Shown one piece after another: positions 1-53,646 of a stretch of DNA of 53,646 bases. The notes below the pieces were generated by a model, which was given only the letters and a program-made list of their open reading frames with translations, was not told the origin of the DNA and searched no databases. Source of the stretch: Fragilaria crotonensis (Eukaryota > Bacillariophyta > Fragilariophyceae > Fragilariales > Fragilariaceae); NCBI GenBank assembly GCA_022925895.1, contig JAKSYS010000428.1:1-53646 (forward strand), read 5' to 3'. Position 1 is the stretch's first letter. Each line of letters begins with the position of its first letter. The position numbers and the translations under genes were made by a program.

Positions 1-539
1 CATGAGCTGGTTCCTCTGTTCCTGACTCAGGAGGCAAAAGATCTTTTGGGGTACCATTTGCTGTCCATCTTAAAGCCCTTTGGCAACTTACCTTCTGCCT
101 TACCATTCTTTTCACCGCTCTTGATCCCTGATATGTTCCTCTCCTCCTTATCCTTTTGTGGTTGCCCTGTTCTCCATGGTAGTTGACAAGTTCTGCTGGC
201 AAATCTGAAAATTGTTGAGCATCTTTGGATCTCTGAGTACAACCAGCCAACACTGCGGATTCTAACTTTGGGCCCGTGATACCCTTCAGGAAATCTGCAT
301 CTTTCTTTTACTCGGGAACTGCTTCAGATGGATTGCAATCAAGAATTTCATTGTGTGTGGTCGGGTGGACGTTTATAAATCCTAGAACTTATACTGGCAA
401 CATGATCTGCTGTAAGTAGAATTCGCGAATTGAAGCAGCCAGATGCCGATTCCTTACACATAATCTGGGATGCTGTTCCCTCACATTGCGTCTTCAAGCC
501 CAAGTAAGCTTTCCTTTCTTGAACTGCATCAGAATATGA
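1..539. other. Unassigned sequence left of the Harbinger remnant
   Basis: No gene was recognised. A 71-codon minus-strand open frame (242-27) is lysine rich (PQKDKEERN) and may be the tail of the same decayed element or of a companion ORF, but no motif supports this. Confidence 0.3.
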
Positions 540-1336
540 TGTTCATCAGGCAATCAAAGATGCCCTTCCCAATTGCTTTGAACTCCATTCTCCCAATCTG
601 TGTCTGTCTGTCCTAATTCAGTCCCAATCATTGTTAGGTCCATCCTCATTATTCAGTATCCAATTGGTATGAAGTGTACAGCAGGGAAGAAATATTTTAT
701 CATCTGACTCCTATCAGCTCAACCCAATTCATGTCTAAAGAATTCTAAACAATGTTCAATATCCCTGCAGATGGTTTTGAGCCACAGCAAGAAACATCCA
801 GCATTAATCCTTATGCATGATGTTTTCAATGGTGGCACAACTGCTGTCATGGGACAGTTCAAATATCCATTATCAACAATAAACCAGGCACCACCTGCAT
901 ACTTTTGTCCGTAGTGGACACTACCACAACAATCAACATCATACAGGTCATATTCTAAAATCTTTGTGTTATCATTTCAGTAAGGGCAACTGCAGAATTC
1001 TTTGTCATAAATAACAAGCAACAGTTTTGTCATCACACCTTGCTGATGGGTTGCCAAAATCTCACATCTGTTGTTTCCAGTAATGTTGCAACTCTGCAAC
1101 GTTTGCAAACTTTTGAACCCGTGGTGATTTTTCCTAAGCCAACATTCAACTATTCGAGCATCAACTGACCCCAAAGGCAACCATGCTTTTGTGTATTGCT
1201 GAGTGTGCCTTCTGCGGTTCTTGGAGCAATCATGTATTTCTTATAGAGAACAGTACAGCACTCAAAGTAGATAAACTTGTGGAAGAAGACATGGATGACT
1301 TTGTCACTAATCCCTGTGTTTCCCAATAGATCATCT
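540..1336 (-). pseudogene. Decayed PIF/Harbinger transposase (HARBI1-like)
   Basis: Read on the minus strand across two frame breaks and one stop, this stretch gives a recognisable Harbinger transposase. About 1335-1190 encodes an N-terminal part with the family pattern VFFHKFIYF and IAPRTAEGTL. About 1185-980 has LGSVDARIVEC, where the first catalytic Asp of the GSTDATH motif is kept. About 970-720 has AWFIVDNGYLN (second Asp) and KTICRDIEHCLEFF (the usual RKDVECTFG region with the Glu). About 600-560 has WENGVQSNWEGHL, a typical C-terminal stretch. In-frame stops (near 975 and 720) and a frameshift near 1185 make it inactive. No terminal inverted repeats were found inside the window. Family homology is clear from motifs; autonomy is excluded. 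Confidence 0.75.
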
Positions 1337-2070
1337 AATGTCCATCGCTCGGCGACGCTAAAATAAACACACGGAGTGGAGTTGGCCTATCATACCGGTA
1401 AACTAGCGGGACGCAGGGAGTTCTACCGGTAGAGAAAAAACTGTACTCCAGTACGTGTTGACTGGCAAAACCTGTTACAGTAGTAGTAGTTAGTAGTAGT
1501 TGCGTATGAATATAATGTATTGCCAGACGTGTGGAGGCTGTCTCCTCAGGATGTACTTGTACTACGTTCGTACTGTAGAACATATCCATAAGAGTACCGA
1601 TACGACTGTGCTACAGCTCCCACTCCAGTCTGCAGTTCGACATGTCGGCTACGACGGTACAGCCTGAACTCAGAGGAAAAAGGCTTGCGCCTCGTCAGGC
1701 ATCATTGCTTAAGAGATCGATCGATCATCACGGGAACGGTACGGCACAGCAGTCATGGGCTTTGAGTATTTTGAGAAAGCAAGAGTCACAAGTCAAGTGG
1801 TCAACAGTGGACTGATCGAAGACAGACCCCGATCCAAGGCTGTGTTCTTCACCTCATCAAGCATATTGAGCGCGCAGCATGTCTCCAAAGAAGCGAAACT
1901 CTCGTTCTGGAAGCTCAACGAACTGCAGATCCTTGATTTAGGGCAGGATGATGACGCTCGGCTCCTAGACAAAACAATGGAAAGTTATGTCAAACAAGAC
2001 CTTTTCCATCGTGAATGCAAGGCACAGCATTCCTTCCCTTGTGTCATTGTTGTAGCTGCTGTTGATGGTG
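1337..2070. other. Intergenic region
   Basis: It holds a short TAGTAGTAG-type repeat around 1480-1500. A 111-codon plus-strand open frame (1755-2090) has no recognisable domain and overlaps the 3' end of the neighbouring minus-strand gene. No RNA gene or mobile element ends were seen. Confidence 0.4.
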
Positions 2071-2919
2071 TTATAGCTTTTTGGAGGTGAACAACTTGCC
2101 TGCCGGTCCGCGACCTTGTAGTTGGACATTGACCAGCCAGTTGTCATCTCCTCCTTTTCCGGCAGTGCCGGCTGACGGGTTCCACAGAGCGCGGCCTACC
2201 AAATCTGTAGGATCTCGAGTCGCTGCCACTCCGTCCGTATCCCAACGAGCGCTGACCACAAGGCCTTGACCTTGCCACCAATACGTATAACTGCTTGTAG
2301 TGGTAGTAGACGCACCTTCCCGATCCACTGCACCAGTGTTTCCTTCCACGGTGATATCCTTGGCAGTCAGTATGGCATGATACGGAAACGAGGAAACGTT
2401 CGGGAAACGAGCAATCAAGACCGGCGGCGGTTTCCCCCGTGATCCATCGAGAATTGCGCGAGGGACGTTGTCAGCCGTGATTGGTCGAGCCGTAATGTAG
2501 AGGGCATGCCCTTGACTACTACGACTACTTGCATCTTGAGCCGAACTGCTGCCGTCGCTGTAGCTGTTATTGTCGTTGTTGTCAATCTGTGTAGGAAGGA
2601 CTTGATCCAAATTCACTCCGGAACCAAGAGTAACTGTAACCTTCAGAATTGCTGGATCATCATCCTCTCCAACAGCCAAAGTTGGAGCAACGGGTAGCAG
2701 CACGAAGAGCGACGACATGCAAATTTCTCGCCTTGACTTGGAAACGCCGATCTGGATATTGTCAACCAACTCGAGAGTTCCACTCGGCAAAGATTGAGCT
2801 GACGGAACACGTCCTCGGACATTTGATGATTGTACCTGGAAGCTGCTGACAGGCTTGAACACCAAAACAGGTTGCACCACAACAACAATCGTAAACCAAG
2901 TATAAGTTTTGAGAAACAT
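2071..2919 (-). CDS. Putative plastid-targeted protein with CcmH/CycH-like C-terminal domain
   Basis: A 282-residue protein. The start at 2919 (MFLKTYTW) is chosen because the longer open frame begins inside the Copia LTR at 3135. The N-terminus is a hydrophobic signal segment (residues about 8-22) followed by FKPVSSFQ, resembling the Phe-containing cleavage site of diatom bipartite plastid presequences. A second hydrophobic run (SSLFVLLPVAPTLAVG, about residues 70-85) could be a thylakoid or membrane signal. The C-terminal half (ILKVTVTL...ALYITARP...PPPVLIARF...YHAILTAKD...GLVVSARWDTDG) follows the beta-rich pattern at the end of cytochrome c biogenesis factors CcmH/CycH. This is a pattern-level match, so a role in c-type cytochrome assembly is inference. 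The linker is Ser/Asp/Asn rich. The Copia element sits 174 bp upstream of the start codon, so the promoter was probably displaced or replaced. Confidence 0.6.
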   Translation of the reverse strand: MFLKTYTWFTIVVVVQPVLVFKPVSSFQVQSSNVRGRVPSAQSLPSGTLELVDNIQIGVSKSRREICMSSLFVLLPVAPTLAVGEDDDPAILKVTVTLGSGVNLDQVLPTQIDNNDNNSYSDGSSSAQDASSRSSQGHALYITARPITADNVPRAILDGSRGKPPPVLIARFPNVSSFPYHAILTAKDITVEGNTGAVDREGASTTTTSSYTYWWQGQGLVVSARWDTDGVAATRDPTDLVGRALWNPSAGTAGKGGDDNWLVNVQLQGRGPAGKLFTSKKL

Positions 2920-3754
2920 GATGAGATGATTGTGCCATCGCCGTTGTTTCTGCTGCGCCGGAAAGAAACTACTCGGAGCACTGGGTATTGGCCAGTCATA
3001 GTAGTAGAGTATTCCAGTACTGTGCTTGTAATTCAATTGCAGTCTACTACAGTACCGATAGTACTTCCAGTGTACCGGTATGTGCTCGAGTACTGATAGA
3101 TTCTGCGTGCGAGCGCGGAGTGGAGGCCAGACCATGGTTAAATCGGGCGCACGCCAGACCGGGGTCGCAGGCAGGTGGTGACGTCACGGTGACGGTATCG
3201 GTCGCTACAGTACGAACGTTGGCCGGTGCTACGGTTTCAGGACTACTGGATGCTACGCTAGCGGCAGAGGAAGCGGGAGTGCTAGTAGCAAACGTGACGG
3301 TATACGCGTGGGAGTCTACTGGACGGGTATACTGAGCTACGGTATGACTAGGCGTAACTACAGTACATGTAGACGTAGACACAGTGCTAGTAGGCGAAGC
3401 AACTGTGCTAGTATCTGTAGGTACGATGCAAGTAGATGGTACTACGTTGCGCGTAGGTGACACTACAGTATGTGGACGTGGGTGGAGTCCTACGGTGACG
3501 TCGGTAGCCAAGTGGGTACTACCGTATTTCTCGGATATCTGTACCCCGCAAATGTACATCGAAAATGTCCGATGAGTACAGCAAAGTGAGAAAAAATGGA
3601 CAACGGACGTACCAAAGTTGGGTGCGCCAAATTATTCTGCTGCGCCAATTACATGACAATTATGTTGACACTAACACACTTCTGCTGACACCAACATTCT
3701 CTGATGTTGATGTTCTTTTGACAGCATTGTTCCTTTCTTGACACTCTTGCGAAC

Positions 3755-5017
3755 ATGCCTCGTCGCAAAACTTACACAAGTCGAGAAAAGCTCCGACTCT
3801 TGGATGCAATTGAGGAACGCCTTGATGGGGGAGAGGCATTGAGATCATGCTGTCGCGCTCTTGATATCCAACCTTCACAGGTTCGGAGGTGGATGAAGGC
3901 AAGGCCTGAATTGGCAAATCCTGAGGCCGCTCATCGTAATTCCCTGCACGCTGGAAGGGCATCCGTCCTAGCACCTCTCGAAAACCAATTGATGCGATGG
4001 TTCTTTGAGCTACGTGAGCAAGGTTTCATTATCTCAGTGCGGTTGTTTACATTGAAGGCTTGTGAACTCAGTGCAGCGTTTCGTCGAAAAACAGAAAGAG
4101 CAAAGGATCTTGCTGTAAGAAGATTCCTGGTTTCCAACAAAATTGTGCTGCGAGCTATCACTCACGAATGCCAACGACCTCCACAAATGCTGCGCCAAGA
4201 GGCATTGGATTTCATTGTCTCAATTCGTCCAGGTAAATGCACCCAACCGTGACAATCGCTTTGTTCTGAACATGGATCAGACGCCAATTTTCTTTGACAT
4301 GTCGTCTGGTCGGACACTGAGTCAAACAGGCGAACGGACTGTCAATGGTCGCACGTCATCATCGTCAACCTTACGAGTCACTGTTGCCGTTACTCTCACA
4401 GCATCAGGTGAGATGCTGAAGAACTTAATTGTCTTCAAAGGTAAGCCGGGAGCTCGCATCGAGACCAGAGAGTTCCCAACCTTCCCGGACCAAAACTTGT
4501 ACGTCTGTCAGGAAAGGGCGTGGATGGATGAGCGTGTGATGCGCATTTGGGTTCGTTTGGTTTTTGAAGCCTCACATCGAACAGGCACCCGAGGGGGTGC
4601 AGCCAATCATTCTGTTGGATTCCTACCGGTGCCACATGATGGCAAGCATCGTCAACGACATTCAAGACCTCGGGGTCCAGATTGAGAACATTCCAGGTGG
4701 ATGTACTGGACTTTGTCAGCCAGTGGACATTGGCGTTGGCAAGCCTCTCAAAGCAAGGGCACGACAGTTGTGGGAGGAATGGATGATAAGCGAGGGGTGT
4801 TGGAAATGCAGTTTCACGTCCACCGTCAAGATTGCTCCTTTCGACATGGATCACCGACTCAGCAGAGCGGATCCGACAGTCTCCAACCATCATAAACAAT
4901 AGCTGGCGTCATTCAGAGTACTCATACTTCCCAGAAGTGCTGCAACGAAACGACGACACCACCGCAGATCAGCCTACTGAAGACGAGTCTCAAGTGGAGG
5001 CTGTAGGCGAAGAATGA
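3755..5017 (+). pseudogene. pogo-type DDE transposase, frameshifted
   Basis: Residues about 1-50 (MPRRKTYTSREKLRLLDAI ... CRALDIQPSQVRRWMK) form a psq/CENP-B-like helix-turn-helix for terminal-repeat binding. The catalytic core has the first Asp in NMDQTPIFFD (about 4270), the second in LLDSYRCH (about 4615) and the third in QPVDIGVGKPLK (about 4720). The C-terminal pogo signature NNSWRHSEYSYFPE lies at about 4900-4935. These parts fall in different frames: 3755-4252, then 4215-4570, then 4564-4830, then to 5017. Breaks are near 4225, in a T5 run at 4561-4565, and near 4830. The first break could be a short intron, but no convincing GT-AG pair was seen. The transposase would cut and paste the element at TA sites; this copy looks non-functional unless the indels are assembly errors. 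Confidence 0.85.
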
Positions 5018-5313
5018 GATGACACGATGGCAACTGATGGCGAGGAGTGATCACTTTTAGGTTTTTAGGAGAATCTTTTAGTTTAAGTTAGTAAGCACTG
5101 TAATGATTGCTTTAATCAAGAATACGTGCGACAGATAATGTTACTATGCACTGTAATTGCTGTAGCTAATGACTACGTGTGACAGTTAATGGTGTTCGTG
5201 ATGCACTAATGTTTACTATTCATCGTCTTGTTTTCCTTCAACCCGCTGATCATCGTCAACGTACTCACAGATCTCGTCATCGTCCTCTGCATCACTTCCA
5301 GAACCACCACCGG

Positions 5314-5843
5314 CTAGGATTGATGACGCAAGATCATGCATTGATGCAGTGCGTGTTCGTTCATTCCATGCGGACACAACTTTGGTAACTTTTGTGTCGA
5401 TGATACTTGCATAACAGGCACCCCGGTTGTAACGCGACTTCTTTTTCTTTCAGACGCGTTTTCGGACTGTGCCAACATGGCAACAACCTGAACGAGATGT
5501 CCATCATAAACATGGGCTTGACGAACACAGTGTCGTGGCAAGAACCCCACTCGACAACGATCAATTCCATCTGTGACCCAATATGCAGCAACTGCGGTTT
5601 CTTCGCGCTGTTGATCTAAGAGAACGAGCATTTAGTGGGATTTCTGAGTAGAGTTCGCACGGCTTCTATTGCATGTTGTAACGTACCATTCAATATCTGC
5701 ACTTTGCGAAGACGTAAAACAGTGTCAAGGGCTATCACTTTGCCACAACACGTATGTTGTTCACAAGAGCGCTCTCGATTGCACTCCTCGATGCCGACTA
5801 TTTCGACTTGCACACCAGAGGGATGATGAGTTACCTCAGACAT
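5314..5843 (-). pseudogene. Second, convergent ORF of the pogo element
   Basis: On the minus strand two frames join near 5625 into a protein of about 175 residues. The first part runs MSEVTHHPSGVQVEIVG, with four Cys around CNRERSCEQHTCC, and includes LDTVLRLRKVQI. The second part includes VTDGIDRCRVGFLPRHCV and AHVYDGHLVQVV. Composition is balanced and protein-like, unlike a shadow frame, and the frame change again suggests a single-base indel. No known domain was recognised. Its position between the transposase 3' end and the right terminal repeat, facing the transposase, suggests an accessory gene of the transposon or captured host sequence. Confidence 0.45.
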
Positions 5844-6486
5844 GTCCAGTATGGAAATGATCCTCTTGACGAGCTGAATACGACTGTGTACGCAGCTTTA
5901 CGAGAAAAAACATGTGGACAAAGATAAACACAAATGTACATGATTTTTTACGAGAGAGTACAGAAATGTAAGGGATACAGATATCCGAGAAATACGGTAG
6001 TACACTGGCTATCGCTACAGGGGGTCCGAACCGTGACGACGGCGGGTAAAATGTCGTCATGGTCGGTTACGCTGCTACGAAAATTGTACATTGTTAAAAA
6101 TCGGGGGCCGGCTAAATATATTTACAGTTGTTGACAAATTGTGAGAAATTGTTGATCATCAAATGATGATCAACTTCTTTTGATGAGTGTTCTCCAGGAA
6201 CACTCAGGATCACAAAAAGAAACGACGTACGTCTGAAGAGTGTACGTCTGAGAATGTGTACGTCTGAAGAGAGCGTGCGAGGCCGAGCGTTGGGCGAGAA
6301 AATGGTCGTTTATGCAATGAACGACATGAATTTGATCGTTGCAATTTTGGAGTGGGATATGATTCCCGTACGACAGTAACGATACGACGTATACTGTTTA
6401 CTAGCCTAATGTGAAGTGTCCTACTGGATAATGTAGATAGTAAAAATACGTAGGAGCGGTACTAAAAGTCTGTCACCCCTCTTGAA

Positions 6487-9400
6487 TCAGATCTCCGTAG
6501 AAATTGGTGATGGAGAAAGTAGGTGATCAGGGAGTGTGCAAAAGATTTTGTTGAGGTGAGGATCAATCTTGGATGATGTCTGAGTCTTGGTTAGGATGTC
6601 AGCAAGTTGAGAGTCACAAGGGATCCAATAGAGTTGATGAGTACCATCTTGTTGGCCTTGGCGGACAAAGTGAAAGCGTCTTTCAATGTGGCGAGTTTTG
6701 CGAGTTAGTTTGCCATTCTTGGCAATTTGAACAGTTGCTTCATTGTCAATCATAAGGACAGATGGGATTGTAGGTAAACGTTGGGATGATTCGCGCCATT
6801 GTTTAGTGCCAAGGTATGTCATATCATATAAAAGCATTCTGATGTGGGCAGTAGCCATAGTTGCAGAACAGGCAGCCATGTATTCAGCTTCAGAGGTTGA
6901 CATTGCAATTGGGGTAGGCATTGTTGAGTTGGCTTCAATGAGAGCACCATTGTGAAAGATCATGTATCCAACAGTTGATCTGCCAGTGTCAGGGCAATCT
7001 TGCCAGCTGGCATCAGAGAAGACAGTCAGGTCAGAGTATGGAATGCTGTGTTGGGCACAGATACTATAGATTGGGTTAGAGGTGCCATCAGGATAGAATT
7101 TCAAAGCATAGCTGGGTCGGCGTCTGAGATAGCCAAATAACCAGATAAGGGCGCGGAAGTCAAGTTCACCGGGGCAGATGCAGGCTTTTGCAAGTTTGCA
7201 GACTGCAAAAAGGATATCGGCACGTGTGTTATATGCTAGATAAAGTAGGGTGCATACGGCTGAGCGAAACGGGAGGCGGGAATGTCTTTTCTCAATTATA
7301 GACTTGTCATGATCGGTGACAGGACGGTTATCTTTGGTGAAGACGTAATCGGGTGGGAAGGGAGTTTCGCGTTCAGGGAATTCGGAATCCGGGTCATAAC
7401 GTTGGAGGGGCGTTTAAGACATAACGGTGTTGGTCTAGAGTGTAAGTGGAATCTTTGTGGCGGTGGATGCGCATTTGCAGGAACCATTGTGCAGGACCAA
7501 GGAATTTCACGTCAAAGCGGTTGCGGACGGAATCTTCGAAAGATTTCTCGATGGAATCATTGCTTCCAACATAAAGCATGTCATCGACAAAGAATAGGAG
7601 GCGAAGCCATTGGTTATGCTTATCATAGTAAACAAAATAGGATGGTTCTGCTTGGGATTGAATGAATCCTTGAGAGTATAGCCATTCAGAGAATTCAATG
7701 TTCCAATATTTGCCTGAGTAGACAAGGCCATAGATTCCTTTGTCAAGAAGAAGTGGGATTCCAAAGTATTTGGCATATTCTGGGAAGTGGTGGGCAAGGT
7801 AAAGTGGCAGGATCACAAAGTGACGTCCAATAACTTTGGCTTGAAGATAGGCTCCAATGAAGTCAGCACCTTTAAGGATGCGGCGGAAAGCACAGGTTTT
7901 GGATATGAGGAGCTTGACCCCTCTTGAAGATGCACAGGGTGACCATGTGTCTTCAAAAGGTTGAGGGATCTCAATTGGGATAGTGTTAGACTTCTTAACT
8001 TTATTGGTGTTCTCTTCTCTTTGCTTAAGTAGTTGCTGCTGGTACTTTGCTTTTGTTTTCTTAATTCTTCTCTTTTCCATGTCGCCGCGGGCAACAAGGC
8101 GGGCTTTGAGTTTGTCAAGTTTGCCAGATGCTGTTTGCTTTGCTTTGAGCACAAGTTTAACTGGGATAATCAATTCATCTGCATGGGGTTTCTGGCCAAG
8201 AATGAAGGTACCATGATCAATGAGGTTCTTGATTTCCATTTTGATTGCATGAAGCCAGGCAGAGCGGATGTCATCATCAAGTTTGAGGACAGCTTGAAAG
8301 GATTGGGGTTCTGGCAAGTATTTATCAACAGGATCATCATTTTCTGTAGATGTTTCAGCAGAGGCATCAAGGGCAAGCATAGCAGTGTGGATAGGGTCAA
8401 TGGAAGGTGGTGATTCAGCACATTCTTGGAAGTAGAGTGTCATCTCTTTCTGAAGGGGTGTGTGTCTCTTCTGGTGATGAGTGAGATTTAGCAGTTGAGG
8501 TGCAGGTGGTGTTGGACCAGGTTGTAGATCATCATCATCAGTGTCATCATCATTATCAATAGTCTCAGTAGGAGGATGATTATCAACATTATTGCTGCTT
8601 ATGTTTAGTGTTTTTGAAGGGTCATCAGTTGCTAGTTCTTCAATGAAGGAAGAAGGGTTGATTCCAAGGTTGGCAACAGATCCAGTTTGGTGAATGATGG
8701 TGGGTTCAGAATTCTCAACATTTTCAAGTCCATTAGGGTCCATGTGGGAGCGGATAGGGATGGCTCCAGCAAAGGGTTTGGAGTCAAAGCAAGGGCAGAG
8801 CTGAAATCTTCATCAAAATAAGCGTCACGGGTTGTGATAATTCGTTGAGGATGGTCTGGGGAGTAGACTAGCCAGCCAGCAGAGTTTTCAGGGAATCCAA
8901 TAAAAGTTCCACGGGATGCGCGTTGGAGCTGTTGTTTATAAGTGATTAACTTGTTCCGAAAAGTCGGTTCATAACGTTTGAAATAGACTGGGCATCCAAA
9001 TACGCGGAAGTTGGTGAGGCTGGGTTTTCGCCATAACTATAGTGGAAGGGGTTGTAGGATTTCCATCTTGATCAGTGACATTCTTTGCAGGGCAAGCATT
9101 GACAATTTGGACTGCATAGGCATGAGCATGGTGAAAGAAGGCACCTCCAAGTCTGGCAGTGTTGAGCAGAGTGTTTGCAATGTTGTGGACTTCTCTCCAT
9201 TTGGCTTCACAAATTCCATTCATTTCTTGATGTTCAGGGGCTGCAGCTTCAACTTTGATTCCAAGATTGGTGCAAGTTGAGATGAATTTGGTAGAAGTAA
9301 ATGCTGTTCCAGCATCAGTGCGGATAAAGCGGACAGATTGGGTGCGTCCAAGAAGTTCTGATTGTGTGAGCCAAGATTGCAGTGCAGTGAGAATGGATAA

Positions 9401-12400
9401 GGTGCTTTCAGTGGGTAGTCCAATCCAACCAGTTAGTTTGCCAGGGGTTGTCACAATGAAAAGGTAGGCAGAATAGTTAGTGTTAGTTGTCAGGCCAAAA
9501 CGGAATGGGTTTCTCAGAAGGTCAAGGTGAAGTTGATGGAATGGTTCTGAACCTTGGCGGAGTGGGACTTTGCTTCTGGCGCGTTTTTGGCTGATTGAAA
9601 TTCTGATTGGCCAAGTTTGAGTGTCAGTGGCTGGTGACAAAATGTGATCATTCCAAACATGGTGAAGGGATCCAGTCATAAGATTGCGGAAATTACGATG
9701 TGCAAGGCGACGGGATGTGATCTCAAGTGGCAAGGTTGCAGTGGGTTGGTCTGGGTTTGGATTGGTTGAAGTGTCCAAGTGTTGCTCAAAAGTGATGGCA
9801 GGTGGGTTTGGAGTGTCATCAGAAGTTGTGTTGGGTTGGGAAGTCATGGAAAAAGCTTGTTCAGAGGGTAGCTCTTGAAGAATGGTTGGCCATGTGTATG
9901 TTGAGTTGTTGGGAAAACGGATTGTGGTTGCTCTGTTCTGGATGATTACTGTGAAGTTTTGGGTGGCAGAAATGGCAGTCAGGGAAAGTAGACGGTGGCT
10001 AAGACCTTCAATGTAGTAAACATCAGCAAGACCAAGGATAGCTTTCTGTCCTTCTGTGGTTGTAAAGAAACAGTCAGTTGTGCCTTTGAAAGTGGATATC
10101 TTGGTGGTTCCATCAGCAAGGGAAACAGGTACATGGCAGGGTTCAACATCATGGAGATCACTGAAGACAGGAGTGTAGTGGCTTGTAGCACCACTGTCAG
10201 GGAGCCAATTATCAAGATCTGGCGGTCCAAAGCGCTGATATGCAGACATGGGGTCATCTGGGAAGTATTCAATTGCATCAGTGCTGGGAGGTGAGTGTGA
10301 CATGGAGGGTACAAAATCATTGTCAGTCAGTGATGGGTTGATTTCCATTTGAGGCAAGTTGGTGTCAGGCCAGATTGTTGGTGGGCCATTGTTGAAGGCA
10401 GGGTTGTTGTTTAATGAGGCAAGGAAGGCTTGATGGTAATGAGTTGTTTCAGCATGAGGTGAAGATGAATCAGTGACAAAATAAGCTCTTTGATTTCTGG
10501 GAGCAGTGTTCTCATTATTGGTTGGTGACCTTGGGTTTCCTCCATTTCTGTTATTGTTGTTCTGAGGTCTGTTAGTTGCAGTTGGGCATTGTCTTGCATA
10601 GTGACCAGTTCTTCCACAATTGTTACAAACTATGTTGGTGGCATTATTGGGTGAAGGATTTGGCCGAAATGGGGTGGAATTGCTCTGCGGTCGACGTTGG
10701 TTGTTGGAGTTTGATGAAGTTGGTCGCAAGGGCGGTCGGTAGCCATGATTCGGTCTTGGTGGCGGAGCGTTGCGACGATTGTTTTGGTGATTGTTCGGAC
10801 GGTTTGAATGCTGATTTTGGTTGCTTTGGGGTCTGATTGGTGGCCGATTGCTGCTGCTGTTTTGTTGGGTATAAGGTCGCAGAATTGAGCTGAGCGCTTG
10901 ATGTTGTCGCGGGGTGAACTGTTTTTGGAAAGTCGGACGATGGGCAGGGCGATGGAATTGTTGACGGGCAGCATTGGCATGTTGGTTATAATTGCGTTGA
11001 TTTTGTGATGGCAAAGTTAGGCCACGGGATTCGTCAATATTCAAAAGATGGCTTTCAAGTTCGGAGAAAGCGGGCAATTCTTCATCGTTAAGTTCGGCTC
11101 TGCGGAGGTCGGCATCAAAACGTTGGTAAGAGGCAGCATAAAAATGGTGATTACTTCCACCGCGAATGGCTCTTTTAATAAGATCTGCGTCTGTGTTGGG
11201 AATGCCGGCGTGGTAGCAATCGCGCGTCAAAACTCGGATGCGATTCAAATAGGAGGTTGCAACTTCATTGTGGCCTTGTTTAATAGAATAAAAGGCTTCT
11301 CTTGTGCGTTCAACATGATCTGGAGTAAGCGGAGCACAATGTCGGCGGAGAGTAAAGATTGCAGTTCTGGCATCTGGTGGGCCATCAATGATGTGTTTTT
11401 GGCAGGGATCACAGACATGTGTAAAAATGAGATTGTAAATTGCAGTGCCAATGAAGGGATGGGAGTAGGAAATCTGTTTGGGCCAAAGATCAAAGACTTG
11501 GCGTGTCCAGGGAGAGATGTTACAAACGATGCGGAGGTTATCCATGAAGGCATTGAATTGTCGGCGTCGGGCGACAAGATCGGTTGGGTATGATAGTTTC
11601 CGGAGATTGGCATTTTTGGCATATTTCAAAAGGGTTTTAGTTAAATCTTCAATGGGTGGATAAGTGAAGTCAGTTCTGGTTGAAGAAGTTAGTGCATCTG
11701 GGGATTGCAAAGGGATCTGAGGAGGGTCATCCTGTTGGTCTTCATTATCTTCATCATCAGTAAAGAATGTTTCATGAATTGGAGGATAGGCAAAAGTTGG
11801 ATGTTTTGCAGGTTTGTCCTTTGCTGCAGGTTTGGATGGAGTGTCTGTCTTTGGTGAAGAGGATGTTTCAATTTGGGTGTCTGGTTGCACAGATTTTGGA
11901 GACAGAATTTGTGTTACAGTGCGTGAGAGACGTTTCAAAGGATTTTCGGCAGGTGTGTCAATTTCTTGAGCTTGGACGTCAGAAGATGGCTGATTTGCAT
12001 CAATATTATGCGTTTCGTGTCGGGAAATGTCAGTTTCGGAAGAATTGTCAGAGGTATCTGGATCTGCAGTTTCTGGTTCAATTTCAGGGGGATTTTCTTC
12101 TTGAAGAGACGATCTACGGGTGCGGACAACCATAAGGGCTGTGTGTTCACAAAAAGATGATTCTTGTTTGTCCAATTGAAATCTTACTACATTACAATTA
12201 CTGCTGTCCATTCTTGTAGCATTTACACCAATGTGTCTGTACAGGCAAGAAGGATCAGGTAAGTTGCAAGTAGTAACCTGGTTGTTAAAGAGACTAGTGT
12301 TCACACCAGACTCACCAGGGGGGTTGCTCAAGATATTGGGTTCAGAGGCTTTGATGAAAGGATATTCAGGATGATTGTGTTGTTGCCAATAATATGAAAA

Positions 12401-14431
12401 AGGATTGTGAGTGATCTGAGACAATGGGTTGCTGAGGGCATTCTCAAGGTGTGGGAGAGCCCAGGATCCATAAACATCGGTGGATCCACGTTTTGTAGTA
12501 ATCACTTGGATGAGGCGAGTTGCAAGAGACAAGGGAATGGTTTTGGGATCATCAATGACATGATAAACAGGGTTTGGTTGGCGCCAAAGTTGGCTAGGAT
12601 TGTTGGGGCAAGTCCAGGGATTGGCAGCATAACAGGTGTTCATTGGAATGCAGGCTTGGTCATTGAAAAGCTGTTGGACTGTTGTTGTTGTGTAAGGTTT
12701 GATGGTCCCATTGTGTTGGTGAAAAATGATTGGTTTGTTCTCCTTGTTGTAGATAAGAGGGAAAATGTGAGCACTTGGCAATGGAATAGGAAGCTCAGTT
12801 GGGGATCCTGGAGTGTAGGAAGGAGTTGACTGATGCTCTTGGGTGTTGCCTTGGTAGATAAGGACTTTGGTTGGCAAGGGTGTTTGAGGTAGGACACATT
12901 GAGGGTCAGTGACATTGATGTTTGAGACAACTCTGAACATGGTATATTCATGATCTGGCAGGAAATCAATGGAATGGTTGATGGTATCTGTCTTGATGGG
13001 GTCAAAGTTGGACTTAAGGGTTGCATAATCACAGTTTCCAATTGGGATGGTGAAGTTCTGAAGGTCATTGGAGGTGAGCGGACGGCAGATGACAAAGTTG
13101 ACGGCAATAGCAGTGGCTTTTGAGTGCATGATTGATAACTGTTCAGGTGTAGGGGATGTGGCCATTGGGAAGGCTGAGCAATTGTGATTCATGAGTAGAT
13201 CAGCAGGGGGAAGGGAACCAATGCAAATGTTTGAGGATTGCAAATGTAAGTCATCTCCAGTTGTGAGTTTGGAAGTCAAAGTTGCATGTTGGCGGAGTGT
13301 TGCTGAGATTAAGACACGGGCAACATGGGAAGCAGATGGAGATATTCCAGTTGTGGGTTCTCCAAAACCGTTGACAAGCGGTGAGTGAGTGAATGCAATG
13401 AGGGATGCAGAGTTCAAATGTGTAGGAGTTTGGATATGGGAAGTCCTGGTGCTGTCCAAAGTGATATCATAGGGACTGGGAGACAGTTGCTGATCTTGGA
13501 AGAATTTGATAATGAAGCGCGGGACATCTCTGAAGTTACTTCGGTTCGGGAAAAGTCGTAGAGCGGTCGCAAAAGTTGGGATATTGCGAATGATATCAGC
13601 AAGTTCAGGAGGTTGGTGAGGGCATGAAGATGTTTGTCCCTGAATATAAAGGTGGATGAGGTAAATCATTTTGAAGGCATAAAGGATGGATAGGGAGCAT
13701 TCATGTCCAAAGGATCCAGGTTCATAGTCACTCAAAAGGGATACAAATAATGATGGGGTGCCATTGGTGAGTTGAGATCTGTGCTCAGAAGAAAGATTGT
13801 CCATGACCAAATTGGTAGTTCTGTTGAAAGTGTGTTGGATGCATTGAATGAATTCCTCTTGATTGGGGTCTTTGTCAGATCCAGCAATTAAAATGGGATA
13901 AAGGTTGCACATCAGGTGGCGAAGATGTTCGGTCATCAAGTCGCGAATGCATTGTTTGGTGACTGGATTTGACTGAATATAACGTAGGCAGAAGCTTGCA
14001 GCTGTGATACTTGAATCAACACATGTTGGAAGGTTGCACATGGTGATTGGCCCATTGATGTCATCTTGAAGAGTTGCATCAGCATAGAAAAGAAGTGAGG
14101 CATGTGGATTGGTTCTGGAATCCAAATCAGAATGGTGTTGCAAAAAGGGGACATGATGGATTGGGTCCAAGACATTATCTTCAGGGCAAGGGATGTGCAG
14201 TTTGTCAAGGCGGTATGGAAGCTCCAAAGTTTCATCATCATCAGATAGTTCAAGAAATGCTGTGATTCCAGTGGATGTGGAAAGGCAATCAAAGGTGCTG
14301 TCATTGCTGCTGCTCAAATTGGAAAACAAGGGACTGAAAAGTTCTGAATTGAGACTGATTGCTGGAGATGGTGGTGCATCAAGATTCCTAGGTCCAGAGG
14401 TGTTGAAGGTTTTCAAATAATTGACTGACAT
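6487..14431 (-). pseudogene. Copia gag-pol polyprotein (frameshifted)
   Basis: An 1820-codon open frame (14431-8969) holds gag and the first half of pol. Residues 1 to about 880 are an unrecognised Ser/Pro/Thr-rich extension. A retrotransposon gag domain follows (about 930-1130). The CCHC zinc knuckle CNNCGRTGHYARQC is near residue 1265, the protease motif DSGA near 1410, and the integrase core D (HLDLL, ~1632), D (RTDAG, ~1705), E (HQEMNGICE, ~1737). The reading then shifts near 9030 (integrase tail FRVFGCPVYF) and again near 8795 to the RT frame (8743-7394) with FFVDDMLYVG at about 7567-7597. A third shift lies in a G4 run near 7407-7410, before the RNase H frame (SDASWQDCPDTGRS, MSTSEAEYMA, CDSQLADILTK) ending at 6487. 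Order and motifs are diagnostic of Copia. No full-length pol can be made from this copy as written. Confidence 0.9.
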
Positions 14432-14846
14432 GATTGAGTTCTGTTTCTGCTTGAAGGAGTTGAAGGGGTCTCAGTTTCATCATCATCAATTGAAATGGTG
14501 AATGGGATTGCAGCATTGATAGGTGGCTTGACATAAAAGGGTTGGCAACATTGATGGGAGTTGCAAATTGCTTGGACTTGGTTGGGGTTGAGGCCTTGCT
14601 GGTCTTGGAATATTTTTCGTCATTTTACATTTTTGGTAGCTTTTCTGGTTGTCATCCTGTCCATGAGAGTTAGGGAATCCAAAGTTTTAACTGTGAAGGA
14701 ATCTGGGATAAATGAGCTGGTGTCTGTGCTGTCATCATTGTCTGAGGAATCTGGGACTGAGTAGGAGAGTTTTGAATCATTGGGAGTGCATCAAGTTGTT
14801 TTGGAGATTCCTTTTGTCGCCGTTGCTTTGTTCTTCAACTTCAACG

Positions 14847-16657
14847 TCAGCGGCGGGAGCTTTTTGTGCTTTGGTGGGCGGCAGTCTGATCGCGAACGGA
14901 AAGGCATAATTGTTTGGGACACGGGCAGTAGATGGAGAAGACACTTGAAGCATTAACTACGTCACTATCGTCGTCGTCATCGTCATCCATATCGTCATCG
15001 CGATAAATGTTGGTCGTGGAGCGAGCTGGAACATCGTCAGACGCGTCAGTCATTTCGTCATCGTCCACGGGATCGCCGTTGTAATTAGGAACACGAGCAT
15101 GGCCGTTAGGTTGGTCACGAATTGGACGTTGGTAATTAGGAGAGGGGACGTCAGAAGGCGGGGTTGGCGCGCGCGGACGGATAGGCGTGGGTAGGATTTC
15201 AAAACCGGTCGGACGCAAGATGACGTTTGCGTTATGGGGAAAAATATGGACGGACGGGCTGCCAAATGTCGCAGCTGCAGTACTGAAAGAGATCTGTACG
15301 ATCGTCGTAGAAATGTCATTGGCAGTTCGGCGCGGGGGTCCAATGTGTCCCAAGTCCAGGACTCTTGGGAGCTGATGGTGCGAATCACCACGATCATGGT
15401 CGTGGTCGGAAATTGGGAATTGGGGGTCCGCAATGGGGTCGCTTTGAGCGGCGATATCTCCGGATTGGTCGCTCCGATTTTCGTAAGTGGGAGCTTGTTT
15501 TTGAGGTCTGGGAGCGCCTGAGGAGTTTCTAACTTTACTTTTTGTCGTGTGAAGGTCCGAACGCCCAACGAAATTGATTTGTTGACTTCCACATTCACGA
15601 ACATATTGGCGGGTTTTATAACGGATCTCGGGCTGTTTTTGCGTCTGAAAACGCATCCTTTTCGCAGGGGAAGCATCGGGGAGGAGGCAGGGACGTCTGA
15701 GTCGTCGAATTGTCGCTTCCTGGTTGATTTTGGGCGGGTGGGAGCAGGAATCTTGCGGTCGTCGTCATCACGAACGCTGTAATCGTCATCATCGGCGACG
15801 TCGTCATCGTCGCTATCGTCATATAATTCGGTCTGGGGTTGGTGGCTGCGCGCAGGAGGGAAATGGTGAGTGCCCTGGATGTCTGGAATGTACTCCTGCT
15901 TGATTCTCACTGGTTTATGAATGGTAGAGCGCTCTGCAGTCGCGCTGTCGATGGCCTCGGCGTTGCTAGCCGCTTCATCGTTGTCGTCGTCGTCGGTTTT
16001 GGTGGCCCTGAATGTTTTGTTGCGCCCAATAGGAGTTGTAAGGATGCCCTGGATGTATGGATGAGTCGTTGGATGGTTTCTGGTGGCGCGGGAAGACTTG
16101 TTGTTGCGCTCGGAGTTGGCGCGTTCGATGGCCTCGGCAATGACGGCCGCTTCATCGGTGTTAGTTTCGTAGGTAATTGCAGCTTTAGTAGTAGGAAGCT
16201 TCTTCTTTTTCATTGTAGTGTTAGTAAGGCCCAATTTGGCTCTCTTAGAGCGAGTTAGATAGAGGGTGGGATGGGTGGGCGTAGCGGCAGGAATGTTGAC
16301 ATCTGCGCTCATGACGACTGGAGGCTCCGGTTCGGAGGCAAGAAAGGGGGACGAGTCCTTCTTCTTCGACTTCTTGTCGGCTTTCGTAAGGTTGAAGCAA
16401 ATGGTGGGCATGGTGGGTGGGGGTGAAATGCTGCTGGAGGGGCTGGGGCTGTTGTTAACTAAGTTCTTAATAAATTGTGTGCACTTTGAATCTGGGGGAG
16501 CTCTGTTAAAAAATTCTGTTATTTTCAGTTGCTTCAGATCTGACAGTTTAGATGGAAGCATAACTGAATTCCTGAGCCTAACTAACCTGAAGGTATCAGA
16601 GTTAAAAAGGGCAGAGGACGCCTGCCTAAGTCGGTTGATTCTAGGCGAGTGAACCAT
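14847..16657 (-). pseudogene. Copia ORF1, unknown charged protein
   Basis: The first ORF of the Copia element starts at the ATG (MVHSPRINRL) exactly at the inner edge of the 5' LTR. It encodes a low-complexity, highly charged protein with basic clusters (KKSKKKD, MKKKKLP), several acidic runs (DDSDDDDVADDDD, DDDMDDDDDDDSD) and Pro-rich segments, with no enzyme motif. The frame that begins the protein runs to about 15540; the coding character (Pro-rich then Asp-rich) then continues in another frame to the stop at 14847, so a single-base frameshift near 15540 is likely. Basic and acidic blocks suggest a nuclear or nucleic-acid-binding role, but this is inference. An extra ORF before gag is not standard for Copia. 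Confidence 0.6.
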
Positions 16658-17559
16658 GATAGATTCTGCGTGCGAGCGCGGAGTGGAGGCCAGACCATGG
16701 TTAAATCGGGCGCACGCCAGACCGGGGTCGCAGGCAGGTGGTGACGTCACGGTGACGGTATCGGTCGCTACAGTACGAACGTTGGCCGGTGCTACGGTTT
16801 CAGGACTACTGGATGCTACGCTAGCGGCAGAGGAAGCGGAGTGCTAGTAGCAAACGCGACGGTATACGCGTGGGAGTCTACTGGACGGGTATACTGAGCT
16901 ACGGTATGACTAGGCGTAACTACAGTACATGTAGACGTAGACACAGTGCTAGTAGGCGAAGCAACTGTGCTAGTATCTGTAGGTACGATGCAAGTAGATG
17001 GTACTACGTTGCGCGTAGGTGACACTACAGTATGTGGACGTGGGTGGAGTCCTACGGTGACGTCGGTAGCCAAGTGGGTACTAGTACACTGGCTATCGCT
17101 ACAGGGGGTCCGAACCGTGACGACGGCGGGTAAAATGTCGTCATGGTCGGTTACGCTGCTACGAAAATTGTACATTGTTAAAAATCGGGGGCCGGCTAAA
17201 TATATTTACAGTTGTTGACAAATTGTGAGAAATTGTTGATCATCAAATGATGATCAACTTCTTTTGATGAGTGTTCTCCAGGAACACTCAGGATCATAAA
17301 AGAAACGACGTACGTCTGAAGAGTGTACGTCTGAGAATGTGTACGTCTGAAGAGAGCGTGCGAGGCCGAGCGTTGGGCGAGAAAATGGTCGTTTATGCAA
17401 TGAACGACATGAATTTGATCGTTGCAATTTTGGAGTGGGATATGATTCCCGTACGACAGTAACGGTACGACGTATACTGTTTACTAGCCTAATGTGAAGT
17501 GTCCTTACTGAATAGTGTAGATAGTAAAAATACGTAGGAGCGGTACTAAAAGTCTGTCA
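16657..17559 (-). repeat. Copia 5' LTR (intact)
   Basis: A 903-bp LTR with TG..CA ends. It contains the CRE palindrome TGACGTCA (16742-16749), a TATATTT stretch near 17200, two perfect inverted repeats (TTGATCATCA/TGATGATCAA and GAGTGTTC/GAACACTC, about 17235-17290) and three spaced copies of GTACGTCTGA between 17310 and 17350. The palindromes and the tandem motif look like promoter or enhancer elements; that function is inferred. The ATG of ORF1 overlaps the inner LTR edge. Confidence 0.93.
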
Positions 17560-17564
17560 AGTAC

Positions 17565-18450
17565 TCACAGTTTTGCTTCCGGAGTGCCGGCAGTTAGTTA
17601 TACATTTATATACATATCGTATATATATATATCAAGGTTTAGACATGGCTGCAGGCTGGCTGCAGTCTTTGAGGTCATGGTGTCACGGACAAAATGAGGA
17701 TATCTATGATATATAGAGTCCAACACCACAGCTCGATATTCATACCTACAGCATACGTCGCGCGACGTACGGCTAATGGACGATCACTGGACCATTGCAC
17801 TCAAGATGCCGGCAGATTCGACCACTTCACACTTCTCAGTCCACTGTGCTCTGTGCTCCATATCACGCGTGTGCGCATTGCAAGGAAGTCGATCAGCTGT
17901 GTCGAGGTGTCGAGTTTGTGTGTCCCTTGTGTCCATACCTGTACGCAGTAGAAGGGTTTCCAAGTTAGGATCAAAAGTTTGCTACAGAGCACAGTTGACC
18001 AGCAAGCTGCCACTTACCACACGCTAACTGTCGTCGCGTCTTTGCTGCAAGTCCCCTGTAGCGCTACAGGACATCGGGCACAGAACACTGGACACTCAGC
18101 CATATTGGTTGAGCAATTCATCATCAACGAACGATCAACGATCACGAGTTGCTGGTGATCCATATCGCTGTTGAGATTAGAGACGGGAGTATACAGATCG
18201 AGTCACTTGTCACTAGTTGCTGGCCTCTGGAGTCCGGAGCCTCTGTATCTTGAGCAAGATTTTGCAAAATATCGACAACAACAATCGCGATCACGAGATC
18301 CAAAGTTTGAGATCTAGTTCCAATCCAGGGTCAAGCAGTAACACTACAACAGCCTTGCAAATCGAACATCCTCACTACGCATCCGCACTCTCCAGATTCC
18401 TTGCCTACACAAGCGATATATTCAGCAATCTACAACAACAAGTCGTCAAC
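17565..18450. other. Intergenic region / 5' region of kinase gene
   Basis: Contains an AT-rich TATATATATATAT stretch around 17600-17640 and otherwise no recognisable gene. It probably holds the promoter and 5' untranslated region of the kinase that follows. The Copia insertion ends at its left edge. Confidence 0.5.
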
Positions 18451-20131
18451 ATGGGTTGTTTTTTCCAGTCGCGAAATCTACATTCCTGACAATGATGGCG
18501 ATGAAGAAGCCTATCACAGTCGATTCCTCGAAGATCGAATTTTGGGCGAGGGCGAATTTGGCATTGTCAAGATGGTCATTGACATGAAGGCCAATGGTGG
18601 TGAGGGTGAACCCGTCGCGTGCAAAATGTTGCGCAAGGGCGTCATCTTCAAGGACAATACGCTGTACGCACCCCTCAAGCCGCAGGCATTCAAGAGTGAA
18701 TGTGCCATCCTGCGAACTCTGGCGGGACAACACTACTGCTTGAAATTGATTGGCATTTATGAAACGCCAAAACTCGTTTATGTCGTTACAGAACTGTGTT
18801 CGGGTGGTGAAATGATGGAGTACGTTTCGAAACAAGAGCATCTTCGAACCGAAGATGTTTCTCGCATTGTCTTTCAACTCCTGTCGGCCGTCAATCACTG
18901 CGCCAAACACAATATCATTCACAGGGATATTAAACCTGAAAATACCATGTTCCGTGATGCCACACCCGGTGCTGAATTGCGTTTGATTGACTTTGGAAGT
19001 GGCTGCATTGACGTCACAACGCCGGCACCAGAAGACCGACACACGACCTTTTGTGGGACCCCATTTTACATTTCACCTGAAATGTTTCAACACACGTACA
19101 CCACCAAGACGGATGTTTGGAGTTGTGGTGTTACCCTATATGTACTTGTTGCAGGATATCCAGCAGAGAATTTGCAAAAGGCATTTAACATATTACAAAC
19201 GAATAAGGGTCGAGATTTGAGATCATTGGCTGGAATGCCAGATGATATGCCTGATTCCTTTTTGGAACTGTTGGATGAGATGCTTCGTTACAGACACAAG
19301 GCCCGCAAGACAGCTGGAGAGCTGCTGCAGCACGAATTTGCACAATTCCACAAGACCCATGCCGAAGAGGGTCTATCCATTGACGACATTGTGGCAGCAG
19401 CTGCCGAATTGCCATCTCCTGCCACATTTGGAACCCAAGAGGACACGACAGAGAGGCGAGGCCGGCCGTTGTTATCCATCTCCTTGACTGGATCAATTGT
19501 TCGACATCATGTCTTTTTGAATTATCAACAGTTTGAACGCTCCGTCACAACATTACTGGCGACGTTGCTCAGCAAAACTGATTTGGATGCGTTATTGCAA
19601 AAGATTGATTTGGACGTTGCACATAACAAAACGAACAACGGGAGTAACAGGAAGAACGGTGATGCGCAAGGAAACGCAGCCAACGTGCCAAAAAAGCTTC
19701 AAGTTATCGCAATCAGTCGACTGAAGGAGTTGCTTAGGAGACGAAGCAGGACGAATGGTAGTTTGCGCCATGAGTCTAATTGCCTAACTTTGTGCAAATT
19801 CAAATTCCTAACACTTACATACCTTCCACTCTTTTTGGTCATCAGCTTGATAAAGATGGACAGCTTGCCTGATGCTTCGGTGTATGAAAAATTTGCGTAT
19901 CACGTCGCCCTGTTGAAACAATTTGCTGTGGATGTGGAGGCTGGCATAGCTGGCAGCCAGCGGTTACAAAAGCGCTCCAGTAGTTATGTGCCGTCGCCGA
20001 GCTCAGTTCATGGCAGTACCATTTTTGCTAGTTTTCGAAAAGACAAGAAAACTAACCCGCCGCTTCGGCGGGCAATTAGTTCGGATGGTTTGAACCGAAT
20101 GAACTTTGAGGGCTCGGCTCCGTTGCTTTAG
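18451..20131 (+). CDS. CAMK/CDPK-like Ser/Thr protein kinase, probably N-myristoylated
   Basis: Kinase domain motifs in order: Gly loop LGEGEFGIV, VAIK-type ACKML, HRDIKPEN, DFG in LIDFGSGC, GTPFYISPEM (APE variant SPE), DVWSCGVTLY. The spacing is that of CAMK-group kinases. About 230 residues follow, without clear EF-hands, ending Ser-rich and basic. The long frame can be opened at 18401, but the ATG at 18451 begins MGCF, and dropping one T from the T6 run 18459-18464 gives MGCFSSRE joined to the kinase frame, a good myristoylation consensus (MGxxxS). I favour that start with a homopolymer error. A stretch near 19790-19850 (CKFKFLTLTYLPLFLVISL) is oddly hydrophobic and may be an unrecognised intron; the obvious GT-AG pair 19758-19845 gives a stop on splicing, so I leave it coding. 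Confidence 0.85.
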
Positions 20132-20144
20132 ATGATCCAAGTCG

Positions 20145-20430
20145 CATGTGAGTGGATGGCTCTATCTTCGAGTTCCCACACCGATTGGTTCGTCACTTTC
20201 TCGGATGCTTCCCGAAATGAAGCTCATGACGAAATTGGAGTGTCTACCTGGAATGTCGTGCGTTTACGAGTCGTACCTTTGGTTACTGGAGGATCCCAAT
20301 CGTGCATTCCGAGTCCGCCTTTTGTTGGTGTTTACAGGTCTGTTTGGGTGTGTTCTGGTTCTTGAAAACCCGTGTGTGGTTGCTCTTCTTATTTGTTGGA
20401 GCAATGATGTTGGTCATAGATATCTTGCAG
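20145..20430 (+). pseudogene. Orphan 3' fragment of a Hog-domain gene
   Basis: Starting just downstream of the kinase stop, the DNA is clearly homologous to the 3' ends of the Hog genes at 37016 and 40290. It shares TTCGAGTTCCCACACCG, then GGAGTGTCTACYTGGAA, and finally AATGATGTTGGTCAT in the same order and spacing, with many substitutions. Frames are broken: FEFP/H and the GVSTWN part fall in different frames. It corresponds to the region after the Hint core plus the C-terminal transmembrane segment; the signal peptide, Cys modules and Hint core are missing. It is either a relic of a fourth gene copy or a transposed tail. Confidence 0.75.
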
Positions 20431-21221
20431 CTGTTCCTTGTTCCATAATTTACATTTGAGATGGTGAGATCAGGGCGCGAGAGCGAGGGTGTAGTTGTAT
20501 TCCCTATTGTGTATTTATCTATGCTTGTGATAATGTTTAGTACATCATCTACACAATGAGACGTTTTAATTCGGAACTGTTCGTCGCAAACAATTAATGC
20601 AAACACGCGACGGGCATCGAAGTTCTGTGTACAGGAGACTGCCGACCAAATGGTCTGGTCGCCAGGGCGCGGACCAGTTGTTGATGGATGGGCAATTTGG
20701 GAAACCTGTTGCGATTCGGCATCAAATGTCCATCTCCCAACCTGCGAAAAGGCTCCATTCACAACGTCGGGCGAAAGTTGTGCAACACAGAGTGTTGGCG
20801 TCCTTGTTTATAGGAGGCATCAAGTATGAGTGAGTTCCCAGACCGTGTCGTTATGAATTTGGACTATCGGTAGCCGAAACGAACAACACAAGACGAATTT
20901 GGAATACCCCCTTTGTGGAAGGCGCCGACTTTCGCGTATGGCGCGGTGAGTGTTGACGACAGGATATAGTACAATTCGTTCGCACCGCCTTTGTAGGCAT
21001 CGACCATCCACCCGTCAAGGGCTCGGTTACAGCACAACTCTTCACGAAAAGTGCCGCAATAGTTTCGAAGGGGGTGCGATTACGCTTGCCTCCATCATTT
21101 CCAGTTGCCGCACGGGAACATAAAGAATGCAAGACTCCGTCAATATTTCAGCAATTTTGAAGTGTGAGTTGATCCACACAGACGACCTGCTGCTGCTGTA
21201 ACAAAGGACGATAAAATGACC
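20431..21221. other. Intergenic region
   Basis: No gene recognised. A 93-codon minus-strand open frame (21132-20851) has no domain and no supporting context. Confidence 0.4.
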
Positions 21222-21927
21222 TCACCACCACTTCTCATAAACAAGTCCATCCTCAGAGACACCGTGCTGCTGTAGAGTTGAAATAGCCTCATCTTGCATC
21301 CCAGGTGGACCACAGATATAGTAAATAACATCGTCCTTCCTTTCTGTTGACGTGAGAAAATGAGTCATACCCCTTCCCAATTGATAGTGAACGTTGGATT
21401 CCGAGCCTGGCGAGGTCCATCCCGACGATTGTGTCAACGTCAAAATCAGTGCATCATCTGGTCGTAATAGTTGTGTCAGATCATGGAAAAAGACAAGTTC
21501 GTCTTGAGTCGATGTCGAATAAAAGAATTCCGCCGGCGGTCGTTGTTCCGCCACATGGTGTCGATACAATCCCAACATTGGCGATATCCCAATCCCGCCG
21601 GCAATAAACACAGCACGTGCCCCCCGCACCTCGTGGCGATAGCAGACATGTTCCTCCGACTTGCACTAAAATTTCATCTCCAGCTTTTGATTCGTTTGTT
21701 ACCCAACGAGCAGGAGGATGATTCGATTCCTTGACGGCAATCTGAATCACCTCTCGATGGTCAGGTCCAGAAGCAATGGAAAAGCCACCAATCCATGAAG
21801 CAGAGGGAGTTGTGAAATCGAGCCATTGACCTGGTTGGTATTTAAGATGAGGAATGGAAAGATCCAACAGTGTGACCGTCCGTGACGCCGCTCGTTTCGC
21901 TAGAATGCGGCCGGGCAGATACGTCAT
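21222..21927 (-). CDS. OXNAD1-like FAD/NAD(P)-binding oxidoreductase (one frameshift)
   Basis: About 234 residues once a single base is removed. The FAD-binding half has YQPGQWLDFTTP and GGFSIASGP, then NHPPARWV. The NAD(P)-binding half has FIAGGIGISPMLG, FYSTSTQDELVF and YYICGPPGMQ, and the protein ends EKWW. This order, the GGFSI motif and the EKWW end match the OXNAD1 branch of the ferredoxin-NADP reductase superfamily. The N-terminal half (21927 to about 21625) and C-terminal half (from about 21620) are in different frames, and the switch lies in a C6 run on the plus strand (21620-21625). Removing one base restores continuity through VGG and ARAVFIAGG. Electron transfer between NAD(P)H and an unknown acceptor is the family role; the substrate is not known. 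A homopolymer assembly error is as likely as a real mutation. Confidence 0.85.
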
Positions 21928-22912
21928 TGTGATAAAATGCTGCTGATGGTTGAGGCTTCACATCACTACGGTACCCCTTCTTCATCATACTGGTACCAAC
22001 ATGAATACACGGTCTATAGAGTCTACTATCTACTGTCTATGACACGATGACATACAAGGTTCAAAGGTACGCTATGAACTATGATCTATGATATATTAGG
22101 TACTCCAGTGCTCCATACTCCAGTACTATACTCTAAACTCAGAGTAGCAGTATTGTACATCACACATCATACATGTTACATGTGGCAATGAGCAATGCGA
22201 GTATTGAATACTACAGTACGACGGTAACGGCACGGCGATCAATCTGTTGAATGACAGACATTCACATCTGGAATAACCTTAAACCTTAACCCTTAACACA
22301 CTACACAACCTGGTATGTCTACCAGGGACATCCGGAATTCCTTCTTACACCCGAAACGATACTCCGTTTTAGAGTTACATGGACTAGATATATTCGGTTA
22401 TACAACCGTTATAGTGTAAACGTCATTAAGTATGGCTGGCGTCACTCAATGCATGCGAGCCGGTCAGCCGACAATGTTGATGTCATTCGTAAGAAGAAAT
22501 TGTATCCAGGAAAATTCCATGAGAAGAATTTGTCAATTTTGTTGTTTGCAAAAATGGTCTGAAGTACACGGACATTTGTTGTTCACGAAAAGCACAAGAA
22601 ACCGAAAACTAGCGTGGATGGTACGTAGCGCTGCCTCTACGAAAGCCATTTACCATCCACACATACCATGCGAGTCCCGTTTCACTTTGAACAGACCGTT
22701 GGGCTCAGATCCGGTACTGGGGTTAAATAGGGAAAATTTGTATCGTATTTACACCAGCCCGGACCTCTCTAGCTAGTATGAAGTATGAACAAATACAGCC
22801 ATGTGGACAGAACGCACCACAACAGTAAACTGTCGCATTCACACAAAAATCTTCTACGAGAAGGAATTCCGGAGAAGACGTTTCCTGGAAGAAGAAATCA
22901 TGGGTTGGTGAG
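21928..22912. other. Intergenic region left of the DIRS element
   Basis: Contains GTAC-rich short palindromes (22080-22230) and one arm of a 20-bp inverted repeat (22320-22339). A segment near 22505-22545 (TTCCATGAGAAGAAT and TTGTCAATTTTGTT) reappears in swapped order just right of the element near 32703-32745. No convincing gene. Confidence 0.5.
22320..22339 (+). repeat. 20-bp inverted repeat, left arm, outside the DIRS element
   Basis: TACCAGGGACATCCGGAATT is perfectly inverted at 32886-32905. It is preceded by CCTGGTATGTC, so the left arm can also form a small hairpin. Confidence 0.6.
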
Positions 22913-23159
22913 TTGCAGATAAGACACTAAGCCAATGCAACAGTAGACGAGTAAGCTACTCCCTTCTATTGCAGTACCCAAGTGTCTATCTAACATTCGT
23001 CGTTACGTAAATGACATACTGACGGCCCTAGGACATTCGACCGCAGCGCGGTCGAGGGCAAACAACTTGTTCCCTGATGGAAATCACTCACTTGTTTTGC
23101 AAATGAGCGATTTGAATACATCGGTGATGCGATATCAGCCGATGTACTTTTTTTGCTAA
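22913..23159 (+). repeat. Split direct repeat A1
   Basis: 247 bp, starting TTGCAGATAAG and ending TTTTTTTGCTAA, and read as identical to 31669-31915. It contains three successive inverted repeats: TCGACCGC/GCGGTCGA, AAATCACTCA/TGAGCGATTT (one mismatch) and an imperfect ATCGG...CCGAT hairpin. Confidence 0.92.
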
Positions 23160-24327
23160 TTTGATCACGACAATGAAGCGACACTACGCGTGTTGCTTAC
23201 TATCTCTGATCTGCTTATGTTTGGAGCTCAAATGAGCCCAACATTTATTTTGCAAACCATTGTGTCTATCAAAATCTGACCAATGGCGCGCTCCAGTTGT
23301 AAACAACAGTCGATGACTACTGCGACGCAGTAATCGTCTGACTAATGATGCTTCGTTATCTTTCGATACGGCATTATAACAAAATTATACCTGCATGGTA
23401 CCCTTTTAATCACGGGCCCATCAGTTTTTCAGCAAACCATTGTGCTCATCAACATTTAGCCAATGGCGCGCACATGACCGGTCAATGATCCCTGCCGAGC
23501 GGCAACTCATTTGACACTTAATGTACGAGATCATGCGATCTAAACATCATCACTATGAACAAAACGACACAAAGGCCAAGTGAAAACAGGTAAACTCACG
23601 ACACTTGCCGACCCCCAAAAACCATATTCACAATCATGACAACAAAAGTAAAAATAAAATAAAAATACTAATTCGGCAAGCATAAATTCAAACCCTTAAT
23701 CATCTCGCGTGCGAGGAACGTCATTTAAATAAAAACATCATCCATTCATTTGTAATGATAATGCTTGTATAGTTACGAAGCAGACAGCACAATATATTCA
23801 TGCAACCCATCGTGAAACGTAACCCCGCATTCGAGAATTTCGTAATTTACTCAGCAAGACTAAAAACTCGATTACTCTCTGTACTCTTTCCGGACTTTAC
23901 AGCCCCATAAAAGCTCAAACCAAATTTATCAGGCAGTCGGTCATAAAACCCGAACGATGAAAAAATTGGTCTGTAACTGGCATTAATTTCACAGTATGAC
24001 CGGTCTTTAGACCAGCCCGGCATTCATAGCCCGGTCTTTACCAACTGCTCAAACTTCGTTCACACTTTTGCCTCGAATCACATTTCTAATTTACATGGCG
24101 TCAGGTGGCAAAAATTTATTTACCATCTGGTTATTCTTTAAGTACCCTTCCACTAGCGTCCGGAAAATACAACCATACCCACTTGTCAAGACCACATACA
24201 TTTGGTTTAATTAGACAACCCCAATCAAATAGTATCCGATCACCATGACTTTTTAGAAAATCCTACGGGCAGTCTTTTATCGACCATGTCAACAAACAAG
24301 TGTTACTCAAAATGATATGAAGGGGGC
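23160..24327 (+). other. DIRS element 5' leader
   Basis: Non-coding. A 40-bp motif beginning GCAAACCATTGTG and ending CCAATGGCGCGC occurs imperfectly at 23252 and 23432 (period 180), each followed by a short perfect hairpin (ACTGCG/CGCAGT near 23320; TGCCG/CGGCA near 23490). It resembles structured leader RNA or recombinase/RT recognition sequence; the function is inferred. Confidence 0.55.
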
Positions 24328-26951
24328 ATGAACCAATATGTCATGGTACAAACGTACCAATCCACCAACTTCCAAGTGTTACTCACCTTCAAAAAGCAAA
24401 TCCCTAAAAGCTCACAATCCGTCGAATTTGTCGATAAGCTTTCAGTCAAACCAAACACCAGAACCATGAACTTCGCTCCCGCCACTCGTGAACTCTCGTT
24501 CCGCGACCGTGCACTCCATGCCGCAACTATTGCTAAACTATCCAGCTTCGCAGATGCGTATGAACCCAATCCTACCCACGTCACCCAAGTCAACGCCACA
24601 TTCGCGAAGACGTGCTCTCCGCTAACTCGTTTCGCTACCTTGTGCGATACCAACGTTGTGAAGCAACTCGCATTCGTCATGCCAAACTTCTACATGCAAG
24701 TCATGTCATGCCCCTTTCCAGCTCAAGGTCGAAACAATGAGGAAGTATTCGCCGGCAGCCTAGGGGATTCGATGGAAGTCTTTTGCCCTGTCACCATCAG
24801 GATGAAAGATGTGCGAGGCGACCTCTTCAGCATTTGCGAAACTCGCGCAGAAGCAAATTCGCTCAACCTCCCAACATCGGAATCAAACCCACTCGAAGAG
24901 GCCCCGCCTAACGAAGACGAATTTGTCGAAGTCGAAGTTGCGGGACCCGATCGTATTGGAATCGACCTCAACGTTGCGACAAAGGAACCATGCTTTGTAG
25001 CAATCCCAAAGTCATCCCTGTTGCGGGGAGAAGGATTACTCGAATTCAAAGAGTCCCTCATCACCACCCAAGCAATGCCATCCGTCCTCCCGGGAAGTAT
25101 GCAAGCAGTCTGGTACGAAGCCATGCGATATGGTATCCGCAAGCTTGACAATTTATCCTTGCAAGCAAAGGATGTCCTTTCCGTTACGAAAACCTTGGGA
25201 AAGTCGAGTTTGAAACTACGAATCGCGCCCCAGTATCACGATTCACTACCATCGTAACGTACTTAACACCAGAGGACCCGCTGTACCATGAAGTCATCAA
25301 ACGAGTCCTTGGAGAAAAGGAGAAAGCAATGCTAACTTTTGGCGCAAAGATATTGGAGTCAACACCACTCGAGCCAGCACCTGCTACAACCAGCGGGTAC
25401 AACAAGTACAGCTGGGATGACGGCATCGATACCATCCCCAGCAGACTCGGGCATTTCAGCGTTACTCGATGGGTTGGCAAAAGCCATATCTGACACATCA
25501 TCCAAAACACTGACCGGGACCGAACGAGACAAAGCATCTGAAGCGGAAGATGCAAAACGATTCTACAGCATACTTTTTGGCTCGGTTCACCAAACTATCC
25601 AAGAAGACGGAACGTATATACCAACGTTCGCTCAGGCAACCATCCACCCTCTGTTCATGCCAGTGTTGACAGCAAACAAAAATTCGAAAGCGACAAGAGC
25701 AATGCAGGAAGCTGTCGAGTCCATGGCAGCCGAACTGAGCCTCCAAGACGGATGCTTCGCTTCATCGAGCAATCTCGTTCCAAAAATGTTCGACCAACCC
25801 CTCACTGCAGCAATCCGTACAGGCCAATGGGAGAACCAACACACAGTACTAAACCCCGATGGTATAAAAACCAACTTCGGCTTGCACCATCTGGCTCCAC
25901 CCCGAACCAACAGTGCCACCTATATCACTCGTCAGCAAGGTGAGCTGCAGCTAACCCAACAAGAACAAGTTGAAGAAGACCAGAGTCGGTACAACGCAAA
26001 AGCAACCGATCTCTATCATTTCGGATACATGGGAACCATTTTCGAGATCCAGGAAATGGTTGGTAATTTGTTTGGATTGATGTGTACTATCATCGAATTC
26101 GAGGAAGCGAATCCACCCCTCATTTGGACAGAGGTCGCAAAATTCATGAAGATCTTGCGAACCAACGACGGCCGTCGATTCGCAGCTCGTCATCGTAACA
26201 TCCCCGAGGTGATGTTTAACGTCGGTCAGGAAATCCAATCAATCATTGTGGGATACGTCTCCGAAGCAAGGAAAACTAATTACAAAGCGGCCATCAAAGC
26301 AGGTAACGACATTTCCCCGCTCATCTTTGATATTGCACAACAGCAAGCAGCGGAACTGCGCAGCCGTTTCACCCTGCAGTCTTGGCTGCGAATGCGGCCA
26401 CTACAAAGACGTATCAGCAATCTTCAAACTCTTTCAGCCAGAGCCGTCAAGGAAGAACTGAATAGGAGAAAGAGAGAAGCAACGAACGAAGCGAACGGGA
26501 ACGCCACAGCTCGAAACCGCCCATTCTCATCCAGCGGCAACCGCCCGACGGGCTCCCCGAACCAACACGCAAGCACGGTCACGCCTAACGGCAGCCCAGC
26601 ATCGGGACCAATCCCCAATCTGCCAGGAAAAACAGTGTTTGTGCACGCAAGCCCCGCGCCACAGAAGTTACCCCACCCGGGTGCGATCTTTCCTCACCCG
26701 ACTCGAGAAAACAAGTTTACCATCCTCTGTTGCCGAAGCGCTTATGATGGTCGTACTTGCACGATTCCAACTTGCGCCTTTACCATTTTCCAAAACAATT
26801 GAATCAAGTCCCCCGCGACTTGAAAACCAAACTGAAAGAATGGGTAACCAACCACAACTTGGTTACATGGCATGCGGATGTAGCCAATTGGGCGAACCCA
26901 CCAGGTAACGTTTCGTCTACGAGATCGACTTCATCCGCGTCGAACCAGTAA
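24328..26951 (+). pseudogene. DIRS gag-like protein with CCCH zinc finger, frameshifted
   Basis: Open from 24328 (an internal start MNFAPATREL at 24466 is equally possible) to 25257, continued in a second frame across about 25230-25390, then in the first frame from 25339 to about 26795, and in another frame to 26951. The joins are single-base shifts. The main segment is rich in Gln/Ala/Thr and helical, as in gag. Near the C-terminus (about 26740-26795) the two frames together give Cys-x8-Cys-x4-Cys-x3-His (CRSAYDGRTCTIPTC then FYH), a CCCH-type finger of the sort found in DIRS gag proteins. The pol frame begins 11 bases after the stop. Structural packaging of element RNA is the expected role. 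Confidence 0.7.
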
Positions 26952-26961
26952 AATCTAACCG

Positions 26962-29900
26962 ATGTCATACACATTAGTCCCAGTGTTTTACCCAAATTTA
27001 CAGCTCCAAATCCCTAAGAAGGCATTCCATTATTCATTGCCTGCAATCCGCGCCGTAGAGATAATATCGGAAAGGCAAGAACGATCAATGTCGCCAAGCA
27101 TCCAGAATCTTATCGACCAAGCAAAAGGAATCGAATTATGTGTACCATCCAATGCATCGGAAAACAATACCAGCACCACGATCAGCGACATGACCGGGAG
27201 TACGGAATTAGAGGAAGCAATACCGTCGACATCGGAATACTTAAGCCGCATGGCAAACCCAACCGCGACCCAGGACATTTCCATCGTAACCTCGCCCACA
27301 TTATCAGACGACAATTGGAAAAAAGGAAAACTCACGTCAAAGCGGTTGGACAAGTTTGCTCAGATCGTCCTACCATCCAAGGTTCAAATTCAACTGGCGC
27401 AACCCTTTGGTAAGGACTCGTTAAGCCAGGCCTTTTATGCTCAAAAATGTTTTCGCCACGTATTGTTACCTGTTTTGAAAAGCGGTTTCTTGTCTTGTCG
27501 TTCGAGGAAAAACCTCGAGAAAGCATCGCGTCGTACTCGCCAACTCCAAATGCTGCGAAAACATTACGCGCATGTCGATTTCTTACCATTGCAAGGGTTC
27601 CAACTTGATTGGGAAGAAACGACAACCATTCGAAACGACTGGAAAGAAATGACGTCGGCGTGCCTTCTCCATTTTGATGGGGACGTCGCAACAATGGTTC
27701 GATGGATAGGAGGACCGCACGTCAATGCCCACCTGGACGTTCCGTCGATCCTGGAAAAGCTTAAAAAGATCGTCGACCCAGACATTCACTCTGACCTCAG
27801 CCGTATCCTCCTGTTGGGAGCACCATCCGAATGCAAGGCATCAGCCACAGAAGAAAACTTCCAAGCATTTCTGAATTACGGAAATCACGATTCGGTCACC
27901 AACAACCAAGAAGTCTATGCATCGACAATCGTCAAGCAAAGCAAACGAGGATTAACCCTCATCATGGACCCAAGACTGGTCCATTTTGCACTGAACGCGC
28001 ATCTATCACCTCAAGGGTTGGTAGACGTCATCCACCACCGCCGGAAACCTCGACCATTGTCGGACAGCAGTTTTCGACCCTGGCCGGGAGCAATGGCCAT
28101 TAACGATTGGACCAACAAAAAGAACGAGCCAAAGCTTTATTTCGCAAGCTCATTCATGAATTTCTGTAAATGGCAATGGAACTTAGCCATTACTTACCCA
28201 TCACGATCGTCACACAGGCGACGATGATGTTCAATGTGCATTTCCGCGACTCAAATACAACCCCCAGTTGGTGGCAATGCACAGTTCGATATCCAACAAT
28301 ACCCTGAGTATGAACACGGGCCTCACCTTTGGGGACAATACAAGCCCCTCAAACTGGGAACCAATTGCAAGAGCACGGCAACAATTAGCGCAACATTTTT
28401 GGCTCAACCAACCAGAAATGGTATTGGAAAAAGCAAAGTCGTTTCTGCCACCGTTCCAATTTGCTCCGCCGGCAACCGAAGCAGAAAAAACCGCATTCGC
28501 AGTGGCAATCCCCGATTCGTTGAATACTGGCGTCGTCGACGCCAATGGGATTCGACGGCCGCCGACGTACGATCATCATGTCGATGACAATATGTATGGC
28601 GATATAACCGAATTAATGCCACTCGCGGCATCGGCGAGTGTCATTGCCTTGTATGAGATATTGGGATACCCTGACGGTAGAATACCTGACCCTATCTCAT
28701 GGGACAAGTTTGAATCCGTCCATGGCCACATACGACGCGTGGTGGGATGGGAATTTAACACTCGAACCTTAACGTTCGCCCTCCCAGACGACAAACGTAA
28801 CGCGCTACTGATCACGCTCCGAGAATGGTGCACCAAAACATCGTGTACCCTCATCGAAGCCGCTGAACTTCATGGAACACTTGCAGACATCTCACGTGCC
28901 AATAGAAAAGGGCGAGCCATGTTCTTCGGTTTCCAAAATGCCATGAGACGAACCATTAAGCAACGATATCACCAAGTGAATGGGTTTTACTCGCGACAAA
29001 ACAAACGCCAGTATCTGTCAGCACAGTTACCGAAGCACTTGCACCACCGAATGGATTCTTTGATCGCTCGCGACATTGCCGCCCTTATTTGGAAAACAAA
29101 AACAATTATCAACCTGCCAGAACCCGTCCTGTTTGAAATCCGAAATATCACAGAACTGCTCGCAGAAAAGGAGCGACCATGGTCGATAAGTATTGGCCAT
29201 GTCATCCACGTGACGCTCAATTCACCAGCCTGGGGGATGCCTGCGGAATCGGGGGAGGAGCGTTCTGCCACGAACTCCAATATTGGTTCGATGTTGTGTG
29301 GTCCGACCATACCCGCCAACAATTTGACAGCGGCAAAATCCACATCAACATCCTGGAATTCGTTGTCGTCTTGCTGCAATTAGCAGCCGCCATTACTCGT
29401 GACGAAAATGCTTATCAAGTCGAGGGAAATGGTATCCGGCCACTCCAAAAACTCCTTATCCGATCCGACAACTCGCCCTCTTGTAATTGGGCGCATAAAG
29501 TATCGGCAAAATCGGAACGGGGACAGTTATTTGTCAGCATTTATGCTGACCTCATCGAACGAACCGAACTCTCAGTCGATTGCAATCATGTTGCCGGAGT
29601 AGACAACGACCTCGCCGATTTTTATCGCGTCCCCCAAGAACATATTACTCACCATGCGTTGCAAACAGATATTTCAAAAGGAGCCGAGGTTGCGGTCTTA
29701 CAGCTTTTTCCGCCCCAGTCCAGAACTCTTATCATGCCTGGTGTCCAGGCTGTCCACCGTACATTGGCAAGCAAGCCCGCCTCTCCCAAAGTCGCTCGGA
29801 CAATTCGAAACCGTCGACTCCACTACTTCGTATTCTGTTTCGATATGAAACTCGACGACGATTGGCTCCTCGAAAACCAGTCGCAAGAGCGAGCTAATTT

Positions 29901-30900
29901 CCAATTGGCAATGTACGCAACGCATTTGGCAACAGGATCATCTCTCCACTGTCGAGCAATCAAGGCTAGCACAATCGCGAGTTACTTACATGACATCGCA
30001 ACCTTTCTGGGGCGGTTTCGGCCGATTGATCCGCGATTTATATCCGCAGCAGACGCAGCGCTCGCGCCCGTGATCGCCAAGGTTATTGCCGAACAACGAC
30101 GCTGGGAAATGGTCCCAAATCGACGTGAACCATTTACAGTCGAAATGCATCTCGCCATCGCCAACCTTTCAAGTTCCCAAAAGGATGATTGTTGTCTGAC
30201 TGCCGCCATGGCAAACTGGACGTTATGCAATCTCTATGCAGGATGTCGTGGTATCGAGTGGGCACAAACCCAGCTCATCCACCGACCCCTCAACACATTT
30301 CACAAAAATCGATTCAAAAATGCATATGCATTCACTTTGAATGATGTCTTGTGTTTCACCATAACTTCCTCTCCTCTAACCTTCGCGCAAGCTCTTGCAA
30401 CCCCATCACGGGTCGAAAAAATCAAGCTGCGATTCGAAGAACAAAAAAATGGTGAGAATGGCGAGTGGAAATTGTTCACGCGTAACAACAGCAACACGAA
30501 CCTATGTTTCGTATCGAATTTTTTACAAATTCTTGCACGCCACAAGAGACTGGCGAATTCCTCCCCCACTCAGCCTCTGAGCGTGTACCGCGGAGAGGAT
30601 GGCGTCGCATACAATATCACAACTGTCGATATTGATGCAACTCTCCGCGCCGCCGCCGCTAAAGTATACCAACTCGACCCTATTGCGCATCGCGCAACCC
30701 TTCAATTGTGGTCTTCCCATTCGCTACGCGTCGGCGCGTGTACCCTATTATATTCAAAAGGGTTTAGTGAGATGGAGATCAAGTATCTGTTGCGATGGAA
30801 AAGTAACGCTTTTATGACTTACCTGCGCAATTTGGCCGTCACCTCCCGCCGACAAAACGACGCGGTGAACGACACAAGCGAAATACCTAATTTTGTGTAA
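26962..30900 (+). pseudogene. DIRS RT-RNase H-tyrosine recombinase polyprotein, frameshifted
   Basis: Three frames: 26962-28227, 28232-29200 and 29179-30900. The RT fingers end KWQWNLAITYP. After a shift near 28195, motif A appears as GDDDVQCAFPRLKY, motif B as TFGDNTSPSNWEP and the catalytic box as HHVDDNMYGD (about 28569-28602). The thumb has VVGWEFNTRT. A second shift near 29195 leads into RNase H (FTSLGDACGIGGGAF, NILEFVV, RSDNSPSC, NHVAGVDNDLAD). The C-terminal part is a tyrosine recombinase with Arg in YAGCRGIEW (about 30240), HSLR (30718-30730) and the nucleophile Tyr in FMTYLRN (about 30818). This domain set is unique to the DIRS order. The RT and recombinase replicate the element and insert its circular DNA. 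Only two single-base differences separate it from a continuous frame. Confidence 0.9.
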
Positions 30901-31426
30901 TGCGATTTACCCTTTCGAACAGCGTTCGCATGTGTATTAGCATTCCCGAGCAAGCAGAGCCACATCGGTGCCCACACCATGTGTTGTAATTAGCCCGAGC
31001 ACATTCCTCTCGCCTGCATGCCTCGAGGTCCAGCGTTAGTATACGCTAAATTATCAAATTGCGCTGCGAACATAACGCATATGAAAACGTATGCCAATAA
31101 GATATAACGCATGCCCGGTACGCATCAAGCAACGCAGACGAGCAGGCAAACGCAGTCGCGCATCAGGCGTCATCCTGCTCGAGTATGCCAGTACCGTCGC
31201 ACGAGATCGTTTCATATGTCTGTCTTGTTGTCTTACTCAAACGAGTTTTAGCAACCCAACTGTTTCTACCATTTCAGCCGCTTGTTACGTTGTCGTGCTA
31301 AACGCAATTATAACAACCCGACTGAAACACAGAAAATTTCTTTTTCTTTTTCCGGCTGTCTGCCGCCGCACGATATGGCCCCCAACCCTGCTACACTGCG
31401 TATAACAGCGTCAGCGACGACACGGG
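30901..31426 (+). other. DIRS element 3' non-coding region
   Basis: Lies between the recombinase stop and repeat B1. No gene or strong structure was seen. Confidence 0.5.
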
Positions 31427-31668
31427 CAGGCCAGTGCTTTAGTGAACCATCCGGGAATCCGTTGGACTCCTCGGATACTCTAAAATCGTCATAGTCACTA
31501 CGTTTTTTGCCCACTATGCTACTGTCACTACGTCATACTCGTAGAAGTACACATACGACAGTACCATGAATGCTCCATACGTAGTTGCTATGTGGTTACA
31601 CTATTGCACAGCCATACCGTTCGACAGTGCAGTACAGCTGAGGCGACTTCTGGGAATCCATAGGATTC
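31427..31668 (+). repeat. Split direct repeat B1
   Basis: 242 bp, beginning CAGGCCAGTGCTTTAG and ending CCATAGGATTC. It directly abuts A2 and is repeated at 31940-32181 and 32454-32698. Confidence 0.92.
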
Positions 31669-31915
31669 TTGCAGATAAGACACTAAGCCAATGCAACAGT
31701 AGACGAGTAAGCTACTCCCTTCTATTGCAGTACCCAAGTGTCTATCTAACATTCGTCGTTACGTAAATGACATACTGACGGCCCTAGGACATTCGACCGC
31801 AGCGCGGTCGAGGGCAAACAACTTGTTCCCTGATGGAAATCACTCACTTGTTTTGCAAATGAGCGATTTGAATACATCGGTGATGCGATATCAGCCGATG
31901 TACTTTTTTTGCTAA
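31669..31915 (+). repeat. Split direct repeat A2
   Basis: Second copy of A1, joined directly to B1 (junction GGATTC/TTGCAG). This is the composite expected at a circular intermediate's junction. Confidence 0.92.
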
Positions 31916-31939
31916 CCCACCCGCCGTCCCCAACAGCCT

Positions 31940-32181
31940 CAGGCCAGTGCTTTAGTGAACCATCCGGGAATCCGTTGGACTCCTCGGATACTCTAAAATC
32001 GTCATAGTCACTACGTTTTTTGCCCACTATGCTACTGTCACTACGTCATACTCGTAGAAGTACACATACGACAGTACCATGAATGCTCCATACGTAGTTG
32101 CTATGTGGTTACACTATTGCACAGCCATACCGTTCGACAGTGCAGTACAGCTGAGGCGACTTCTGGGAATCCATAGGATTC
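31940..32181 (+). repeat. Split direct repeat B2
   Basis: Second B copy, separated from A2 by a 24-bp C-rich spacer (31916-31939) that is also present between A3 and B3. Confidence 0.92.
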
Positions 32182-32429
32182 TTGCAGATAAGACACTAAG
32201 CCAATGCAACAGTAGACGAGTAAGCTACTCCCTTCTATTGCAGTACCCAAGTGTCTATCTAACATTCGTCGTTACGTAAATGACATATTGACGGCCCTAG
32301 GACATTCGACCGCAGCGCGGTCGAGGGCAAACAACTTGTTCCCTGATGGAAATCGCTCACTTGTTTTGCAAATGAGCGATTTGAATACATCGGTGATGCG
32401 ATATCAGCCGATGTACATTTTTTTGCTAA
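32182..32429 (+). repeat. Extra A repeat (A3)
   Basis: 248 bp. It differs from A1/A2 at a few sites, including an A-to-G change that makes the AAATCGCTCA/TGAGCGATTT stem perfect. Confidence 0.9.
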
Positions 32430-32453
32430 CCCACCCGCCGTCCCCAACAGCCT

Positions 32454-32698
32454 CAGGCCAGTGCTTTAGTGAACCATCGTCCGGGAATCCGTTGGACTCC
32501 TCGGATACTCTAAAATCGTCATAGTCACTACGTTTTTTGCCCACTATGCTACTGTCACTACGTCATACTCGTAGAAGTACACATACGACAGTACCATGAA
32601 TGCTCCATACGTAGTTGCTATGTGGTTACACTATTGCACAGCCATACCGTTCGACAGTGCAGTACAGCTGAGGCGACTTCTGGGAATCCATAGGATTC
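32454..32698 (+). repeat. Terminal B repeat (B3), right end of element
   Basis: Third B copy with a 3-bp insertion (CCATCGTCCGGG against CCATCCGGG). Homology stops at GGATTC (32698), which marks the element end. Tandem period is 513-514 bp. Confidence 0.9.
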
Positions 32699-33391
32699 AA
32701 GATTTTGTCAATTTTGTTTTCTAGGAATTTCCATGAGAAGAATGCGATGGTAAGCACGCCATGCCTCCCCGAGAGCAAGCCAAGGCACAAATGGCGCGCG
32801 CGTTATACATGTATTGAAGGCTGTATAATATTTAGCAACTCAAATATTGCCGTTATTGCATTAACCCGTAACTCCTTGAAGAGTAAATTCCGGATGTCCC
32901 TGGTATGCATACACGGAGTACCTGGTACTGTATGCATACTACATGGTGCATTGTGCATTGTGCATACAAGTTCTATGACACTCGAGTATGGATACTGCGT
33001 AGTGTACTTTTACTACTAGCCATCTAACCATCCGTCTGGGGAGCTAATTGTTCGTGGACGATTCTGTTGATGACTTTGCGATAGATATAGGCACTCAATG
33101 GACCTAAGCAAATTGCGTTGCTTGCCTATCGTATGACATAAGTGTGTTCAGTAGTACGACTTCAAGTCAAGGAAACGCTCGGAAGCGCGTCTTGGGTCTT
33201 GCCGAATTGGTGTACAAGTCGAGAGTAAAACGTAGAAACAATACAGTCTACAGTCTCATCGCAGACACAGTTCGTAAAGTGGATGAAGCAGACAGAGAAG
33301 ATAAGCATACCAGCGTGCAGAAGACAGACGCAAACAACACGTAACATCACATATATTGGCGCCCCTATTTGCCGATATTGCATGACACACG
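32699..33391. other. Intergenic region
   Basis: Holds the right inverted-repeat arm, some GCATAC/GTGCAT low-complexity sequence (32920-32970) and the presumed promoter of the kinase. No gene was recognised. Confidence 0.45.
32886..32905 (-). repeat. 20-bp inverted repeat, right arm
   Basis: Perfect reverse complement of 22320-22339. The pair brackets the DIRS insertion 593 bp and 187 bp outside its ends. Confidence 0.6.
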
Positions 33392-34719
33392 ATGGCATCC
33401 GCCGATCCACCATGGCCAAAAGAAGTAATTGAAAGGTATGAGCCTGTCAGGCGTCTTGGAAGGGGCGCTTTCGCTACTGTGGTTCTTGCGAAGCGCAAGT
33501 CGGGAAACGAAGGTAGTGGCTCTGAGCTCGTTGCAATCAAGATGGTGAAAGCGGAGACAAACACCCAAAACCACTATGTCCATCGAGAAATGTACATCCT
33601 ACAAGAACTGAACCACCCAAACATTGTGAAATTGATTGAAACCTGGGAACCCCACGATGCAACTTTCTCGGCAACGATGGTTTTGTCCAACGCAGAAGGA
33701 AGAACTTTGGACTATCTCCTGGTGAATGTCGGCGCTCCTTCTCTCACATTTGGTCGCGTGGTGATGGCACAACTGGTTGATGCAGTTGCGTATCTACACT
33801 CGGTGAGTTTCCATGATTGCGATGTCGAGTAACGACTGGCTCCATTCTTACATTTGTCATCTGTGTTACATGGCGTCGTCTCGTCACTACGAAGCATGCA
33901 GTTGTTCATCGCGATATCAAACCTGACAACATCATGATCAAAAATATTTCCCTGTCAGATAGATCGATTGTCGAGGGCGATACCGAAGAACCTCACTGGC
34001 CTGAGTTAATGCAAAAGTGGCAATTGACGCTGATTGACTTTGGCTTCGCACGAGCTCTTAGTCGAAAGGATCTCGATGCGGAGGAGTCCATCAAAATGAA
34101 AATCAAGAATATCATGCGCTTGAAGAGGCACGAGTCATTAGATGCTCCTGTCAAAGACGAAAGCAGTCGTTTCTTTCTTACCCAAGAAGCGAAGCCTGTT
34201 GACAACGCATCTCGTCGTGTTGTCCGAGCGCTGAGCGCACTTGGTACACAGCAATATGCTGCACCCGAAGTCAAGAACAAAGCACGAGACTCTGACACTG
34301 CTGACGACTCTAGCCACATGACTTTCAACGGGACCCTGGCTTCCACTGTCAGTGACTACGGAATGATTGCTGATGCCTTCAGCGTCGGCGCCACCGCTCG
34401 GTATGTTTTGACAGGGGTGCCTCCGGATGAGAGCGTCGAAGAGTTCATTGCGAATTACAACAATCCCCTGTACAAAGTTGTTAGGTGGATCTGTCGAAAG
34501 CTCACTAAAAAGGCGCAGAGGAAACCCAAGAAGTCGTATCGATCCAGCTCTGCATTGCCCTCGGAAGCACTTCAATTGGTGAAGGGCTTGACCCAGCCTA
34601 ACGCTAGCATCAGAACGTCGGTGCGGGATGCCATGCGTAATCCATACATTCAGGATGTTCTCGGCAAGACTACCACCTTCAAGAAGGAGATCACCTTCCT
34701 CAAGTGCGCGCAGTCTTGA
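33392..34719 (+). CDS. Ser/Thr protein kinase with one intron
   Basis: Exons 33392-33802 and 33895-34719; the 92-nt intron begins GTGAGT and ends GAAG, phase 0, joining AYLHS to HAVVHRDIKPDN. The 411-residue product is almost all kinase domain: Gly loop LGRGAFATVV (about 22-31), Lys in VAIKMV (about 53), catalytic loop HRDIKPDN (142-149), LIDFGFA (DFG 185-187) and YAAPEV (about 260). The activation segment is unusually long, about 75 residues with basic stretches, between DFG and APE. The DxWSxG motif is replaced by DAFSVG, close to consensus. Catalytic residues are all present, so it should be active; the group is CAMK- or CDPK-like but without EF-hands. A Hog-gene copy lies about 170 bp downstream in the opposite orientation. 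Confidence 0.9.
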
Positions 34720-34892
34720 TTCAAATGTGACGATCTCTCATTATTCTACTTTTGTTAATGTTAGTCTTGATGTAATCCTCGTCGTTCTGGACTTCCGATT
34801 CACCTGACGCAACATGAACCCTCCACATTTACATTCATGTTCCGCTCATTCTTGTTGGTTTCCCCGGTCCCGATCCACCCAAACCCGACGCT

Positions 34893-35929
34893 TGGAAACT
34901 CAAACATGCGAGACATCCACTGCGTCGATAGCTCGATGCCTCCCGCGATCTCGAGACCGTCGTCTGCGGTGAGCGACACGAACGAAGATGCCAACACACC
35001 GTCGGCCACAATCGTGCCCGACGGAGTGAAAGGCGCGTATGCGCCCTTGGAGCGTATGTTCCGAATCGAAACAATCGCCACAGGTTTTCCCGATGGTCCA
35101 TCCGAGAGCGCATCACCGACCTTGACGTGCCACGCGGGAACGAAACTTCCGGATGACCAGATCATGTGGTCCGCCGAGAGTCGGAGGGTGGTGCGTGCTT
35201 CGGTTGTGATTTCGAGGTAGTCCACGACGCGGTCGGGATCGCGATGACCAAAGCTATAGACAGACTCGAAGCGATCCGTGTCCACAAGGACGTGCTCTCC
35301 GATCTGTAGCTTGTCAAGGCGGACTTGCTCACCGTTCGTACCAGTAGTGACCAAGGACTCTCCAGAAAAGCATGTAGATGTAGTTGATGGTGACGATGTC
35401 GGGGCGTTACATTCTTGAACAGCAGCAGCATAACAGACGAATGACTTGCTGCTAGCGTCGCACTCGCAATTGTAGATGAAGAACTCACCGTCCTTTTTGC
35501 CTGGACAGCCATACGGGTCGTATTTGCATTTAGAAACTTTTGTTGGATCGCACGCTGCTCCAAAAGCAGGCCTGGCGGGACAGTCGGCGTCGTTCGGCGA
35601 TCTGCAGTTGATGGTCGCGGAATTGCAACGATAAGTGTTCCTTCGGTCCTCGGTAGGAATGCATTCGCAACTGGTAGCAAACTTGATGCCTGCGAGGCAT
35701 CCCACCGGATCGTAGCGACAGGTTGTGCCCACCGTGCACCTTGTGTTGGTCGCCAAGCTTACTGGCTTTTCTATGGGACACGCACACGTAGGTGGTTGGT
35801 TGTTAAAGCAAACGTACGTTCCTGCTGTTGAGCAGGCACAAAGGGAAAGGAACACGGTTTTTGTTTCTGGACATGTGTAAGGCCTGTACTTACAGCCCAC
35901 ACCTTTTGGGAGTGAGCAAACACTGCCAA
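34893..35929 (-). pseudogene. Truncated inverted copy of the Hog-domain gene (copy 1)
   Basis: 1037 bp, equal in length and nearly identical to 37116-38152 but inverted. It lacks the ATG, signal peptide and start of the first Cys module: upstream in frame is a stop, and the only initiator-like codon is a GTG at 35900. It also lacks everything after MFEFP; the open frame continues into unrelated sequence for about 30 residues and stops at 34800. Within it the three Cys modules, the nucleophile Cys (in STCFSGES) and the Hog signature GAYAPFTPSGTI are intact. Differences from copy 2 are few (for example VCYAAA against VCSAAA, IVADGV against IVVDGV). It is a recent partial duplication, probably not producing a secreted protein. 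Confidence 0.88.
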
Positions 35930-37015
35930 ACTTTTGGATCCGACCCCATCAGCGAATGCGACGCTGCATGTTTGCATATTGAGGTCCGCAACAGCGCGAA
36001 TGTATGCGTACTTATCTGCCAGCAACATGTATTGGAATTCATCGTTTTAACCTCGACGCAAATTTCGGTCCAGAGCCAGCGTTTCGTCAATGTCCAAGTG
36101 TCCCAACTAGCCTTAGCAATAGATGACAGCCCAAGCTGCAAACTCTGCCTATCCACGCATCCTCTCTCGTCCACTGAACCGCAGGGGTTCTCTAGAACCC
36201 AGCAGGTGAGTCAGCTTCCACTCCAGTCATGTTTGAGCCAATAGATGTTGGTTGTGCGACCTGGATATCATGACTATGAGTTGAAAGATCATAGCAGTCG
36301 GTGTTATGAGGAGAGTCATGTCTGGATCAATGATAATAATGATGCATCGCCATTGTCCGCATGGGTGAAATCCTAGAAAGTGTTCCAGCGTTGTAAGGCA
36401 AATGGGTCGTTGAAATGGTAAAAGTGGTCCCCCTCAATTTCGGAGTACCACCGGTAGAGCAGCTTGGAATGAACGGAGCTTTTAATCTTGGCAAGATGGG
36501 TTCAACGTGGTGGTGGTGAATATCTCACTCTCTTTGCAAGACATCGTTTCGCCGATGAGATTCTTTCTTGTCACAAATAAATAAGGAAAGCTGAGTCCCA
36601 CGTCCTACCATGGAGTATGGGCAGTATGGGGATCGGTAGCATTTCATATATTCATACAGTATACATTTCTATACTGAGAAAGTTGCCAGTTGTATGTGAG
36701 AAACTTTGACTGCTCGTGTAGTTCGATATAAAGAAAACACAATAGGATATCAACGGTGTCGTTCCAGTTTTACATACGGTGTATGTGTAATAAGAAATTT
36801 TATGATCAGTCTGAGCATTCCAGTAGAAGTTCACCTCGTACTTGTACCAGAACACAATAGTACAACATTTAGCTCGTTCAAATTTATTTATTTCTCTATC
36901 TTCTTTACATAGTTATGACTACAGCACGTGGAGTATTGAACACATCAAGAGCAAAACGAACCCACAACCAAAATGGAGTTCCGTTAAAAAGTGATTCAAG
37001 AACAATTCAGCGACG
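35930..37015. other. Spacer between inverted Hog copies
   Basis: About 1.1 kb with no recognisable gene. It includes the promoter and 5' region of the plus-strand Hog gene, AT-rich around 36580-36920. Confidence 0.45.
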
Positions 37016-38431
37016 ATGATGTTCATTACGCTTCTTCTCTTCATCGCGGCCAACGTCCACCCGACCTTGGGGAAGGCCAACAACAACCCATTATGTCCCG
37101 AGGCAAGGCCTAAGATTGGCAGTGTTTGCTCACTCCCAAAAGGGGTGGGCTGTAAGTACAGGCCTTACACATGTCCAGAAACAAAAACCGTGTTCCTTTC
37201 CCTTTGTGCCTGCTCAACAGCAGGAACGTACGTTTGCTTTAACAACCAACCACCTACGTGTGCGTGTCCCATAGAAAAGCCAGTAAGCTTGGCGACCAAC
37301 ACAAGGTGCACGGTGGGCACAACCTGTCGCTACGATCCGGTGGGATGTCTCGCAGGCATCAAGTTTGCTACCAGTTGCGAATGCATTCCTACCGAGGACC
37401 GAAGGAACACTTATCGTTGTAATTCCGCGACCATCAACTGCAGATCGCCGAACGACGCCGACTGTCCCGCCAGGCCTGCTTTTGGAGCAGCGTGCGATCC
37501 AACAAAAGTTTCTAAATGCAAATACGACCCTTATGGCTGTCCAGGCAAAAAGGACGGTGAGTTCTTCATCTACAATTGCGAGTGCGACGCTAGCAGCAAG
37601 TCATTCGTCTGTTCTGCTGCTGCTGTTCAAGAATGTAACGCCCCGACATCGTCACCATCAACTACATCTACATGCTTTTCTGGAGAGTCCTTGGTCACTA
37701 CTGGTACGAACGGTGAGCAAGTCCGCCTTGACAAGCTACAGATCGGAGAGCACGTCCTTGTGGACACGGATCGCTTCGAGTCTGTCTATAGCTTTGGTCA
37801 TCGCGATCCCGACCGCGTCGTGGACTACCTCGAAATCACAACCGAAGCACGCACCACCCTCCGACTCTCGGCGGACCACATGATCTGGTCATCCGGAAGT
37901 TTCGTTCCCGCGTGGCACGTCAAGGTCGGTGATGCGCTCTCGGATGGACCATCGGGAAAACCTGTGGCGATTGTTTCGATTCGGAACATACGCTCCAAGG
38001 GCGCATACGCGCCTTTCACTCCGTCGGGCACGATTGTGGTCGACGGTGTGTTGGCATCTTCGTTCGTGTCGCTTACTGCAGACGACGGTCTCGAGATCGC
38101 GGGAGGCATCGAGCTATCGACGCAGTGGATGTCTCGCATGTTCGAGTTCCCACACCGGCTTTTGTGTCACTATCTCGGATCCTGTCCAAATGAGGCGTAT
38201 GACGAACAAGGAGTGTCTACTTGGAACGCCATGCCTTTGCGAGTCGCGCAGTGGGTGTTGGAGCATCCCAATGGAATGATCCGAATCAGTCTATTGTCAG
38301 TGTTTGCAGGGTTGTTGGGGGGTATTCTGGTTGCTGGAAAACCCTTTTGTGGTTGTGGCCTTGGTTGTCGGAGCTATGATGTTGGTCATCCGCAGAAAGG
38401 CCAAGACGGTTGGTTAGGTGTTTGTTGTTAA
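37016..38431 (+). CDS. Secreted cysteine-rich protein with Hog/Hint domain (copy 2, frameshifted C-terminus)
   Basis: 471 residues as written. Signal peptide MMFITLLLFIAANVHPTLG. Three Cys-rich modules of about 50 residues follow, each with a CxYxPxxC core (CKYRPYTC, CRYDPVGC, CKYDPYGC), a CxC pair (CAC, CEC, CEC) and a closing Cys. The Hint domain starts at Cys220 (CFSGESL), with HRDPDRVVD, the TxxH-type block LSADH, and the Hedgehog-like signature GAYAPFTPSGTI...DGVLAS. Autoprocessing at Cys220 would release the N-terminal Cys-module part. In copy 3 the end is a transmembrane segment; here an extra G in the run 38317-38322 (G6 against G5) changes the frame and replaces it with a Cys/Gly-rich tail. 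Removing one G gives the anchor and a stop at 38417. It has its own ATG, and a second Met follows directly. Confidence 0.88.
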   Translation: MMFITLLLFIAANVHPTLGKANNNPLCPEARPKIGSVCSLPKGVGCKYRPYTCPETKTVFLSLCACSTAGTYVCFNNQPPTCACPIEKPVSLATNTRCTVGTTCRYDPVGCLAGIKFATSCECIPTEDRRNTYRCNSATINCRSPNDADCPARPAFGAACDPTKVSKCKYDPYGCPGKKDGEFFIYNCECDASSKSFVCSAAAVQECNAPTSSPSTTSTCFSGESLVTTGTNGEQVRLDKLQIGEHVLVDTDRFESVYSFGHRDPDRVVDYLEITTEARTTLRLSADHMIWSSGSFVPAWHVKVGDALSDGPSGKPVAIVSIRNIRSKGAYAPFTPSGTIVVDGVLASSFVSLTADDGLEIAGGIELSTQWMSRMFEFPHRLLCHYLGSCPNEAYDEQGVSTWNAMPLRVAQWVLEHPNGMIRISLLSVFAGLLGGILVAGKPFCGCGLGCRSYDVGHPQKGQDGWLGVCC

Positions 38432-39550
38432 TAATTTGTGTGTGAGCAGTTGCGAGATTGGGAGGGTAGCAAAACTACGTTAGTCCTTATCATGCTGCTA
38501 TCTATGCGTTAGGTTGCCGTAATTGCATCATTGACCCTACGCTTATGACCGCAACATAACTCGCGAGCGATGTGTGCATACACTTGCAACGAAAGGGCGA
38601 AGAGGTCTTCAGTAGCTCTTTCTGAAGTTGGCCATGACGGCTCTCGTGACTGCTTCGCGTTCCCAGGTATTCTGGTATCGTACAATTGTACGCGTAACGG
38701 TATGTCACAGCAGTTTGTTACAAAAAGGATCCTAAAAATTGACACGCATGACGTCATGACATGCATCGTGCTTCGACCGCGTGCGGGATTGAGTGCCAGG
38801 ACCCAGGACATCTCTCTACTAGTAGAGCTGTACCGGCAACTCGTATGCATACCAGCATAGAATGGTGACCGTAGGGCGGTTCTTGCTATGCCCGCCTTCT
38901 CATTTCCGAGGCAAGGTAGCGGACTAGGTACTCGCATAAACATAGTCTCTGGACGACCAAAATTACGAGAGTAGCTGGACGGATTTTGAAACCACTCATT
39001 TCACCACATTCATGCACGGAGATTGTGCATTTCAGTAACTTGAGAATTGTACTATGCCCTCAAACATATGGGGTTACTGTAGCTTGTTTGTGGTGAGGTG
39101 GGACAGTTCAAAAGATGCGGCGAGTTAAAATTTTGGATTTTTTTGGGGAATGTAAAGTTTTGCTTCGTAATTTAATTGCACATTTTTGTATCATGTCAAC
39201 AGATGCAAAGAACGACAGTAGTGGTTCTTTGACACTGTTAGTACTTGTTAGTATGCCGGTATTCTAATGTCCGGTTGAATTTGCAGTCACATAACTTACT
39301 TTTGCATTTCTGACGGCCACTGCAAAATCAACATGGTCAAAGTCAATTTTGAACATTGAAGTGCGTCAACGTCGCAATATTTTAATCCTACGGCACTTTC
39401 CATATGTTTCATACAAAAAAATGCATGCTACTAATTTAATCGCATACAAAGCAAGAGTTTCATTACGAACTTCGAAATTTTACTGCTGTCCATCTCAATG
39501 CCAATCCGAATGTATTTATTGCTGAATACATAAATTTCAAGATGGCACAA
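38432..39550. other. Intergenic region
   Basis: No gene recognised. Mixed AT-rich sequence, with no terminal repeats or RNA gene seen. Confidence 0.4.
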
Positions 39551-39558
39551 CTGTAGAA

Positions 39559-39879
39559 CAGAGACGGGAATTTCAAACCCAGCCCACCCAAACCCACGGC
39601 CCACCCAAACCCATTGGGTTAAGGGTGGGTGTTGGGTGAGCTCAGGATTTCATGGGTGGGTCTGGGTGGGCCGACAAATCCTAGCAAAAAATGACAGTAG
39701 GTGTTTGCTACCGGTAGTAGTAGAATCATCTACTCCAGTACTGCCTTCTGGGTTTGGGTGGGTTTGGTTAGGTCTTGGTAGATTGTATGGGTTATGGGTG
39801 GGTTTGGGCTGGCACTTCCATCAGCGTAGGTTTACGTGGGTACCCATGGGTTTGATATTTTCAGATATTCCCGTCTCTG
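39559..39879. mobile_element. hAT-type MITE (321 bp)
   Basis: Terminal inverted repeats CAGAGACGGGAAT (39559-39571 and 39867-39879) are flanked by a perfect 8-bp target duplication CTGTAGAA (39551-39558 and 39880-39887). An 8-bp duplication and CAGRG ends are hallmarks of hAT transposons. The interior is non-coding and made of GGGTGGGTTTGGG-type motifs in both orientations, so it can fold on itself. It must be mobilised by an enzyme encoded elsewhere. Confidence 0.85.
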
Positions 39880-39887
39880 CTGTAGAA

Positions 39888-40289
39888 TAGGCCCTTGTGA
39901 TATATTTGTAACGTGAAAAAAAACTTGTTCCAACTTGACATTGTCAAAAGGGACTCAATTTGCCACACTAGTGACTGAAAGTCCAGGTACTATGTTTAAA
40001 AAAATCTCGAAAAATAAAATTAGACCACTCATAACTCCATCAATAGATATTGTATCACGGCTTTGAGTAGCTGAAAAAGAAAGCCTTTCATGAGATCTAC
40101 AATTTGGTGCCGTTAGAAGTTGTGTATGAAGTGTCCCGACACAACGAATAATTTTACTTGTCCAGGTACTATGTTTATGCGAGTACTCAAGGATAATGTA
40201 AGATAGAGTCGAAGCACAAATTCTCATTTATAGCGAAAAGATGTATTATATCGGTAGTATCTCTATATTGTGAAACAAATAATGCAACA
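39888..40289. other. Upstream region of Hog copy 3
   Basis: No gene. CCAGGTACTATGTTTA occurs twice, near 39984 and 40163. This is presumably the promoter and 5' region of copy 3. Confidence 0.45.
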
Positions 40290-41684
40290 ATGGCGTTCCT
40301 GAAGCTCCTTTTCTTGATCTCAGTCAACCTGTACACCAGCTGGGCCAACAACAACCCATTATGTCCCGAGGCAAGGCCTAAGATTGGTAGTGTTTGCTCA
40401 CTCCCAAAAGGTGTGGGCTGTAAGTACAGGCCTTACACATGTCCAGAAACCAAAACCGTCTTCCTTTCACTTTGTGCCTGCACAACCAAAGGAACATACG
40501 TTTGCGCTGAAAGCAAACCACCTAGGTGTCAGTGCCCCTTGGGCAAGCCCAAAAGCTTGGCGAACAACACAAGGTGCACTGTTGGAACGAGATGCCGTTA
40601 TGATCCTGTGGGATGCGTTGATGGCATAAAGTTCGCCACCAATTGCGAATGTATCAGTACAAAGAACGGACGAAACACGTATCTTTGCCGTACGACAATA
40701 ATCAACTGCGAATCGCCCAATGATGCTGACTGTCCTGCCGAACGTCCAGGTTTTGAAGGTTCGTGTGATCCAACAAAGGTTACGTTATGCATGTATGATC
40801 CTTATGGCTGCCCAGGTGCAACTGATGGCGAACATTACATCTTCGCATGCACATGCGAAACCAGAAGCAAGGAATTCAATTGTATTGCTTCTTATTTCCC
40901 TACAAACTGTGCTCTCCCAACACCACCACCGATAAATCCATGCTTTTCTGGAGACTCCTTAGTCACTACTGGTTCGAACGGTGAGCAAGTGCGCCTCGAC
41001 AAACTGCAGATCGGGGATCACGTCCTCGTGGACACGGACCGCTTCGAGTCTGTCTATAGCTTTGGTCATCGCGATCCCGACCGCGTCGTGGACTATCTCG
41101 AAATCGCAACCGAATCCAGCACCACCCTCCGACTCTCGGCGGACCACATGATCTGGTCGTCCGGAAGTTTCGTCCCCGCGTGGCACCTCAAGGTCGGTGA
41201 TGTGCTCACGGATGGACCATCGGGAAAACCTGTGGCGATTGTTTCCATTCGGAACATGCGCTCCAAGGGCGCATACGCGCCTTTCACTCCGTCGGGTACG
41301 ATTGTGGTCGACGGTGTGTTGGCATCTTCGTTCGTGTCGCTTACCGCAGATGACGGTCTCGAGATCGCGGGAGGCATCGAGCTATCGACGCAGTGGATGT
41401 CTCGCATGTTCGAGTTCCCACACCGGCTTGTGTGTCACTATCTCGGATCCTGTCCAAATGAGGCGTATGACGAACATGGAGTGTCTGCTTGGAACGCTAT
41501 GCCTTTGCGAGTCGCACAGTGGGTGTTGGAGCATCCCAATGGAATGATCCGAATCAGTCTATTGTCAGTGTTTGCAGGGTTGTTGGGGGTATTCTGGTTG
41601 CTGGAAAACCCGTTTGTGGTTGTGGCCTTGGTTGTCGGAGCTATGATGTTGGTCATCCGCAGAAAAGCCAAGACGAATGTTTAA
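40290..41684 (+). CDS. Secreted cysteine-rich protein with Hog/Hint domain and C-terminal membrane anchor (copy 3)
   Basis: 464 residues, the intact member of the cluster. Signal peptide MAFLKLLFLISVNLYTSWA. Three repeated Cys modules follow (about 22-75, 76-127, 128-205), each with CxY/R-P-xx-C, a CxC pair and flanking CP motifs. The Hint/Hog domain starts at Cys218 (NPCFSGDSL), with HRDPDRVVD, LSADH near 285 (Ser in place of Thr in TxxH) and GAYAPFTPSGTIVVDGVLAS near 327-347. About 90 residues follow (MFEFPHRL, a YLGSC segment, WNAMPLRVAQWVL), then hydrophobic ISLLSVFAGLLGVFWLL and a transmembrane helix VVVALVVGAMMLVI with a basic RRKAK end (about 440-462). By family knowledge Hog domains cleave before the Cys and attach a lipid or nucleophile to the N-terminal product. 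Sterol transfer here is only inference; the membrane-associated tail could act as the adduct-recognition part. Confidence 0.9.
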   Translation: MAFLKLLFLISVNLYTSWANNNPLCPEARPKIGSVCSLPKGVGCKYRPYTCPETKTVFLSLCACTTKGTYVCAESKPPRCQCPLGKPKSLANNTRCTVGTRCRYDPVGCVDGIKFATNCECISTKNGRNTYLCRTTIINCESPNDADCPAERPGFEGSCDPTKVTLCMYDPYGCPGATDGEHYIFACTCETRSKEFNCIASYFPTNCALPTPPPINPCFSGDSLVTTGSNGEQVRLDKLQIGDHVLVDTDRFESVYSFGHRDPDRVVDYLEIATESSTTLRLSADHMIWSSGSFVPAWHLKVGDVLTDGPSGKPVAIVSIRNMRSKGAYAPFTPSGTIVVDGVLASSFVSLTADDGLEIAGGIELSTQWMSRMFEFPHRLVCHYLGSCPNEAYDEHGVSAWNAMPLRVAQWVLEHPNGMIRISLLSVFAGLLGVFWLLENPFVVVALVVGAMMLVIRRKAKTNV

Positions 41685-41919
41685 TTGTTCGTTGTTTCAT
41701 AACTTGTGTTAGAGGAGGTGAACGAGTTGGGAGGGTAGCTGCATACTGTAGTCATGCTTAAATCTATGCGTGCGATATACGTAATGGCATCATTTACTCG
41801 GCATGCCATCTAATGCAGCTTTGACTCGCGAGCATGCAGCAACTTCCTTACATGATTAAATTCAGCATATATGTCGTAAACGGTGCATGCAAACAAATGC
41901 CACGAAAATTTGACATGTC

Positions 41920-43862
41920 CTAAAACCAGTTCTGAAAGTTGGCCATGAATGCTTCCATGCCTTCTCCTCCGAGCAGTGCATCGAGCCCAAAGAGTCCGAC
42001 ACCGCCCGCTTCGCCCAGGGCTCCACCTCCCACTAGCAAAATGAGGCCTCCCAAGATGAGAAATCCAAAGGCAGCAGCCACATCGACAGCAACTTCATTC
42101 TTCCATCCATCATACAAAAAGTTGAATTGAACTGTGAAGAAAAGTGGCAGAATCGGCTGGAGCATCTTCGTCACAATGCCTGCATAATTAAAATTCTCAA
42201 TCTTGAGTCCACCACCGTCCTTATCAAAGTATATTTTGGCCGGCGTGTCAAAGCCGCGAATAATGATGTCAGATGCAAATCGCGACAAGCCCTGAACTGC
42301 GGCAGATCGAATCAATCGTCGATTGCGATACGAGTCCAAGCGATCAGTAATTTCTGAACGAGTCGTGGCAGCCTGCAGTTCTTGGGCCAACACAAAGGCA
42401 TCTTCCATCGCCTGACAACCTCCTTGACCCAAGTTGGGCATCATGGCGTGGACTGCATTTTGGTGAATGGAACAGTTGTATACAAAAAATGCGTGAGTGC
42501 GGCGTGTCAGTTGGAGCATGCGACACGAACGCATCGTTGTGGATACACTAAACGAAAATGCCAAAATCAAACAAGACGTCAAAAGCTCCACGCACCTGCA
42601 TCTCCCAACAAGGCCACATTTCCATCGGTCCACCGCTTCCGCACAGACGGTGGTCGATCATACAGATCACGCTGTTCAATTTCATCCTCCCGAGTCGCTT
42701 TCAGAATGTGATGAATATCCTTGCTCCAGCCTTCAAAAATTCCTTGAAGGTACGCAGAAGATCCGTCTGGTTTCTCAACTGCCTCTCCCGATCCTGGCGG
42801 TCTCGCCAAGAATGCGTACCATTGATAGCGTCCCTTTCCAATATCAGTAATTACAAAATACTGTCCAGGTCCAATGTACACCTTGTACCCGACTTGACCG
42901 TTGTCAAAGGAGTCATAGTTCAATTCTCCTGCAAAGACGGTGTAACCGGAATAGGACGCCCCACTTCCATCGCCCTTGGCGGGTGCATCATTCATGGTGG
43001 CCCGCACGGCACTCCAAATTCCATCGGCACCAATGAGGACATCACCCTCCACCTTTTCTCCATTATCCAACTCGACAATGATCCTCTTGTCATTATTCTC
43101 ATGTTTCGCATACGACACAACCCCATTCCCGTTCCTCAAAACACCCTCGGGGAGTGCTTCGAGGTACAATTCTTGCAAATCGGGTCGTTCAATGACTCCT
43201 GTGTAGGGCATGCCCCGGGCCTCGGCGGGGGATTGCAAGTCGAACATGGCGTACCATTCGTCTCGAATGCCATCCTTAATGCCGTTCATTTTGTTTCCCG
43301 TAAATGTGAATTTTTCCAAGACGCGGTCGTAGACAGCCGCATCCATGGTTTTCAAGATTTGGAGCGCGTTGGAGGCAAGTTGGATGGGACCACCGAAGCG
43401 TTTGAAGGATTGGGTACGTTCCAAGACGGTAACATTGAAGTTTGGATTTTTGGCCAAAACGTTGGCAAGTGCAAGACCACCGACACCGGCACCAGCAATC
43501 ATAACTTGCAGAGGATGATCACGGTCAATAATGTTATTGTCATTATTTGTTACAATGGAGGAAGCGGTTGTTGTGGAGAAGCGAGCTGATGTTCTGAGTC
43601 GATTGTCGGTACTTCTGTGGACACATGTTGTTGGCACATTGAGGTTGATTGTGAGATGAACGGGTCACGGCAAGTGGATTGGTGTAGCATACACCCACTC
43701 TACATTCCAACAGCACAAGGAAAATAATGTACAGTGCACTTACCCGAATATCGGTGCCGCTGTCCACGGACTACGACTGCCATGTGTCTGAGGAGCAAAG
43801 GCGACAACACTCAAAGTCGAGGTCGAGGCCAGCGTTAGCAATAGGAGTCGAACAGAGTGCAT
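41920..43862 (-). CDS. ZEP: Zeaxanthin epoxidase, three exons
   Basis: Exons 43744-43862, 42596-43614 and 41920-42452, with introns of 129 nt (GTAAGT...CACAG) and 143 nt (GTGCGT...TGCAG), give 556 residues. Exon 1 encodes a signal peptide ending VVAFAPQ, the ASAFAP-type motif for import into a complex plastid. The FAD dinucleotide motif is VMIAGAGVGGLALANVL. Splicing of exons 2 and 3 restores LLGDAVHAMMPNLGQGG, the second FAD motif of aromatic-ring/epoxidase monooxygenases. The C-terminus has hydrophobic helices (FLILGGLILLVGGG) and no FHA domain. It epoxidises xanthophylls in the stroma (zeaxanthin to violaxanthin; in diatoms also diatoxanthin to diadinoxanthin). It is divergent from the VDE gene; by known diatom VDE-ZEP clustering this would be a ZEP3-type gene, but the paralogue cannot be fixed without a tree. 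Confidence 0.92.
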
Positions 43863-45343
43863 GTTGTTGCCTTTGATTCTACTCGAGAGCGTCGAACTGC
43901 TGCGTTCTTGTTTGCGGTTGGATGCTACCCGGTAACAGTACCTGGCAGTTGAAGATCGATGATCAACGCAGTTGCAGTTTCTGCTGCTTTGCAATTTGCG
44001 AAGAACGAGATCTCCGCACAAGATTCTTCGTTTTCCTCAATTTGTGACGTGACGATGAGAAGTCGGCCGTCAGCACGGCCGCAGACGTTGCGGTTGTTGT
44101 TGGTTCTTTGCGAAGTCACTCGGCAGTGTGATGACGATGTGCAATAGGGCGAGTACTGTATGTGATGATATTGCCCCAATACGGGATACTAGCTGGGTGC
44201 TGTCGTTGTACTGTACTGGAGTACCTGATATGTACCATCTGAGACAACGGTGTTGGCGGTGTTATCCTACTACGCGCCGTATGACACAATATGACTCTTG
44301 GTGGAACCCTTCTAGTACTGACTCCTTGGGAGGGTTTTCTACTGTGGTTGTGCGTCAGAATGGTAGTGATGTCAGAGTCAAAGCCAACTTGGATTGGTCC
44401 AACAAGACCTTCAATGGATGATCCGAGCTGTGTCACACAAATTTATATACTCGTGAACGTTTGTTTTATCACGCTGACAACCGGATGGTTAACGGCAGTT
44501 TACCGGTTTTTGATCTATCATGCCATAACTACAGAACTGTACTGGTACATGTAGCAGTGAGAAACGAGCACAGTACAAACACTCCAGTGTAAAAAGCAGT
44601 ACAAGTACCAGTACATTGTACTTGTAGCCACACGATCCACAAATGACTTTTTAATGAGTACCAGGTACCAGTAAGTGTAGTACGGTAATACAAGAATTCG
44701 GATATGCGCTGTATTCAAACTGGAGTTCACGGTTAAGTTCCAATCTACTGAATACCAGCACCAGTAGAACGACTATGACCATGAACTACGAATGAATCAC
44801 CAAGAAGACGTACGTCAGGCGATTTTTGTGGTACCAGGTAACACGTATGTATACCAGAGTATGTGCTCTGGGTTTTGAGTTTGCTGACGCATCACCGTTG
44901 GCGTGTCAAATCCACATACTGTATCTACGACTAGTATGCGAGCACAAGACCGAATCCCAACACCTCTTTCTGGTACAGTACTGGAGTACCAGAAGCTACA
45001 AGGTACGGCATATGTCATAGGTCATAGGAATACACCGCTTCAGGCGGTAGGCGGTACAGTACCGCGACCACCACGGAATATCGAAGTATCAAGATCGACA
45101 CCTGTCATCAGAGCCGTCATGCATGCCTGCCGATCGTAAGTGCCAAGAGCCAAGAGCCAATCTTCGGTGTACGACTTGTACCGTTTGGATCTTGCATCGC
45201 ATTTTCAGACGTCAATGGCTTATCATAAAGCTCCTTTCTGATTGAGATCTCCACTTGAAAGATCGTGTCTGCATCCCTATTAGACTTGTAGATCAGACCA
45301 GATCAGATCAGAAGCGATAAAGGCTCATTCTCCGAATCTGACA
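43863..45343. promoter_or_regulatory. Shared divergent promoter region of ZEP and VDE
   Basis: 1481 bp between the two start codons. It contains TGACGTGACG at 44045-44054 (about 180 bp upstream of the ZEP start) and the palindrome GACGTACGTC at 44807-44816, both built from the TGACG/ACGTC half-sites bound by bZIP proteins, including aureochromes. The middle (44500-45060) is dense in GTAC-containing palindromes. No gene was seen inside. Light control is expected from the pathway but not shown by sequence. Confidence 0.5.
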
Positions 45344-46768
45344 ATGGTTCTTCATTCAAAGAAATCACTGTTACTCATGCATCGTATTGTTGTGGCGCTA
45401 GTGTTACTCGTGGCACAATCTCATGGCCTTGTACCGCTTGTACCGACTGTTGTCTCCCGATTATCAGCTTTGCCCCTGCAGTCAAAGTCACAGTCGGCGT
45501 CGGAATCCGAATCTGCCACCTCAATTGCAACCTCAACTGCAACTGCTACATCCACAACTGCCCGATCTCCCAGGACCTTCTTCGCGATCAATAATGTCAT
45601 TGAAAATGCCATCGAATCCACTCAATCGACTCTCCTTGCTCTTGCCTTATCCTGTGCCTTTGCCGTGGCCACGCCCATGACTGTTGCACCCGCGCATGCC
45701 GCCGATTCACTCAAAATCGCAACCTGCCTCTTCCAAAAGTGCCAGCTACCTCTCGCTAAGTGCGTGGCAAATCCAAAATGCCTTGCCAATGTCATTTGCA
45801 TCAATACATGCAATGGACGCCCTGATGAGACGGAATGTCAAATCCAATGTGGAAATCTATGGGAGAATGACGTTGTCGGAGAATTCAACAAATGTGCAGT
45901 CTCACAAATGTCGTGCGTCCCACAAAAACCTGACGATGGCTCCTATCCCATCCCCTTCAAGGAGGTGCTCCCAGCACGATTCGATACATCCTTCTTCCAG
46001 GGCCGTTGGTACATTACAGCAGGACAGAATGAACTATTCGATAGATTCCCCTGTCAGGTACACTTCTTCACAGAAACCAAACCAGGCACTTTCTTTGGAA
46101 AATTGAATTGGCGTATCGAAGAACCCGATGGTGAATTCTTCACTCGAGACGCATTACAACGTTTCGTTCAAGATCCGAACCAACCGGCCCATTTGTTGAA
46201 TCACGACAATGAATACTTGCATTATCAAGATGATTGGTACATTATTGATTATGAACCCGATCCAGCCACTACTGGATCGTCATCATTATCGACAACTCCG
46301 GATTCCGCTCAGACTCCTCCCTTTGCCTTTGTCTATTACCGCGGTTCCAACGATGCCTGGGATGGGTACGGTGGTGTCGTGGTGTACACTCGGGCCTCGC
46401 AATTGCCGGAATCGCTCCTGCCACGCCTCCGCGCGGCCGCCAAGAAGGTGAATATGGACTTTGATCGAGACTTTGCCATTACTGACAATAGTTGTCCCAC
46501 CATTTCACCGTCGGAACGTGCCGTCTTGAGAGAACGATTTGCTGGCAAAGTAGTGCTGGAGACAGAACAACAAGTACAGGCGGCGGCCACGAGAGTTCGA
46601 GGGAATGCCCTGAATGGAGTCAAGGCACAGCAATTATTTGTACAAAAGGAAATTGGACAGGCGGAGGCGGCATTTGAGGAATTGTCGCAGAAAACTGTCG
46701 AGTTTGAGGAAGAAGTTGTGCAGAATGCTGTGGAGGTCGTCAAGGAGGTGGCGGCGGTGGGGAAGTGA
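45344..46768 (+). CDS. VDE: Violaxanthin/diadinoxanthin de-epoxidase
   Basis: 474 residues, no intron seen. Tripartite targeting: ER signal (LLMHRIVVALVLLVAQSHG then LVP), Ser/Thr-rich plastid transit region (about 40-80), and a thylakoid signal LLALALSCAFAVATP ending APAHA before ADS (cleavage near residue 119). The mature protein starts with a ten-Cys domain (128-191; CLFQKC, NTCNGRPDETEC). The lipocalin-like catalytic barrel follows (GRWYITAGQ, FVQDPNQP, NHDNEYLHYQDDWYI, YYRGSNDAWDGYGG), then a Glu-rich C-terminus typical of VDE. Those barrel motifs match VDE proper better than VDE-like or VDE-related paralogues. The enzyme acts in the acidified lumen under high light, using ascorbate to de-epoxidise violaxanthin and, in diatoms, diadinoxanthin, opposing ZEP next door. 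The luminal signal has no twin Arg, so the Sec route is likely. The start at 45344 is the first Met; residue 12 is an alternative. Confidence 0.94.
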   Translation: MVLHSKKSLLLMHRIVVALVLLVAQSHGLVPLVPTVVSRLSALPLQSKSQSASESESATSIATSTATATSTTARSPRTFFAINNVIENAIESTQSTLLALALSCAFAVATPMTVAPAHAADSLKIATCLFQKCQLPLAKCVANPKCLANVICINTCNGRPDETECQIQCGNLWENDVVGEFNKCAVSQMSCVPQKPDDGSYPIPFKEVLPARFDTSFFQGRWYITAGQNELFDRFPCQVHFFTETKPGTFFGKLNWRIEEPDGEFFTRDALQRFVQDPNQPAHLLNHDNEYLHYQDDWYIIDYEPDPATTGSSSLSTTPDSAQTPPFAFVYYRGSNDAWDGYGGVVVYTRASQLPESLLPRLRAAAKKVNMDFDRDFAITDNSCPTISPSERAVLRERFAGKVVLETEQQVQAAATRVRGNALNGVKAQQLFVQKEIGQAEAAFEELSQKTVEFEEEVVQNAVEVVKEVAAVGK

Positions 46769-47001
46769 AATCGAGATTTACTACTACTGTTGCGACAGAT
46801 TGATACTCGCACGTCGCATGCGGCAGACTACGACTGCCGGTAGCTCTAGTAGTATGGTGCCATAAACTCATTCCATTAGGATAGGATAGAGCAAGTATTA
46901 CAGCAAAATTCTATGCTCCCAGACACTGAAATTTCTTTATGCTCCATAATTCAGAAGTGGGCTGTTCCTACTGCCGATGCAAAATGTGGCATGTCAACAT
47001 T

Positions 47002-49350
47002 CTACTCGGAACCCAGAGAATCATTGGATTCCAAGCTATCTAGCGTCACAGGTCGGGCCACCTTGCTGCGAGACTGCAAACTGGGCATATCCACTAGGTC
47101 TGGATGCCGAGTAAATCGCGGAGGAGGAACCTGCGCCGTCGGTGACGTTGCCACCACGTGATCATCAAACGGCGGCATCATGGACAATGCGGGCGATGCC
47201 ACGTTGACCAGCTCAAAATGACCGTCGTCCTCCAGGTTCACCATGGGCCGTTCGGCACTTGTTGGGGAGTTGGTAACCAATAGGTGCGAACTTCTGACGA
47301 TCGGACGACGCCCTCCCATGGAAAGTGGAATCACATCCTCCGAAAATCCGTGCTCCTTGCCTTTGCCATACACGAGGGGGCGGTCATTGCTATTGACGCT
47401 CCTCAATTCAGCGGTGCCAATGCTGTAGTCATCGTCATAATCGTCAGGATTGTTCTGAGTCGGATTGAAAAAGAACTTTTGTCGCCCGTAGAATGCTAAT
47501 CGCAATCCAAACTGCTGCAGAAAGGCGAAGAGACCCACCAAAAAGAACCCAATGATACAAAATGCGAGGGTCCAATCCACAAATTCGTCAGACGAAATCA
47601 TGCCACCATTCGATTGGTCGAGGGGTTGTGGGATCTGCATTTGGGCTTCCAGAATATCAAAATACGGCGGAGCCAGATTCATCTGAAAATAAAAATTTCC
47701 GTCCAAATACATGTACCCCACAACCGTGGTCGAATTTCCCGTCGCCATACCAAACAGCGGATCCGTCCAACACCGTTGCAGTGCTTGTGCGACGAGCACT
47801 CCATCCCCGCTCATCATGCTCTCCACGTCCTTTTCCCATCGCGCTGCATTGGCCGCCTTTTGTGCTGCATCGGCCGCATGCTCAGCGGCATCGGCGGCCC
47901 GTTCCGCCGATTCGTGCGTCGACGCATTCTTGGCCTCCTGAGCGGCCTCGTGAGCTTCGTTGGCGGCCTTTTCGGCCTCGGTGGCGGTATCGATAATCGG
48001 GGATAATGAGGGAGAGAAGGTCAGGTTGTTGGGGGAATCGGTGGGAGAGAGCGTGAGATTGTGGGAGGCCAATTCACCGAGGAAGACGTCGTCATGCTCG
48101 GCAGTGTCATCCACGTGGGGCTCCTGAGTGCTTTGATCTAGAAACCGTCTTGATAGTTCATTGAGTCGTCGCCATAGTGACATCCGTCTCGTTATCTGAC
48201 CAATGTCGTCATAGTCGTCATAGTCAGTCATGGCTCTTATTGAAGCCCTTCGGCCAGCGTTATTTCCACTCCCCTCACCTGCAACAGAACCATCACCACT
48301 TCCCGCAGCATCGGTTAGATTCTTCGCTTTCACATTATCACTGTCGACAACGTTTCCATTGGTGTCGTCGCCGCCAGAACCAGTCCCAGCTTTATTGGCG
48401 GGAACATCACGATTTTTGCTTGGTTCATTCGTGGTCGCTGCTGCAAGTGACGGAACGGTAGGTGCACCCGATGGCTCCACCACACTTGGGAATGCCGTCG
48501 GCAATTCATGTTGACTTGGTTCTTCAGTGATTGATGCTGTCGGAGTCATTGTCGACGGTGCCAAACTTGGCATGGATGTTTCGTAGGAGGAGTAATCTCC
48601 AGTTGAAATGGCCTTCCAGCATGTGGAGAAGGATTGAAAGAACTGTGCGGCCAATTGGGGCACGTACTGTCCATTCTGATCGTAACCCGATACTTTGACA
48701 ATCTTGCCCGAGGCGTGCAGACGCGGAACAAAGGTTGGTGGTGACAAGATGGGAGTTAAGTCGACGCCCAAATCAACCATATCGGACCACATTTGGTAGC
48801 AAAAGTCCACGGATGAAGATGATTTGACAAGTTGTTTCGTACCCGAGGGTTTGGCTTCAACATGTGAGGTGTCGGTGTCGGAGGCCGCGACGCTCACCAC
48901 AGCAAAAGGTTGATACCGAGGTTTAAGAGTACTGTAGAGAGCTGCCTTTTCCAGAATCTTTTCTAAAACAGCGCCCGTCAAAGATGCCATGTAATAGGCA
49001 GACTTCCAATGGTAGGATCGGATGGCAGCCGTTGTATAGTAAACTTTCCCTTCGTTGTCCCACGACAAATGGTTATCTGTAATGACCACGGGCATGCTCT
49101 CGTCCTGAAGTTGTGATCCCAATCGTTTGGGACCGTATTCGAGGGTCAATTCGAGCGGTGGCTTGTGAGACGATCCACCGAATCGCAACCCAATAGCCAT
49201 TTTTTGGATTGTTGCATTGTGGAAACCTCCCAATGTCACAGTTCGAGTCAGAGAATAACACTCCAATACGTCCGACGCGTCCAAGTCTCTAATCAAAGTC
49301 GATGCAACGGACCGAGTGAGGATTTGCGGCAGCAGAGGAGGATTCGACAT
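47002..49350 (-). CDS. Large single-pass membrane protein of unknown function
   Basis: 782 residues, not recognised. The N-terminal ~270 residues are folded-looking with scattered Cys. Then a Thr/Ser/Pro-rich low-complexity region (about 270-400) and a basic stretch (RRMSLWRRLNELSRR). An Ala/Glu-rich helical segment follows (about 453-503; EKAANEAHEAAQEAKNA, ERAADAAEHAADAAQKAA), probably a coiled coil. A transmembrane helix lies at about 590-620 (LAFCIIGFFLVGLFAFL), with a ~160-residue cytosolic Asp/Ser/Pro-rich tail. N-glycosylation sequons (NLT, NST) cluster before the membrane helix, consistent with an extracytosolic N-terminal part, although no classical signal peptide is seen at MSNPPLLPQIL; an upstream exon could be missing. 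It converges on VDE, with 233 bp between stops. Confidence 0.8.
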   Translation of the reverse strand: MSNPPLLPQILTRSVASTLIRDLDASDVLECYSLTRTVTLGGFHNATIQKMAIGLRFGGSSHKPPLELTLEYGPKRLGSQLQDESMPVVITDNHLSWDNEGKVYYTTAAIRSYHWKSAYYMASLTGAVLEKILEKAALYSTLKPRYQPFAVVSVAASDTDTSHVEAKPSGTKQLVKSSSSVDFCYQMWSDMVDLGVDLTPILSPPTFVPRLHASGKIVKVSGYDQNGQYVPQLAAQFFQSFSTCWKAISTGDYSSYETSMPSLAPSTMTPTASITEEPSQHELPTAFPSVVEPSGAPTVPSLAAATTNEPSKNRDVPANKAGTGSGGDDTNGNVVDSDNVKAKNLTDAAGSGDGSVAGEGSGNNAGRRASIRAMTDYDDYDDIGQITRRMSLWRRLNELSRRFLDQSTQEPHVDDTAEHDDVFLGELASHNLTLSPTDSPNNLTFSPSLSPIIDTATEAEKAANEAHEAAQEAKNASTHESAERAADAAEHAADAAQKAANAARWEKDVESMMSGDGVLVAQALQRCWTDPLFGMATGNSTTVVGYMYLDGNFYFQMNLAPPYFDILEAQMQIPQPLDQSNGGMISSDEFVDWTLAFCIIGFFLVGLFAFLQQFGLRLAFYGRQKFFFNPTQNNPDDYDDDYSIGTAELRSVNSNDRPLVYGKGKEHGFSEDVIPLSMGGRRPIVRSSHLLVTNSPTSAERPMVNLEDDGHFELVNVASPALSMMPPFDDHVVATSPTAQVPPPRFTRHPDLVDMPSLQSRSKVARPVTLDSLESNDSLGSE

Positions 49351-51068
49351 GGTACAATGTTGCTACAATGTTACGGTTTCTGTATGAGCCAAGGATAGAT
49401 GCAAGCCGAAATAGGCATTGCCGAGATATGAGCTCTTGGAGAGGCATCCCGCTTGGCGTACTGGTTACATACGGTACTGGTATTACACCGTGTTCCGAGC
49501 ACTGAGCCGCATGGATGTTTGGCGGACGGAGGATGGTCGCCAATCTCGTTATGTCTCTCCACTCACCACTCATCCAGTACCTGTACACCAGTACTGTAAG
49601 AGGTACGGTACGTATTTATCGTACTGCAGTACCCTGTACTGTACAGCGACTACAATGGCACTGGAGTGTACAAGTACTGTGAACTCAGAGCCTACGACTA
49701 CTGGAATACTGGTACACTGCAATGTGCTCCCTCCGTCGGGAATTGCAACATTTTTATTCCGTATTTGAGAAGATTCTGTCATTCTACCAAAACATCATGA
49801 TATTTGATGAAAAACATGCACACAGATATTCAGGAGCATTCTGGCATGTATGTGAGGCCCTTGTTTTGATCCTAGTACTAATGTGCATCAACACAAGCAA
49901 GCCTTATCAAGGAAGCAAAAAGGCAGATGTGGCTGGTCAAAAGAAGGAGTGGGATCCTGAGTATTCCTCTAGAGGTACAAAAATGGTACCGCAGCAAGAA
50001 TGACAGTCTGTGTGGAGGTCCCATTATACTTGGAACAAATTTATGCAGCCAGTAGCTATGCAAGGAAAAGTATCAAGGAGACTTTCTTGTCAACATGGTT
50101 GCTTGTGTATGCAATGAGGCAGCTAAAGCCAAACATCCTGGTAGTAGAGATCAAGAAATGATGACAATTCAGCAACAACATGGAGCATCAGCTCATATCA
50201 GTGATGACGATGAGGAGTTGCTTGGAGAAATTGGAAATGATTTGTGGAGCATTGCCTTGTTGAAAACCCAGCAACCAGCAGGTACTAAGTTGCCCGACTT
50301 CAAGAATCTCCTGGACTTGTCACTTTTTATAATTAACTCTGCTGCCTTGTTTAACAAACGCGTGGCACAGATGCTACTTTTAAGAAATGTTTGAACATCC
50401 AAGGAAGCTTGATTGTGTATATCCTACCTGCACATCCATTGATGACACGTTGGCAATCCATGACTGGTGACAGTAGTACTTTATCGTCAAATCAACACAA
50501 TGTTTGCAGAAAGGACACCAGCAGGCTTGTTGCACCAGCCGGAACTGATAAACTGACAATTTATGGGAGAGAAATGACAGAGCAGAGGGAATAATCATTG
50601 CTGGGGAGTAAGGCAAGAACGTATGTGATTGCTCCAGAATTGATGATGCTGCGGCCGGTACACATCGCTCGTCGCTGTCTAGTATTGTGACAAATAAAAA
50701 AGAAACCCACTTGTTGTAGTATTTGTATGATGCATGGCTTAAAGGAGACATTTCTATGATATGAATGGTTGAACTTGAGTAGACAAAGCAGTCCATACGC
50801 CTTTCAAAGTTGAACATGCTGATGTATGTGCAACATCCTATGCAAGATCGTGCAAAACACGACTACTACAGCCACTAGCCTAAACAGACCGTCAATATGG
50901 GCCACACCTGTAAATAGACAGAAGTGTTGGCTTTTCTTTCTCTATATTAATGTCGTTTGGAAAAGTGATGCATGCCGTGTTTCACAAAAAGAGAATGCAA
51001 TTGTCAATCTTTTGGACACCGGAGTCCGATGCAGAACTACACATACAAGGCAAAACAAAAAAAGGTAG
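49351..51068. other. Region without a recognised gene; possible decayed coding sequence
   Basis: 49440-49720 is full of GTAC palindromes. Between 49722 and 50600 the plus strand has consecutive short open frames in different phases (49722-50003, a frame through 50000-50165, 50095-50394, 50391-50594) that look protein-like in composition, for example VPLYLEQIYAASSYARKS. This suggests a decayed gene or transposon, but no family was recognised. Confidence 0.3.
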
Positions 51069-51142
51069 TACCAATGGGGGGGATCGAACCCACGACCTTG
51101 GGTTTATTAGACCCACGCTCTAACCAGCTGAGCTACATCGGC
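51069..51142 (-). tRNA. tRNA-Ile (AAU anticodon)
   Basis: 74 nt, no intron. The acceptor stem GCCGATG pairs with CATTGGT (with G-U pairs), discriminator A. The D arm is GCTCAGCTGGTTAGAGC, the anticodon arm TGGGT-CTAATAA-ACCCA reads AAU (34-36), and the T arm GTGGG-TTCGATC-CCCCC has one mismatch. Internal promoters are an A box (TAGCTCAGCTGG) and a B box (GGTTCGATCCC). No encoded CCA. After A34-to-inosine editing it would read AUU and AUC. Confidence 0.95.
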
Positions 51143-51553
51143 AGATACTTGTAGAAAGCGCATCAAATACTAAAAAAGCTGTCAAACGTTATTGTTCGAT
51201 TACCATGAGACGAACGATAGTTCATATGACATTTTTGACAAACACACATGTATACCAGTCGTGATGTGCTATCTGTTATGTACAGTATGCATATATCATT
51301 TGTATTGCAGTACTCCGAGTACAGTGAAAGGAAGTCCGAATTGAATTTAACTACAGTCTATCATACTTCCGAGAATTTACCTTGCTGTACTCTCGGAGTC
51401 TCGACTGGATCAAGACATTGGAAAGTATGAGTACCAGGTACAAATACCGGGTACTTGTATCTTGTATGCATATGCATACAGGAGTCGACAGCAGGCACCA
51501 GTTATCGCCGTCTTGTCTGCGGTCCGCAGGCCGCACATCATCAAATTCGGTGA
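51143..51553. other. Intergenic region between tRNA and RING gene
   Basis: No gene recognised. Contains GTACCAGGTAC-type motifs near 51430 and GCATATGCAT near 51470. Confidence 0.45.
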
Positions 51554-52643
51554 ATGAGAAGCCCCGAACATCCGGTGTTGCGGAGAAGTACACAGCGGAA
51601 CAACAAAGTCAAGAACACTCGCGGCTCTCATTCCACCACACGATTAGCCAGAATGAATGCTCCGCCAGAAAGTGAAATCATGGACGACAGTTCTATCAAT
51701 AGCGTCATACTAGTCGCCCGAAACGGCGATCTCGGTTCGAGTGAAGCACCCGAGCAGGATGACGCCGTTCAAAGTCGCGTGTACCGACTGCTCCTAAGCA
51801 TCTCGGCCTTGGCAGTTCCACTCTTGATTGTTACCTTTCTACTGTTCCCAGCCGTCCTTGTGGTGCTGATATTGTTGGCCATTTGTATTGTTCCCGCAAT
51901 CTTGATTCTGTGTCTCGGGTTTGTTCTGTACCTTTGTGCACCCCAAACTTCGTCGTCCTTTACGGTCCTGTGGGGCGCAAATGCAGGAGAAAATCAAGCA
52001 GCACGACGATGGGATTTGGACTGGACGTTGGCTGATTATATTGAAGCAGCTGCTGGCGGCGGTGTTCAGGAACCGAGATCAAGAGATGATATCGAGACAT
52101 TGCTAATTCTAAAGACAGTCATAGCGGATGTTTCCAACGACAGGGATAGAGGAGATGATGATAATGAGGAGGAGGAGAAGCAAACAATGGAGGATGATCA
52201 ATCGCATGATCGAGATGGACATAAAGAGCTGGAGCTGGAGGAGGAGGAGTGAAGTTGTCAAAGTGAACAGTGATTCCTCAAGAGTCCAGTTGAGCGACAA
52301 CGATCGCATTGCAAACATGGAGGATGATGACGGCAATGAACATGATATTGAGACTGGAAAAGTTCCCTCTGACCCGAAAAGCGCCTCCAATACTTGTTTA
52401 ACAATTGGACTAAGTGAGATTGAAAAATCCTGCTGTGATATATGTATGATGGATTATGAAGTGGGAGATGTGGTGTCCCAGTCCAGGAACGTGAATTGTG
52501 ACCATATCTTTCACAAGGACTGCATTTTGGATTGGATGCAAAAGAAGCATTCCTGCCCTTGCTGTCGACGAAATTATCTTGGAGAAGAAGACAACGATGG
52601 CATCCCTATCATACCTACCAGGAGGTGGACAGAGAATCTGTAA
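51554..52643 (+). CDS. Membrane RING-H2 protein, probable E3 ubiquitin ligase (one frame break)
   Basis: Two frames make one gene. The first (51554-52252; MNAPPESEIMDD at 51653 is an alternative start) has two adjacent hydrophobic helices (LLIVTFLLFPAVLVVLILL and VPAILILCLGFVLYLC), then an acidic linker ending in an E-rich run. The second (open across 52128-52643) begins in the same acidic linker and carries a RING-H2 finger: CDICMMDYE ... NCDHIFHKDCILDW ... HSCPCCRR. That is C-x2-C, C-x-H-x2-H-x2-C, C-x2-C, with His at the metal-ligand positions 4 and 5. A +1 shift in the GAG repeat at about 52238-52252 joins them; a repeat-length error or an unseen small intron would both explain it. It would ubiquitinate membrane-proximal substrates; the target is unknown. 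Confidence 0.8.
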
Positions 52644-53226
52644 AGTACCAGGCAAGTGTTAACAAAGTATTGAGAAGAATATCACATGAACAATCACAGA
52701 GAGTTTCAAGAGCCGACGCGAGCAATGAGTTCTTTCGGTTCTTGCTTTGGCTATGTACTGTGAATAATATAACTTGTGATTCTCAGACAATCGGTTTGGT
52801 CGAACCCAATGCGTGGATTCCACCTCTTTGCGTCGGCCGAGCTGAAGGCCTTGGAGGCGGCAAGTGCTGTACACTCAGAGCGGTACGTCGTACTAGAGTA
52901 GTAATGCTGTGTGAATGATGGTCATAAGTACTCCGGCGTAGGCTCCAATGGATGGAGGTCAGCTACATATTGGAAAACGCTCCGAAAGTAATGTGGTCCT
53001 TGCTAGCATACTGTATTGCAGTAGGAGTCCTTGCGTAAACGTGCCCATCTGCAGTACAAGAACTTGTTTCCGTACAACTGCACTGGAGTACAAGTACAGT
53101 ACCCTCGGCAGTACTAGTACATGTACTGGAGTACTATGTACATCACAGATTACTGCTCGTGCTCGGTGCGTATCATACGTTGTCGAAAATGTCTTTTAAT
53201 ACGCGCCTTGCAGTCTGCTGCAGTCA
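52644..53226. other. Intergenic region
   Basis: No gene. 53030-53140 is rich in GTAC palindromes (GTACTGGAGTAC and similar). Confidence 0.45.
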
Positions 53227-53646
53227 TCATGGCGATGACATTTTTGTTCCAAATGCCAAATGCCTCACAGTACCGAACGATGATAACTTAGCGGAGACGA
53301 TGAAACAAATCACACGCGTATGCGCTTGTATTGTCATCCCTCTTGTCTTTATTTCTAATTTTGTGGAATGGAAATCCGAGCAAGGCGCTCTATCGACTGC
53401 TAGTTTGACCTCGAAGTCGAAGAAACCGGGATCTGCTTCCAAATCCACCAAAAGATCCAAAAATGCGTTTGTGACACTGTTGGCCGGCATAGATCCATAT
53501 GATACCCTTCCTTTGGATCGAACATCATCATACCTTGGATATCTTCTCCACTTGGCGGCAGTCCGCTTCATGTTGTCTGAAGCTGGTTCCACTGTGGATA
53601 TTGTTGTATTGATGCGTCTAGTCAACGGAACAAACCTACCCTTGTC
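53227..53646 (-). CDS. Partial gene, unknown protein (5' end outside window)
   Basis: The minus-strand frame is open from the window end to a stop at 53227, about 139 residues visible. It starts DKGRFVPLTRRINTTIST and includes NAFLDLLVDLEADPGFFDFE. The first Met in view (53625) is probably internal, because the frame stays open beyond it. The first ~90 residues look like real protein; the last ~45 (after about 53370) are less so, and a missed intron there is possible. No family was recognised. Confidence 0.45.
   Translation of the reverse strand, partial: DKGRFVPLTRRINTTISTVEPASDNMKRTAAKWRRYPRYDDVRSKGRVSYGSMPANSVTNAFLDLLVDLEADPGFFDFEVKLAVDRAPCSDFHSTKLEIKTRGMTIQAHTRVICFIVSAKLSSFGTVRHLAFGTKMSSP

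Follow-up and report, generated by a model that had tools for sequence, protein, structure and literature searches.

Putative Hog Precursors with a Natural Histidine at the Asp303 Position in the Diatom Fragilaria crotonensis

Introduction

Hog proteins other than Hedgehog have been described from red algae, moss, dinoflagellates, Cryptosporidium, cryptophytes and jakobids, along with Hoglet and GmGIN1, in the sections of PMC2362128 on which we draw here. For Hog outside animals, Burglin could in 2008 only postulate "a sterol or similar moiety", and that description did not settle whether such domains ligate sterols; diatoms occur 0 times in its text (PMC2362128). A passage of PMC12803021 reports many IPR001767 genes in Pleurosigma pacificum (over 290) and Seminavis robusta (112). 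That passage counts Hint domains, and here the active site and the architecture are analyzed instead.

The window examined in this study is the whole 53,646-nucleotide contig JAKSYS010000428.1 of Fragilaria crotonensis. The original prediction, made from the letters of this DNA, had placed in it a cluster of three Hog-type autoprocessing proteins of a diatom, and the host is borne out by silicon transporters in the genome. We give a probability of roughly 0.6 to the reading that the window genes, of which copy 3 is intact, encode non-Hedgehog Hog precursors that would cleave at the X-Cys bond and join their N-terminal part to a sterol or a lipid of that sort.

Results and Discussion

The 464 aa of copy 3 run from a signal-peptide-like start through Cys modules, a Hint domain and an SRR-like region to a hydrophobic tail (Table 1). 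The start is recognized by reading the sequence, in agreement with the original prediction, and the Hog-type Hint named there is recovered by profile search. The PF01079 match begins at Cys218 and spans residues 218–413, with 81.3 bits against a cut-off of 29.7 bits (E 9.9e-23), and the motifs CFSG, HRDPD, LSADH and GAYAPFTPSGTI are all found. When copy 3 is searched as a single sequence against solved chains, the best Hedgehog Hint is returned at E 4e-9; of the solved chains, 6tyy, the engineered D303H, scores highest at 38.8 bits, ahead of wild-type 1at0 at 34.6 bits. A profile built from the 19 family rows described below scores 77.4 bits against 6tyy and 71.6 bits against 1at0, and it matches Drosophila Hh chain 6td6_B at E 7.2e-21 from ahead of Cys1 into the SRR. 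The Pfam match and the solved Hedgehog Hint chains together exclude chance resemblance for copy 3. AlphaFold models built from the three window rows were too poor to use (mean pLDDT 34.5 from the Hint to the end and 36.0 for the whole), and the Hint fold is assigned from sequence matches.

Table 1. Features of the three Hog copies in the window
Feature	Coordinates	Strand	Basis
Copy 1, truncated inverted duplicate of 37112-38152	34893..35933	-	99% over 1041 nt, 11 differences
Copy 2, Hog frame, 471 aa, tail out of frame past G run	37016..38431	+	open frame; PF01079 E 1.3e-23
Copy 2, run of 6 G (5 G at 41585-41589 in copy 3)	38317..38322	+	sequence comparison
Copy 3, intact Hog protein, 464 aa	40290..41684	+	single open frame; PF01079 E 9.9e-23
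Copy 3, signal-peptide-like start, residues 1-19, MAFLKLLFLISVNLYTSWA	40290..40346	+	sequence reading alone
Copy 3, Cys module 1, residues 25-72, seven Cys; Cys80 in spacer	40362..40505	+	Cys positions, C-x-Y-x-P-x2-C
Copy 3, Cys module 2, residues 82-133, seven Cys; Cys140 in spacer	40533..40688	+	Cys positions
Copy 3, Cys module 3, residues 148-198, seven Cys; Cys207 in linker	40731..40883	+	Cys positions
Copy 3, Hint, residues 218-352, catalytic Cys218 as first codon	40941..41345	+	PF01079; alignment to 6tyy/1at0
Copy 3, His260 codon, at place of Drosophila Asp303 (general base)	41067..41069	+	alignment to 6tyy, 1at0, 6td6_B
Copy 3, Ser283-x-x-His286, Hedgehog TxxH with Ser for Thr	41136..41147	+	19-row alignment
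Copy 3, SRR-like region, residues 366-417	41385..41540	+	alignment, helix-1 pattern, SRR profile
Copy 3, hydrophobic C-terminal segments 420-438 and 442-460	41547..41669	+	Kyte-Doolittle scan

Ahead of the Hint, copy 3 carries 24 Cys residues in three tandem repeats, each of which consists of a module of seven Cys, with the C-x-Y-x-P-x2-C core and C-x-C pair that had been predicted, and one spacer Cys. All 24 line up between copies 2 and 3. The modules had also been called novel, and the searches agree: for the N-terminal parts of copies 2 and 3 no Pfam match is listed up to E 10, the modules have no match in the PDB up to E 1, and no further site was found elsewhere in the 62-Mb genome. The Hedge signaling domain, likewise, has no match to these two N-terminal parts among those listed by Pfam up to E 10.

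The genome contains 29 Hint loci, derived from 32 matches to PF01079 with three loci in two pieces, and 28 of them exceed the cut-off; the exception is L026 (C560), at 24.5 bits. The N-terminal parts joined to Hog at the loci elsewhere include an M43 protease, PBP-like and trypsin domains, repeats, and S/T/P-rich stalks. Our alignment, A1, holds 19 of the 29 loci, two from the window and 17 from elsewhere. Copy 1 (truncated) and L005 (Hog protein identical to that of L003) were omitted, as were L017, L018, L019, L021, L022, L024, L025 and L026, which are broken, truncated or in two frames, and L023 was retained despite a frame shift inside its Hint. Several loci are near-copies, about 94–99% alike over at least 1 kb (L003/L005, L014/L015/L017/L024, L020/L026, L021/L023 and L002/L025); the 29 loci therefore represent fewer genes, and the 19 rows cannot be counted as independent of one another. 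Some of these near-copies are perhaps uncollapsed alleles. The patterns used returned no relative from the viral contigs or the GTDB contigs searched. Free exchange of N-terminal parts among the Hog genes was considered and is not supported: six labels placed on the Hog tree need 5 changes, which is the minimum, against a mean of 8.2 for shuffled labels. In this test two labels are borne by a single row each and 6 rows are unlabeled, while the tree leaves the M43 pair unresolved and gives good support to 5 of its 16 inner branches. L023 took its trypsin label from its near-copy L021.

The catalytic Cys and the Ser of the SxxH block are present in all 19 rows of A1, and the His of that block in 18, L023 being the sole row that lacks it. 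The original prediction had singled out Ser for Thr in the TxxH block as a reason why the chemistry might differ. The substitution is present, but because every row of the family carries it, it does not set the window copies apart. A difference from Hedgehog that says more lies at the place of Drosophila Asp303, which is occupied by His in 18 rows and by Tyr in L007. The Asp of HRDPD was considered as the counterpart of Asp303 and rejected, as only the His is kept family-wide. No row thus has Asp at residue 303, and we treat this residue as a trait of Hedgehog's own Hog that does not define the wider Hog family. The Ser of SxxH, together with the hydrophobic tail that all 19 rows have, might suggest that the protein stays unprocessed and membrane-anchored at the surface, with the Hint serving as a structural stalk. 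We consider this quite improbable in view of the invariant Cys1, the SxxH His in 18 of 19 rows, and a Hint dN/dS of 0.21 between copies 2 and 3, a value that indicates purifying selection.

A different alternative accepts cleavage and concerns the fate of the thioester, which could be resolved by water or a small nucleophile, so that the Cys-rich N-terminal part would be released without a lipid and the Hog half left behind. Residue -1 is variable in the family, with Gly in just 3 of 19 rows; it is Pro in copy 3 and Thr in copies 1 and 2, exactly as first read. The Cys of the SCYA loop (Drosophila Cys400) is replaced by Ser, Asn or Thr in all 19 rows, the window copies have Arg at the place of His374 (see below), and in the part of PMC9163320 used here the Drosophila D303 mutants A, N, R and E cleave more readily with DTT. 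While each of these points favors cleavage only, the D303H mutant covered by the same part of PMC9163320 keeps its structure and cholesterol activity, accepts additional sterols, and still transfers to cholesterol; in the diatom family, moreover, the helix-1 Pro and Arg of the SRR-like region are retained (18 and 19 of 19 rows). Loss of the ligation step is accordingly a minority reading in our estimate, and cleavage followed by ligation is the one that we prefer.

The C-terminal hydrophobic stretch had been proposed to be a membrane anchor. It is probably membrane-bound: at least one hydrophobic tail 17-mer is found in all 19 rows (in 7 of them just one segment passes the hydrophobicity scan), and the two segments of copy 3 probably form a membrane hairpin. 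The tail region is more than an anchor, however, because the stretch that precedes it keeps the H-x4-P-x-R spacing of SRR helix 1. Across A1, Pro is found in 18 rows, Arg in 19 and His in 17, L012 and L014 being among those with the His. The Drosophila SRR has equal spacing, which is attained by 34 of 200,000 shuffles of that stretch, and the SRR profile ranks Drosophila second among itself and 2,000 shuffles, one shuffle scoring higher, with the second helix of Drosophila at -1.6 bits. The register is taken from the spacing shuffles and the SRR profile, as the 19-row profile alignment leaves Drosophila helix 1 out of register; human SHH is matched by the 19-row profile only as far as residue 371, with a separate piece of the second helix scoring -3.4 bits. 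With human SHH numbered as in PMC7906309, copy 3 has Arg372 at the place of His374, followed by Pro377 and Arg379, and only the P and R of the pattern are present in the window copies. In simulation, the H374A variant of human SHH loses its grip on cholesterol (PMC7906309), so that with Arg at this place sterol use may be changed or lost in the window copies.

The three-copy cluster of the original prediction survives in part. PF01079 is above the cut-off in all three window frames and copy 3 is intact, but copy 1 is inverted and incomplete, and copy 2 has a frameshift in its tail. Copy 1 has no signal peptide, lacks the first Cys and any ATG ahead of module 1, and stops at the Pro of the helix-1 pattern with everything downstream, the tail included, absent; in the paralogous segment on C34 nothing matches copy 1. 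In copy 2 the first hydrophobic segment is kept and the extra G puts the second out of frame, which could be real or an assembly error. A dispersed repeat sits between copies 2 and 3.

Purifying selection acts on copies 2 and 3, between which dN/dS is 0.26 for the N-terminal part, 0.22 for Hint plus SRR and 0.21 for the Hint. Their identity is 28/57 in the linker, rises to 52/60 at the catalytic Cys and stays high from there through the stop; module 1, too, shows high identity (52/54 and 58/60). Because identity jumps at the catalytic Cys, and because dS is 0.744 for the whole N-terminal part as against 0.136 for Hint plus SRR, we read the two copies as homogenized by gene conversion, above all in the Hog half. 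One could argue that the cluster consists mostly of decaying relics of repeat-driven duplication, with no present role, considering the truncated and inserted copy 1, the out-of-frame tail of copy 2, the repeat between copies 2 and 3, and the several Hog loci outside the window that are broken. Relics would not be expected to combine an N-terminal dS of 0.74 with a dN/dS of 0.26, or to keep 24 of 24 N-terminal Cys in alignment, and we find this explanation improbable.

In the preferred scheme, the Cys-rich N-terminal part would fold via disulfides in the ER. The Hint would carry out an N-to-S acyl shift at Pro217-Cys218 with Ser283 and His286 assisting, His260 would be the general base for a sterol of the membrane or another hydroxyl lipid like it, and the SRR-like helices, tethered through the hydrophobic end, would carry that lipid to the thioester. 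Once released, the N-terminal part (about 20 kDa) would carry a C-terminal lipid ester and be anchored at the surface or the wall; the Hog half would remain in the membrane. A precursor that both cleaves itself and ligates is plausible on the sequence data. Self-cleavage is the step we regard as highly probable; a lipid adduct on the N-terminal part has odds slightly better than even, and a sterol as the ligated lipid falls a little short of even.

The same Hog cassette would serve the M43 protease, PBP-like, trypsin and S/T/P-rich stalk N-terminal parts, and one cassette on many such parts suggests a general surface-anchoring device rather than a dedicated signal. The idea that the window proteins are ligands finds no support: Patched and sterol-sensing profiles (PF02460 and PF12349) have no match in the genome, a miss that is no proof of absence, and several relatives carry enzyme or binding-protein N-terminal parts. 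On these grounds surface anchoring appears more likely than signaling. If true, lipid anchoring of surface proteins by this route would be in wide use in diatoms, and the window copies with Arg for His would represent a natural variant of the sterol-recruiting helix. A broader proposal is that, diatom-wide, a membrane-tethered Hog with a natural His base ligates sterol to many unrelated secreted proteins, among them proteases, substrate-binding proteins and Cys-rich proteins of the wall, tolerates more sterols than animal Hedgehog, and provides a second anchor route beside GPI; this we offer as a speculation that is rather unlikely to hold. Since the helix-1 spacing is kept and the Asp-to-His swap is a natural one, existing cleavage assays and sterol sets are directly applicable.

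Comparison with Known Systems

The features that mark the Hog family are found here, namely a Hedgehog-type Hint, Cys1 with a TxxH-type block, and the SRR/ARR helix-1 pattern. An intein was considered and, on reading the alignment, rejected, as the Hint ends in AS[SNT][FY] (one row has TS and one VS) with neither a C-terminal His-Asn end nor a C-extein that begins with Cys, Ser or Thr at +1, and as it runs into the SRR-like part and no host protein resumes.

The diatom proteins share with the C-terminal domain of Hedgehog (1AT0/6TD6, human SHH) Cys1, the TxxH-type block, the GxxAPxT..GTI loop and the H-x4-P-x-R spacing of SRR helix 1. They differ in having His for Asp303, Ser for Thr326, and Ser, Asn or Thr for Cys400, and in that Gly(-1) is not kept. 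Hydrophobic segments follow the SRR-like part in the diatom family, whereas Hedgehog is not known to have any after its SRR. Assignment as a bona fide Hedgehog was rejected on the N-terminal Hedge domain, for which Pfam lists no match up to E 10. The His at residue 303 is shared with the engineered Drosophila D303H (6TYY), which is a laboratory mutant in the part of PMC9163320 cited; in the diatom the residue is natural and found in 18 of 19 rows.

As in the protist Hog proteins treated in the cited sections of PMC2362128, a secreted N-terminal part of limited distribution, often with conserved Cys, precedes a Hint/ARR Hog. Motifs J and K occur in several of those groups, the Cys of motif J being often replaced, Ser included, and motif K would correspond to our helix-1 pattern. 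Only GmGIN1 and Hoglet are named in those sections as having distinct other N-terminal domains, whereas the diatom has M43, PBP-like and trypsin-like fusions. Set against the text of PMC2362128, the diatom family adds a hydrophobic C-terminal end and a family-wide His303. The family-wide His, the hydrophobic tail and the Cys modules are, as far as this comparison extends, what is new here relative to the protist Hogs.

Architecture and origin of the gene copies

The three Hog-type copies in the window and their neighbouring features are listed in the table. The Hint module, claimed in the original prediction, is matched in copy 3 by the PF01079 profile (E 9.9e-23). The predicted N-part, the stretch before the catalytic Cys, is also present in copy 3 as three tandem seven-Cys modules, each with a C-x-Y-x-P-x2-C core and a C-x-C pair, with one further Cys after each module. 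The modules were found nowhere outside the window in the genome searched, and the 24 Cys residues upstream of residue 218 would be in keeping with a stiff protein of the wall or the extracellular space. The predicted signal peptide and hydrophobic C-terminal end both occur in copy 3, as a hydrophobic start of signal-peptide type (by reading) and as segments at residues 420-438 and 442-460. Copy 2 has a run of six G (38317-38322) where copy 3 has five, which shifts the frame before the second hydrophobic segment. As a cluster, the prediction is partly right: apart from this frame shift copy 2 shares the plan of copy 3, but copy 1 is not regarded as a working gene. In copy 1 no ATG is seen, by reading, between the preceding stop and the first module, and the homologous part stops at the Pro in the helix-1 pattern described below.

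Positions of the Hog-type copies and other features in the window
Feature	Position	Strand	Description
Copy 1	34893-35933	-	inverted duplicate of 37112-38152
Copy 2	37016-38431	+	plan as in copy 3; frame shifted near the end
Copy 3	40290-41684	+	single open frame, 464 aa
Retrotransposon frames	7394-14431	-	Ty1/copia type; RVT_2 (E 1.8e-21), Pol_BBD, zinc knuckle; strong GC skew
Frames upstream of direct repeats	24.3-30.9 kb		only one frame with a Pfam hint: Phage_integrase, sub-threshold (E 0.008)
Direct repeats	32000-32181, 32517-32698		182 nt, identical, 517 bases apart (repeat search from 32000 on)
Protein kinase gene	33378-34779		adjoins copy 1; two frames matching PF00069, E 7.6e-19 and 2.1e-14
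Dispersed repeat	38926-40191		separates copies 2 and 3; 38-nt inverted ends 38928-38965 and 40149-40186
Second dispersed repeat	39559-39882		nested in the preceding repeat

Copy 1 differs from its inverted counterpart at 11 of 1041 nt. Another contig, C34, holds a paralogous segment with 84% identity to the kinase gene; it also matches the 84 bases at 34793-34876, and then again from 35930. In place of 34877-35929, C34 carries about 240 bases that do not match the window, so an insertion is the best reading of copy 1; the edges given by this comparison fall within 16 bases of the inverted-repeat edges. The stretches of the window related to C34 lie on either side of copy 1, at 33378-34876 and 35930-36520. 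Farther on, C34 has a frame assigned to the hydroxyproline O-arabinosyltransferase family (PF23452, E 1.8e-12); in the window only a stretch of this frame is left, next to copy 1.

In the comparison of copies 2 and 3, dN/dS comes to 0.26 for the N-part and 0.22 for the Hint and SRR-like part. Few sites underlie the values for the signal part (0.83) and for the linker, the 12 residues that precede the catalytic Cys (1.21). The dS value is 0.744 in the N-part versus 0.136 after the Cys. The fall at the linker is abrupt, but similarity is high over the first module too. We interpret the pattern as gene conversion that affected the Hog half together with a 5' stretch, each half being under constraint.

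The assembly spans 62.1 Mb in 881 contigs, the window being contig C368, and is most likely that of a diatom: the silicon transporter family gives 19 matches in it (best E 4e-193). A violaxanthin de-epoxidase gene (PF07137, E 1.8e-100) also lies in the window, as does an FAD-binding frame (PF01494, E 3.3e-8) that we take to be zeaxanthin-epoxidase-like. The frames at 24.3-30.9 kb and the direct repeats downstream of them are perhaps a tyrosine-recombinase element. The repeat that separates copies 2 and 3 resembles a nested, non-autonomous DNA transposon; its left part matches at least 29 other places in the genome.

Active site and SRR-like region

Active-site residues were counted in 19 of the 29 Hog loci, near-copies included. 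The catalytic Cys is present in all 19 rows. In Drosophila Hedgehog numbering, the place of Thr326 is Ser throughout, that of His329 is His in 18, that of Cys400 is Ser in 15, Asn in three and Thr in one, and that of Asp303 is His in 18 and Tyr in one. Among solved chains, copy 3 scores best against 6tyy (38.8 bits), with wild-type 1at0 lower (34.6 bits); these two Drosophila Hint chains have His and Asp, respectively, at residue 303. The 19-row profile repeats the ranking (77.4 versus 71.6 bits). As 6tyy outscores 1at0 for copy 3 and profile alike, the His at the Asp303 place is supported from outside the alignment. According to the review PMC9163320, 6TYY is the D303H variant, which keeps its structure and cholesterol activity and gains more than 200-fold in activity with coprostanol and more than 300-fold with epicoprostanol. 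The suggestion that the chemistry may differ was therefore right in spirit, but the telling residue in copy 3 is His260, not Ser283 as proposed, because Ser is the rule across the family.

To our knowledge, Hedgehog has no hydrophobic segments after the SRR; at least one follows the SRR-like part in all 19 diatom rows, and a hydropathy scan gives two in 12. In the first SRR helix of human SHH, H374, P379 and R381 are described as conserved (PMC7906309). The diatom rows keep this H-x4-P-x-R spacing (the helix-1 pattern), with His in 17/19, Pro in 18/19 and Arg in 19/19; Arg replaces the His in copies 2 and 3, and also in copy 1. Drosophila carries the same spacing, as AHWGLAPMRL once alignment gaps are removed; when the Drosophila SRR stretch that holds it was shuffled 200,000 times, 34 shuffles reached the pattern. 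A profile of the diatom SRR region scores Drosophila at 11.6 bits, second against 2,000 shuffles (one shuffle reaching 13.2), with the helix-1 pattern in register; the second SRR helix, at -1.6 bits, adds nothing. Against this, the longer 19-row profile enters the Drosophila SRR with the pattern out of register, and its match to human SHH stops at residue 371. On these sequence comparisons, the diatom region is likely homologous to the SRR.

A protein of the copy 3 type is most likely an ER-targeted precursor. It would cleave itself at Pro217-Cys218, and with His260 as the predicted base the N-part would be transferred to a sterol or a comparable lipid, ending up as a lipid-anchored surface protein.

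The Hog family and known systems

Genome-wide, PF01079 gives 32 matches spread over 29 loci, of which 28 pass the cut-off, and in the Hog tree the window copies cluster with locus L020 (95/90). A Pfam scan covered 10 of the 26 loci outside the window. It found an M43 metalloprotease in L012 (E 3.6e-12) and L016 (E 3e-17), a PBP-like domain in L004 (E 5.6e-11) and L014 (E 2.2e-7), the last part of a trypsin domain in L021 (E 6.4e-5) and, in L007, a weak sub-threshold EGF match; L001, L005, L006 and L009 gave no N-domain over the cut-off. By reading, L002, L010, L011 and L013 have A/S/P/T-rich stretches. The M43-type fusions (PF05572), on contigs C12 and C78, show an HExxH motif by reading. The PBP-superfamily fusions of L004 (C413) and L014 (C121) are both PF12849, and L015 (C33) joins them by likeness to L014; a lipid-anchored binding protein at these three loci would be testable in nutrient uptake.

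Pfam searches of the genome for Patched and sterol-sensing families gave no match, although a brown alga and Seminavis reportedly have Patched-like genes (PMC3879662); the search itself may be the limit here. The same paper records hint-domain proteins as present in Seminavis during sexual reproduction, and counts of diatom Hint genes exist for Pleurosigma and Seminavis (PMC12803021). Among the listings and passages of open-access papers searched, we found no account of a diatom Hog active site or of His occurring naturally at residue 303. Red-algal Hog genes with a fused kelch-like domain are on record (PMC13353863). Hog proteins with diverse secreted N-parts are described across protists (Burglin 2008, PMC2362128), several groups having the motif J Cys replaced and motif K kept; diatoms are not mentioned in its text. 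As in those protist proteins, the Hog domain of copies 2 and 3 follows an N-part of secreted type, and the motif J Cys is replaced in the aligned rows.
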